A stretch of DNA of 64,000 nt from Opeltia flavorubescens. Its lineage: Eukaryota > Ascomycota > Lecanoromycetes > Teloschistales > Teloschistaceae. The DNA lies in the NCBI GenBank assembly GCA_000442125.1, contig KE546965.1, positions 372,001 through 436,000 of the forward strand. The letters are read 5' to 3'. A program made the translations under genes and the position numbers. The notes under the pieces are model-generated. The model did no database searches, was not told the origin of the DNA, and was given only the letters and a program-made list of their open reading frames with translations. Shown here piece by piece: positions 1 through 64,000 of this stretch (within the stretch, counting starts at the first letter, position 1; every line of letters begins with the position of its first letter).

Positions 1-615
1 ACCTTTCAACCACTCCCTCTCATTATTCGCCTTCAAATCGCCCAAAAATAGCATCGTATTCGGATGTATAACCCCATCCTTATACTTCACCCCTCCATCT
101 CCTCTCGCTTTCGGTAACTTAATGAACACCTCTTCCCCAGGCGCGAGATCGGCTTTCACGCCCGGTCTCCATAATTCTTTTCCCTTTTGTACGATCGCGT
201 TGACTCCATTTACAATCCCATTCGCGACTTGCTTCTTTGCAGATACTCCTCCTCCACCACTTTTCCTCCGATTCTTCTTGTTCTTCTCCTCTTCTTCTGA
301 AGACACGTATTCTTCGCTCTCGATATCGCTCTCCGGTGGCGAAGAAATTGCGCTGGCGGAGGCATCTTCGTCCTCGTAGCCGGAAGCTTCGGCTTCGTTG
401 TCTTCGCTTTCTGTAGATGAAGTGGCCTGCTCAAAGTACTGGCTTTTCTTTGGCGTGACCTTGGATGCAATTGGAGAGGATTTGAGACGTTTGGATTGCC
501 GCTGCGAAGAGGGTGTGAGGGTTTCGCGACTGGGCTTGGGTTCGGGAGAATGGGCTCGTTTGACGGGGGTACCTTTATGAGCGATGGAAGTGGATGCTGG
601 ACGGTTGCGCGGCAT
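1..615 (-). CDS. DUF2461 domain protein (5' part, continues past left edge)
   Basis: The gene starts at the ATG complementary to 613-615 and stays open for 205 codons to the window edge, so the 3' part is missing. The first 125 or so residues are low complexity: a basic stretch rich in S, K, P and R, then an acidic, serine-rich stretch, typical of a disordered nuclear-type leader. Near the edge the protein becomes conserved (VFIKLPKARGDGG, then HPNTMLFLGDLKANNEREW). The F-L-x-D-L-x-x-N-N-x-R-E-W pattern is the opening of the DUF2461 domain (TIGR02453), widespread in bacteria and fungi and without an established function. Some fungal entries call the family DNA alkylation repair protein; I see no basis for that here. 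No intron is visible in this part. Confidence 0.75.
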   Translation of the reverse strand, partial: MPRNRPASTSIAHKGTPVKRAHSPEPKPSRETLTPSSQRQSKRLKSSPIASKVTPKKSQYFEQATSSTESEDNEAEASGYEDEDASASAISSPPESDIESEEYVSSEEEEKNKKNRRKSGGGGVSAKKQVANGIVNGVNAIVQKGKELWRPGVKADLAPGEEVFIKLPKARGDGGVKYKDGVIHPNTMLFLGDLKANNEREWLKG

Positions 616-1527
616 GGTTTATGGACAAATGAGGTCGGTGGAGCGAGGAAGCAATTGTACTTGTAATTCTGTGCGGAGTCTATGAGCTCGACAAGCTGCA
701 GGAAGGGGATTGCGATAGATGGTTTGGCGTTGAAGATTGATGACGTAGTCGGCTAGAGGACGCGACTTTCTCGCGATATACTACGGCCCCCTGAGATAGG
801 GAGATAGAACTGCTCTCATGATCCTTAGCTCTCATCTCTTTGCCGCTTAATAGCCAATCCAGGCTTAGATGTCCATCAGAGGTTTGAAATTCAGGGCTTC
901 TCTATTTAATGCACAGACTCTAGGCTTATCGACAGCGAGTAACCATATAATTCTTACTGGTTTTTAATATATTGGGAACGGTTAGACATAAGCACATCAA
1001 TGGGTTGGTATCAGCGTCGTTCAAGTCAAATGTAATGATGGTACATGGAGATTTGGAGCTTCGTTCAAGATTAGGAAAAGTAATTCTCTACCGACTTGGT
1101 CTCATTGTGTACATTGGTGTGTGCGCTTTCCGCCTTCCAATTTGCTAAACCTCAATAATCCGGCGTCATTTTCTATTGTAATTATTTTGTCCTGAAGACG
1201 TCAGGGATTGAAGCGATCGACATCGAAATATCAAAGTATGTGCCGTGCTTCTAAAGAAATGGACAGCTAAATTTAAAACAGAGCAGGCAAAGTAAAACAA
1301 CATGCGATTACTAACCAGTTGTACTGGAGCCAAAATTGGCTGTATCTTTGGACGTAGTCGCCGGCATCGATCTGAGAAACATTGAGCTCACGGATCGAGA
1401 CGGATATACTTGCGGCTGGATCGGGTGATTCAATGGAATCACCTTCATCCGCCGTGCGGCCTCTCCGGTTCCTCGATTTCAGGAAGATATAGATAAGAGA
1501 CATGTGATTTTAAAGAAAACTAGTATA
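616..1527. other. Intergenic region, probably a divergent promoter
   Basis: No conserved gene is visible. The region separates the 5' ends of the leftward DUF2461 gene and the rightward secreted-protein gene, so it should hold both promoters. A leftward ATG-started frame of 76 codons (1503 to 1273) is present. It ends in a hydrophobic stretch and has a possible donor (GTTAGT) near 1316, so it could be a first exon, but nothing in it resembles a known family. Confidence 0.4.
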
Positions 1528-2472
1528 ATGAAAATGAGGCGAGCGTACTGCGTAATCATTCTTTCATTCAACGCTTGGACGGTAAAGTCGCAAGGATCTT
1601 TGGCCCTACCACAGCCAGGCGAGATATTAGGTCCAGGGGGCGGATATCATCAATATGCATGCGAGCAAGGTCCTTTGAGGAACAATGTTGCTTTCAATTG
1701 CATCAAGATCCTCGACGAACTCCATCGTACGCCGCCAGATCCAGTTTCATTCGGTCATCGATATTGGGAGGATAAAATATATGGCTGCCATGTAACTGCT
1801 GAGGTAAACCGTGGTAGTGAAAGGCCGAACATTCTGATACGAGACCTACCGGCAGACCTCATCTTTCTGATATATCGTTGCTTTGTGTTGTCCCGACAGC
1901 AGCCAGCTCGAAGCGCTTCCATCAATGTCGGCACCAACGGTGCCTATCGTATACGGATCTATCCTCCACGAGGGGGGCCAGTTCTAGATGGGATTTCCAC
2001 GCTCCCCTCTTCTCCGGAGACTACTTTCGCTGCGGATCCAGCGATAGCTCCCAATCCTTCTACTACCCTTGCGAATTCTAAGTCTTCGCTGAAATTGCCA
2101 CCAATATATTGCTCAAGACAGCCTCCATACTCGGAAACTCAATTTACAGAGTGCCTTCCGGTATTGATGCAGATTGTAAATGATCCAGGATCGACCGTCC
2201 GGAGAACCTGGCTCGGCGAAGATAGCAAAGAATGGCATGCTCCTTTTTGCCGTATGTCAATCGGCCCTCGACACCCTGGCAAGATGGGTGGAGATATGTT
2301 TTCCGAAGGAAGCCTGATTGACGACGCGCTGTGGATCATGGGCAAATGCTTTGCCGGCCCTGAGGCGGCTAGAAAAGTGAACTCTGGATGGAAACCTGTG
2401 GGACCTTTGGAGAATTGGAAGATTGCCCTCACGGTAGGCTTAAACCTTGTGGACGGAATTGGAGGCAGTTGA
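1528..2472 (+). CDS. Secreted hypothetical protein, intronless
   Basis: A single open frame encodes 314 residues. I chose the ATG at 1528 because it is followed directly by a signal-peptide-like segment (MKMRRAYCVIILSFNAWTVKSQ); a longer frame to 1504 lacks an ATG. The predicted mature protein has cysteines spread along it (for example near residues 45, 58, 87, 117, 195 and 208), as expected for a secreted disulfide-bonded protein, and a Ser/Pro/Thr-rich middle. There is no transmembrane segment after the signal and no GPI-type tail. I do not recognise the family. It could be a lineage-specific secreted protein or candidate effector, but nothing proves that role. Confidence 0.55.
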   Translation: MKMRRAYCVIILSFNAWTVKSQGSLALPQPGEILGPGGGYHQYACEQGPLRNNVAFNCIKILDELHRTPPDPVSFGHRYWEDKIYGCHVTAEVNRGSERPNILIRDLPADLIFLIYRCFVLSRQQPARSASINVGTNGAYRIRIYPPRGGPVLDGISTLPSSPETTFAADPAIAPNPSTTLANSKSSLKLPPIYCSRQPPYSETQFTECLPVLMQIVNDPGSTVRRTWLGEDSKEWHAPFCRMSIGPRHPGKMGGDMFSEGSLIDDALWIMGKCFAGPEAARKVNSGWKPVGPLENWKIALTVGLNLVDGIGGS

Positions 2473-4123
2473 GACCACTGCATGATAGTTGATTCCGGAA
2501 GACCTTCGATATCAAGGTGGCGATCGGGTAGTGAAGGACATATGAAGCACTCAATCGGGATAGTATTCAACGACCCGATTGACCTTCGGTACGACGCATG
2601 TGAAAAGTTGCGCGGTAGCTGTCGGATCAAAAGTTGTTCACGAACAGGAAGTAACGCTGTACGTGGCCAGGTTGAGTAGACATCAGATGTACACTTGCAT
2701 GTAATCAAACAATCCATGGCAGGTCAAGAGATTGCGGCTTCAGGCACTGCTATTCCAACAAGCCTCAAACTCGGAATCAAAGGACAGATTTAGAGGGCGT
2801 CCTATGCTTTGCCTTAGTGACTAGTCGAATCGTGTTTTAACATGTGGGCCGACACGTGGTGTGGATTTCTTGTTCAGCCAGCCATGGCCCAAATTGAGTT
2901 GATCGACTTCCGTAATTGGACGCCACCACCAAGTCGTGTACGACAGGATTTGTCATCCTTCCAGAGCTGCTGGATCAGGAATACAAGCCCACTTCGGGGA
3001 TGTAGAGCGACATGCTTTGAGCAGAGATAGTGGCTGCCACCATGTGGCATATACCTGCTTGCATATCACACAACCACTTCGTTTCGGTTGAAGGAAGAAG
3101 TACCTTGTTGTTGCAGGCAAAGCAGCTTTGATTGCGATATGCCGATCCTTCACCCTGTAAGATTGCCGAGCCAAACGTAATCTTACATGGTTGTGCAGAC
3201 TCGGTAACTTCTCCAATTGTGGTGCTAGAGGATTGCTCGAGCTTGTCCGAGCCATGTGGATTTCCCNATCATTGGGCTGCAAGCCATCTGGTGTTCCAGA
3301 CCTGCGGGAACGGGTTAATTAGAGCCGCGATCTTTTTGCTTCAACCCTGTCCTTTCCACACCTCCAGGAGTACATGTCCAGCTCATCCATCCATCGGAGC
3401 TGGCTCCATTGCATTCGGCCCCCCAAGTCCCAAGTCTCTCCGTTCAAGATCCAAAAGGATTTGTCGAGGCCATCACAATACGTATTATGAGTGGGCTGAT
3501 TGCGGAAGGAGCGTGTTGCCGGTCTTTCCTACACCATGGTAGGAGTAGAAGGCATTAGAAACGGATCTCGATCTATCCCTGCGGATATCCCTCAAGTGTA
3601 TCTCCCAGTGTGTCAGGGCCCGCTCATCCCTGCGAATGAGATGTATGAATTGAAAATTTTGGCCGCTTTAGCTCCTCTTTCCGTTCGCACTTACGTAGCC
3701 AAATAACTGGTCTGGTAAGTCGAGTCGAAAGCTCGCACTATCTGGAGAGGAAGAGCCGTTTGCTGTCAACGAGAACGTGGCGTAGCTTCCACATGGACTT
3801 CCCCTTACTACTCCCTAAAGCCTCCGGCCACCCCCAAATTCACGTTGCATGGCAGCTGCAAGGACGTGGGTGCAAAAGGTGGGATCTTCCGAGAATCTGT
3901 CGTCGTTGTTGTGCGGATAAAAACACATCACCGTCAATCACTTGGATGGAAGGCGCGAAGGACCCTTGATCGTCAGACCGTAGTCTCTCCCTCGACTTAC
4001 AAAACTTTCATTTCTCATCTTACTCAGTTCAAGCTTATAAATCTTTAATCTTCGTCTTAACCTAGCCTACTCATCTCTTCCATCGTTCGTTTCTACCACG
4101 CTCGTTTTTTACCTCTTGTCATC
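2473..4123. other. 1.65 kb without a recognisable gene
   Basis: Only short unsupported frames occur, none with family resemblance or a consistent intron chain. An N lies at about 3267. The last 150 bases or so before 4124 are pyrimidine-rich and look like the promoter and leader of the RGS gene. The rest may be a degraded gene or plain spacer. Confidence 0.4.
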
Positions 4124-5717
4124 ATGGTTTACAGCCTTACCTACCGTCGCCCGCCTCGTGTGGATTCGAAGAGAGGCTCTGTAGGCAGCGAGAAGACCGG
4201 GCCATCAATTGGTGGATCTACCCTCAATGACGATTCACCGGACGTCCCTATCAACTATGGCATTCCCGAAGCTCTATCCTTTGACCGCATCATCGACGGA
4301 GGTACCTGTCCGGTATGTAGCCTTGTTCATCATTGTCAAGTCGCCCTTTCGTCTGGCGTGATCAAATTCGGTCCACAATGCCTGAGACTCCCCATATATT
4401 TCATCGAATGCCATCCATGTTGCATTCCATGTGTCTGAACCAGCACTTGAAGCTTACATCTCTTACTATAGCCCTGTACGACTCGCGACTTTATGAACTA
4501 CCTCATCTACATCGAACTCGCTGCAGAAAACCTCCAATTTTTCCTCTGGTACAAGGACTATGTCAGACGATTCGGCCTACTTCCAGAGAATGAACGTAAA
4601 CTTGCTCCAGTATGGACTGTCGAGCAAGCAGAGGCACAGGCTCTAGCATTGAAGGACAACCCAAATCCGATGAAGACTGTCAGCCCAGAGACCGCAGCGA
4701 TCTTCAAAGGGACTGACTTTGCAAATGCTAAGGCAACAGTCGTCGAGATGGGCAGGGGCAACCCATTCAATACTCCACCAATGACGCCTAATAGTGGAGA
4801 ACGAGACAGTGTAGCACCATCCGAATACCCTTGGAGCGACAATGCATCAACCTTGCGGAGCACATTCAAGGCGTCACACGACAAGAAGGCGGCTGGTGCA
4901 TTTGACGCAGCCGATGTCAAGCTACAGCCTTGTAAGTCGAAATGATACTATGTAGTACCTCTAAATCAGCTTCTAACACTTTCCTACAGTCACAATTCAA
5001 CCATTCCGAGAAGAGATCTCCCGTATTATCGCCATCTATGTTGCAGACGGTGCTCCACGTCAGCTGAATCTATCGTCTAAGGAGCGTGCCGCTTTGCTTC
5101 ATGCTTTGGCCATAACAACCGATCCAACCGCTTTCCGACAAGTCATCCATACGGTAGAGTGGACCCTGCGCCATCAAGCCCATCAGAACTTCATCAGATG
5201 GACCATCTGCAACGGCAATCGCCCTCGTGTCATCTTTGCCCGTGGTCTCGGTGTCGGTGGTATCATCGGTGGCATTATTGCTGCAGTCCTGATTGTCTTG
5301 AGTGGAGCTGGACGAGGCTGGCGAGTCCTTTCGGCCATTGGCTTCATGATTGGCATTGCTACTCTGGTTGCCGCCTGGAAGGGTATGTGCGTCGTCCTTC
5401 ACGGTATGCATCATCGTCACTTGCGTCCGTGGGAGCTCTTCACCGAAGACGACAATGCTTCTTCTGTCATGGAAATGAAGAGAGACTCTTTCGATAGCTT
5501 CGGCACTAGCAACTCATACGAAGATCAACCATGGGTTGCGAAGTACGAAAAACGGAACCTTGTCCGTAAGGTGTTCGACCGCGAAGTATGGATCCAAGAG
5601 CCGGCCCTCCGACAAATCCAAGATACAATCTTCCTACAGGCTGTGCTTGCCTCCGTCGTCTTNACCGCAATCTGCGTGGGCATCTTCGTTGCGTTTCCGA
5701 AGGGCAATTTTTACTGA
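4124..5717 (+). CDS. RGS-domain membrane protein, RAX1-like
   Basis: Three exons (4124-4312, 4472-4931, 4990-5717) join in phase to give 458 residues. The second exon opens with C-T-T-R-D-F-M-N-Y-L followed by AENLQFFLWYKDY, the start of an RGS domain. A Ser/Pro-rich insert and a second RGS-like helical block (FREEISRIIAIYVADGAPRQLN, in part) follow. The C-terminal part has hydrophobic segments at about residues 303-325, 330-352 and 432-455. An RGS domain followed by three membrane helices is the layout of yeast Rax1 and its filamentous homologues, which act in bud-site or polarity marking and G-protein signalling. Which G-alpha it might act on cannot be read from the sequence. One base (5663) is N, in the last helix. 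Confidence 0.82.
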
Positions 5718-6328
5718 TTCTATCTACGGGAGGATGACTGCTGGGAGGAGACTTGTAATGGATGGCTATCTTTAATGTCGGAAAAACTTGGTTTGCACCA
5801 TTGGCTGGTTCCTTCTGCAAACGCAACACTTGGTTCGCTTGATACTACGGTGGATTGCTTCCTTTGGCTCCAATTGCTATTGCTCTAGAGCTTACACATC
5901 ATGGCGTTTATGTGGCGGAGAGAAAATACCCTCATGCTTTACGGACAGTGACTGCTTATCAGCTAAGATTGACTATCTCTGATCAATTCGAGCTACCATA
6001 TTTTTCAGCCATTTGACCTGTTAGAGTGATAACCTATCCGGCATGCTCAGCTTCAATTTGCAATACTCGCTCGGGAAGGGACAGTATATGGAATTCAAAT
6101 GCTCTGCTGCCCAAAGATAATAGACCCTGATGGTAACGTCTAATGTTATATTTCGTGATTCAACGCCAGACGCCTCGCTCAATCAAAGCATCAGCAACAC
6201 GACATGACTATTGCGCCCTCCACAACGAGGTCCTTCTACTTGCTTTCGAAGGTATAGTAGCTGGACAAATGAACCAGCTAACGGCGAGGCTCTAGTCCAC
6301 GCACACTTCTCAATAAAGACTGATCATG
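5718..6328. other. Convergent intergenic region
   Basis: Lies between the 3' ends of the RGS gene and GNA1. I see only probable 3' UTR sequence and no gene. Confidence 0.4.
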
Positions 6329-7026
6329 TCATTTCTTGTCGTAATAATGTGCCATCTCAAGCCCAGCCCTCTTATATCCGCATTTGGCGTAGAAACCCTC
6401 ATTGGTCTCCGAACAGTCCAGAATCGTCTGAGATGTTGCTACCGTCAGCAGAAGCTTTCGTTGGAAAGAGTGAATGGCAGTTCTGACCTTGTAGCAGCCG
6501 ACTTTTTCCGCAATTGCGTCCAGAGCTTGTATTATCCGCAACCCGAGCTTTTTCCCTTGCTGGTCTTTTGCGACGGCGATGTCTTCGATGTGGGCGACGA
6601 GGCCGAGGTTGTGTATACTATTGTTTCGCGTTCTCCATCAGTCTCGTTGCTCAATCGACTTCTCCCAACATTCCGACGAACGAAAACTTACAACTTCCGT
6701 TCAATGATCACCGCCCCCGTTCCCACGACTTTTTTCTCCCCATTACAGATCACGAGGATGTAATATTCGTCCCCCCTCCTCGCCATCCAGTCGTAACGTT
6801 CATCCCATGCCTTCTCCGATATCTCGCCCACGGTGGTGAGGACGCGGAGGACATCCAGCATGCCGGCTTTGTAGTCGGAGCGTTGGAGGGGTCGGATCGT
6901 ATAGTTTTCGGGAAGGGCGGAGGAGACGGATGATGGGATAAGGGTGGGGGAGAAGAGCGGACCGTTGGGGGAGGAAGTGGATGGGAAGTGGGGGGAGTTG
7001 GGGTTGAGGGGGGCGGGGGACCACAT
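6329..7026 (-). CDS. GNA1: Glucosamine 6-phosphate N-acetyltransferase
   Basis: Three exons on the minus strand (7026-6692, 6617-6488, 6427-6329) give 187 residues. The enzyme transfers acetyl from acetyl-CoA to glucosamine-6-phosphate, a cytosolic step toward UDP-GlcNAc for chitin, N-glycans and GPI. The GNAT fold is clear: RPLQRSDY near residue 46, VGTGAVIIERKFIHN, the HIEDIAVAKDQQGKKLG acetyl-CoA loop (Q-x-x-G-x-x-L-G), ALDAIAEKVGCYK and the C-terminal LDCSETNEGFYAKCGYKR. The first intron splits the Phe of ERKF and the second falls between GCYK and TILDC; both restore the family sequence exactly. The Pro/Ser-rich N-terminus is typical of filamentous fungi. Confidence 0.95.
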
Positions 7027-7281
7027 TGTTTTGGCGGAGATGAATAAAATTCGGTTTGTGGGGTGGAGAGTTGGATGTTGTCAAATAGAACTGGCCATGG
7101 GAAGCTTGAGAATTTCGGAAAATTGGTCGGGGTAATGCAGGTACAGTGCGCTCCCAACTGTCGGGTGAGCTTTGGGCCGAACGTCATTGGGCTGACAATG
7201 GGAAGATGGCTAACTGTATGCGGATAAAAGTATGGTATCGCTTGGCACCGAGAACTGCAACGACGAGGCATCACGCCGAGC

Positions 7282-9096
7282 ATGCCCTTCGAACCTGAAG
7301 ATGTGACTTCACAAGAGACATGGGACGTTTTCAAAGAGCTAATTGATGGACATTGGATACCTACCTGGCAACATCCGTGTACCTTCTCCCCTGAAATCTT
7401 CGAGGACGTGATACTTAATCTCATCCAAAATCCAAATATTAACTCAAGCTTGCTGTTTCGAGCTGATATACTGTATGATAGTCTCACGGCTTTGGATGAT
7501 GAAGGAAATGCTGCCAGAGCTGATCAATCGATCTCCAAAGACCTGCTTAAGTTTAGCATTCCCAATGGAGGCTTCCCAGGTTTCGCCCTTAAAAGGTCAA
7601 TCATCCGACGAATGATTCCCAGAAATCCGCAACTGGATAAGCCCATTGCACAGACTTGTCAAATCTTCCAATCGAATGAAGATCCGGAATGCATGCGTTC
7701 TGTTGTAATCTATATTCCACACGCGGAGTCAGGCGCCGAAATCCCTTGGTATCATCCAGATGTCCAATCTCTCGCGTACCTGCATACTTGGTCTACTCGT
7801 CATTCCCAAGGTAACTTGTCCACTTCTCCCGAGCATTCTCTACCTCCAAATGGTTGTATCTCAGTTCACTATCGTCTTTTCCGAGAAGCATCCCTTCCTC
7901 TAAGTGAACGTTCGCTACGCACTGCTCATCATCTACTTTCCACATTGCATAAGCATGGCCAGGGTACTGTGAACGGTTACACCAAACGGGTTCATCATGA
8001 CCAGATCATCTCTCAGCAGCGGGTTCAAGATACCTATACCCGGCTGAAAGCGGCTCACGCCAAGCGATTGTGCGATCATTGGGCAGAGCAGACTGACTCC
8101 AGTAAACATGTTTTTGAAGATCTCAGTATTGCTGCTTTCCTCATCGAGCTATGGGAAGATATGTACAGGCCGAGTGGGATAAAGTCGATGCCAAACGCGC
8201 AGGTTGACAAAAGGATCGAATTTCCCGGTTTCGTGGACATCGGATGCGGCAACGGCGTCCTGGTTGACATTCTACTTCGAGAAGGATACAGAGGATGGGG
8301 CTTCGACGCTCGCAATCGCAAGTCTTGGGCTGTTTTTGAAGCCTCGACACAGCGCCATCTGAAGCAGATGATCCTTGTGCCTCAGCCGCTGCTCGAAATG
8401 AACCCTAACATTGGTCAGGAAGGCAAGCAACAGGCGTCTGGACTGCTCACGAAGATCTTACCAAAGGCAATCAAAAACTCACGAAGATCAGACGCGCCCA
8501 CTGAATGGCACAATGGCGTCTTCCCTCAGAATACATTCATAATCTCCAACCATGCAGATGAGCTGACTCCCTGGACACCCCTTCTCGCTTTCCTCTCCTC
8601 GTCGCCATTTCTCGCAATACCGTGCTGTTCCCACAACCTCTCTGGACTTCGCTTTCGTGCTCCTTCCAAATTCAATGGCTACTCAGCCGACACCCTCGCT
8701 CCCCCGTATTTTGCTGCAAACGTCACAAAGTCCAAGTCGGTGGCCATTACGATCGCCCCTACTAATCAGAACGATGACCAGCCGAGATCTGGTAGTCTGA
8801 AGGATCTCGATCCTGCGCATCGGAATAAACAACCTTCGGCGTATGCAGCGCTCTGCGATTGGGTAGCACATCTTTCGGTGGCGGTAGGTTATCAAGTAGA
8901 GAAGGAGATGCTGAGGCTACCTAGTACGAGGAACACTGGACTCGTTGGAAGGACCTCGACTGCTCGGGCTACAGAATTGGATGCCACGAGGAGGATGGAG
9001 CACGTCATGACGATTGCTTCGAAGGAAAAAGCGGATGGTGTTGCGTGGGTGGAGAGAGCGAAGAGTCTGACGGCAGGGCAGGGCGAAAATCACTGA
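7282..9096 (+). CDS. TRM44: tRNA (uracil-2'-O-)-methyltransferase Trm44
   Basis: An intronless frame of 604 residues starts at the ATG at 7282. The SAM-binding motif VDIGCGNGVLVDIL lies near residue 318, followed by GWGFDARNRKSW. The family signature NHADELTPW is near residue 423 and the Cys-rich IPCCSHNLSG near 450. The length fits fungal Trm44. In yeast this cytosolic enzyme makes Um44 in serine tRNAs and uses AdoMet. The next gene, TYW3, is also a tRNA modification enzyme and faces it tail to tail with a gap of about 230 bases. Confidence 0.92.
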   Translation: MPFEPEDVTSQETWDVFKELIDGHWIPTWQHPCTFSPEIFEDVILNLIQNPNINSSLLFRADILYDSLTALDDEGNAARADQSISKDLLKFSIPNGGFPGFALKRSIIRRMIPRNPQLDKPIAQTCQIFQSNEDPECMRSVVIYIPHAESGAEIPWYHPDVQSLAYLHTWSTRHSQGNLSTSPEHSLPPNGCISVHYRLFREASLPLSERSLRTAHHLLSTLHKHGQGTVNGYTKRVHHDQIISQQRVQDTYTRLKAAHAKRLCDHWAEQTDSSKHVFEDLSIAAFLIELWEDMYRPSGIKSMPNAQVDKRIEFPGFVDIGCGNGVLVDILLREGYRGWGFDARNRKSWAVFEASTQRHLKQMILVPQPLLEMNPNIGQEGKQQASGLLTKILPKAIKNSRRSDAPTEWHNGVFPQNTFIISNHADELTPWTPLLAFLSSSPFLAIPCCSHNLSGLRFRAPSKFNGYSADTLAPPYFAANVTKSKSVAITIAPTNQNDDQPRSGSLKDLDPAHRNKQPSAYAALCDWVAHLSVAVGYQVEKEMLRLPSTRNTGLVGRTSTARATELDATRRMEHVMTIASKEKADGVAWVERAKSLTAGQGENH

Positions 9097-9325
9097 GCAA
9101 CGCGGTTCCAAAGATCTAACCTGCTTGAACAATTGGTGTATCGGTCGAACAATGCCCAGACCAGTAACGTGTCAGTCTGGGGCGACGTGAAACCGCCATG
9201 AATGACGCGGGGAATCGTCGATGCCGGCGAAAAACAGATGTCCTGCCGTGCTCTACTCAAAGTGGCGGGGCGTTGAGCCATGCCTTGCATCCGAGTATTG
9301 TGTATCCAACTAGGAAGCAAACATC

Positions 9326-10488
9326 TCAGGTGACGTTCTCGAAAGCTCCGATACCCATGCCCTCGTCAAAATAGTCTCCGTTCAGAAGCTTGCCAACACT
9401 GTCCACCTTTGATGCTTCTTTCTTCATTAGGCCCTCTTTTCTCTTCCTTTCCCTTCTATCTTCTTTTCCCTCCCACTCGTCGTCCTTACTCTTCCCTCCA
9501 AACAGACTTTCTTCAAATCTTCTCATCCGTTCCGAATTCGCCTCGAACCGTTCGTTGGCGATCAGTACTAGCCTCTCAATGTATTCTTCGTCGACAAGAG
9601 CCTCAGTGATCTCTTCACCAATGTCGGTGACTGCTCCATTCTCCAAAGGTTTCTGTCGATCTGTGACATTGCGAACAACACCGATAATACTCTCGAATGA
9701 AAGTCCGGCAGAGCGAACAGCCACCATAGGCAGAGCGTTAGGATCCGTAAGATTTTTGAGAGATTGGACGCCGCTTTCGCGAAAGCCAGCCGAGATAGCA
9801 GCACTGATGATAGGAGAAGCGTGAGCAAGGGAGGCGGTGGCAATATGGAGGATCTAATACGATGACACTCGATGTATCAGCTGGTCAGGCACTAACTAAG
9901 CTTGGAATGCATTCGAATCACAGCACGGCATGGCTACGAGGAAAACATGGGGTATGGACAGCAGGCATAGCTTACCATCGGCTCGAATGCAAATCTTACA
10001 TATCGCGCATCATTCGTAAATTTACGGACCTCTCCTTCGCTTTTCGGCACAAGCCCGAACATCTCCATAAACCTTCCCGGTGCCTCATCATCTCCACTTC
10101 GCGCCGCACAAATAGGCTCATGCGAAACATATGCCCATCGTCCCCCTAGCCCCTTTCCACCCGGTACAGCCTTCCTACCTTTTCCCTCCCCCTTCACACC
10201 GACATCTCCCTGCTCCTCACACTCTGCCCCATCCTCATAAACCCGGCTCCCTCTCCCCTTCGCCTTCGAACCCTCGACAAATACACTTACCCTCCCCGCG
10301 CAACTACTCGTCGTCACAATACCCTCTAGGCTGTTCAGCCGCTGGATCAGAGGGAGGATGGCGGTATCAATGCTGCCTTTTGGGGAGGCGTCGGTGTAGT
10401 CGTCGGTCGGTATGGAGAGGGAGTCTAGGATGCGGTTTTTGAAAGTTGTGAAGGTTTGAGGGAGGGGAGGGGTGGAGGAGGATGTCAT
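9326..10488 (-). CDS. TYW3: tRNA wybutosine-synthesizing protein 3 (TYW3 family)
   Basis: Two exons on the minus strand (10488-9976 and 9853-9326) give 346 residues; the intron is phase 0 with donor GTAAGC and acceptor TTAG. The family opening is present: FKNRILDSL, D-x-S-P-K-G-S-I-D near residue 30, then the hallmark TTSSCAGRVSVF near residue 57. A Lys/Gly-rich insert is followed by WAYVSHEPI and the C-terminal core FEPM-ILHIATASLAHA and AVRSAGLSFESIIGV. TYW3 methylates N4 of the wybutosine precursor at position 37 of tRNA-Phe. I chose the ATG at 10488, directly ahead of homology; an open frame runs 65 codons further upstream. The last 60 residues are charged and probably disordered. Confidence 0.9.
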
Positions 10489-11046
10489 GATTGTTTGTGA
10501 GGTGGAGCTTTCGCGGGGGTCGAGATTGTATGCCGTTTTTTCCACCAATAGCAAGCTGTATGTCTGTGCTTGACAGACGATGACTAAGCAAGCTTCGTTA
10601 GCGGCAGATGGGACGACAAGCTCATGAGTTTCTTTACTGCACATTTGATGAAGGATTTTCAAGGTATTGTACAAGGAAAGCATGAGCTTGACATGATGCT
10701 AAGACGAAGTATCATCCGTCTATCTACCTATCTTCGTCCAGACGTCGTGTGGACCTTTCCTTCTTTCATCACTATCCGGACATGATATACGTGAACTGTA
10801 CGATTCTATATTAGATGTTTTATCTAAATACTCGTTTCTTTCGTGCTCCTTGATCCTTGACTACTCCTTGGTCTTTGATATGTATGACAATTCTCATTTC
10901 CAATGATTGACGGCTGTAAAGCGCAAGTCGCAACCACCTGCCCCGATATGGGTCGCTTATGAGGTAAAATGGCTATATCATCGACCACAAAGCTATTCCA
11001 GCAGGAACCGTAGCCTATCAATTTCCTTTTACTTGTGTTCTACTCA
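10489..11046. other. Divergent promoter region
   Basis: Separates the 5' ends of TYW3 and the rightward secreted-protein gene. It holds an upstream in-frame extension of TYW3 (to 10683) that I judge to be leader. I see no other gene. Confidence 0.4.
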
Positions 11047-12012
11047 ATGTATTTCCATGCATCTCAATGCTTCTATATACTGATCGCCACCGCGGTTGCC
11101 ATCCCTCTGCTTCCAGATAACCAGGATGGACACTCAATCACAATCGATCAGGCCGATAACCTCACCTCCAATGTGTCACCGTTCGATGATGGATGGTCGC
11201 CTTTAGGTCCGGCAGATCTCGACACACGTTTCGTCCAAAATAGCAAAGCTCTAGATCCACAAGCTTGCTTAGAATTGGCCTTGAGGGTGCTCGTACAACA
11301 GGCTACGGATGAAGGATGGAACCGTCGTCTGCCATCACATTTTAAAGGTTGGTCCGATGGTGGCAAGGTACAGATCAGGACGCGTTCATTTGATACACAA
11401 CCGATGATGCAGCGTTACGCTGTCTGGACCATCGTCAGAATGATAGATACCCTAGTTCGGTGGAATAGCTATGCGGAGACCGCAGCGGAGATGAAATTGG
11501 GGGGAGATCTCATTGGGATAATATGGCTAGAGGCTATACGCCCTCCAACGATAACAAGTGGGCAGAATGACAGTATGATAAGCTCGCCAGATACCGATCA
11601 TCCAAGCGGTACAGGAACCGAAGTGGCAGCGGATGACCTGGCCTTTAGATCCGTCCAGTTCTATGGAGCACCCAATTCCATGTCGGACGTTTACATGGCC
11701 GCCATCATTGCCGTCGTTCGGGTGTTTGAAAAATTTCCCCGGGGTTCTGCCACTGTTAGGACTTTCGTGGCTCGCTGGAGGGATTCGCCATATCGTCTGA
11801 ATGTCGCTTGGTGGTCTAAAGATAATCCGTCCCGCCTCAATCAGAGAGCGATTCTTACTCTCTCGGCTGCGGCTGTAGAGTTAGCAAGCTCTCGCAAGAA
11901 CTATCGATGTTTTAGAGCTGTAGGATTGAACAATGGGCAGTATGTTGGAGAAGGCGGATTCCTGCTCTATCCTCCTTCGACTGCATCTGAGCACGGGGAA
12001 TTAGGCCTTTGA
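11047..12012 (+). CDS. Secreted hypothetical protein, intronless
   Basis: A single frame encodes 321 residues. The ATG at 11047 is chosen because it opens a signal-peptide-like segment (MYFHASQCFYILIATAVAIP); the longer frame has no ATG. The mature part contains few cysteines (CLEL, CFRA), several possible N-glycosylation sites (NLTS, NVSP) and amphipathic stretches such as YAVWTIVRMIDTLVRW. There is no further membrane segment or GPI tail. I recognise no family. Like the gene at 1528-2472 it is intronless and secreted, but the two proteins do not look alike by eye. Confidence 0.55.
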   Translation: MYFHASQCFYILIATAVAIPLLPDNQDGHSITIDQADNLTSNVSPFDDGWSPLGPADLDTRFVQNSKALDPQACLELALRVLVQQATDEGWNRRLPSHFKGWSDGGKVQIRTRSFDTQPMMQRYAVWTIVRMIDTLVRWNSYAETAAEMKLGGDLIGIIWLEAIRPPTITSGQNDSMISSPDTDHPSGTGTEVAADDLAFRSVQFYGAPNSMSDVYMAAIIAVVRVFEKFPRGSATVRTFVARWRDSPYRLNVAWWSKDNPSRLNQRAILTLSAAAVELASSRKNYRCFRAVGLNNGQYVGEGGFLLYPPSTASEHGELGL

Positions 12013-13587
12013 CAGATCCATCGGTCTCATTCCCCAAAATCTTCATACTTTCACATCTTCCAACTTGACTACCCACATGATACGTCCTTCTCGATTGAAA
12101 AGAGCAAAAAATAAACGGAACGTCCCCCACAATCAAGCGTTGTTCATTACAAGCGGAAAAAAAGGTATGAGTACCATAATAATTTCCTTCAAATTTCAAG
12201 GCATGGATCCTCCCCCAAGTTGGCCGAACCCATGGCCAACACGCAGGATTTCCGGATTCCAGGAGTAAACTGCCGCCAGGCGTTTTCGTAGGGTCGACCC
12301 CGACGGCGGTTGAGCCTGAGCTTTTGCTCTTTTTGCTCTTTGAACCAAATGGGTTCCTCATCATTTTTTTTTCTTTTGGAAGGGGTTTTCACGCTCCCAA
12401 ATCATATTGCTGCAATCTATCTTGACTTGCTCTCCGTGGCATTAGTCAAATATTGTCTCAGTAAGAATGGCCTTTTTTTACGAAATATGTGTACATGCCA
12501 TCCCTTAGGAGATCAGCTGAGAGAGAGGGTTTAAAACCTGTCCGTTTCAATGTCTGACCCATTGCTATCGTACTTGCTCTGTTTCATGCCCTGTCATAGA
12601 TGGACAAATTCGGTTTCAACCAAAAATCTCAGCAACTCCCTTCTCCGTCGAATTGCAATCTTCCTTTCCATTTTTACCTTGAACAAACTCGGACATTCCC
12701 ACTATATTTCCGCTTCTATACCCTACAAACCGAATTGCGATGCTTTTTGCAAACCTATAGAGTTCTTCACACTCACACTCTGCTTAACAGGAACAAATCT
12801 TCACCGTCAACTCCCATTCGGTTGCACCCACCTACGAGCAATCTCCCCTTCCCCGACATTCTCAAAACCATCGAAATCCAAAACTCCAGATCCGCCCAGT
12901 CAAACGCCTATACCGAAGCCACTCGCTGCAACGAAAAGAAGCCAGTAATTTTCAATATCGGACACGCTCACGACACGTATGTATCCACGATTAAGTAAGT
13001 AGATTCCGAACGGCCGGTTCTTGATATGTATCCGTGTCTACGTCATATCTTATTCATTCGAGCGAAAACAGATTCAACGTTCTTCTCTTGTAGGGTGCTG
13101 TATGATTCAAGTTGCCGATATAATATGAGGAGATGGTGAGTTGATTACGAGGGTTCTAGATCGAGATATTCGTTGAATCGGAGGGAGTATGGATGGTGTT
13201 GGTAGATGCGAGGGCGAGTAGGAGTGCAAGGTGTGATCCCCACGGTAGATTTCAAAGTGTTGTCGAGTATTCAATTCGACGAGAGAGTTCATCATTATAT
13301 AGCTGGATGGTAGATATAGTTTTATCAGGCCTCTTTTATTACATTGCGCTGATAAGGCCCGGACAGAGGGAGGAATTGTCTGTGTTCTGTAAAAGGCATG
13401 GCATCTGATTCCCTGAATCTCTCATCCCTGTAGGAAGAGCGGATTTGTGATTAAAGCTCCTTGATGCAAGCATCAACGTCACCCCATTCCTTCTACTCGG
13501 CGCAGCAGCCATTACATATGATGAGTACCGAACCGACGAGCTTTCCAATCAATCCTCCACAACCATCAAATCCATCCCACCTCTCCA
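12013..13587. other. 1.6 kb convergent intergenic region
   Basis: Lies between the 3' ends of the secreted-protein gene and POP1. The longest ATG-started frame (12600-12998, plus strand, 132 codons) is rich in Pro, Ser and Phe through CT-rich DNA and shows no family likeness. From 13460 onward plus-strand frames are shadows of the POP1 end. I see no supported gene. Confidence 0.4.
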
Positions 13588-16440
13588 TCAAACAAGCTCC
13601 CACCTCGCCAACCTCCCCACCGCCATCCCTGCATCCCTCACAACACACAACCTCCCCACAACCTTCTTCCCCAACTTCCCCTCTAACCCCTTCAATTCCA
13701 TCCAAACCCTCCCTTCCCCACCAACTCCATCTTCATCCTCGATTTCCCTCTGCTGCTTACCAGATGAAAATCTCACCTTCTCAACCGCAACGCACCCAAT
13801 CGCACTAGCCTTCCCCTGCCCAAGGTCGAAATTCCCCGTCGTGACGAAACCGATGAGATCTTCCTTATCGGGAACGGAAGGATAAGCCGGGTCGCCTGGT
13901 TGGGTGATACGGTTTTCCATTGCAAGAACAGGATCAGAAGAAGAAGGGTTCTGAAGAAGGGATAAAGCTGTTTGCTGAGTCCTCAAGGGGTGAGACTCGT
14001 TCCTGGGAAGCTGGGCAAGGGTTTTATTGTTGCGATCTGAGGTGCTGATATGAGGTTTGTGTTGTCTTTGGCTCTTGGCTGGAGGATGGAGGATCGAGTT
14101 CGCGAGAGAAAGCCATTGGAGTCGGAGATGGGGAGTGGTGGTGGGAAGACGGTAGATGCGGGCGCAGGTTGTGGGGTTACCGCGGGAGAGGAGGGTGAGG
14201 TGGACTGTTGTTAGGGCGTGCTGTTTATTGGGAGGTAAAGGATTAGGTGAAAAGAGGAGAGTCGAGGAGAATGAGAAGGGAATATGGTTGATCGAACACT
14301 GGGGAAAGGTGGTGACCGCTGAGTCAGATTTCGAAGCTTCGGGTGCGATATTCGTAGATTTTGCGGGATCCTGATGATTTGTGGATGAGTCTGTCGTCGT
14401 TGCCTGGGATACAGAAGGAGGATCTGGTGCAGGTGCGTTGAAAAGGTATTCCCAATCGCATGCCCAACCCATGCCTATCTCTCCCTTCCTCCCATGTCCT
14501 AGATCAAGGCTTTCCCATGCAACTCGCTTGCCCTTTGATCGTTTTTCCCAATCGGCTTTCCTCTTCGCACGTTCCATCATTTCCCATTCCCAACCTGCTT
14601 GGGTTCCGGGACAGTCGCCCGGGAACCATGGAATTCCATGCTCGAAAGCAATCTGTCTGGTTTCTTCTAAGCCGCCGAAACGTGGAGTGCCGCCTGTTGA
14701 GAGAGCGTAATGCATAACATGATACCAGACTGGAAGGACGCATTTCCATGGAAGGAGCAGGGTCCATGAGCCTTGACCACCAGCAGTGGAAGCACGGTTA
14801 GCCACCAAGAGAATGGGTATTTGGGGGTCCGAAGGTGCTGAAGCTGGGAACTCGCCGGGCATTGCATCGCCCTTCCGGCGGTTGATAGCCTTCTGGCTAG
14901 GGAGTAGTCGACATGCAGTCAGACGAGCTGTGCGGTCGAAGATAGAGGGAGGAGTTTGTGCCCTGTCTGGTGGCCAGGAAGCCAATGTTTCGAGGAGCTC
15001 GTCATTTGCTGACTCGCATTGTGACTGCTTGATCGTTCGCGGTGGAAAGCGTAACCGTGGATCGGAAACATTGAAGCCCAAAACAGCGTTTACCGGCAGA
15101 CAAGATGGATTTGTGAGTGAACCAAGCGAAAGCCAGGCTTTGGCTGTCTCCTCGTTATCATTCATTGGTTTCAAGGCGGAGAAAAGGGTCTCGGTTGATC
15201 CAGGGCCAGTAAGCTCTAGACTGCCAATCTCGAACCGTAAGTCCTCCACCATCACGGGAGGTCGTTGCATTTTGGCAACTTTCAACAGCTCCGTCCATAG
15301 CTGTAAGAAAGCGGAGGGATGGACTCGTAAGAAGCATCTCCTTTTCGCCATTTTAGTTGTTGACGTGGTAGCTTCAGTATTGAGTGCCGATCCAGGCTGA
15401 ATGCACCAGACGATTTCTACTCTTGCAATCCATTTCTGCTCGCCGTCCCGTTCCTTCATCCATCCTTGCCATGATCTTGTACCATTCCTCCATTTGGCTT
15501 GTCGCTTGCTAGTCAATGCCTCTTCATCAACCCCTACTCCACGAAAAAGACCTATCAAGCTAGCTTCCGCTCCCTCAAATTGTATTGTGCTTATGTAGCT
15601 TTTATCCCAAGCAACGCATCCCCGAAGCGATCCAGCACGGTGCGTCTTACGATAGGTCTTCTCGGTCGGAGTCAATGCAATCGCAAATCTCCACAACGGA
15701 TGTTTCGGCTCGGTCATGTGCGCTCGTTCGGCGTGGTAGATGTGCGTAGGAAGCCAGCATTTATGCTTTTGACGTTTTCGGAATTTTGAGGGCGGTTCGT
15801 CCGGTTTAGAAAGAACATTCTTCTTCAGCCTTCGAACAGGAGGCGCTAAAGCTGCCGACTTGTCCAGGTCGCCGTCAGCAGGATTTTGTCCGTGAGCTTC
15901 AGCTCGCTTCTTCTTCTGCCGAGCATGTAGCTTCTCTAGCTTCTTGGCCGTCTCGAGGCGGAGGCGCATATGAGGTGTAGGTTTCCGACGTCGTGAGGTA
16001 ACGGTAGGAGTGTTATCCTCCTTCATCTTGAAGCTTGCAGGGGTATGTGAGCTACAACAATGGCTACAGAGCTAAATGTCTTCGTGATGAGGGACACTTA
16101 CCTCTCTGGTTGCTCGTTTTCTCAACTTTTTCGGTACCTTCTTGACATTGTGACTCGCAGTACGCCTCCGCAAATCATTCGGCACTTGCTGAAATGCCCT
16201 TGAGCTCAAGACCTTTTTCGATGCTTCCATGCTGGCTTCCATGGCTTTGATTTCAACTTCGCGTGCTTTGACAAAAGCCGACACGTCAAGCTCTCCATCC
16301 TTGTTGAGAGCTTTATCTGACGTCTGGGTCAGGATATTTCTTGCTTCGTCTATTTTGGCGCGTTTGGGGTTCCTCTGGCGATTCGAAGCATTGGCGGTGG
16401 AAGAGGGTTCTTTCCGCTTCCTTTCTGACGTAGTTTCCAT
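13588..16440 (-). CDS. POP1: Ribonuclease P/MRP protein subunit POP1
   Basis: Two exons (16440-16102 and 16026-13588) give 925 residues. The nuclear POP1 subunit binds the RNA of RNase P and RNase MRP and is needed for tRNA 5' processing and rRNA cleavage. The N-terminal POP1 domain shows RRRTASHNVKKVPKKLRKRA, joined across the intron to REMKEDNTPTV, then the basic RLRLETAKKLEKLHARQKKK and CWLPTHIYHAERAHM. The POPLD region includes ILLVANRAS and GWEWEMMERAKRKADWE. The C-terminus has the GFVTTGNFDLGQG motif. The 16102/16026 intron joins exactly at RE-MKEDN, as homologues require. The tail after residue 870 is variable. Confidence 0.93.
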
Positions 16441-16793
16441 ACCTGTATTGTACACTACCACCAGTGTCAATAAGAGCCGCCTTGTCTCTATGTGTGCTGT
16501 GTATCAAGCTCTATCTATCAGTCAGAATATTTTGCTACTGGGCGCGCCGCGATTATTCCGGAACGGCGAAACTTCGGCTGATTGCCAAAAATGCTTTGCA
16601 CTCTCCACGCTCCAATGATGACGGAGCTTTAAACCATGTTGGGATGCAATCGGATTACATATCCAGCTGACATGTAGCAGCTGGACTATAGCCGTAGTCG
16701 GTCATATAGAAATTGAATAGTTCCAGCTACGTAAATCATTGAAGCACTGGACAATTCATTATCTCGTTATTGTCCGTTTCAGGAGTACTCAGG
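16441..16793. other. Divergent promoter region
   Basis: A stretch of 353 bases between the 5' ends of POP1 and the DUF1348 gene. No gene or distinctive motif was seen. Confidence 0.4.
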
Positions 16794-17342
16794 ATGTCTC
16801 TTAAGCCGCCGTTCACCTTGCAAACCGCTAACGAGAAAGTCAAACTGGCCCAAAAGCTCTGGAATACCCGGTAGTCTTCCTCTCCCTCCACTTCCTTCTC
16901 ATCATACCTCTCCTTAAAAAAACCTTCAACTCATCATCAAGCCAGTGACCCACATCGTATCAAATCCGCCTATACAGCTAACTCCGTTTGGCGCAACCGG
17001 AATCACTTTTTCACCGGACACGTTTCCATTGTTCAATTCCTTCAGCAGAAATGGATCAAGGAGCAAAACTACCTTCTCCGCAAGGAGCTCTTTGCCTTCA
17101 CCGACAACAAGATCGCCGTACAGTTTTGGTATGAGTATCAAGATGCCTTTGATAGCATGAAGTGGAAACGGTGCTATGGAATTGAGCATTGGACATTCAA
17201 TGCGGATGGCGTTATGGAGAAGAGGATGATGAGCGGGAATGACGTTGAAATTGGAAAGGACGGAGATGGAAAGGGGAGATGGTTCGAAGGGTTAGGACCT
17301 GAGGATGTAGACGGGTCGAGTATACCAGAAGGACATTTCTAG
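16794..17342 (+). CDS. DUF1348 / NTF2-superfamily protein
   Basis: Two exons (16794-16870, 16946-17342) give 157 residues. The phase 2 intron restores Arg in the family segment AQKLWNTRDP. The conserved landmarks are AYTANSVWRNRNHFFTGH, LRKELFAFTDNKIAVQFWYE and KRCYGIEHWTFNADGVMEKR. This is a small cone-shaped fold (NTF2/SnoaL-like, DUF1348), usually about 155 residues and found in bacteria and fungi. Its substrate or function is not established. The C-terminal 20 residues after KGRW are specific to this copy. The neighbouring fasciclin gene ends tail to tail 195 bases away. Confidence 0.88.
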
Positions 17343-17537
17343 GCTAGCAAAAGATACTGCAAACAATTGAATAAATAGATATTTAAATATTCTGAATATG
17401 GCATATGCATTTCGTTTGTACTTCATACAATTTTAGACCTCCGTCGCTATGCCTCTCACACCAACGATTTCTTTTCATAGGGATGGAGTGGTCGTATGCT
17501 GATGTCCAGGGGAGGACTGCATATTCAACTCGAAGTT

Positions 17538-18987
17538 CTAGATGAACGGCTCAAGTCTCTCCTTGAGGTCTTCCACCGTCAATTCTTCATGCTGACAGTG
17601 CTTCCCCATGCGGTCTATTCTCTTGGGGGGGATAAGGACGTCGCTGACAACCTGGATGACACCATCCGCAGCAATACCGTCCTCAATGTCGACTCTAGCA
17701 AAAGCATTGACCTTGATTTCGATCAAGCGACCGTACCGTGCGACATCGACGGCGAGAGATTTGCCTTCCAAAAGAGTAGGGAGATCAATCTGTAAGAGTG
17801 TGAGTTTGTGGGACTTGAATTGTTTTATGAGCCAAACATACGTGGAAGATGCCCTTGGGAATACTGCTCTCGTCAACGGTATCTGCAGCGTAATACGCAT
17901 CTGAGTATAATGTCTGGTTGGCTACAACATGGTACTGAAGTAAAGCCTTGAGATACTTTGTGCCATAGCTGCTGAATAGAAATCCCGTGATCTTGGCCGG
18001 AAGCTTTTGAAATGCAAAGTTGGATGGAGCAAATATTGTTCCCCCAGTGTGGCTTGCAGAATCATTGAGCGATGTCAATAAGCCCGTCTTACTAAGGCCA
18101 AGTTCCAAGGTACTAAATTGTCCGGGGAGGAATGATATGATGTCAACTGCTTTGGGTGGTGGTATCAGTAGGCTGTCCAGGCCATGAATGACACCGTTTG
18201 TTCCGAACTAGTGCTGATTAACGAAAGGATAAGATAACAGACTGGTAAGGTGACTAACAATGTTGATCGCAATGATACGACTGTAGAAGTTGACAGTCAA
18301 ACCCTTCAGACCAATATTGGTGCTAAGTCTCTGTGGTCCAATACCGACCGTATCGACGGTCAAGGCAGTCGGGACAGTGTGAGTGACTAGGACTTTTTGG
18401 GCAGGGTAGAACTCCGGCGAGACATGGTATAATAGGACCTTCTTCAAGAACTCCTTGGATGGCTTAGGTGCGTCTTCTGGGATTTTTTCGAAGGCACTAT
18501 CCACAGGGGCAAAAACGGTGTAATTGGCTAACGTGCCATTGAGAAGAGTGACGAGGTCAGGATACTCGCTAATGGCAGCAGCAAGCTTGGTCGTATACTT
18601 GCTCGTGGCGATCAACTCATATACGGTCTGGTTAGGCGGGTCATGATGGCCATGAGTGCCAACGTTGGTTGTTGAATCGATCCATGAGCTGGCGTCAAAA
18701 CCGGTCTGTTGAACCTCCTTCGAGATATCGCTGCCAGTTGCTGCGGCATAATCGATGGCGGTATCAAGAGCGTGCTTGGAGGATTTGACAGCGTTGTCGT
18801 AGATACCTTCGAGCTTCTCGACAGACTGATCGATTTTATCTGCAATCTGGGCCTTCGATGGTAGCTTGTCGAAGACGGATCCAGCGGATTTATGAGACTC
18901 GATGGCAATTTGATTAATGACACGCTCGTCAGGGAGGACGAAGGCAGTCGAGAGCGCCGCAAGCGGTAGGAAATATAAGAGCTTCAT
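17538..18987 (-). CDS. Secreted protein with two fasciclin (FAS1) domains
   Basis: Three exons (18987-18259, 18207-17842, 17789-17538), all with phase 0 introns, give 448 residues. A signal peptide (MKLLYFLPLAALSTAFVLP) is followed by an alpha-helical linker of about 90 residues. FAS1 domain 1 runs from about residue 120 (TVYELIATSKYTTKLAAAI, NYTVFAPVDSAFEKIP, LLYHVSP, INI-FGTNGVIHGLDSLLIPP). Domain 2 starts near 280 (GTIFAPSNFAFQKLP, LLQYHVV, ADGVIQVVSDVLIPP). FAS1 proteins mediate surface adhesion; fungal members are at the wall or vacuole. No GPI signal or second hydrophobic stretch is visible at the C-terminus, so it is probably secreted or vacuolar. Confidence 0.9.
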
Positions 18988-19476
18988 GATTTGATGGTGA
19001 AGGCTAAAGTGATGGATAGGAAAGGGAAAAAAGTCGTAATAATCCTCATGTTCTCAGGCTGCCGCCTACGCGTGGCGGTTCAAATGGACTGCGTCATCCC
19101 CCAACTGCGGCGGCGCTACCCCTCATAGGGGTCACTGTCAAGCCGCTAGCATACGATTGCGTGCTGAAATCGATCTGGATTGACAGACCGACTATGGTAT
19201 TACCCGTTGTAACAGATAATGCTTGGATTTCTACCAATATGATCAGGAAGAGTAGGAGGCAATAGAGAAGCAGACTGATATCACAAGCCCAACCAAGATT
19301 GCGATTGATATCCCTGTCGAAGATCATCCTTAGCGTTATCGGCCCGCATGCTACCTATCCAGAATCTCTTCGATGTGGTGAGATTCATGCGGTATTGATT
19401 TATGCATGTCGTGGCACATTCGGGCATCCATCTCTCTTGTTTCCTAGTGCTCTCCTTCTCTGCTCAAATTATAGCC
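18988..19476. other. Divergent promoter region
   Basis: Lies between the starts of the fasciclin gene and the thioesterase gene. No gene is supported; a 77-codon leftward frame near 19094-19327 lacks any family resemblance. Confidence 0.4.
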
Positions 19477-20502
19477 ATGGCGCAATTGGCTCCTCTTGTA
19501 GTCCCAGCCATAAAGAAGCACACCGCGACAGTAATTTGGGCTCATGGTCTCGGAGATTCGTATGCTAGACTCTCTATGATTCCCGAGAATACTTGCTAAT
19601 ATTACAAGTGGCCATGGTTGGTGAGAATTGACTATCATACCCTTTTACGCTCCCGGTTTTCTAATGTTGGAAAGGTTATCAATGGCTGAGAACTATCGAC
19701 GACGTGGGAAATTCGAAGATGTCGCTTTCATCTTTCCCAATGCCCCGAGTATCCGAATCACAGTAGTACGTCACTCAGTGCACGCATACAAGATGTTCGA
19801 GGCTGATTCTTGTGTTATAGAACTTCGGCATGCGAATGCCAGGCTGGTACGACATTGTGAGGCCACGAGACACCCGTTCGGTCCTTGACCATGCACCTCG
19901 TCATCATGTGTTCTTCTTTTACAATCGCAATCTCTCTAATGCATCCTGCGCACTATAGATGGCCTTTGACGACCTCGCCCAAGAGCAAGACCAACCCGGT
20001 ATCCTCAAATCCCGCGAGTACTTCCACAGTCTCATAAAAGCCGAAATGGACAAAGGCATCCCCTCCTCACGGATCGTCCTCGGTACGTTCTCTTCTTCTT
20101 CTTGTCCCTTAACCTTCCGAATATACACCTTTTCTGATCAATATCGACATAGGTGGTTTCTCTCAAGGCGGCTCCATCTCCATCTTCGCCGGCCTTACCT
20201 CGCCGAACCCCCTTGCCGGCATCTTCGGCCTTTCCTCCTACCTTCTCCTCGGTGACGCCCTACCAACGTACCTCACCCCACAGATTAAAGCCGCTAATTC
20301 ATCAACACCGATCTTCATGGGCCATGGTGATAGTGACCAGCTGGTGAAATTAGAATGGGGCCAGGAGACAGCGAATAGACTCAAAGCGCTGGGATGGAAC
20401 GTGGATTTCAATGTTTACAAGGGATTGCAGCATAATGCAGATCCGAAGGAGATGGATGATCTAGAGACATGGCTGAGGGCGAGATTGCCTGCTGAAGGGT
20501 AG
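19477..20502 (+). CDS. APT1: Acyl-protein thioesterase 1, with a 12-base microexon
   Basis: Six exons (19477-19559, 19609-19620, 19675-19765, 19821-19856, 19959-20082, 20153-20502) give 231 residues. The cytosolic alpha/beta hydrolase removes palmitate from S-acylated proteins. Landmarks are ATVIWAHGLGDS, the oxyanion region S-G-H-G-W, AENYRRRGKFEDVAFIFPNAP, NFGMRMPGWYDI, the nucleophile motif GGFSQGG (Ser near residue 119), Asp in GHGDSD (near 174) and His in LQHNAD (near 208). The second exon is only 12 bases (T-GGC-CAT-GGT-TG); without it the G-x-G-W of the family is lost. It is bounded by a CTAAT branch point with acceptor AAG and by donor GTGAGA. The fourth exon is 36 bases. Phases agree through all five joins. 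Confidence 0.93.
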
Positions 20503-22256
20503 TGAGGATCAGGGTGATGTTTGTTGAGAACCATGAGGAAATGGGGGTTCTGGCGTCGGAGAAAGTCACGGCTGTTTAAGATATTACTCTGAGAACCTGT
20601 CATTCATCAATCCAATACCTCGACCTTGCAGCTGCTGCATCTAGTTGTAGTATTAGCTTAGAGCAAATCATGATCACGATTGGTGACTGCTTAAAAATAG
20701 CATGTAAAGTTCAAGAATTCTAGAGAGCCATTTGCTGTTGAGTAACAACTAGTAATATTCATTGGAGTCACAAGGAAGCTGTGGTTAGTGGAGCTGAGCC
20801 AGAAATATGATGCATTGGGACTTTTGACCTGGTAGAGCTAAGATACTATCGGCTGCTATATACTGAAGTCTGTGGCCTTGCACCAATGATACCACTGCAT
20901 CAACAAGCTTCCTGACCTTCCATATTAATATACGACACTGATAGGTGTGGGTCCTTAGTACTTTTCTACCAGCCCGATGTCCTCTACCGAGACCACCACC
21001 GCGGGAAAAAAATGTATTACCACGTGCTGAAAGCCTGACTCTGGGGCCATCGACCAGAACTTCGATACGTCTGACCAGCTCTTGGCCTTAATCCGTCCTC
21101 AGGTTTTTGATGCCTTCCAGCCGACCAAAGGAGCAGGCGAATGGTTGATTCATCAACAAATTCATTATGTTGCCGGTAGCCAGTCCAAGATCCATATGTA
21201 AGACCAATTCCGTACTTGGCATATCTCTTGCCGTGTAGTTGACTGCTTTGCATTGAGCCATGATGGAAGAGGTTGAGCTGGACTTTGGCAATGTAAGTCC
21301 TTGCAGCTAGCGACATGACATTGGAAAAGGTGAAGGCAGCTCGTCCGCAGGTATCGAATTTGACGAAGTACTCCAAATTTGTTGTGGATAGCTCTTACGA
21401 AACTCATGAAGGCGTTCTCAATTCCAGAACGATCATCCTCAGAAGCGTTGCCGATAGTAGTTGGTGTCGAAATTCTAGTCACTGGGTTTTTCACTACCTG
21501 ATCTTCTTCGGCAGCGGCTGCTAGCTCATTCACGATAAAACTTTGTAGTGAATAGCAAGAGTTACTGACTGACCACGTAGTCTACGAGAAGAATTGCTCA
21601 TCTTACCAACAGTGTTTGAGTGATTGAAAGAAGTGGAAGAAGATGGTAATATCGGGTGGAATTTAGAAGAAGGAAACGAGGGCCGTCTTTATACATCAGA
21701 GGCATGAGCCCATTTAACGTTGATAGATGAGCAGTTTGTGCACAATTGACAGTTGATACAGTAATACTTGTAATTGCGGAATCGTGTATCAGTATTAACG
21801 GAGACAACGTCGTGCAAACACGCACATTATGACACAACCATGAGGACTTAAGAGATCTTTATACACAAAATAACTGCCTATTTTAGGTCAGACATACTAA
21901 CTATTTGAAGAGGGGATATTATATCCTGCATAAACCTTGTTACCTGCATATCAATAGAAATCATCCTTATAACAACATGATACAATACTACTGAGATAGC
22001 AATGGTGAATTCAGAGACGCCCATGTGGTGAGAAGCAAAATTAAGAATATGAACGCCAAACATTTGAACATTTTGATTCGAGCAATTTACCAAGGCTGCC
22101 ATTAACGCGCGGCAAAGGTCAAATATGACGACATATGTATAGATATGTCGCTCGGGTCTATTCTTAAGTACCTGATTGTCTTATGTTTGATCTAATGATA
22201 CTTATCTAGCTTGTACTTCGGAAGCCTCCTAACAAACAAGCTCAACATAATTCAGG
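20503..22256. other. 1.75 kb with one unassigned possible gene
   Basis: No recognised gene. On the minus strand, between about 21603 and 21017, two overlapping open frames could belong to a small spliced gene: an ATG near 21603 opens a short exon (M-S-N-S-S-R-R-L-R-G) with donor GTCAGT, which can be joined in phase near 21541 to a frame continuing as FIVNELAAAAEEDQ. I could not find a consistent continuation or any family. 21600-22250 is AT-rich and shows nothing. Confidence 0.35.
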
Positions 22257-23031
22257 ATGACAAGCGTCTCTCCTGAGCTGGCCACCCCCAACCCTATCAA
22301 AGCGGGTGATCAATTCCCCAATGGAGTAACGTTCAAGTAGACCTTATGGCGATGTAAACGTCCTGTCGAGTAACCTGACAAGCTGATCGGTTCTAAGTTA
22401 CGTCCCATACACAGCTGAAAAGGATTCCATTACTTCCTGTGGCATCCCTCAAGCCTTCAATGCAAGCAAAGAATTTGCAGACAAGAAAGTGGTTCTTTTC
22501 GCAGTGCCAGGTACGTCGAGTGCCATCTTGGTATTAGGTTCAAAGCAGACCCAAGCACCTTGCACTGACATCGTGACAATTTTACAGGAGCATTCACTCC
22601 AGGCTGCTCCGTACGCCATCTTCCAGGCTTTATTGAGCGTCTATCCGAGTTCAAGTCGAAAAATGTCGATCTAATTGTCGTCATTGCATTCAACGACCCC
22701 TGGGTCATGAGCGCTTGGAGCAAGGCCAACGGTATCAAAGACGAGCTCGTATGTAATCCAGCTTAATACGATATCATGAGACGCTAACATCATGCAAGCT
22801 GTTCATGACTGACTCGGACACCAAATTCTCTAAAAGTATTGGCTGGATCCGTGGGGAGCGTACTAGGCGTTACGCCATGATCATTGATCATGGGAAGATA
22901 ATCTATGCGGAGAATGAGCCTGGAGGCGATGTCACTGTAAATCTATCCGATCTTTCCTGTGAATCAATTTTTGTCGCTAACGAATGTGCTGTAAGGTCTC
23001 TGGCGCCGACGCTGTACTCAAGGCGCTATGA
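22257..23031 (+). CDS. Peroxiredoxin, PMP20 / AspF3 type
   Basis: Five exons (22257-22336, 22398-22510, 22588-22748, 22799-22936, 22996-23031) give 175 residues. This is a thiol peroxidase of the Prx5/PMP20 class that reduces hydrogen peroxide and alkyl peroxides. The peroxidatic cysteine lies in [10 protein letters not shown] (about Cys71) and a second conserved cysteine in ITSCGIP (about Cys41); the spacing of 30 matches Aspergillus AspF3 (Cys31, Cys61). Other landmarks are [28 protein letters not shown] and [13 protein letters not shown]. The last exon is 36 bases and restores the usual ending ([11 protein letters not shown]); reading through the final intron instead gives an unrelated tail. 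The C-terminus is not a classic SKL-type peroxisome signal. Confidence 0.93.
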
Positions 23032-23507
23032 GCTGAGATTCACCGATTGTGGGTGTTCCATGTTTGTGCCTTGTGCTAGAGATCATTCCTGTAAAGACAA
23101 TTTGCGTGGGTGGAGCAGGCCTGAAATGTCAATATCATTATTAATGTAGATCCAACCCCTCCTGAAAACGATCATGGCATTTTTATTGCTTTTGAATTCA
23201 GATAATTAGCTGTATTCAAGTCAGCTTAATAATGTATTTGCTGTAGAGCGTGTCTGTTCTTGTCACATATGCTCGTCCATTGTCAGCTCACTCCCCACCA
23301 GTTTTTAGCAGATGATTTTCGAGATTGTAAAGGGGAGCGTTTATTGACAGATCGGAGGCTCGGGAGGTTCAGAAGATCTCGGCAAGACCTTCTTGTCCTG
23401 AAACTAGTCTCTCGGCTAATCGGAGCTTTACTCTCCGCCGTGGATCTGACTTCTTCGTAACACTTCAACCGCCGAATGGTAGGATCATACCGTTCAAATC
23501 CGTAAGG
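23032..23507. other. Intergenic region, probable FMP46 promoter
   Basis: Between the peroxiredoxin 3' end and FMP46. No gene was seen. A B-box-like GTTCAAATCC near 23492 has no matching tRNA 5' half. Confidence 0.4.
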
Positions 23508-24138
23508 ATGTTTCGTTTCGTAAGTCGAATCACTCACAGCAAGGAGAACTGTATTGATGAATGACTCTCTCCCAGCACAAATCCCTAGATGTTATAACCC
23601 TCTTCCACAAGGCCTCCTCACCCGCCTCGATTCGAGCGCAGACACTTCTTAAGCAGGCGTCTGCACATGCATCCGAGACTGCGACAGAAGACCAAGCCAC
23701 AGACCACACTCACCAGAACAAGCTACAACGAACAGAGTTCGAGCTCAATGTTACGGAAGATGCTCCAACAAGCGATCAATTACGAACCATATTGGAGTAT
23801 GTGGGGTCCGGAGCAGGGAGAGCAGGTCAAATAGTTGAGGGTGCCGTTGACGAAGCCGACGCGCTAAAGAAGCTCAAAGAAGATCCCAATCGCTTTCAAC
23901 GGCCAGTGGTAGGTCTCCCCTGGCTATCGTCTCTTGCCTACCCACGGGTTTTTCTGTACAGCAGGATGCTAATGCATAACATAGATTGTGGATTGGAACA
24001 ATGGAAGAGCTGGTAAGAAGTCAACAACGCTGGGTTTTTTGTGCCAAAGCTAATGCGTGAATGTTAGTCTTCGGAGATAAGGAATCTGAGATAATGAGGA
24101 TGATCAACCAATTGCCCAAAGAAACGGACTCTGTATGA
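23508..24138 (+). CDS. FMP46: FMP46-like mitochondrial redox protein (DUF1687)
   Basis: Four exons (23508-23519, 23576-23908, 23985-24012, 24068-24138) give 147 residues. The first coding exon is just 12 bases (M-F-R-F, donor GTAAGT). It joins at CCCAG to H-K-S-L-D-V-I-T-L-F-H-K, the family's conserved opening. The alternative start at the in-frame ATG 23561 inside that intron would give M-T-L-S-Q in front. Other landmarks are SIRAQTLLKQASA, ENKL-type QNKLQRTEFELNVTE, RFQRP-VIVDWNNGRA and the C-terminal INQLPKETDSV. The family has a thioredoxin-like fold and a mitochondrial location in yeast; biochemical function is not known. The short exons 3 (28 bases) and 4 keep phase. Confidence 0.9.
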
Positions 24139-24950
24139 TAGTGATCAATACAACACAGGGATAGGGTCATTCTGTAAAACTAGAATTCCTTTCATGGTGA
24201 ACATATGCGATTGGAGTTCGCAAGTGTTCATGATTCGACCTGCTCCAGATGAAGCCACTGAGAATAAGTGTCCTGACAGGATGAAGAAATACCGGTGGCA
24301 GTGTTCGCAAGCTTTATGGGACGGAAGTACCTTTTTTGGTTTTTTTTCTAGTCTGGATCCATCTGCAGAACAAACAAACCGGATGACGCTTTCGAGAGAG
24401 ACCAAACAAGACAGAATCAAATTTGTTGATGGAGGTTGCGATGAATCTCTAGAAGGTAATGAAAATGACTCTGACTGCTCGTCTAATCCCTAAGACAATA
24501 GCATCACACAGCTTTCGTACACTATAAGTGAATCCGCTTCCATTAGGTTGAACGCTCCTCCCTAACATTCTTCTATTTTTTTACACCATCTTTGAAGCGG
24601 TGTTTCGAAACTCATTTGCAGATATTTTGCGGTGTGAGCTCTTAATAGTGTCGACATTACAGTGTGCCAGTGACCGGAAGAGTTGATGCTCATCACGCGC
24701 GCCAGAGTGAATACCATCAACAGTTCTGTTCAACATTAGCAACTCGCACCTTCCTCAAGCTATCTTCATTTACTCAAATCTATAGGACTCGATCCCCTTC
24801 AGCAATCAAGATCTCTGAAACAGAAGCAGGAGCACCATTCTGCGATTACCTCTTCTTTGGATGTCAAGGTCCACATATCCTTCTTCACCATCATTAGATT
24901 GGCCATTCACTGTCTGCCTTTGCATTTGCGCTTCCGTTACGTAGTCAATC
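24139..24950. other. Intergenic region upstream of the RRM gene
   Basis: No conserved gene. An ATG-started plus frame of 99 codons (24194-24493) shows no family likeness and may be 3' UTR of FMP46 or chance. 24500-24950 is probably the promoter and leader of the RRM protein. Confidence 0.35.
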
Positions 24951-27900
24951 ATGGCAGGCTCTAGCATAGGCGACGCCATCTTCTCCACCGACCTCGGCCG
25001 GTGGCCACCTCGAGACCCGACGATGATGCCGCCGCGCATCATCTTACGGTCTGATCCTACCGAGGATATGGAAGCAAAGATTGCCGAGTTGCAGAGTAAA
25101 TATCCTTCCCAATGCAAAGCCATGAAGGCACCCATTACGAACATCAACGACTACTTCGATACCTACGATCAGCAACTCCACGGGCAAATGTTCCTTCACA
25201 CGGTTCTCATGGAAATCTGTTTTCAAAACACGTTGCGAAAAAACGCTGTTCTCGAATACAGCGAGACTTGGGTTCGCCTAAATTCAGCAGCATTCGAGCA
25301 TGTCCATGAGTACAAGCTGGATGCATTCACGCACGACGATCTGAACGAATACGGAGAAGAGTTTTTGTGGGAGGTTTTGGAGTTGCTACACATCCGAAAG
25401 ACTAAGCAAAATGAGGCCCGTCAGTCTAATTCCTTCCTTCTTTGAATGATTACCTACTCACCAAGGTCTAGCCTTTCCCGCACCGGACGCTGTACGCACG
25501 CAAACTCAGGATCGACTCCAACATGGAAACGGCAGACCGTTTGCCGTCTTTCCACAGCAGGATCATGAGTTCACCCCGCCTGCTCAACGCAATTTTTCTG
25601 CTCCGAATTCTTTTCACACAAGTTTTGGGCAGCCACAGATGCCACCGTCCTTACCTTCTTCTACGCCAGGGTTGGAACAGCTCTTCATGCCGACCCCACC
25701 AATCCCAAGACCACTGCAGAGGATCGAGTCTGCAAATACTAGGCCTGTAGAGCCGCCATTACGATCAGCGCCGCTATACCCTTCGCGCCGAGAGCATTAC
25801 AGCGATCCGATGGACAGTGGTATAAACATCCCCAGGCCTGGTTTCTCTGACACCATCGTTGCCTTACCACCACCAGGATCAATTCCTGGACCGTTCTCTC
25901 TTCATCGTGTGCCAGCTGGTCCTCGAGAGTTCCATCATCCCGCAAACAGATCACGAACTCTGCCTAGGACCAGAGGACCAGTCTACGTTGGGCCTTCGAA
26001 CGACGCTAGAGTGCTCGAGAGGCAGGGTGTTCCACAACATCGCGGCTCGTTTGGAGAAGGGCGCCTGAATCGAAATTTTCCACAGCCACACGTCCAACCG
26101 GGTTCGTACTCCAGAGCCCATGCTCCTTTTCAGCAGGACCACAGTTATGGAGTCTCTCCTGAGCGCGCTCCACTTGGGGTCAAGCGCTCATTTCCGGGGA
26201 TTCACAACAATGCAAACCGCGAGATGCAGTCAGACGGCAACCGACCGCCTACCTTCACGGAGCAAGGTTCTTTCCGTAGGAACCAGCGCACCTCTATGAG
26301 CTTCAATTTTGACGGACTCAATGTCATCTCCGAACGAGATCATGCCGTTCAACATTATCCGACCGCAAGACCTGGACACCGTCCAGATACGTCCCAGGAA
26401 TTTCAATATGCAGATCGTGATGTATTTCCAGATTTTACCCCCCCAGATCGTGGCCAGCGACAAATGAAAACACCACAGGCCAATAGTCCTACGGCTCACC
26501 GCTTTTCAAATGCTTCGCTACGTCCACCCGAGACAACCCCACGAGCGCGTGACACAGGAGGATATCAGTTCGCCCCTGACTCTCGTTCTCATAGGTCAGA
26601 CAAGGAACTTCCAGTCTCTGATCGCAAGGTGTGGATCGGTGGCTTGCTACTTGATACCGATGTTGCGATTCTATCACGTCTATTCGAGCCATGGAATCCT
26701 GTCAGCCTTAGCAGGATATTTACCTCTAAAGTATTGAGGGGGAGGACGCATCCACCGCACATTGGATTTGCATTTGTAGAGTAAATAGCCCTCCTCTAGA
26801 ATACTATCTGTCGCTCATCTACTAATCAATCTCTATAGGTTTGACGAGCCTCATATGGCCGCCGATGCTATCAAGGCGCTTAACGAAAAATATGTAGACG
26901 GTCTCCACCACAAAGTGTTTCTCAAACAAGCATACGTACGGCCGGAAGTCGACGACAATGACGGATCACCCAAAAAACCCGGTCCTCGAGGAAATCACTA
27001 TTCGGATCATCAAGGCCCTGTCAATGGTAACAACCAGAAGGAGCAAATGCGAGCTTATTCAACGAGCACGGCTGACGCGCAAACTACTTCTTCATTGCCG
27101 TCGCAGCAACATGATCAGCATTTACAAAAACGTGATCAATTTAGTGCCGAATGGCCGGCTTTAGGAACAAGGACCTCACATCCTAGTCAAATACCACAAT
27201 CCCCAAAGGCTGTGCAATCTCACGTCTCCCAGAACACGCACAAAGATGAGACTTCTGGGCAAGCTTCTGACTCGGCGGACATTGAATTCACTCAAGATCG
27301 CAAGCTCGCAAACACGGGAGACAAATCGGCAACGCATGTCGCGTCCAGCCCAACGAAAGCTGCTGACGATAGTGTTGCATCTCACAAATCAAAGACACCT
27401 TCTCCAAGGAAGAAGAGTAACCAGAATGTAACTAAGGACGGATCTATGCATGGAACGACTTATCAAGCAAAACAGCGAAAAGAAATGCTCTCAAATCTTA
27501 GGACCGAGAAACTTAATGTGGCTCCTTCGAGTTCAGTCTCGCACTTGCCGACTAAGAGAAACTCACAAGATTCCATCGAAGCAAATACGATTATCAGTAG
27601 AAAGAATTCATCCGAAAGCGACAGAACGGTTGTGGAAGACCCTCCAGTCTCTCTCTCTATGCGAGAGGACAACGCCGAAACAGCTCCTACAGCACCATCG
27701 GAATCGTCTGGAGAACAAGTATCTCCTGTGGATAGTACTTCAACGCACGAGCGAAGACTGAGCTCGGCCTCTATGGTTCTCTCTACAGACCCTACTTCCT
27801 ATGCCCAGTCTGAATCTTCAATTACTAGCACCATGACCTTTCAACATAACGACGAATCTCTACAATCTAATCAAACGCCTCCGGACGGTGGTTTTAATGT

Positions 27901-30318
27901 TTCACAGCTTGATCATACGTTGGGAGACATAGCCGCCACCACGCTTCAAGAGAGCCAAGGAATAGGTGATACTCCAGAGCAAATCACTGTCCAGTCCAGC
28001 AAGGATAGATCCTCACCTGCTACCTCTATTCATGAGGCAGACATAGCTTCCACAGAGCTTTTACCGCTTGCAGAGAAGATCACACGAATTGAAAAACATG
28101 TCAACAATCCAACTTCGTTCAAAGCATTCGCAAGCGACAAGCAAGAGACAATTGCCACCAAGGCATCAGGAATTAAAGCTGAGACTCTCGACATGAAAGC
28201 AAAAGTTGAAACAGCCAATGATCCTGCGCAATCCGGATCTTCAGTTGAAACATTCGAAGAGGACTTAGTGCCTTACAATATTCAGGCTGATGGTCATGCG
28301 GCTGCATCGAAACATGCACCATCCAAAGCCTCAACACAGCCTAATCCGAATCAGTTTCCTAATGCTCAGACACAAAAAAACACGAGTCCATCGTCCAAGC
28401 GTGGACTATCGAAAGATCCAAAAGTCTTGGTCGCCGTTCCTAAAATTCCTCCGCTCGTGAGGCTCAAGCCACAATCTCAAGAAGTAAATGTACAGGATTC
28501 AGAAACAGCCGCGCAGTTCCCTGGACGAGTTGAGTTGCTAGGTGACGAAGGAGGTCGTGATGCGAACAAGGTATCAGGAGGGGATCAACCTCGGAGCATA
28601 ATTAATTTACCACCGAATCCATCTGTGGGAGTTGAAGAGGAACAACCGCTAGATTTCGCAAATATTACAAACCCGAAAGAGAGACCCGTGGCGGTTGTGG
28701 GTTCAGAGCGGCCATCAGAGATGCGCGGCGGGAACAACGAAAATGATGAGTCGAGTAAGATCACTGCCATATCTGAAATGATGGCAACTATCCAAGACGA
28801 CCGCCTTGACCCAGATACAAGCACACCGCAGTCATTCGCGGCTGCTATGCGTGACTTGACGAAGGGTGTATCAGAGGAACCGCCATCGGAGAAGCAGCCC
28901 GCTGTACAGCAGAAGAAGCCAAAATCAAAGAAAGGAAAGAAAAAAGCTAAGAAATCGAAGACCTCGCAAGCCGACATAACAGAAGGTAGCAAGTCATCGC
29001 CCGAGTCCAGCGCGGTACATAAGGAGCAGGCAACAAATGTGCTGCAGGTGGAGACACCATTCCTCTCAGACGACAAACAGCCATTGCCTAGGCCAACTTT
29101 CGCCATCCAAAACCATAGTTCAATGAGAGCTCGCGGCGGTAAGACGCTCATCGAATAATTGTGGTCCAGATGGCTGACGAGCGTTCAGGACAGGTGCTTA
29201 AGAGCCGTCTACATCCATCCGTAACACCACCAATGAAGAACCACAATGAACAGAATTATATATTGGTGTTGGTCAATTCAGGGTACGCGGAATCTTTTGA
29301 CAATAACTAAAATAGACCCCGAGTGCTGATAGCCATTAGCAAGGAAGCAGGGGAACAAGACACCACTTGTGAGTAACGGTCTATGCACCTAAATCGGAAA
29401 TCTATGTCTAACCTGCGTACAGCGACCCAAGTGGAGCCTCAAACGACTGGGAACATTCAAATACAAATAGCGGGCGCTGAAACACATCAAGACAGTGTTT
29501 GGTCAGAAGGTCAAGAGCCATCGAAGGTGGTTGATGCAGTGGATGAAGCGACGCTTGAAGCTAGGGCTAAGAATCTCGAGCACTACCTGGAAGAGCATAA
29601 TAAGCCATCACTTGATCAGCTTCTGACAACTATACAATGTTTACCTTTTGGCCAGCAGACGGACCGACCAGAAGCTACCTTGATTCCCGCCATGGCAGGC
29701 GCCGACAGTCTGCAAGATATGAATGGCCCAAGAGTCGAAGAGATTACTTCTGGTGATGAGGCGCCGGCGGTCTCAACCCCGATGGCGCCGTTGAAACAAC
29801 GCGAGCAACGTATGCTTCCATCTCGCGATGCATCTCCGGATAAGACTACTACTGGGAACCCATCTCAAAAGAGCGAGAAACGACTGGATTTTAACGAGGC
29901 TCAACTCAGAGAAAGCGTAACGATTTCTACGAACCGTGTCATTGCGTCTTCTCCATGCACACGGAGAACTTCTCCGGAGCGTGGCCGATTTCGGTCCTCG
30001 TCGCAAGCTAAGGGACTGGGCATATCTATTAGATGTCGGTCATCTAACAATAAGGAGAATATCTCGCCATCGCGACAGCCTCGTAAGGCCTTATCGTACA
30101 AGCAAGCTGCATCTGCACCTTCGTTTCAGCCCGGCGACATCCTGGAGATCACTGCGAAGGAACCTTTTCAAGAAGGCAAGGAGGTGCAGGGGGTTACAAT
30201 GGTCCGAAAGGCGGGCACCAAGGATCCATGGCGGGTTCCTTCGTCGGAGCAACCGTGGGGAGGGAACAATAAGGGCAAAGGCGTTTCCTCTGCTGAAGCC
30301 TCGGAGGTGGCTAAATGA
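24951..30318 (+). CDS. Very long, mostly disordered RRM-domain RNA-binding protein
   Basis: Five exons (24951-25419, 25466-26780, 26839-29138, 29333-29368, 29423-30318) join in phase to 1671 residues. The N-terminal 155 residues form a helical block (MEAKIAELQSKYP to EEFLWEVLELLHIRK). A Pro/Arg/Ser-rich stretch leads to one RRM at about residues 543-620, with RNP2-like KVWIGGL and RNP1-like IGFAFVEFDEP spanning the second intron. The next thousand or so residues are low complexity (Ser, Thr, Gln, Glu, Lys), with a Lys-rich patch KKPKSKKGKKKAKKSK near 1285 that could be a nuclear signal. Exon 4 is only 36 bases; with it the separate 3' frame (IQIQIAGAETHQ onward) joins the same protein. That final join rests on splice sites and phase, not homology. 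Specific function is unknown. Confidence 0.72.
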
Positions 30319-30976
30319 GCAAACATTGGACCTCTGGATGTGCGACATACCTCACCCTATCCGTGACATTGGGTGTACTGCCTGTCGACATGGCCATCAA
30401 GGCGATAGCAAGAAGAATTGGCAGACGGATGAGCGGGGGGAAAGGGTTGTAGGAGACTTGGAGATTACAACGACTCGGGGGACGATTGGAGAGGTCAAAT
30501 CTCGGATTTCAGCTGGCGTTGAAGGAGGAGATACCCATCTGGTGTTATTAACAGGGAAAAGTCCGGTCTCATTTGACCCGTGTCGTTCGCTATCATCCTG
30601 TATTTCCAAACGTCCACATAGGACGAACACACTGTCGCTACATAAAAGTAAGAAAACTGATCGTAATCAGTTTTTGCTTATATTGAATGCGCATTGTAAT
30701 CATCCAAATTGATGCTCTACCTACTAGATTCCACCGCTGCCATTAATGCCAATTCTGTGCTTTACTGATAGTTAGAGTCGTCTTTGGCTTCCCTAAGTAC
30801 AGAAGCTGATTTCGCGGGCCGCAGGCGCCACGCAAGCTCATCTAGAAACCTGAGATGCTTAATCCTTTTAAGGATACATGCTCTCAGGCTAATTTTCTCG
30901 GTTGTGCCATTCAGGATGATTCTCGGTCATTTCACGTCCTAAAGAACTGGCTCCATGAAGCTTCATCCTCTCTGAG
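30319..30976. other. Intergenic region
   Basis: Between the RRM gene and the PGAP4-like gene, both rightward. Probable 3' UTR followed by promoter; no gene was recognised. Confidence 0.4.
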
Positions 30977-32224
30977 ATGAGGCTGAAGCCCACAATCATC
31001 CTTGGAAGGTTTCATGACCACCCTGAGTCCCGTCCTCGTACTTTTCTTTGGTCGACGAGTTTTTGGATCATTCTCTGTCACGCGATTTCCTACCTCGCTG
31101 CATACCAGTACTGCCGCTACGCTTTTAGTCGTGATCCTACATCATTCTTCTTTGACCCGAAGTGGGGCTATCAAAAGGTGTATTCCCTAAAGCGTGAGCA
31201 GCATGCAGACGCCTTCATTGAAGCCGCAAACCGATCAAACGAAGCGGCTAGCTCTCAACTGAATGCTGAGATATGCCTTGGGATTGCTACAATCACACGG
31301 CCCGAAGACCAGTACATCCGTCGTACAATAGGCTCACTGCTAGAAGGACTCACTGATACTCAACGCACGAGCATACATCTGGCCGTTTTCTTCGCTCAGA
31401 CCAATCCTCATCGACATCCGGTATACAATGAGACGTGGCTCGAGAACGTCGCAAACGGGATTGTACATTATGACGTTGACGATGAAGAGATCGCCCGTCT
31501 TCGCATGCTCGAGGAAACCCATCAAGTTTGGGCCAAGTCGATGTACGATTATGAGTATCTTTTGAAAATTTGCCTCGGTACCGGAGCACAATGGATCATG
31601 ATCGTTGAGGATGATGTTCTAGCAAAAGAAGGGTGGTACTCTGAGGCTATGCGTGCGCTGGACGATATTCAAAACCAAACGAATGATCACGGATGGTTGT
31701 ACCTGCGCTTATTCTATACAGAAAAGCTTTTCGGATGGAATAGCGAGGAATGGCTCGGATACCTGGGCTGGTCTATTCTGGCATTCCTTCTCACAGCGAC
31801 TGCCTTGGTCATCAGTCGTTCCTCCTCTCGTCGCCTTCGCAAGCACTTGTCAAATACATCCATCGCCATAATTTGCTGCTTCTGTCTCCCGGCAACCATC
31901 TTGCTATACTTCATGGCAGGTCGGGTGTCCATGCAGCCTCTACCATCCGGACTGCAAAGAATGGAGAAATTTGGCTGCTGTTCTCAGGGCCTCATCTTCC
32001 CTCGGCAAATTGTTCCGCGAGCAATGCATACCGTCCATCATGCCACCAACAAGCGCTACTACGTCGATATGACATTGGAGAGATGGGCCAATAATGAGGG
32101 TCTGGCTCGCTTCGCCCTCGTGCCTCCGCTACTTCAGCATGTAGGCTCGAAGAGCTCGAAAGGATCAGGTTTCGATGAAGGCGCCAATAGTATATGGAAC
32201 TTTGCGTTTGAAAATTACACGTGA
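30977..32224 (+). CDS. PGAP4-like Golgi glycosyltransferase
   Basis: A single-exon frame encodes 415 residues. An N-terminal membrane anchor (about residues 24-45) is followed by a luminal domain with ICLGIATITRPEDQYI and an acidic metal-binding motif IMIVEDDVLAKEGWY near residue 208. Two closely spaced hydrophobic segments follow (about 257-278 and 293-313), then a second catalytic half ending in LVPPLLQHVG. A GT-A-like glycosyltransferase domain interrupted by a tandem pair of membrane helices is the hallmark of PGAP4 (TMEM246), which adds GalNAc to GPI glycan in animals. Fungal homologues are common, but their substrate is not settled. Localisation to the Golgi or ER is inferred from the family. 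Confidence 0.8.
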   Translation: MRLKPTIILGRFHDHPESRPRTFLWSTSFWIILCHAISYLAAYQYCRYAFSRDPTSFFFDPKWGYQKVYSLKREQHADAFIEAANRSNEAASSQLNAEICLGIATITRPEDQYIRRTIGSLLEGLTDTQRTSIHLAVFFAQTNPHRHPVYNETWLENVANGIVHYDVDDEEIARLRMLEETHQVWAKSMYDYEYLLKICLGTGAQWIMIVEDDVLAKEGWYSEAMRALDDIQNQTNDHGWLYLRLFYTEKLFGWNSEEWLGYLGWSILAFLLTATALVISRSSSRRLRKHLSNTSIAIICCFCLPATILLYFMAGRVSMQPLPSGLQRMEKFGCCSQGLIFPRQIVPRAMHTVHHATNKRYYVDMTLERWANNEGLARFALVPPLLQHVGSKSSKGSGFDEGANSIWNFAFENYT

Positions 32225-33192
32225 AAAGTCAACGGCCGATTTTCACGTATCATGATCCGCGCTTCTCACAAAGCAGGCAATACAAGGGACCCACAAACGA
32301 AGGATCTCCAACGTTGCTCAGTATCCCATCCCATGCAATGGCTCAAAACCCAGATGTAAACCCAGAACATCAAGAGACTTCATAGCCTGGTTTGCAAGAC
32401 GTGAATTATCATGTCGAGAAAGCACATGGCCGATGAGACCTCTATGTTATACCTCGTATGAGGGATGATATATGTTAGCGGCCGATCACTAACCGGGGTA
32501 CGACTTCTCGCAACAACCACCATGATAATTATCAAGAGTAATCATCAGATCTAGCGTACTGTTCGCTTCGAGCAGAGCTTCTGACCAATTTCAATGTCTT
32601 TGGTGAAACTTCCCGAGGTGTAAAGCTGTAAAAGCTTTTATACCCCCGCGAGCACCGGTTGATAAGCAGCTGCCAGCATACAAGCTGCTACATACATATA
32701 CTTTACACCACTGTAAGACTCATTTGCTATGGCTCGAGGTGCCTTCAAGCTAAGTCGTTCAAGGGGAATGAATCTAGATAAAGCAAAGAGGGAAATCCTC
32801 AGTTGCAGGAGAACGTGGTAAATCCACAAACGTGAAGTATACGATCTCAGGAATGGAAGGCGAGACTTTGGATCGAGAATCGTAGATATATCATCGATCA
32901 TAATGGATGATAAATTCCATAGTGTCCCATATATACTCGTGCAATGAATATATATATGTGTAGATCTGAAGTAGGTGAGCAGATGCATGTCTATCCAGAC
33001 GTGTGCAATAAGTCAGACCGTGCCAAAAGCAAGTCTCCTCACTACAGAGTCTAGCTCTCCGGTAGCACTCATTGTCGTCAATATGCTTCTAGTACTCGTC
33101 TTTCCGTCCGACACTGGGACTATTCTTACCCCTTCATCTGATACCACAGACTAGGTAGGATATACATTCCATCCATCCATCCTCAAGCATCA
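32225..33192. other. Intergenic region before the tRNA-like array
   Basis: AT-rich, no gene recognised. The longest minus frame (32988-32638) is not supported by any family resemblance. Confidence 0.4.
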
Positions 33193-33367
33193 GACATCTT
33201 AGCCAAGTGGTTAAGGCGATAGACAGCTACTCGGTACCCCACCATTGACACCCCTTTCGTTCGACAGTGGGTGTTGTCCCAGCCTCTTGTGGGCGGGCGG
33301 ACGGTGCTAAACCCTGGCTTTGCCATCTATTTCCCTCGGGAGCGGAGGTTCGAATCCTTCAGATGTC
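33193..33367 (+). tRNA. tRNA-Ser-like unit 1, anticodon region GCT, long insert
   Basis: The ends pair perfectly as a 7-base-pair acceptor stem (GACATCT with AGATGTC). The 5' half has an A-box-like TAGCCAAGTGGTTAAGGC and the 3' half a long serine-type variable arm (TTTCCCTCGGGAG) and a B box (GGTTCGAATCC). The anticodon stem ATAGA/TCTAT is intact. The loop begins C-A-GCT-A, so the anticodon reads GCT (Ser), but position 33 is A, not the invariant U. About 95 bases separate the two halves at the intron position, including a self-complementary ACACCC/GGGTGT pair. A T4 run at 33378-33381 fits a Pol III terminator. Either an unusual intron-bearing tRNA-Ser or a tRNA-derived relic. Confidence 0.6.
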
Positions 33368-33596
33368 ATCTTACTTCTTTTGCCGTTTCTTGGATCATTC
33401 TCGTGGTCATATCCTTCAACGAGCTGCATGCAGTGGTAGACTGCTTTTGGAGATCAGGTCCTGTGCGGAAGTGTACATACAATTAGAGAAGCGTGTCCGC
33501 TGATTGACATGACTCGGATGCATACTTTCTTTCCCTGTATCTGCCAGATAGCAACTTCGCCGTATAGCCGTCAAGAGGATAGGGAAAATATCCATA

Positions 33597-33765
33597 GACA
33601 TCTTGGCCGAGTGGATTAAGGCGGCAGAGGAATAGTAGATTGTGTATCCATGTACGAGCTACGGCCTAGTAGTGTCAACTTTGACCTCGGTTTGGTTAGT
33701 ACTGGTGAAGCATCTACGGCCAATCTGTTTCCTTCGGGAGCGGAGGTTCGAATCCTCCAGATGTC
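33597..33765 (+). tRNA. tRNA-Ser-like unit 2 with long insert
   Basis: The same architecture as unit 1: GACATCT/AGATGTC acceptor stem fully paired, TTGGCCGAGTGG-type A box, variable arm TTTCCTTCGGGAG, T stem GGAGG/CCTCC and B box GGTTCGAATCC. The anticodon stem is GCAGA/TCTGT. The loop starts G-G-A-A-T-A, giving AAT where an anticodon should be and G at position 33. The insert opens with GTAGAT and closes with ATCTAC, a perfect 6-base complement that would extend the anticodon stem. A T4 run follows at 33775-33778. Confidence 0.55.
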
Positions 33766-34017
33766 AATAGTTTCTTTTGATGTTTCTTTTGCCGTCTCTT
33801 GGAATGGCTCTCCTAATTAGTTAGGTCAGACGGACTGTGTATGTAGAAGTTCCTACTTGGAAAAGAAAAGTATGTATCTGTGCACGGAATAACTCGCGTA
33901 AAGAAGTTTCTCCGCAGATATACTTGCCTTAGCTATAATTTTTGCTTCTTCGTTCTCAATTGGCGTCGGTCGTAAACATACATAGATTCTTACTAAGAAA
34001 CAGGGAAACAATCAAAA

Positions 34018-34183
34018 GACATCTTGGCCGAGTGGTCTATGGCGGCAGAGAAATAGTAGATAGCAAGCTGAGCAAAGACTTAGGTAAAGGGAGTTTTCTT
34101 CCGAAAGCCAAGTTGAGTGCCGGTGAAGCAACTACGGAAAATCTGTTTCCTTCGGGAGCGGAGGTTCGAATCCTCCAGATGTC
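34018..34183 (+). tRNA. tRNA-Ser-like unit 3 with long insert
   Basis: Acceptor stem 7/7 paired, TTGGCCGAGTGG A box, variable arm and B box identical to unit 2, T stem GGAGG/CCTCC. The anticodon loop starts G-A-A-A-T-A (AAT, A at 33). The insert ends in GGTGAAGCAACTACGG, close to the same place in unit 2 (GGTGAAGCATCTACGG), and its first bases GTAG can pair with CTAC there. A T5 run lies at 34195-34199. Confidence 0.55.
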
Positions 34184-34382
34184 AAGTTATAATCTTTTTG
34201 CCCTCTTCCAGGATCATTCTTCCCAATAACTGGATGTCGTTCTTTTGGTTTCCTAAATAAATTGAAAAGGACAAACAAGAGGAGCGAGCATCCGTCCTCA
34301 ATAATCTTTGTTTTGTTTCGAATGTAACCCCATCATCTCATTACAGTACATATCTTCTTTCAGCTATAGGAAACATATTCGA

Positions 34383-34552
34383 GACATCTTGGCCGAGAGG
34401 TTCATGGCAGCAGAGAAATAAGTAGACCGCAACATCGTGCGTCGACCGAGGTGGAAAGGAGCTAACCCCTCCCGAAGCCAAAGTAAAGGCCGGTGATGCA
34501 TATACGTAAATCTGTTTCCTTCGGGAGCGGAGGTTCGAATCCTTCAGATGTC
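34383..34552 (+). tRNA. tRNA-Ser-like unit 4 with long insert
   Basis: Acceptor stem 7/7 paired; the A-box region is slightly changed (TTGGCCGAGAGG); variable arm and B box as in the others; T stem GGAGG/CCTTC with one G-T wobble, as in unit 1. The loop starts G-A-A-A-T-A. The insert ends in GGTGATGCATATACGT, a diverged form of the end seen in units 2 and 3. The strongest terminator of the set, T7, lies at 34572-34578. Confidence 0.5.
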
Positions 34553-34950
34553 GATGGACTTCGTTCGTTTCTTTTTTTGGCTTTGCGGGCTTTGGTCGAC
34601 GGTGAGAAGAGAATAGAAGAGGAAGGACAGCAAAGGTGTAGCACAGAGATGAAAGTTCTTGATTTTGGTGACGACGAGAACATGGCTTGATCCCCGGGGT
34701 GGATCATACTGTAGGTATAAAATGAGTCTGCAACTATCCACTCTCCCGAAACAGCGGTCAGCATTGACAATGAAGGAAACCTTCACTAATTAAATCGTTG
34801 ATACGAAAGCATACTTATCGTTGTATTGAAGGAACGAGAACCACGGGAAGATTAAGGCATATTTAAGGAAAGACTACAATTAAGGGAGAGTAGCCAGGAG
34901 CAAGATTGATGGACATGAGGGAACCAAATCTACCGTGTCACTATCCTACC
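34553..34950. other. Intergenic region after the array
   Basis: Contains the T7 terminator-like run of unit 4 (34572-34578) and then probable 3' UTR of the leftward oxidase gene. No gene was seen. Confidence 0.4.
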
Positions 34951-36574
34951 TCAATGAGACGATATTGTATCTCCACCATATTGCACCCGCTGAATCATAC
35001 TTCGATTGCAGTCTGCTATAGTCTTGATCCCCGCGAGACCCATACTCTGGTCTAGATCCTGATAACGGTAAGTTAGCCTCACACAGAATCGGACACTTTT
35101 GAGGGAGTAGGGTCACTCACAGCGAGAATACCCTTCAGCACATCTCTGGCGCCTAATTTGCCACCAATAGCAAGCCCATATACGAACGGTCTGTACCCAG
35201 TTTAGCCTTGGTCGCATAACTTAGTGACTGCTTGAAGATCAACCTACCGCCCTATCAGGACCCCTTTGGCACCCAAGCACAATGCTTTAACGACATCCAC
35301 ACCCGTCCGTATCCCCGAGTCGAACAGCACTGTCAGCTTGTCCCCTACCGCTTCTACGATCTCCGGCAACACCTCGAGACTCCCAATCGCTCCATCCAGC
35401 TGCCTCCCACCATGGTTGCTAACCACAATCCCGTGCATCCCCATCTCAGCCGCCTTCTTAGCATCCTCAACGTGCTGGATACCCTTCAGCACAATCGGTC
35501 CGTCCCATTCTGCCTTGATCAATTCGAGATCTTCCCAAGTATGCGCAGCTCCCGAGAAAACATCAGCTTCCCATTGGCGAGAAGCAAGGAAGATGTCATC
35601 TTCTGGTGTCTTATTGTCGTACAGCTTTGCAAATTTTGCGCGGAAGGCCGGGTCAGCGAAGCCGTTCTCATCGCCGATGCCCAAAGCAAATGGAACATAG
35701 GCGTTGTCGAGGTCTGCTGGTCGCCAGGCAAGAGCCCAGGTATCTAGGGTTATAATGAGGACTTTGAAGCCATTGGTTTTGGCGCGGTGGAGCAGCTTTG
35801 GTGCAGGAAAGGAGCGCATTAGCCCCCGAGATACTATGCACGGTGTATCGGATTCGGTCAATGGTTCTTGAATGTGCTCACAGATTTAGTGATTTCGTGA
35901 TCCTGAGGCCAATATAACTGATACCATCTTGTCCCATCACCATTGGCTTTTGCAACCTCCTCTATGGGACTGCTCGATGCAGTACTGAGGATGTACGGGA
36001 GGCCGATCTCGCGGGCAATCTCAGCGACGCCAAGCTCTTTGTCGTGGTGGAAGATGGTTTGCACGCCCACAGGGGCGATGAGAAGCGGTGACTCAAATTT
36101 CTGGCCAAAGATTTCAACTGCAGGACGAATCAGGTCAGCAAATGTCTATGATGGCCCTCGATCAAAACATTTACCTCTGAGATCACGATGGGTAGTGGGT
36201 CTAAGCATTCGAGGAATCATCTTGACGCAAGATAAGCCGACTGAGTCGCCATTTTGATCGACCGTTATCCCTAACCTTCCACTGTCTGAATGCTAATCGG
36301 TTTGCATCCATTGTAGCCTTTTCTCCAGCGCCCCCAGCGATATAATTGAAACTTCTTGCACCAAGATGTTGCCTCGCTTGTTGCTCAAGCTTATTCGGGT
36401 CGGTTGTCACGATAGGTAGCCTGTTGTTGAGTATGCCATCTTTGTAAATTTCCTACCGCAAAGTCAATGAACAAGACTTTTCAAATGTATTTCAGCAGAT
36501 TAGCTTACCGTTTGGAAAGCACCATACTTGCGCCCACCTTCGGGATGATCTGGATGTTCTTGGACTCGAGGCAT
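34951..36574 (-). CDS. FMN-dependent alpha-hydroxyacid oxidase (lactate 2-monooxygenase-like)
   Basis: Seven exons (36574-36509, 36452-36276, 36220-36175, 36117-35882, 35795-35248, 35190-35121, 35058-34951) keep phase and give 416 residues. Landmarks are FNYIAGGAGEKATMDANR, LLIAPVGVQTIFH, LSTASSSPIEEVA, RWYQLYWPQD, the catalytic His in VVSNHGGRQLDG, the FMN phosphate-binding LFDSGIRTGVDVVKAL and KGVLIGRPFVYGLA. The family oxidises (S)-2-hydroxyacids through FMN. There is no N-terminal cytochrome b5 domain or mitochondrial leader, so it is not a flavocytochrome b2. WYQLYW is typical of the lactate 2-monooxygenase-like fungal group, but the true substrate is not readable. A double GATA motif (36748-36758) lies about 175 bases upstream of the start. 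Confidence 0.93.
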
Positions 36575-37135
36575 TCTGCTGGTAAGCTCTAGGATGAGTT
36601 CGCAACGGATCTTTCAAACAAGAGGAAAAATGAAATCAGAGCAATGGATCAGTGATGCCAGCATCACGCAGTAAGCAATGCTGCATCGACCTGCGATGAT
36701 CGACTTCACAGCAGAATCCCATTGGCACAAGAATCCGTATATATCCGGATAAGATAAGCTTAGCGAGCCGACGTATCATTACCCGGCCACCGTAGCCCCT
36801 CTTCCACCCCTGACTGAAAATCCCGACGGCAGCTACGGTACCATGACATGTAATTGACGAGATCCACCGGCATTTTAAAGGAACGGCATTGCCAGCATAC
36901 GAGCACAGGACACATGACACGAGTATTGTTGTATTAGATAGCTGCTTTACTATTTAAGCGACGGTTTTATTGCTATCTTCCTTATGGATCACCTCTTATC
37001 TAGGAATGGGTATCATATGTAAGCAAATAAATAAGTAAATATCTGAGCAATATAGAAGCAAGATACCCCATAATTCTGTGCGCAAACTCTGGTAATCATA
37101 GATCGTCGGCAATGGAGGAAAACAGGTGTTGTGCT
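36575..37135. other. Intergenic region, oxidase promoter
   Basis: Upstream of the oxidase and downstream of REC8, both leftward. It contains GATAAGATAAG at 36748-36758 and CTTATC at 36995-37000, which fit the HGATAR consensus of AreA-type factors. No gene was seen. Confidence 0.35.
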
Positions 37136-39560
37136 TCAAAGGGCAGCCATGAGGCCAAGCTTTATGGGACCATAGTGTTCTTGTTGATCCACTTTGATCA
37201 GACTCTTTGTCGTCAAAGCCAGAACGTGGAGGAGCGCCTGCGCTGCTACAATCTTGGTGTTTTGAGCTGGAGGTAGCAGCTCCTCGAAGACAACGGAGTC
37301 GGGCGCTATGATATCGCCAGAAAGCTCGTCTTCCGCTTCTTGAGCCGCCGCAGCTTTATTAGATATCTCTGTCTGGATGAATTGAAGGAAATTGTTGCTC
37401 TCGCGGTCTAGCGCTGCTCTCAACCATTGCGATTGGGCTGCAGTCTGGGTGTCGACGCCGGCTGCGGGCCCATAGTATTGGAAGTCATCGCCAGCAACAG
37501 AAGTGGATGGGCCCCCCAGGAGATCGTTCTCATCGAAGTACGGGATATCAAAATCACCCTGGTGCTCTGGTCCACGACCAAGAAGAGGGCTAGCACTGGT
37601 GATTCGACTCGCACGCCGATCCATAGAGCCGACACCTGCGATTGGCGGAAGAGAACTAAGACGCCCACCGCTGGTAGCAAAACCGCCAACACTACTTGCA
37701 AAACCATGGCCGTGACCGATGGAACCTTGACGAGACCCTCGTAGCGATGCACTTCTGTTCCATGGAAACTGTGAAGTGTCATCAAGCGATAGTTGTGCAT
37801 TTCGACCCATTTCGATAGCCTGTGCAAAGTTAGCTTCAAATTCCACTCCCGGGAAAATTCCGTCTTACCTCGCTACCTGGCAAGACCATTGTATCATATT
37901 CTTCGAGATTGAGGCCTTGGGCACGTCCAACTTCGTCTTCCTCTTCCCTCATTCTTACCCGTCGTGCTTCATTGTCAGTTTCGTCTCCTTCATCGCCACT
38001 TCTACTTCGCTTACTCCCAGCTGCTGAAACGGGAGCGCCGGTCAGATTACGCATCAAAGCATCACCGGCGAACATTTCGGCGAGGGGACCTTTCATCTGA
38101 GACACGCCCATTCCAGCTCCAATGCCTCCAATGCCTGCCCCAAAGACCCAGAAGGCGGCGTTTTGTTTTGCAACGGCTGTACTCTTGTGCTGAAGCTTGG
38201 ACCTCTTCGCATCCTCCATATTTGCAATGTAGTTGTTGTTCCACTGTGTTAAGTCTGCGTTACGAAGCTCCTGAGTATCGTCTACGGGAAGCTCCTTGGG
38301 TTGACGGCGTTTTCGTTGTTGAGGCGCGATGGCGGCTTCAGATGAAGACGCATCCAAAGGGGCAGAACCTGCTGGGGCTTGTGGCGCCACGGGAGGAAAG
38401 GCATCAGCCTGTGGAAGAATAAGATCATCGTCGTCAGCTCTTGGAAAGTTGACGTCAAGATCCATCAGGCCACCTAACTACCATTGGTCAGCGATGGCTG
38501 AGAGCAGATAACCGAAAACTCACTTCAAGTTGACCAGCCTGCAATCCTTCCTCTAGCTCCCGGCGCACCTGAGCGCTCGCACCAGAATCACTCCTGAGAC
38601 GCCCAACAGCTGGTAATACTTGCTCATCTTGAATTGGATTTACATCATCGCCTGTATTGATCATATTGCCGTCATTGTCGAACATAAAGCCTGGATCGAG
38701 GTTAAAGTCATCTTCTGCCTCGGCAAACAAATCACCTCCTCCAACACTACGTCGGACAGACGCTTGTTCGCTTGATGGAACGATGAAGCCACCCAATTCA
38801 CCAGCGCCTCCACCCTCGGATGACGGAATGACGAGGCCCAGTGCGGACCCGTCAGAAATCCCCTGACTTGAGTGACTGGTCCTGTGTGAGTGAGGCGACA
38901 AAAGGCTAGATCGGCGGGAAGTCGCGTCAGTAGAGAGATCAAGTGCTGCTAAGTCAATATCAAGTCCTGGGAGAACCATTACAGGGACGAAGGCGGGATC
39001 ATCCTCGAGGATGAGCTGATCAGGGCTGGAGGTAAGTTAGAGATGATTATCTGGTCATGGTGACAATAGACCTACCGGGCTTTGCCAGCATTAGGGTCTA
39101 GAGACGCTGTTCTCAATAGCTTTGACAGAGTCATCATGTTTAGCTGAATACTTTGCGCGTCGGAAAGAGTGTATCCACATTGCTGAAGAAAGACGCGTGA
39201 AACACCGTAGCTGGGCAGGATTAGGGATCAGTCAAAAACAAGGAAAAGGGAACTCACAGTAGGTTGCTTTGCAGGCGCAAGGCCATCGGGGCTTCAGGAT
39301 TGATGATGACTTCACATGTTTTTGGTACGTCAACCTCGAGGATAGCCTTCCGGTTGACTTTCCTCAGATTTGACTTTGACCCAAGAGTCGCAACGAGCCT
39401 GGTACGTTAATGCACATAAACATTTCAAGGGATAATTCCTCGGCGTACCAAACAGTGGCGACTCCATTCTTACGAGAGGTAAGAACTATGAGCATGTAAG
39501 CAATGAAACTTTATTCGCTGCAGAGCAAGGAGTTGCCAGACTCTCGTGACTGTAGAACAT
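37136..39560 (-). CDS. REC8: Meiotic cohesin kleisin REC8
   Basis: Seven exons (39560-39542, 39485-39449, 39398-39258, 39210-39076, 39025-38524, 38477-37869, 37819-37136) give 708 residues. The N-terminal kleisin domain that binds SMC3 is plain: MFYSHEILTSRKNGVATVW, ATLGSKSNLRKVNRKAIL, APMALRLQSNLLYGVSRVF and QQCGYTLSDA. The middle is acidic and disordered. The C-terminal winged helix that binds SMC1 has VFEELLPPAQNTKIVAAQAL and HVLALTTKSLIKVDQ. The domain order also fits SCC1/RAD21; the kinase-rich middle and 'TSRKNGVATVW' opening favour REC8. The first coding exon is only 19 bases and its donor (GTCTGG) is weak, but phase and homology support it. REC8 holds sister chromatids together through meiosis I. 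Confidence 0.88.
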
Positions 39561-40449
39561 GACGAGTCCCTTACGAACACGAAATGAAAAGTTCCGAGAT
39601 GGATGGAGAGGTAGGAGCTCCTACTTCGATTCACACCACCGTGCAGTTTTTAAAGTCGAAGAACGGGGACGATGCTCAATCTTGGTCTTTCATGTCGCGT
39701 CATGCCAATTCATAGATCACACGCGCAGCTCACTTACTCAAGTCTAAGAAATTTAGGGGCTCGCTAAGAGAATAAGGTATCACCACCACACATCGTACTA
39801 GACTTCAAATCCTCAAAATGTACAAAGAAAGTCCGGCTGGAAGGCAGAAAGTATGGCGGGAACAACACATGAGCAAGGCAGCCATATTGCTCAGACAGCA
39901 GTGCATTATGATCTGGCTTCAGTTCTTTAAACTACATCGTGCAGCGCGGCTTCCTCCTACTGTGCGATAATGCGTGGGATTTTGACGCCTTCCGAGGAGA
40001 CCTACTGATCTTGACACGGAAACAACTATTGAAAAAAGCATCACGATACCTGTCCATTTTCGCCTCAGCATTACCTGTGAGATAATGATTGGCGTTCCAT
40101 ATCTTGTAGATGTATATTCGAAATAGCACGAGATTTGCAAGCAAGTCAAGATACGGACGTCGTTTTGAAGAGAAAGGGACGCGGCTATTCCGTAAAGTCT
40201 GCGGAAGTTGCGCCTGACAACCATGCTAATCCCAATGAAGTACTACCATGGCCGCCACAAACATGTAATGGGCTTGATACTAGTACCTAGTTTTCGTCAT
40301 ATCATGATCTAAATCCAGACCCAATTGAATATCATCACGTATTTTCAACGGTCACAAATACGGCTATTTCCAACCAAGTGATCTCGTTCAAGTAGAGACC
40401 ATATCGAGCAATCCCTTTTCGAGATATAACGCCGTCCTATCGACTGGCA
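39561..40449. other. Divergent promoter region between REC8 and DBF2
   Basis: A stretch of 889 bases between two start codons. No gene is supported; the frames on both strands are short and unrelated to known families. Confidence 0.4.
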
Positions 40450-42618
40450 ATGGCTGCTGCTCCACTGTCTCCTCCGGCCGAAGGACGGGCTCGACCAGAC
40501 TTCTCCTTACCTATGCCTCCCCCGCTACTTCATACTCGCTCAAATAATGGACTCTATGAGAACGAAAGACCGCAGACACCGACAAGCGCTGGCTTTACCT
40601 CCCCATTCGCAACTCCTCAAGGGAGTCCCAGCAAGAAACAGCTCCCACCAGGCGCCAATGATTTACCCAACGTTTTCGACAATGCGATGAAACTCGCTCC
40701 GACCAGTCCAACCAAAGCTGGGCGACAACAGCTTGGCCCGCATTCGCCAAACAGGAGTAACAGACAACCGACGGAAGAGACTTTGGATAGCAGCGTTCAA
40801 GGTCCTGGGAGTCCTCTCAGAAAATCGAACAAGGAAAACACCCCACCAGCAATACGACAGACAAAAGAAACAACTTTCAATCCAAACCACGCAGCTATAT
40901 CTCGCCAAGAGCTATACCAGCAGAGGGAGATCTCCGAGCCAAGCACCAGAAGCAGATACAACCTTCAAAGAGGATTAACCCCAGAAGAGCTAGAGAAGCT
41001 ACAATCTCCAAAAGTGAAGCGTCTAGTGAACGTGACCCAGCTATGTGAGCCTCTTTGTGTTGGTTGTGGAATGCCTCTGCTAAGCCTGCTCAGACTTCCT
41101 GGATCATTATTTTGACCTCCTTAGCTACGTACACAATCGACAAAACCGTCAGGCCTTGTTCGAATCTTCGATCCCTCCTCCACCAGAAACATCTGCAGAA
41201 GAATATGAGGCAGCGAAGAGCAAATATCTCGGGCGAGAGCGAGCTAATCTGCGAAAGCGTCGAACTAGACTTCGCCATGGCGACTTTCAGATTCTCACCC
41301 AGGTCGGACAAGGTGGCTATGGACAGGTGTACCTGGCTTCAAAACGGGATACGAAGGAAGTCTGCGCTCTCAAGGTGATGAGCAAGAAACTCCTTTTCAA
41401 GCTTGATGAAGTCCGACATATCTTGACCGAGAGAGATATTTTGACCGCCGCAAAAAGCGAGTGGCTCGTCAGATTACTTTACGCTTTTCAAGATGACCAA
41501 AGTATCTACCTCGCGATGGTAAGTTTGACTTTACCGAGTGGGAAGCGGATTCTTGTTGACCAAACAACAGGAATTCGTTCCAGGGGGTGATTTCCGCACT
41601 CTACTCAACAACACCGGCGTCCTCCATAACCGTCATGCGCGGTTCTACATCTCAGAGATGTTCTGCTGCGTTGATGCACTGCATCAACTTGGATACATTC
41701 ACCGCGACTTGAAACCTGAGAACTTCCTCATTGACGGGACCGGTCATGTCAAGCTGACTGATTTCGGCCTTGCAGCGGGAATGCTCTCTCCTTTCAAATT
41801 AGAATCCATGCGCATCAAACTCGAAGAAGTCGGCAACACCTCAGTACCATTTGGCAATCCAATGGAACAGCGCTCCGCGTCCGAACGTCGTGAAGGTTAT
41901 CGCTCCCTTCGTGGTCGCGAAGTCAATTACGCCAAGTCCATCGTGGGTTCGCCCGACTACATGGCGCCGGAAGTCTTGAAAGGGGAGGAATACGATTTCA
42001 CAGTCGACTACTGGAGTTTGGGATGTATGCTCTTTGAAGCACTTGCCGGGTACCCACCATTTGCGGGTTCAACGGTGGACGAAACGTGGCATAACCTACG
42101 CCGATGGGAGAAGGTGCTCAAGAAACCCAAATTCGAAGACCCGAACTATTATCTCAGCTCCAGAACTTGGGACCTCGTCACTCGCTGCGTGAATTCCAAA
42201 ACCAAGCGTTTCAAGGGTATCAATGAAATCTACAAACACTCATATTTCTCGGAGGTCGATTGGGCTAAGTTGAGGGAGCAGAGGGCTCCCTTCGTGCCGG
42301 AATTGGACAACGAGACGGATGCAGCTTATTTTGATGACTTTTCCAACGAGGCGGATATGGCCAAGTATAAAGAGGTACATGACAAGCAGATGGCGTTGGA
42401 GAACATGGCAGACCGGGATGAAAAGATGGGGAAGGGTCTCTTTGTTGGGTTCACTTTCAGGTATGTCGTTTTAAGGAATGTCTTGGGCACGATAGGAAGG
42501 AACTAATAGAGGACTCAGACACCGCAAACCCGCCGTCGACGCCCCGAACGGTCAAAAGAGCAGCCCAAGAAAGCCAATACCAACGCCTCCGGAGAACTCG
42601 TTCGGGACGATTTTCTGA
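40450..42618 (+). CDS. DBF2: NDR-family serine/threonine kinase DBF2
   Basis: Four exons (40450-41044, 41094-41518, 41571-42460, 42519-42618) give 669 residues. A disordered Ser/Pro-rich N-terminus of about 190 residues leads to the MOB-binding helical region (QLYFLDHYFDLLSYVHNRQNR). The kinase domain has the glycine loop GQGGYGQVY, the lysine in CALKVM, HRDLKPENF, DFGLAAG, an NDR-type insert of about 65 residues, then SIVGSPDYMAPEVL. The C-terminal hydrophobic motif F-V-G-F-T-F-R-H carries the regulatory Thr and is split by the last intron. In yeast and Aspergillus (SidB/Sid2 group) this kinase works with MOB1 in mitotic exit and septation. DFGLAAG and the QLYFLDHYFDLL block point to DBF2 rather than CBK1. 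Confidence 0.93.
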
Positions 42619-43786
42619 GCCTACATCTCACCAGCCGTCATTTCCTCTTTTGAGGTATGAGTTGTTTGTTTTCATTTCGAAAATGTCTTAATGTAGCCTT
42701 CTGCGCTTTTCTTTTATGGCTTACGGCGGAAGTGTTCTTTCCGTTTCTTGCTTTTTACAATGCCTGCTGGGCAGTGCTGATGAGCTACGTGTATGGAGTG
42801 CAATGAGGAAAGGGATAGGTAGATGGAAGGAAAGCGTTCATGGCGCTTTAGCAGTTTCTCCATAGCTCGGTTAAGAGACTCGTGAATTGCTTAAAGTTTC
42901 TCAGGATACGGTACTACAGTCTTGGTGCTCATCTTTCGCATTTCGTAAACGTTTCGCCCAAGTGTCGTAGAAGTCTAACCACAGGCCGTTCTTCCTGTTT
43001 TGTAATCGCAACAAGCTGACATCTATAAATGAGAAATGCGACTAATCTTCATCATCAATTGTTTGCATCATTCCTCACAGAATGCACTCATCAAATTACA
43101 GTAGCTATAGATACTACATTTGCAAGTGATCGAGTAACAACTTGTACACACTCTTTTCCCCGAATAAGATAATTCATGATGGGATATATGAGGAAGAGCA
43201 GCTGCTACGAGAGCGAGATCATTTTAATCGCAAAGGTTTTGGGAAGGAGGGATGGCCAGAATCCCCCAAAAATAAGGTAGAAGAGATTTGAGGCTAGTAC
43301 ATTGCATTCATAATTAAGATAGAAGGGGAGTCTTAGTCGAGTAATATTGATTCGAGCTTAAAACTATGCATATCTCGAATGAATTGATGAGCCCTGCTCC
43401 TCACCAACATATAGCAGAGCCAAAGAACAATCCTCTCTCCTTTCTCAAAGAGATATACATAAGAAGTTGTCATGCTATCAGAGCATCGCCTTGCTCCCTG
43501 GGCCAAAAAACGTAACGCCTGTTTGCACTTTCCTCCGACAGGAAGCGACTTCGCCGTTGGGGTATGTCGAATGTCTATGTAAAGGTCGCTCACGAGATAC
43601 CGCCAACGCCCGGTGAATGCTAAAATAGTCTAATCTTTGGCCGTGAGAAATTGAATCGTACCACCCGCATAGCAGAATCCTTGATACTTTTGTCGATGAT
43701 CGATGGGCTGTAGTTGGATTCATGATTAAGCCTGCGCGGATATTCTATGTCATGAAGTTCGTAAATGAAATGCCGTATCTTTTTTA
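42619..43786. other. Convergent intergenic region
   Basis: Lies between the 3' ends of DBF2 and the channel gene. AT-rich, with only short frames; I see no gene. Confidence 0.4.
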
Positions 43787-46626
43787 TCAGACTGTCACCT
43801 CTTCACCTCTCGGTTCAATCCCTGCAGCTTCTTTCTCTTTCCCCTTATCAGCTCGCGAATTTTGGACTTCCAAAGTAGCTACAGGAGCTGGACTTCTGAT
43901 ACGTTCGTATCGAATTTGGTCTCGTGGGTGAGCGTCACTTGCTTCGTTTGGCGCTGGGGACCCACGCATCAGCTGCGAGCCACGGTTACTGGGCTGAGTC
44001 TCATTCCAGCTGTTGAAATCCCTGTTGGCCCAACTTGCGCGATGTGATCTCGCGCCGAAGGGAAGGTTGGCATTGGAAATATGTGGTGACCATGTGCTGT
44101 TTGACCGGCTACCATATCTACTGCCAACGATAAGGCCGGGAGCGACAGAACTTCGGGAACTGACAGGATCTTTGTAATCACGGTCATCATCTTCAATCTT
44201 GGGCTCGCGACGGACTGAGGAAACGTTAAAATATGGTTCTTTCGGGACCTCAGGGGTCGGTGGAGGTATCGGAGCAAGGTCGGCGGCGGTTTTCTCCAAA
44301 TGTTCGAAGTACCTATGCCTGTACGGCTCCCACTTGAGTGGCCTAAAAGCTTCGCGGTTGCGGGTAAGAGACATGTAGCTCGAAATTGCACCGAACACGA
44401 TGGCAATCAGAGTGAAAATGGCAAGGATGCCTTGAATCACGATTATGACAACTCCGATGATCGTGGTGTTGATACGCGGCATTCCAAACCGAATATCGAA
44501 TGCCGCCGAGAGCGCAAGTGTAGAAACCTTGCTGAGCCCGAGCAAATAGACCATTAGGACATTTAGGCGGGCTCCTTCGAAAGGCTTCAGGGTGTAGATT
44601 GTGAGGAAAGCGAAGAATTCGACTACCATCAAACCAAAAACTTGTGTCATTGGGTGGCCAGCAGCTCCGCCGTAGAGACAGGCTCGGACAAATTCGTAGG
44701 CGAGCCACAATGCGAAGAACCACCATCGCGTTCGCCTGAATCGGGCCGAAAGCCAGCCGAATCTCTTGATATAGTCTTCGTCCTGGTGAACCTCGATACG
44801 CTGGGTGTCTTCGTCGACGTAGTGGATCATCCATGCTGGCACGGATCCGATCGATCTTCTTGGATGACTCATCTCATTTCTTTGGCTTTCGGAGCCCAAG
44901 CCGATCCAAGGCATGACACCAAGGACTTTCCTGCGTTCAATATGGATTCGGTCTCTTCTGACTTCATAATGGCCATGTCGAAGTCGGTCAAAGCACGCAT
45001 ATCCAGCTAAAGCGGCAATACCGACAAAGAAGACCAAGAAGACCAATGCAGCGATAGCCGTGACGCCAGCCGAACCCTTGTAGGTAAATTGGAAGACAGC
45101 AAGATAGATGATCATGAAGAACCCAATCACTGTTGTTCGCAGAGCAGCGACTTTGGTGAATCCAACCCAGTGCTCCCGAAAAAACTTCAATCGGTGCTCT
45201 TCGATTAGCTTGTACTTGACCAGCGCTTCCAGAATCCACTTGAAGGTTACTAGGCAAGCTGCAACAAGCCCAATGAGGATCAGGAACCAGAGGAAGCCTG
45301 TCATGAAAGCATTTGACGCAGGGATGTTCTCCTCCGCAAGTGTGCCGGCAAAGCCGGAGAAATTCCCTGGGAGAGGTAATCCAGGACTCACAGGAGAGCC
45401 ATACCAGTTGTAGCCCTGGGTCGCGTTGGCCAGCGCTCGTTTGGCAAATCGTTTTTCAATCTCGATGGTACGTAAGTCTGTCAGATGACTAATGGAAGCG
45501 GCAGCATCACGACTGGCAAGGTTTTGAAATGACCGTTTGTAGATTTGCGAAAGCTGGTAGCCTCCACCAAGGTCGTCTGCTGCTGCGCCAGTTCCGGCTG
45601 CTCCGACAATGCTTGTATTTCCTTTGTTACTGCCAATTAATTGGTTGATGCTGTTCTGCATAGATTTGCTATAGATCATGCCACCGGTCCAAGCAAAATT
45701 GCTCCAGAAAGCCGGCAATACGCTTGGCCAATTGACCGACAAAGAACCGGTGTAGAAAATGTGTTGAAAGACGGAGAAGACGACCAAGACGGATAATGAG
45801 TGGGCGTAATGTGTTCGAGTTGTAGGGATGTGGTCGCCATAAACGGCAGTAGCGAAGGATGCAGCTACAGCGATGATGGTGAAGACTCCAAGCACAGAGC
45901 CAACAGCAGATGGATGAGAGAAGGTTGCACCATTTGTCACGACCGCAGAATAGCAGCCTACTTCTGATTCGGTGGAATTGGCGAAGATGCGAAGAATAGC
46001 TTGACCTTCGAAATCTGGGATACTGAGAGCGATATCGGGTATGCCAGCGACGTCAGACTGAGAAACGGGGATGATACCATTGGCCTCAATGGGAACGCTA
46101 CGGTTCATTGGGCAAAGGCTGAAGACTCTTAGACCTGCGCATCATGAAGGCGGGTGTTCTTACCTGGAAATCTGAGCATTGCAGGGGTTGAAGGTAAGAT
46201 CAAATCGGTCTTCACCGTAGGCAAAGACACCGATGTACACTATGCAGAATTAGCCAGGGGGTCTGATGGATTTTGCAATGATCCTTCCATACTCATCAAA
46301 CTTTCGTTGGCAACATTGGTATTTCCTTCAAGATGAAAGAGAACGGTCATATTATCCTTGTAGTAGGCGGCATCGAAGCGCGTGACATTGATAAGAGAAT
46401 TGCCAGAGCAATCCCCGAAGTTCTTCGTATATAAGGCAGGTCTTCGTGCGTCGAGCAACCATCGGTCTTCTCCGGAATTAGTGGTGGTTTCAACCCATTT
46501 CTGACCCTTATAAAACGCAACATTGGCGGCAGAAGTGATGGTGAAAAGATAGAGGAGCTGGACGAAGATGATGAGATAGTTGTACCGGACTCTGGCATTA
46601 GAGCGTGTAGCTACTGACGATGTCAT
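43787..46626 (-). CDS. TRP-like ion channel / flavin carrier (Flc) family protein
   Basis: Three exons (46626-46293, 46239-46164, 46118-43787) give 913 residues. A signal peptide (ending near TITSAANV) precedes an ML-like luminal domain with paired cysteines (FGDCSGNSLINVTRFD, LTFNPCNAQISSLCP, SEVGCYSAVV). About nine membrane segments follow, with TRP-like features such as SVFQHIFYTGSL, NWPSVLPAFWSNFAWTGG, TFKWILEALVKYKLIEEHR and YVDEDTQRIEVHQDEDY. The cytosolic tail of about 170 residues is Ser/Arg-rich. Yeast Flc proteins and fission-yeast Pkd2 share this layout and act in calcium homeostasis, wall synthesis and, in some studies, FAD transport in the ER. Transport of FAD should not be assumed here. 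Confidence 0.88.
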
Positions 46627-47349
46627 TATTGCAGCAGCCAGGTCAAACCGTTTCGCATGGCCCACAAAGGGCACTATGAATAGGTAGGCGGACAGAATTC
46701 GATCTTAGGTGGATGGCAAAGTTGTGTGATTTTTTAAAACGCCAGAACCTTTAGCTCACTACGGATACCAGCCCCCCTTCACCGACCGATAAAGCGAATG
46801 ACGTACTGAAGCTAATGGCCCACGATCACAATAATCTCACAATGAAAGAGTGAGGGTAAAAAACTTGAATGACGAGTACCTGACCGACCGAAAGAATGTG
46901 TTGAGTGACCGCAGTATATGGGTAGACAAAGAAGGAATCTGCAGATAAGCAATTTGCAGATGGCCCGGGTTGACCGGCGCTAAGCAGGTAAAAGACCTTC
47001 CATTTCCATAGATGAGGATTGAGCTGGCTCACCGCTCACCAGGACTCAGATAGACCAACCACCCCTCCCGGGGATTTGCGTAGATAATAACAACATATAC
47101 ACAGAAGCATTATAACTTTCATCAAATGCATGTCTTAGCATCTGCTGAACCGCACGCCACGGGTCTATCTCCCGAACTTTAATTTTCCTGGAGCTCTTCT
47201 AACCTCACCAGACCCCATTGGTTCCCCCCTCGAGTTCAAGCTAGCTACATGCAGTTCGCTAGAATGACATATTCGTTGGTCGCGAAATCACTTGAACTGT
47301 GGCAGCTGGAAGACTTACCTCCATACCTTCTCGTTGATTCAAAGTAACC
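46627..47349. other. Divergent promoter region
   Basis: Separates the starts of the channel gene and the CREG-like gene. No gene is supported. Confidence 0.4.
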
Positions 47350-48075
47350 ATGCTCTCCGTCGCAACAGCTTGGATCCTGAGCTTAGTGTCAGCCCAATCA
47401 CCACAGCAAATATTGTCCAACTCTCCGCTCATCCAAAGCATCCCCACTGTCCACGAATCCGCGATTCAAGCAAGACGTATACTCAATCTCTCAACCATAG
47501 CCACCCTCTCCACCGTCTTTCCCACCCATCAGCAGCATGTCGCCCTTGAGAATCGCCCAGACGACCTCGCCGGCGCGCCCATCGGACTCATTGATTATTA
47601 CGCTTCCTGTGATCCAACTCCTTATAACCCCACTATCCTCGCCATCAGCATAGCCACGAGCTTCAAGAATGCCCGAGCAGGGAGCAATGTGACACTCTCT
47701 CTACGTTATCATCCACCAAGCGACCATCCTCCAGGCCATGATATCTACACTTACTCCCCTGCCAACTTGCCACGCTTTAGTCTTGTGGGATACATCGAAC
47801 CTGTTGCCCTATCCGAAGTGCAAGAACGTGGTATTGATCGTTGCTTTCTCGATCGGCATCCTGATGCGGTGGCATGGAGGCCAGGGAATGCAATACATGA
47901 AAGCTGGTGGGCTCGACTCGTGGTGGAGCAGGTCTATTGGATTGGCGGCTTCGGTGATCGAGCCTACATCGGCTGGATTCCTGTTGCAGAGTGGCGTGGT
48001 ATCACGCAAGAAGAGGTTGAGAATGCCAGGCTAGTGGGCGAGCCTGGATATTCGAAGGTTCAGTTGACATCATAA
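47350..48075 (+). CDS. CREG-like secreted protein, FMN-binding split-barrel fold
   Basis: An intronless frame encodes 241 residues. A short signal peptide (MLSVATAWILSLVSA) leads to a split-barrel domain: ALENRPDDLAGAPIGLIDYYASC, NPTILAISIATSFKNARAGSNVTLSLRY, LPRFSLVGYIE, HPDAVAWRPG, HESWWARLVVEQVYWIGGFG and YIGWIPVAEW. This matches the CREG / pyridoxamine-oxidase-like group. Animal CREG is a secreted lysosomal glycoprotein that does not act as an oxidase; function in fungi is not known. One N-glycosylation site (NVT) lies in the core. Confidence 0.85.
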   Translation: MLSVATAWILSLVSAQSPQQILSNSPLIQSIPTVHESAIQARRILNLSTIATLSTVFPTHQQHVALENRPDDLAGAPIGLIDYYASCDPTPYNPTILAISIATSFKNARAGSNVTLSLRYHPPSDHPPGHDIYTYSPANLPRFSLVGYIEPVALSEVQERGIDRCFLDRHPDAVAWRPGNAIHESWWARLVVEQVYWIGGFGDRAYIGWIPVAEWRGITQEEVENARLVGEPGYSKVQLTS

Positions 48076-48248
48076 ACAACGCTCGCGGCTTGGACGTTCA
48101 GCAAGCAGTCGTAGTGGATCATTGACAGAATAGAATACTCTACAACACTACCTCATATCGACATATCAACATCCCGACATTTCGAGAGCAATTGTCACAT
48201 GTCGCGATTCTGCAACCACTATCGTCGGCCATCCGTCATTATGCAGTC

Positions 48249-49855
48249 TTAGCTGAAACCTATCCTCCTCGCAACCCAGCTCGCTCCACCCGCTACAGCA
48301 GTGACGCCGGTGAAGATAATTAGCAGTCCATACCCAGTCCCATAGCCAAGCTTCGCCTCTCCTTTCCAGGTCTGCATATGAAGCAACGCCTCGCTCAGCG
48401 GCCCTGATGCGACAGCTCCGATCCCTCTTCCAGCAGCTAGAAATCCAAACACCATCCCTGAATCTGCGGCGTTGTCACTGTCCTTGACCTTCTGTACGAT
48501 ACCCGTATAATTGGAAGAGAATCCACCTGCGGTCAATCCATATATCAAACTGAAGAGGCACAGCATGGGAAGTGACAGTGCTAAACCCCAGAACAGGAAG
48601 ACTGCCAATGCTGCGCCGACCGAGCAAATACACATGACTGAGCTCACATGCATCTTGTCTGTCAATGCTCCAGCCCAGATGGCCCCAAAGACTACGCCCA
48701 TGTTGAGCAAGGCAACCATGACCGTGCCCTGAACGTTTGTCATCCCTTGGCTTAGTGCATACGCTAAGTAAATTTCGGAGTTAGTATTTCTTCATGGAGT
48801 GAACGGAAGGAGCGAGTACATGTCTCAGGACCCATAAGGCACTTTGTTTGGGGAAATCATCGCTCGGAAAAATACTCACAAGGCAGGTAAATGCTCGGAA
48901 TGAAGTATCCAAGCCCCTGAACAATGTTGCATGTCTGCGGAATTAAGAAGGTTGACGATCGCAAGAAGCTCACATCAAGTCGACGCTGTACGGACGTTTG
49001 ATCGAGGGGCAACCGCGGTCGGATGAAGGATAAGAGTGGTATAGCCAATATTGAGAAAGCAACAGCATACGCCCGAAGTGTCGTTCGGAAGCCAAATTTG
49101 TTGAGCAATCCAGACATGACAAAAGGGAGGACAACACCAGATACTCCAGTTCCGGCCCACATCATCCCAAAAGCAAGACCTTTTCGTTGAATAAACCACT
49201 CATCAAGAAATATTATCGTTGGACAATACATCAAAACGCCGCCGCAGGCATAGAGACATCCCTGGGTCAAGATAAGATGTGGAACGCTGGTGGCAAAAGA
49301 TGCAGCGACAATGGCCGTGGTATTGATGAAGAGACCGGCGAAAAGGCAGCTCCTACGGATTGAAGGCCAACGGTTGAAAGCCGCGAATAGGATAGGACAG
49401 CTGAGGTACATAATCCCTGTCGACGAAGTACCAACGACTGCAATACCCGATGGGCTTGAAGAGAATGGCTCGTGTGTGGTATAGTACTCCTGAAAAATTC
49501 CATACGAGAACGGGAAACCTATCAATAATTAACGTGGTTTCTGATTCGAGAAAGTCGTCGGAACTTGCCCCATATCAATGCTTCAACCATGAAACATCTG
49601 GCTCTTGAATTAGCCTTCCCTCACCGTGCAAATCGACAAGACTGGAACTCCTCCCGCCATGCCCACTACAATGCTTGAGAAGTTGTCTTACCCCGCCAAA
49701 AAGAGCCATGCATCTCTGCCTCGATCAGCTTGCGGCAAAATGACCTCGCGTTGAGAGTCCGGTTGAGGTTGAAAGCGTCGGCGAAGGCCATCATAGCCAG
49801 TGCTATCAAACACACGTTCGTCTCGAAGAATATCCAGCGCGATTTCAGATTCCAT
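48249..49855 (-). CDS. MFS transporter, monocarboxylate-permease type
   Basis: Four exons (49855-49692, 49597-49569, 49518-48880, 48763-48249) give 448 residues with about 12 hydrophobic segments. The soluble N-terminus ends in PQADRGRDAWLFLAG, and membrane helix 1 is restored across two introns as AGCFMVEALIWGFPFSYGIFQEYY. Later landmarks include GLAFGMMWAGTGVSGVVLP between helices 4 and 5, and NYTGIVQKVKDSDNAADSGMV. The intron after exon 2 has a GC donor (GCAAGT) with acceptor ATAG; no GT in the right phase restores the family sequence. Substrate is unknown; related fungal carriers move monocarboxylates. A cluster of GATA-factor sites lies 250-910 bases upstream. Confidence 0.87.
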
Positions 49856-52800
49856 AGTTGTGCCACACGATTTTTAAATGCCTTTGCAATTGAGATATTC
49901 CTCAAAGTCGGAAAATTTTAATCTTACAGAGTGCCCGCAGGAGCGAACTAGGGCTGTTGGCAATGGCTCCACCACTTCTCTACGTCACCTCTGCTCCCCA
50001 CCATTTTCACCTGTGGCACAGCAAGCCGATCGATGTGTTGGAAGTCCATCGAGCATACAATTGAGTATAGGCACGGGAGAAATGATGAAGAGCGGCACTT
50101 TGATCTTATCATGGGCTTTATCTGACATCTGCAGAAACGGTTATGCAGGATACGATGTGGGCGTGCAGCCACATATTCTTATCTCAAGTTGTGGGCTGTT
50201 TCAACGCATATCTCGCGAGATGCACACCGAACTCTTATCTCCCACAAGCCCCTGGCACATTGTAAAAAGCTCGCTGCCGAAACTATAAAATGAACGCTTG
50301 GGAAACCTTACTTCGTTAATTGCCAGCTATCCCGAGCATCATCTGCGGGGCGAAATGTCGCAGAAGTCAAAGTATAAGGCTTGAGTCATTGCCTTTATAT
50401 TCCCTTCAATCACTGACAATCATGACTATCAAGGATCCGACGTGATTCAGAGGGGCCATGCAACAGCCTATGCTGAAGAGCTAACAAAACACCTCTACTA
50501 TGAAAGTCGATTTGCATCACAATCTTATCGGCAGGAGGTATCTCTGAATATAACATTGTCGGAATTGCCAAACGCCAGCCCAGACTACAACCCAGGCTGG
50601 CAAGCCTTGACGCAACAGGATGTTGTTTGCAAAAGCTTTGGGTCAGGCCTCCAAACACCAATACACATCAAAGTATTCAAAATCTGGAAAGGTGCATGGG
50701 CAATGCCTGAGAAGCAAAGGAAGATGGCAATTTAGCCTTAAACCCCCGATCACGAATGATATTATCTTTGCGTCCACTTTGGCCAGCTCGGACATTTGTG
50801 GGAATCAGCACCAAAGTTTGAGGCACATATACTGGGAGCTGCAAATCCTCCCTTCGGCAACAACATCAAGACAAAACGAAGCGGTATCTTTCAATACGTG
50901 GAGACGGCGAGTAGAGTACACCGAGGGTCGATGACGAATGTCTTGTTCGACTGGGGCGGATCCCTTCTGATAAACCCAGCGGGCCCAATCGTGGGAAATC
51001 CAACCAGTCTCGCTCGGTAGGAGTGGATACCTTACACCGATCCACCGATCGACAGATGGGCAAGCTCGTGTATTTCTCCTGTGGTCATTCTGATATGAAC
51101 CCCCCGTACACTACTGTGTTCTTGGACCATTGTGGTTTTATATGACCAGACTCTGGACCTGAGGAAAATACCCTCATCCATGAACCTTGAGAGACATCGA
51201 GTGCTCCAGACCACTCGGGACACGCCAACCTAGTCCAGCCAGTCATGCGTCCAGCTACCGTCGTAGCGTCGGACGACTGCATGGCACTTTTCGATGGGGC
51301 TGTCAGCCGCGTGGGGGTTGCGCCCCTCGGATCAATCTGGGTGCATGCCAAATTAACGCTTGGACCTTGTCAGGGATCATTTCCCAACATAAGAAGCGAC
51401 CTTCCACGGAGCCAGTTCTTCGGAACCGCGAATCCCAGATCTGGAAACAAAAAGACAAAGCATTCACGAGTGTTGCTGGCAGTACACTCAATCTACTATC
51501 TGAAGAGTTGGATCTGCTTGCACTTGTTCGGCCCGATCTAAAACGCACCGGCTCGCAAAGTACTCCAGCATAGCCTAAAGTTATGGCTGCATTAGCGTCT
51601 TCCGGCCACACCACCATCTCGTGCCTGCCCTCCGATCCTCCACATTGCTAGACTTAGCTTGATTATTCCTGGCCGAGGGACCCACTTTGACAATTTCAAG
51701 ACCTTGTCTCGCACTGGGAATTATGAGATCTTAACAGCCCCTGGGTTGTGTGCTAATCCATACATGCTTATGCATAATTTGAAGTGAAAAGACAGCTATC
51801 AGAAGCGACCAGGTGATGGAACGTGATAGTCTGTTTTGCTCATGATGACAATATCGTAGGCTTGATTGGGTGACGCATTGAGCCATAGCCATCCCAGAGG
51901 ATGATGTGTGCCTCGGACTTTGGAAGTCCAGCCGGCAAACCTTTACCCTAGGAAGTATCCTTGCCAGAGATGTCAAGCGTTTTGGTGGGAAGTCGGGGTA
52001 GTTAAGCTATTCCAATCGGGCTACTGTAGAGACAATGGGAACGATCTGCATACAGGTCTGTCTAATTCCACATGTTCCGTCCCCGCGACGCAGCTAACAA
52101 GCACGTAACCTGCATGAGACGACCAGGGACCCCATGCATGACGAACAGTGCTTTTCTTGATACTTCAAAAAATATTGGGCCTTCCATTGCTGTCATCCGT
52201 TTTACATAGTATAATACAATGCAATCAAATGCCAACTGTCGCAATGACTGAGCCAAGGGCTGAAGACTGATAAAAAATATGATCACATTTGATTTGAAAA
52301 TAGAGGGTTATAGTTGGAAACCTCCTTTCGCCTCCGTATGCTGAATGCCTCCCGATATTCGCGGAAGCAAATAAAAATTGATGGTTGAGCTCGCGCATAA
52401 CGTGCAAGTCCTTCGTATAGGAAGAGCATAGTTAAAGATCATATAAGGGACATATACAACAGGACCAAGTGACAGGACAGTCCTGAGATCGAAGGCTGAC
52501 TTACTGAAGGCAGCGCAAGTTTTGTTCCATGGAATATTGGCACCCTCTGCGGTGCCGACTAAGGCATGTGTCCTGTTCAGTACGGTAAAAATCCATAGCA
52601 GTTGTAATTGAGGTAACAACTACCAATTCTTCGGGACGTGTGATCGGGTGGATTAGGAAGATGTATTCCCGCCGTTCCAGTCACAGACGATCAGTCAGTT
52701 GATCACATGTCAAAAGTCAAGTGATGCTAAATTGAAGCCTTCGGAAATTGGGATCAGGCGCGCCGTGTTGGGTATTGACTCTCGAAAGGATCTGGAAAAG

Positions 52801-53728
52801 AGTCTCAGGTCATGATTAGCATCGCAATATGAATATTCTTATGCGTGCCTGTGTGGAAGAAAGTCCAGCCAACCCAAGTCCAGGCCGGGGGAGTACAAAG
52901 CGCGCCAGGTAAATTGACAAGCTAGGCAAAAGCTGCATAGACGCCACAATATGCTGGAAATACGCTGTACTCCACTCTTTCTGCCTTTGCGACAGCCGAA
53001 ACATCCACATAATCACAAAAGTCCTCGTCTCCCCTCCACCGCGGCTCATCGAGGACGTTCCTCTTCAATGGCTGGTTGCTGTAATTCAATGGCGCATTCA
53101 AGCGATGGTAGTTGTCGGCATGCGGTCGCAAGATGAATTCATGTATCCTGTATCCCATATTCTACTTGAAATCGATATGACAAAGAGGTAAATGAGAAGA
53201 GAGGTGATGCCGATAGTAAGCGCTTCCGTGTCGAATATCATCCCCAATCCCCCCACTTCCATTTCCCACGTCGGGGTGCAAGGAGGTCCCGGACGGCTCG
53301 ATCAGCGATGAGTTCCTGGGAGTAGAACGTACTCTTCCCCGTGAGCTTGTCAGGCTTTAGACTGTTCATAATTGGTCTCGCTCGTGTTGGCTTCGTCGCC
53401 GCCAAAATCAAAAAGACGATTCGGGTACAACAGGGAACTTGATGCAATTTACCCTTTTGCCCAGACGCTCCCGCACACTTACTACAATTTAGCATCGATT
53501 CCTCCTCCCTCGTCCCACCACACCATCCCCCCTCCAACACACCACCCTGATCGTCCATTGCCACTCGTCAAACGAACTCTCCTCTTCTTGCTCTTGCTAC
53601 TCCTCGCGAATATGCCGGACCCATTGATCATAGCCATGTCAATGTAGGCCTTCACTTGACCGCGACATCCGACCTTCGCGAACTCTTGCTCTTTGCAGCG
53701 CAGCGCACAACCCACACAGTCGTCAAGT
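49856..53728. other. 3.9 kb divergent intergenic region upstream of areA
   Basis: The longest gene-free stretch. Frames up to 128 codons occur on both strands between 50400 and 51620, none with recognisable domains or a consistent splice chain. They may be relics of a decayed gene. 53150-53728 is pyrimidine-rich in parts and probably forms the areA promoter and leader; the fungal areA genes described have long leaders. Confidence 0.45.
50106..50767 (-). promoter_or_regulatory. Cluster of GATA-factor sites (HGATAR)
   Basis: Read on the minus strand, HGATAR matches occur at 50106-50111, 50118-50123, 50179-50184, 50235-50240, 50525-50530 and 50762-50767; four fall within 135 bases. All face the MFS gene that starts at 49855. 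HGATAR is the core bound by AreA/NIT2 proteins, and closely spaced pairs are typical of nitrogen-regulated promoters. The count is by eye and no binding is shown. Confidence 0.4.
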
Positions 53729-56560
53729 ATGCCTACCGACCATCAACGTGGGGGAGGAACGGGAGCCACAATGGCTGCAGCCATCCCAGACCTGCCAATA
53801 ATCCCATACACTACTGATGCCATCCCCACTTCTGTCAACCCCAACTCACAACCACCGACCTCGTCATCCAACACTACAATCACCACATCCGACCTCCATA
53901 CGCCCTTTTCTACACATCGCGACCCTTCACCACCCAAGCTGGCTCTCTCCGTCGAAAATCGCCAGACGCGCAACCATGTCCTCGGTGACGCCGTCTTTCC
54001 TGACTGGCGGGACGATGCAACCAGCGCAGACCTCGGCCACCCGGACGAGATGCAAAAGAAAGATCCGCTTGGCACTCAGATCTGGAGACTGTACAGCAGA
54101 ACCAAGAGTCAACTCCCCAATCAAGAGCGAATGGAGAACCTCACTTGGAGAATGATGGCCATGAATCTGAAACGCAAAGAGCAGGAGCGGGCGAGGTTCG
54201 TTGCCCACAGCTTCGTGCTTGCCCGTTTCCCATATCCATTCACTAACCTTTACCCGTAATAGGATGAACCAACAAATGACAAGTGCGCCTTCCGGTATAG
54301 CCAGGTTACGCCAGTCTCAGGATCTCACCAACAGTCCAGATCCAGACCCCATGAACCTTGACGACTTCATTATGCCCGCCTCTATGACGTCCCCAGCTGG
54401 TATGACTTCGCCTTCTTCACCGAGCGACCACGCCACAGCGAACTCCAATGCTATAGCTGCAGCAATTCCTATCAAGTCCAGGAAAGAGTCAACCCAAAAC
54501 CCTCACCCAGACTTTGCCCCCTCTGCGCCCCCTCACGACCGATCCAGAACAAGGGAATTCGAATACGTGCAACGCAGAGTAAGAAAGACGAGTATCGATG
54601 AGACAAGAGTACGTTTGGATATGACTGCGGCCGTTGTGGGAGCCAAGCTAATATGTGCTTTTTCAAGCCTCGAAAACGCCCTGCCGAATTCTCTCCCCAG
54701 GTCATTGCTGCGAATGGCATCGCAATGCCGAATGATGACGGTGACCAAGGTCTGGGAGATTATAGCCTGGATCAGACCAGTCAAGGCTTCAATTATTCGT
54801 TGCCCGCCAATACTTACCCTCAAGTCCCTTTCAACCTGGAAACCTTTGGCTTGAATGACGACCCCATTCTCCACTCCGCCGGACCATTCCAACAGAACTT
54901 TTCTTTCTCACCTACTGGATCTCCTTTAGCTCCTGGTGCTGCTTATCCTCAATATGCCAAATCTCAAATGGCCACCTCTCTCAACTCTTCGGACTACTAT
55001 TCTCCTCCAGCTTCCGCGCACCCATCTACAGCGTCAACACCACAGCCGTATGATAATGAGCAGATGTATTTCGACCGCCATAATCGAGCAATGCAGCATT
55101 ATACTTCCAACAGGCCGTCGAACCTTTCCAATTCGATGCAGACACAGTACATCTATAGTCCGAACGAACCTTCGCTGTTCAGTCCTGTGACCACGGCAGG
55201 TACGTCGGGAGCTACATACAACACTCCTGCTTTCTCGATGCACCAACATGTCAACCCATCCCAAGTGCTTCGACCAAATTTTACCGCAGCCACTAATGCC
55301 CCAACAATGGCTCAAACGAGCCACGAAAATGGCTTTACCTTTGGTGCTGATTCAGATAATGAAGAGGAAGAGATTCTGAGTTTTCCTGTGATGAACAACG
55401 AGTATTCACCAATGGAAGATTCGGCGTTGGATATACATACCGGAATGCAATGGGATCCAAGTTTGGGAGCGCATCTGAACAATGTATCTGCAAGATACCC
55501 TGGTGGGCCTCCCAAGAAGCAGGTGACGATTGGCGGAACAGAGACAGTTTCGTCACCACAGGATTGGTCGGCTCACAACAATTTACACCGTACGCACGGC
55601 TCCTCCGCATCGGTAAATGATCTAAGGCACCACGCCAATGCAGCTAGGCAACAGAAAATTGCACGGATCAGCTCAACGCCTAATGCAGTCAATTTGGCTA
55701 GACAACAAGAAGCCCAGAACCGACCACAGTCCTCTCCGAGTTCACCACCTGAATCCGGTCTGAGCAGTGTAGCTCCGTCTCGGCCTGGCAGTCCTGGTGG
55801 AAGTAGAAACGACGATAACAACGGGGTTCCGACGACATGCACCAACTGTTTCACCCAAACCACCCCTCTATGGCGTCGTAACCCGGAAGGTCATCCTCTC
55901 TGTAATGCATGTGGCTTGTTTCTTAAGTTACACGGTGTCGTACGTCCACTTTCTTTGAAAACAGACGTTATCAAGAAGCGAAACCGTGGTAGCGGTAATC
56001 AGCTCCCCATCGGCGCTGCAGCTACGAGGTCGTCTAAGAAATCGGCCCGTAAAAACTCGATCCACCAAGCTCCTGCCACGACACCGATATCTGGGAAAGC
56101 GCCAGGACAGAGTGATTCGGCGTCTCCTTCATCCAACTATGGATCTGCGAATGGTGGTTCGACCGCTGGAAGTACGCCTACAACCTATGGAGGAGCAGGA
56201 AATTCTATACCAGCCAAAAGCGGGGTGATACCTATTGCTGCAGCGCCGCCAAAGCCAACGCCTGTTACAGCTGCTGGAAGTGCTCCAAGTCGACCTGCGA
56301 TGAGTGTTGCCCCCAAGCGCCAGCGACGACATTCAAAGCAGGGCAGTAGGAGTGGGGTGCTAGAGGCTGAGATGGCAGATGCAGATGATACGAATGGAAA
56401 AGCAGCTGCTATCCCGCAAAAGAAACCTGACATATTTGGTTCCGTGGGTAACTTGGCAACTCTCCAAGGCGCCGGCATGATGGGGCAACAAGGAATGATG
56501 GCTGAAGGAGGCAATGCCAGTGGCTCCACCGAATGGGAATGGTTGACAATGAGCTTGTGA
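53729..56560 (+). CDS. areA: Nitrogen-regulatory GATA transcription factor AreA/NIT2
   Basis: Three exons (53729-54195, 54263-54608, 54668-56560) give 901 residues. The conserved fungal blocks are in order: [41 protein letters not shown] and [49 protein letters not shown] and [15 protein letters not shown]; then [12 protein letters not shown]. The single GATA finger (C-x2-C-x17-C-x2-[17 protein letters not shown] to [12 protein letters not shown]) lies at about 661-690, with the basic tail [15 protein letters not shown]. The last residues ([10 protein letters not shown]) are the conserved AreA C-terminus that contacts the co-repressor NmrA. AreA activates use of secondary nitrogen sources when ammonium and glutamine are scarce. 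The ATG at 53729 is the first in frame; an upstream coding exon is possible. Confidence 0.94.
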
Positions 56561-57462
56561 TATGAGATATGGTCAACTTATTCAATTGTTCCTCCATATC
56601 TTCGCTAGTCGCTTTCTCAACAGACGATACGTTTTACGGCCGAGACTCGGAACTTCTCCATGCAGATACACAGGAAGGTCTTTTCAGCTCTGCACATGGC
56701 TTATCGGCAAGTGGTCCTAAGGATACACATTTGACTTGTTCACCCGTACATATTGCACATTTTCTTTCGCTTCATATCATCGAGATTACTATTCGATTTG
56801 CAGGCTTTCGGAAGTCATTCATATACACGGCGTTTCGGCTTGTTTCGATGTTTCATACGACAGGCATACGGTGGTCGACACGTCATTATTCTACGAGCGT
56901 GACGATGTGGGTGTGGGCATTTGCACGAACTATGAACGACGATTGATATCACCGCGTCTGTTGGTCCCTTTAGTGGTCACAGAAGTGCGCACTTTGCTGT
57001 TTTTCATCCATTTCATTGCAGTTAATAGGGGTGGCTGTGGTACTTTAGGGGCCGTGGTGCTTTGGGGGCTGTTGCGGAAGGGAGCAACGTCTGCTGGATG
57101 GGGAAGGTGTTTGAGGATGCTGAAATCAAAGGATGTTGGATGTGATTGGATTTGACGTTGACGAAGGTTTAGGGAGATGGTTATTGCTGCTGGTAGGGTG
57201 AGAGGTTATGGTTAGGCGTGCTGAAGGGAAGTGTTTGCGGAGCTTTGGTGCTTGGGTTTAGGGAAGGGGAACTTTGCGGGCGAAAAAGGGGATACTACAC
57301 TGATCTGCGAGTAGGTGCTACATGAGTGATAGAGATAGGGGTATTTAGCCAATGGCTATATGAGGAATACGTAAATCCCACTCGAATTAGGAATACACCT
57401 CTCTCTGCTTTTTGCTCTGTGACGAGACTCGTCTGTCTTTCTTGAAGATTTTCCATCATAAC
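56561..57462. other. areA 3' flank and intergenic region
   Basis: About 900 bases with no supported gene. The first few hundred bases are probably the areA 3' UTR, which in Aspergillus controls mRNA stability. 56950-57290 is G-rich on the plus strand. Confidence 0.4.
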
Positions 57463-57813
57463 ATGACTTCCACCGCTACCAACCAATCAACATCCGGGGA
57501 AACAAACTTTGTGGAATGCCTGCAGCATGTATATCCTCTTATTGACGAGTTAGCACCGTTGCTTCCCCTTCCTCTCCGTCCGAACCACGAATCCAATAAG
57601 TGCCGGTCCTCAACTGAAAGATCTTGTCCCTCTCTTTTTTCCTCTCTCCTCTTCATACCAAATACCGACAACACTATACCCAGTAACTTGTCTCCGTGTT
57701 CGCAGTGCCGTCCCTCTCTCGCTCTCCGCCCAATTATCCGTCTCCCTCTCTTCCCATCCCGTCCACTCTCCAAAGATTCAACGAAAGCTCAACCCATCCA
57801 TCTCGTCAGATAG
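57463..57813 (+). CDS. Possible small protein, structure uncertain
   Basis: An ATG at 57463 opens MTSTATNQSTSGETNFVECLQ and then a hydrophobic, proline-rich run (LIDELAPLLPLPLRPN) that looks coding. After about residue 46 the frame becomes Ser/Pro/Cys-rich and may be intronic; a GT just after the Asn-Lys codons and acceptor-like CGCAG near 57705 would shift the frame, but I cannot confirm a join. The gene would run convergently into HSK3. I do not recognise a family. Confidence 0.3.
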   Translation: MTSTATNQSTSGETNFVECLQHVYPLIDELAPLLPLPLRPNHESNKCRSSTERSCPSLFSSLLFIPNTDNTIPSNLSPCSQCRPSLALRPIIRLPLFPSRPLSKDSTKAQPIHLVR

Positions 57814-57866
57814 TCCCAATTCTTCTTCAGCCAATACAATACAAAGCATCGGATTATCATCCCCTA

Positions 57867-58232
57867 TCAACCACCTTTCCCCTCCACCCCCTCATCCCGC
57901 TCTTTCCCCTTCTCCCCCTCTTCCCCGAGGACTTTACTAGCACTCATGAACCTATCGTCCCAAATCTCAAAATCAGCTTTCCTTCATTCAATATCTTCTA
58001 CACTCTTCAAGTCCTTCACCACAGAATTCTAAAGAGAAAAAAGGTAGAGAACTTACAGTCCCCCCCACCATCCCCCCAACCCCCTTAGATATTCCGCCTG
58101 CACGGCCGTCATAGCGAGGAGGTTTTCCGTGTCGGAGAGGTGGGCGGCTAGCTGCGCGAGTTGGGATTGGAGGTGCGTGTATTGGCGGTTGCGGTGCGCG
58201 GTGGCGGAGGAGGTGGATGTGGATGATGACAT
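57867..58232 (-). CDS. HSK3: DASH complex subunit Hsk3
   Basis: Two exons (58232-58057 and 57951-57867) give 86 residues, too short and split for a simple ORF scan. The protein reads YTHLQSQLAQLAAHLSDTEN, LLAMTAVQAEYLRGLGGWWGG, then across the intron LFMSASKVLGEE, which is the Hsk3 signature (D-T-E-N-L-L-x-M-T-A-V-Q-A-E-Y). The intron has donor GTAAGT and acceptor GATAG and splits a Leu codon. Hsk3 is one of the small subunits of the DASH/Dam1 ring that couples kinetochores to microtubules. The last 20 residues are Gly/Glu/Lys-rich, an extension beyond the short core. Confidence 0.88.
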
Positions 58233-58793
58233 TGTTGAAGTGGGGCGGATGTAGGTTAGGGTTGTGGGAAGTGAAAGGGGAGTGCGGTTGTTGAGAAAGG
58301 GTTGAGGTTTGGATTCGAAGGGAGGTGCGTCCTGCGGTGATGTTTATCGGTGTGGTGAACGCCCTGCCAAGACGGACTTTTAGAGGGGTGTGCCGTTTTG
58401 TCGATGATGAACGTACATCCAATAAATCATATCACATTCTCTCGATGTAGGCTAGTAGATCACCGATCGAATTCTTTCACATCTACAGCTTTTATATTTC
58501 TCACTAGGCACCAAAGCGGCGGACACAGAGTACTGGTCTTGCAGAAGAGCATTACAAATTATAAGCGGCGAAAAAGTTTGTTCATTTTATGTTATGAAAT
58601 ATCGTCAATGAAACATGATTATCATTACTCCTTGATGTGCTCATTCCTTTTCCCTGCTGCTTTTTGTGTCCGACATTAGATATCCTTCGACTATTGTATT
58701 TGCAGCTTCGTCCATCTAGAGATATATGTACTCCTTTCATTGCAAGTCCCATTACCAACCCATCCCCAAAACCACCTCCTACCATTCCACCCC
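58233..58793. other. Intergenic region upstream of HSK3
   Basis: Between the HSK3 start and the 3' end of the threonine-rich secreted-protein gene. No gene was seen. Confidence 0.4.
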
Positions 58794-59944
58794 TCAACTC
58801 ATCGTCACACAAGGGCCCAAACCAAGGTAGGGGGCAACTCCGTTATTAGGATCGTCCTGGAAGTCATACACCGGCGTATTCCCATGCGGACAGGTCGGAT
58901 TGTAAGGGTTCGGGCCGTCAGTGCCCAGGTAATACCTGTAATAACTAACACCGCAAGTCGGTCCTGACGTTGTTGCATAGAACGCAAAGTCGTAGCAGCC
59001 CTTGGTCGAAAAGCAAGCTATACAACAGTCTTTGGCCGTTTTAGCGTCTGGGACTGACTCTGTATGGAAGTCGGTGCCAAAGGCTGTACTTGCGCCCCCG
59101 CTGTCGTACAACAGACCGTAGTTGTTGGCCGGGTCGCAAACTAGAATACAACTGAGTGAGCATTTATTTGGGCGTTTCGTAGCAATGAAAAAGTAACAGG
59201 TTGGAACGGAAGAAAGACGTGAAAGTAGCGAAAAACAGAAGGGGATACAGACCAGCTACAATTGTCGTTGCGGTAGCCACAGCAGTGGTCGCGCTGGTCG
59301 TGAAGGTACTCGTCGTTGACGTTGAAGTCGTTACCTGGCATTCCTTCAGGTCAGCCATACTTCGAAACGTCAATTAAACGGATCCAAGTTTCTCTCCGAA
59401 TTGTGGTGAGTACAGTATGCGTTGATGGAAAATTGTGAGCCCGAGATCGTCTTACAGGGACGGCAGTGGCCACGCAAGAGCAGGCACTGCTGTATCGCAG
59501 ATCATTGCTACACACTGCGGTGGCATATGATGGAATGGTATGCAAGGAGGCCGCTCGTGCTTCCAATGCGTCTCTGCGACGGTCTTGGGGGGTGGGCAGC
59601 ACAGATCCCCCTACCACGGAATACCGTGTGATGGTTGCCGTAGGAAGTGTTGTCGTCGTCGTCGCAAACCCACTGCATGCATGCAACAGTCAATTGATTG
59701 ACGCAGATTGAAGACATTATCAACGGAGATATGGGTTGACTTTTGGAGGCAAAAGGGGCATTAGCTATACACACAGGACACGCGTAACCGAGGTTGCGAG
59801 GAAGGATGAACAGTCGCCGACACCCTGTGTTCCTTTTGATCGAACAGCACGTAGACAATTATCCGCAGCACATGCTCGTCGTTCTATCGCAGAGGCAGAA
59901 ATGGTAGAAGCAGCCAATAGCCACAACCAACCCAGAGTTTTCAT
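58794..59944 (-). CDS. Secreted Cys-rich protein with a Thr-rich linker
   Basis: Four exons (59944-59775, 59672-59456, 59334-59253, 59140-58794) are proposed, giving 271 residues. A signal peptide (MKTLGWLWLLAASTISASA) precedes a short Cys block (CAADNCLRAVRS, GDCSSFLATS). A second block (AVCSNDLRYSSACSCVATAV) is joined to a threonine-rich stretch (TTSTSTTSTFTTSATTAVAT), a likely O-glycosylated linker. The C-terminal domain (NNYGLLYDSGG, AKDCCIACFSTKGCYDFAFY, PTCGVSYY) has spacing reminiscent of PAN/WSC-like carbohydrate- or protein-binding modules. The exon 1 donor (GTGTGT) is weak and chosen on phase; the other joins are firmer. No membrane anchor is seen. Role at the cell wall is inference. 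Confidence 0.7.
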
Positions 59945-62061
59945 GTTGAAGACAGTAATAATTCGAAGGGAATAGTAAAAAAGATTCGCGATGGTAAACT
60001 TAGAATTTACAAGGATGCGAAACACGGTGGATATATATAAAACCGTACTGGCAAAGCAAAAACACTAAGGGTAGCCAGCTCGCAGTGAAGACAAAGCGTA
60101 TAGTAAAGGAGTGTGGAACATACCGTTATAGTCTATATGCTCTTCGACCCATAATGGCAATGAAAAGCGAGGAACTTCTTTGAGCTCGCCGGCGGTCGTC
60201 GCTAACGAGCCCTCATAGAGCCTTAGGGAGGATCAAGCAATATAAGGCTTGCATATGTGCGCCACTCACACTCATTATGGCAAGCCTCTTTCCGCATACG
60301 GCACTCCATTTCCATACATGGAAAGTATAGCCTAAGCGGCGTGATCTTTCTTCCCACTTCACTCCAAGTCTTCATGGCGAAATACAGATCAATCTCTGCG
60401 TTGTTCCCGCTCCACCGTGTAATATGACCAGTATAAAGTATGGAAGTATCAGATGTCTCTGGCCCGGCGAGTAAATGGTATGGCCGTGTTTTGTTCTTGC
60501 TGTCATCCATTACAGGGGGGAATGTGTGTTGCTCCTATCGAGCAAAACGAGCATATGCCAGTTTCCGAGACTCCAAAGAAGATTATTAGAGATTTAGTGA
60601 CGGATAAAGGTGCTTGTCACTCGGCCATTTTTCTTACAGCTGCGGGGCTATAAATACCTATATCAGCCGCGCCTTCTATAATATTAATTCATCGTTCATG
60701 ACTGGGAAGGGAATATACCCACCAATTTCTCAGTCCGTGACATACCCGCTCGCACCTCGTCTTTGGACTCGGGTGCTAAAATCGCTCGTCCTGAGTCAAA
60801 GGGGAAGAATCGTGAAAGGCCATCACCGATCCCTTTTAAACAGGATAGTAGATACGATCGCTGGGTGTCGGTGGGTTAAATATAATTGTGAAGTATGATC
60901 AGCAAAAGTTCTAGTCCGAGAAAAATGCCCAAATCATGCTTCCTGGAAAAAATGGACCTACTGTTTGGCAGAAGACTGGCGTTACCAATGGATAGGCGTT
61001 GTCATTAGTGCCAGCAGGTAAGTTCTCGACCTATATCCACAGCTCTCGCCGCCAAAATGCCATATTATAATGGTTGCTTGCCATTGGCACAGCCAGAATT
61101 CCGTCATAGCGACAGGAAGATATGTAAACATAGATTGTCAAATATGAATTGAAAATATACGCTGTTCAGCAATCTTGAGGATTCAAGAAGAGAGATGGAA
61201 TGGAATATGCAACGGCGACGTAAGCGCAACGCATTGGTTGGGACTGTCATCTGAAGGAGGAATAAAGTCGCGGAAAGTGAGAAGTATTCGATGGTCGGAT
61301 CATAGTATCCTATTACCTGCGCTCAACTAATTACCCGTCCATTACCCTTCTGATATCGTCAGTATGATAGTCAGTCCGCTTGTACAGTAACCCTAGAACA
61401 AGACCTCAGAAGAAGAAACCCAGCTTAACTGCGCGGTATCCTTTGGAACCTCATTCATGGGCTAATAGAATACGTATCATTTTCCTTCGAGTCCTTCGTA
61501 TCTGACGTAAGTGACCACCATCGTATGCTGTTCTAGGTAATGCAACCTCCGCTTGCTCATCCCCATAAAGGCAAGAGCAATCGAGAGGCAAAAAAGAGAA
61601 AGAAACATTGGCTTTTTTTCCCCTCCCAAAATCACAGAAAAACAACACTCGATTTTTTGGCGAGTGGAGCTGGATTTGGGAAGGTAGAACAACGCCAGCA
61701 TGGACCTCCNAATGCAAAAAATTATGTTTTGAAATATGACCCATGGTTATGGCAGATTTCGTGTGCTGTACAAGAAAATTTGTTGAGCATTGGTATCTTG
61801 CAAAAACCGTGTGCTTGGAAATCTTCGAATTTCTCTCCCTTCTATTAAGATAGAGGGTAATCCTCTAATCGCCCCTTTCCAGCTTCACCAACAGCCGCTC
61901 AATGTGAAGCAAAATGCTGTCCCTGTGTAAAGCAATGTCGCCATGCGTATTGTATAAAGCCGACTAAGAGAATGAATTATTTGGGCGGCCATGGCTGTTC
62001 GGCGCCGCTCATGTCAGGAATCAAAATGGGGTATACTCCGGTATTGCCTTATGGACCTCCC
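59945..62061. other. 2.1 kb without a supported gene
   Basis: Upstream of the secreted-protein gene and downstream of the PanE-like gene. A leftward ATG-started frame of 95 codons (60510-60223) with five or so cysteines is the only one of note and has no recognised family. 60900-62000 shows nothing clear; an N lies near 61710. Confidence 0.4.
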
Positions 62062-64000
62062 TCAACTGACGCCAACCATGCGACCCTGAGCTGCTGCCAT
62101 CGCCGCCGCTTGTCGAGGTCCGAAACTGCTTTGACTGCTGTGGGCCGACGGTTCCGAATCTATGTGCGCACTATCGCCACTCCCCGCGCTGGCGCTCGCA
62201 CTACCCGTCAGACTACGTACTTGCTTTTGTGCAGGGCCTTTGGGTGGGTATTGGTTGCTCACCCCAGCATGCTGCTCGACTTGATACGGTGCCACCGCAT
62301 TTCCTTGCCCCGGCGGGTGCCGAGGTACCGGCTGCCGCATCATCCCATTAGGTGACGGACCACCATTTGGCGTAGCACCAGGGCCCATGTATCCATCATG
62401 CGGCGGCGAAGGCCTTCCCATTGGGCGTCCGCCAGGGCTAAACGGGTTACCGGGCGACTGGCTGGTGCGTCGAGGCATAGGATAAGCCCCGTTCATGCCA
62501 GGATTGTTACCTGGACCTTGCAGCTCGTTCAACCGCGATGCTGTCAACGAGTTTGTCCTTGACTCGTCGTGCATCAACTTTCGATCGACTGTTCCATAAC
62601 GGTTAGATGAGTAGCCTATCATAGGATTCTCCAGAAGGTTGTCATGTGTGCCCGGCATGTTTGCCATCATCTGAGAGGACATTCGGTTTCGATTAGCTCC
62701 AGGTCTGAAGCCATGACCCTGGCGCATGCCACCTCGGTTTGAAGCTTCTGGATCTCGACGAATCTGGCTGAGACTCGGAGTCTTCCTATTCTTCCGCGAA
62801 GTGACGCTCATCATGTCGAAGTTTTCTGGATCGATCTGAGGTACTGGGGGGCCTCTGGCTACCATCGGATCGAAGAAGTCATCGTCATCTTCGTCCTCAT
62901 CAAAACCCCCCACGTGCGATCGCGGAGGGGGTGGCCTTGCTCCTCTGCGCATGTTGTACTCTTGTTCTCTCAATTGAAGTTCTCGCTGTCGAAGAGCAAG
63001 CTCTCGTTCCCGTAGTGCCAATTCCGACGGGTTCGGAGCTGGAGCACTACCTTCGGGAATATCGTCATACAGGACCAGGTGGCTGAATTCTTCGAGGTCA
63101 TTGTTTTCGAAAGACGGTCGCCGTGACATCTGATTTTGGGGAATCCCGCGCGGGTTGTAGCCATTGGATTGTCTTGAAGGGTAGCCATTCATTGAAGGAG
63201 GGGCCCGTCGCATCGAGGAGCCCATTGAAGGGTTTCTCCCTCCACGCATACCGTTCCCGTTCACTGGGTGTCCATTGGGCGGGCCCCCCATACCGTTGTT
63301 CATTGGCGGTCGCGGAGCAGCAGAACCTACTCGCGGCGGTGGGATCGGGCCTGGGGCACCTGCAGATGTATTGGGAGACGGAGGAGGAGCGACTGGTCTC
63401 TGCTGATTGATAGTATTACAATGATGCAAAAGCGCATATAACGTCTCGATACGTGGTACCCGAACACCAGACTCGTGAGCAAGCTTGATCGGGGATCCCA
63501 GATATGTCTCCACTTCCATAGGTCGTCTTGCCATGAAGTCCTGATACATAATACTTTGCGTCTCTGTGGGCTGGATCATAGCTTGGATGGTCGTTTCCTT
63601 GAAGTCAGGCTCGAATGTACAACCTTGTGCTGTGGAAAGCTGTAATAGCTCGTCTATAACGTCCAAGATCATTGATCGAACGCCAACTTTTTCGATCAAA
63701 TCAGCATGTGAAGGGGATTCGAATAAGACGCTGGGAGGATGAAATGCGATTGGCCTAGGACTGCATGTCAGAACCGGCGTATCAGAAGGGTCAATGGATA
63801 CTCACCCAATCATGCGCTCATATTGTTGTTGTCTGATGTTTGGAGATACCTTCGCATCAACCTGGCCCGTGCTCAGAGTCATAGCTAACGCTTCAGCCAT
63901 ATCGTTCTGAATGGCAACTGGAATTGCATCATTTTTGTTTGCAGGGCCAACCCAGACGTCGGTAGCCCCAAGATGCTCAAATTCACTTGCGCCTAATTGT
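62062..64000 (-). CDS. PanE/ApbA C-terminal-domain protein with long disordered tail (3' part)
   Basis: The gene runs leftward from beyond the right edge; two exons are visible (64000-63806 and 63754-62062, phase 2 intron with GTGAGT). About 628 residues are seen. The first part (HLGATDVWVGPANKNDAIPV, NIRQQQYERMIG-PIAFHPPSV, MILDVIDELLQLSTAQGC, MYQDFMARRPMEVETYLGSP, RVPRIETLYALLHHC) is the all-helical C-terminal domain of 2-dehydropantoate 2-reductase-type proteins, with E-T-Y-L-G-S-P as its signature. The NADPH-binding N-terminus would lie off the window. After the domain come about 390 residues rich in Pro, Gly, Asn, Arg and Met, with a charged heptad-like run (ELALRERELALRQREL). Such tailed forms occur in filamentous fungi and resemble S. 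pombe Mug72. A true pantothenate role is doubtful. Confidence 0.82.

Follow-up and report, generated by a model that had tools for sequence, protein, structure and literature searches.

The locus examined here raises the question whether four tandem tRNA-like genes, each interrupted by a long insert and each lacking the invariant U33, are unusual intron-bearing tRNAs or tRNA-derived RNAs with another task. They lie in a window of 64,000 nucleotides, the whole stretch of DNA that was analysed, on contig KE546965.1 of the ascomycete Opeltia flavorubescens. With a probability of about one half, we regard the units as an old tandem family of class II tRNA-derived genes, which are probably transcribed by RNA polymerase III (Pol III) and selected for their tRNA body rather than for decoding. 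Units 2-4 lean towards tRNA-derived RNAs, while unit 1 has a regular-looking intron at the canonical position.

Organization of the array

The array comprises four direct units on the forward strand between two predicted open reading frames (ORFs) of the 64-kb window. The units follow each other at start-to-start distances of 404, 421 and 365 bases and share one layout of 5' half, insert, 3' half and T run. Unit 1 (33193-33368) is a class II tRNA-like gene with GCU at the anticodon place, A33 and A73, and is recognized by the Rfam tRNA model RF00005, by our unit model R2 (68.7 bits) and by a cloverleaf parse. Unit 2 (33597-33766; G33, A73), unit 3 (34018-34184; A33, A73) and unit 4 (34383-34553; A33, G73) are likewise class II tRNA-like and read AAU at the anticodon place; all three were delimited by the parse, ARAGORN and the unit model. 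The array had been placed at 33193-34600 in the preliminary description, of which the start is retained and the end of unit 4 is corrected to 34553, with its T run at 34572-34578.

Standard detection tools treat the units unequally. At its gathering score the Rfam tRNA model reports unit 1 alone, with 42.9 bits, and a permissive Rfam scan of 32500-35200 gave no further tRNA match for units 2-4. ARAGORN finds no tRNA when introns are disallowed and all four units when they are allowed, then calling one Gly and three Asn tRNAs from odd splits; a relaxed run (introns to 3000 bases, 80% threshold) returned 125 "genes" in the window and was dismissed as noise. The unit model matches these four units only in the whole window, and with filters off it gave 36 matches in 32200-36000, of which the 32 besides the units all have E >= 0.23. 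Exact-pattern scans for relatives of the array in viral and prokaryotic contig collections yielded no matches, which says little because of the nature of these collections and the exactness of the patterns.

The neighbouring ORF on the left (30959-32224, forward strand) has an MGAT4-like match of 40.9 bits, under the Pfam cut-off of 51.5, and the one on the right (35244-35885, reverse strand) encodes an FMN-dependent dehydrogenase. Farther upstream are ORFs for a predicted AdoMet methyltransferase (PF07757; 7228-9096, forward strand), a family which we take to be Trm44 acting on tRNA-Ser, and for the RNase P/MRP subunit POP1 (13588-16071, reverse strand). Their position 17-26 kb upstream of the array is probably a coincidence. 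The ORF translation at 4977-5717 has an X, which indicates at least one ambiguous base in the window. Taken together, the ORFs of the window suggest DNA from the nucleus of a filamentous ascomycete.

Promoter boxes, probable terminators and the class of the tRNA body

The perfect 7-bp acceptor stem, the A and B boxes and the following T runs that had been described for each unit all hold on closer analysis. The stem GACATCT/AGATGTC is present in 4 of 4 units, and the patterns used for the A box (TRGCNNAGNGG) and the B box (GGTTCGAATCC) each occur exactly four times in 64 kb on both strands, always within the units. The first run of at least four T starts 10, 9, 11 and 19 bases after units 1-4, respectively, and is 4, 4, 5 and 7 bases long; the run behind unit 1 (33378-33381) is a likely Pol III terminator, and the corresponding runs behind units 2 and 3 lie at 33775-33778 and 34195-34199, all on the forward strand. 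By chance, such a run starts within 20 bases with a probability of 0.11 in the local intergenic DNA and of 0.07 across the whole window. Units 1-3 further have in common a sequence that follows their T runs, TTTTGCC...TCTTGGATCATTCT or a variant of it, at 33375-33401, 33784-33803 and 34197-34220 (direct-repeat families D4 and D5); it is either a leftover of duplication or a downstream element. On the other side, AGGGAAA or AGGAAA stands 10-17 bases 5' of units 2-4 (33581-33587, 34002-34008 and 34367-34373) and is absent at unit 1; it is possibly part of an upstream promoter element.

The bases U8, A14, G15, G18, G19, A21 and C48 and the T loop form the conserved elbow of tRNAs. All of them, including the loop sequence TTCGAAT, are invariant among the units. 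The long variable arm (V arm), which had been called serine-type, is present in 4 of 4 units; the amino acid label, however, proved too narrow, and class II (Ser/Leu-type) is the safer one because A73 is the discriminator base of units 1-3 and only unit 4 has G73. The A73 of units 1-3 is presumably a better fit to Leu. No unit combines G73 with a Ser anticodon, since the sole G73 unit reads AAU. Seryl-tRNA synthetase (SerRS) is described as ignoring the anticodon loop and using the V arm and G73 (PMC8178436). Charging of the units with an amino acid is possible.

Constraint on the tRNA halves

The view that the units are not simply decaying, already advanced in the preliminary description, is borne out by constrained halves, unbroken stems, a two-sided change in the anticodon stem and diverged flanks. 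In the comparison of stems with inserts and spacers that had been proposed, the halves are conserved, the 150-nt flanks are at shuffle level and the inserts of units 2-4 share 48-65%. Over the six unit pairings, identity amounts to 77-91% for the 5' halves and 93-100% for the 3' halves, and to 39-51% for the 150-nt flanks with shuffled means of 41-46%. The nearest 60 nt show 35-67% identity (shuffled means 43-51%) and are thus mixed, a few pairings exceeding the shuffles, namely units 1 and 2 upstream (67%, over 36 aligned bases only) and units 1 and 3 downstream (58%). This nearest-flank likeness, together with the direct-repeat families D2, D4 and D5, is in line with some old shared flank.

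Within the halves, 14 of 75 columns vary, and these comprise 10 of 27 unpaired versus 4 of 48 paired columns (Fisher p 0.004). All stem-pair cells of the cloverleaf in the four units (96/96) keep standard pairs. When the same numbers of substitutions were placed randomly, under a null that leaves the promoter function of the A and B boxes out of account, 8.5 pairs were broken on average and none of 10000 trials left every pair intact. The promoter constraint accounts for part of the pattern, but not for the acceptor or anticodon stems. In the latter, unit 1 differs from the others by T-A versus C-G at 28-42, a change on both sides, and by A-T versus G-T at 27-43; one T-stem pair also varies between G-C and G-T.

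These observations bear directly on the idea that the units are copies of a single tRNA gene which are dead or decaying. Loss of U33 in 4 of 4 units, mismatched anticodons and the failure of the Rfam tRNA model to find 3 of 4 units would all suit such an origin. The relaxed stem constraint of tRNA pseudogenes is, however, not seen in the four units: the flanks have reached shuffle level, yet not a single stem pair is broken, variation is concentrated in unpaired columns, and units 2-4 have a structured insert in common. Gene conversion as the cause of similar halves would have to end exactly at the insert on both sides, and conversion limited to both halves while skipping the insert between them appears unlikely. 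Hence, we consider dead duplicates improbable.

The boxes could alternatively be kept as DNA, with the units serving as chromatin or TFIIIC-binding elements and the RNA being irrelevant. The A and B boxes are invariant or nearly so and unique to the units in the window, and TFIIIC-only loci exist in yeast, where ZOD1 is reported to originate from a tRNA gene (PMC5356446). Such an element would not lead one to expect that the acceptor and anticodon stems are intact, that the pair at 28-42 has changed on both sides or that the inserts of units 2-4 are structured, and we consider it quite improbable. That promoter DNA alone could be the reason for keeping the A and B boxes nevertheless counts against a family selected for its tRNA body.

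The anticodon loop and the case for splicing

With the insert placed at 37/38, the absence of U33 in all four units was confirmed, the canonical place being occupied by A33, G33, A33 and A33 in units 1-4. The same canonical split puts GCT at the anticodon place of unit 1 and AAT at that of units 2-4, as had been noticed before; the loops then read CAGCUA/A in unit 1, GGAAUA/A in unit 2 and GAAAUA/A in units 3 and 4, the slash marking the insert. The V arm is a property of all four units, whereas AAU in units 2-4 holds only if splicing occurs at 37/38. An alternative splice phase restoring U33 together with a Ser or Leu anticodon was sought among single splits with a loop of 6-9 nt, a V-arm shift of -1, 0 or +1 and 4 or 5 of the 5 stem pairs formed. 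None of the splits listed gave this combination; a T at position 33 occurred in 16 of them for unit 1, 5 for unit 4 and 0 for units 2 and 3.

The inserts extend 95, 88, 85 and 89 nt beyond the 17-nt anticodon arm of units 1-4, in agreement with the 85-95 nt given previously. They had been called far longer than usual; long they are, yet their place at 37/38 and their length lie inside what is published for eukaryotic tRNA introns, which span 6-133 nt (PMC4090602). A spliceosomal intron was rejected by eye, the ends being inconsistent among the inserts. Among the non-tRNA families of Rfam 15, nothing credible was found at gathering score in the window or at E <= 5 in 32500-35200; the four non-tRNA matches that did appear are all far under their gathering scores.

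In unit 1, loop and insert occupy 33224-33325 (102 nt, 95 beyond a 7-nt loop). A constrained fold pairs the anticodon region with the insert (AGCUA/UGGCU), as in a regular tRNA precursor. Counting against such a precursor, the free fold lacks the anticodon stem, and enforcing the cloverleaf costs 5.4 kcal/mol, versus 0.6, 0 and 0 in units 2-4. Pairing of the insert ends is at shuffle level, with 54, 102 and 82 of 300 shuffles being as good at three lengths. The insert of unit 1 is unrelated to those of units 2-4 and has the appearance of a normal intron in a tRNA with the anticodon GCU.

The anticodon-intron (A-I) pair of tRNA precursors joins position 32 to intron position -3. These positions are C-G in unit 1, G-C in unit 2 and G-U in unit 4, and G opposite A in unit 3.

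Functional spliced tRNAs are the main alternative. The tRNA splicing endonuclease would remove the long introns and products with purine 33 would decode, unit 1 with GCU reading the Ser codons AGU and AGC and units 2-4 with AAU inserting Ser or Leu where Ile codons stand, much as nematode nev-tRNAs do at other codons. Apart from place and length of the insert, the anticodon-insert pairing of unit 1, the possible A-I pairs of units 1, 2 and 4 and the identity of AAU across units 2-4 speak for splicing; unit 3 has no A-I pair, although anticodon-intron pairing is described as not strictly required for splicing (PMC4090602). U33 is missing in 4 of 4 units, but G33 exists in the Candida tRNA-Ser(CAG) (PMC8178436), from which we would argue that some tRNAs can decode with a purine at this position, a point against units selected for the body rather than for decoding. 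A class I anticodon on a body with V arm has its parallel in nev-tRNAs (PMC4033280). Two further points count against decoding tRNAs: A73 in 3 of 4 units conflicts with the G73 reported for SerRS recognition (PMC8178436), and decoding by a Ser/Leu body via AAU amounts to mistranslation. Overall, spliced decoding tRNAs are possible, though we favour units selected for the tRNA body.

A conserved rod in the inserts of units 2-4

A conserved hairpin rod in the inserts of units 2-4 is newly seen here. It extends from 33635 to 33717 in unit 2 (a GUAG...CUAC hairpin), from 34056 to 34135 in unit 3 and from 34422 to 34505 in unit 4, which has the weakest single fold of the three; folding, consensus folding and pair counts were used for its delineation. 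The complementary insert ends noticed before are, in units 2-4, the base of this rod, while the observation does not extend to unit 1 with its unrelated insert. Units 3 and 4 when folded freely, and unit 2 with the cloverleaf enforced, form a long hairpin that continues the anticodon stem via an internal loop. In the aligned rods the base is GUAG/CUAC and the apex is variable; between them follow a GC block, a block of four pairs, a bulge of one base in the 5' strand and a further block. The purine-rich internal loop beside the base is retained by all three units.

For the insert of units 2-4, consensus folding gave z -6.2 with 0 of 1000 column shuffles reaching its energy, and six consensus runs (three aligner settings, for arm and insert) gave 0 of 300 shuffles each. 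The basal part alone reached z -6.5 (0/1000), a longer apical piece z -2.6 (23/1000) and the apex alone z -0.8 (169/1000); hence, the basal rod is supported and the apex is not, within the limited power of three sequences. Of the 96 rod pair cells 87.5% are paired, compared with 31.5-40.7% when slid, and 6 of 32 rod pairs are changed on both sides among units 2-4. Re-dealing the 3' letters among the three sequences provided a modest control, in which the observed values were reached in 29 of 500 cases for cells paired, 24 for two-sided pairs, 384 for pair types and 82 for the covariation score. Single-sequence folds of units 1-4 are of no more than moderate stability, with z values of -1.7, -2.3, -3.2 and -1.0, the centroid of unit 4 being without the rod. 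Insert-end duplexes at 36 nt were matched by 102, 3, 0 and 14 of 300 shuffles in units 1-4, with other lengths pointing in the same direction, and when ends were swapped between units the cognate pair was not uniformly better. The rod model R1 gave 10 matches over 20000-50000, the three training units and seven at E >= 0.58, with none at unit 1.

Conservation of the rod is basal, beside the splice sites. Spliced tRNAs keep their standing as a possible but less favoured reading because an intron whose splice sites call for a firm stem beside them could likewise have a basal rod.

The structured rod of units 2-4 would also fit a further alternative, in which the tRNA-like part is a carrier and the insert is what it releases, as a stable tRNA-intron RNA that is either linear or circular. 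The halves, however, are far better conserved than the insert. In animals, circular tRNA-intron RNAs arise by a route other than 5'-phosphate ligation. They are known as products of animal cells (PMC6614914), whereas fungi are described as ligating by the 5'-phosphate route (PMC4090602). We regard an insert-derived product as very improbable.

A proposed tRNA-like RNA with a task other than decoding

The units selected for their tRNA body would then have the following history. Their ancestor may have been an intron-bearing GCU tRNA, to which unit 1 would be nearest, and in units 2-4 the former intron could have turned into a fixed rod that continues the anticodon stem. The product, tRNA-like and about 170 nt long, would retain the rod in its final form and take no part in codon reading. 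Proteins that recognize the tRNA body could still bind it, such as end-processing enzymes, possibly SerRS or LeuRS, and the elongation factor. Selection on the body in the absence of a normal decoding loop suggests a function in which the tRNA body has to be recognized but codons are not read. More specifically, and only tentatively, the rod might replace the anticodon loop in a family of stable unspliced tRNA-like RNAs, in which a Ser/Leu-type body, charged by a synthetase that does not depend on the anticodon, acts as a non-decoding aminoacyl carrier or as a protein-binding RNA.

If the RNAs are made, the array represents a tRNA body that selection has maintained beyond the loss of the U-turn base and in which a former intron has become a conserved arm, and it would offer a clean case for asking about non-decoding uses of the tRNA body. 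If they are spliced, it would be an example of how decoding with a purine at 33 and a mismatched anticodon can be tolerated.

Comparison with known systems

In the literature searched, mostly by title, we met no description of a fungal array of this kind, nor any case in which the tRNA body is intact, four copies lack U33 and the insert holds a conserved rod. A paper from 2016 reportedly treats the spread in eukaryotes of tRNAs that join a V arm to class I anticodons, and for this reason earlier fungal cases may be published.

Among repetitive elements, the Aspergillus fumigatus SINEs (AfuSINE2) resemble the units in having Pol III boxes, a size of 140-493 bp and an oligo-T end, but are described with a tRNA-unrelated 3' region, no cloverleaf and target-site duplications (PMC5063351), whereas both tRNA halves are intact here. 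A tRNA-derived SINE was rejected for the units. Flanking direct repeats do not exceed 4-6 bases, with chance probabilities of 0.19-0.95; SINE duplications are reported from 4 bp upwards (PMC5063351), and a very short one is conceivable here. There is no tRNA-unrelated 3' body, the T run following 9-19 bases after the 3' half, nor is a run of A6 seen within 60 bases.

Yeast is reported to have Pol III loci whose function is unclear. RNA170 and ZOD1, the latter derived from a tRNA-Ile gene, are likewise Pol III-type loci beyond the standard tRNA set (PMC5356446). The likeness is one of description rather than sequence, and an intact tRNA body with an anticodon-arm rod is not described for them in the passages of that paper cited here.

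Candida albicans tRNA-Ser(CAG) is a class II fungal tRNA with G33 (PMC8178436), the base also found in unit 2. It has a CAG anticodon and G73 and is known to decode, whereas the units carry GCU or AAU and mostly A73.

The nematode nev-tRNAs unite a V arm with a class I anticodon (PMC4033280, PMC4300185). Belonging to this type would further imply charging with leucine and use by the ribosome. Units 2-4 resemble them, from sequence alone, in their class II body with the Ile-type anticodon AAU at the canonical place, and differ by purine 33 and an insert of 85-89 nt, neither of which is mentioned in the cited passages on nev-tRNAs.

Finally, the nuclear class II tRNA genes of eukaryotes that carry an intron at 37/38, for unit 1 those of tRNA-Ser(GCU), share with the array the cloverleaf, the V arm, the internal promoter and the place of the insert as well as its length within 6-133 nt. 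The array stands apart from them by the absence of U33 from every unit, by A73 in three units and by the rod of units 2-4 with its two-sided changes.
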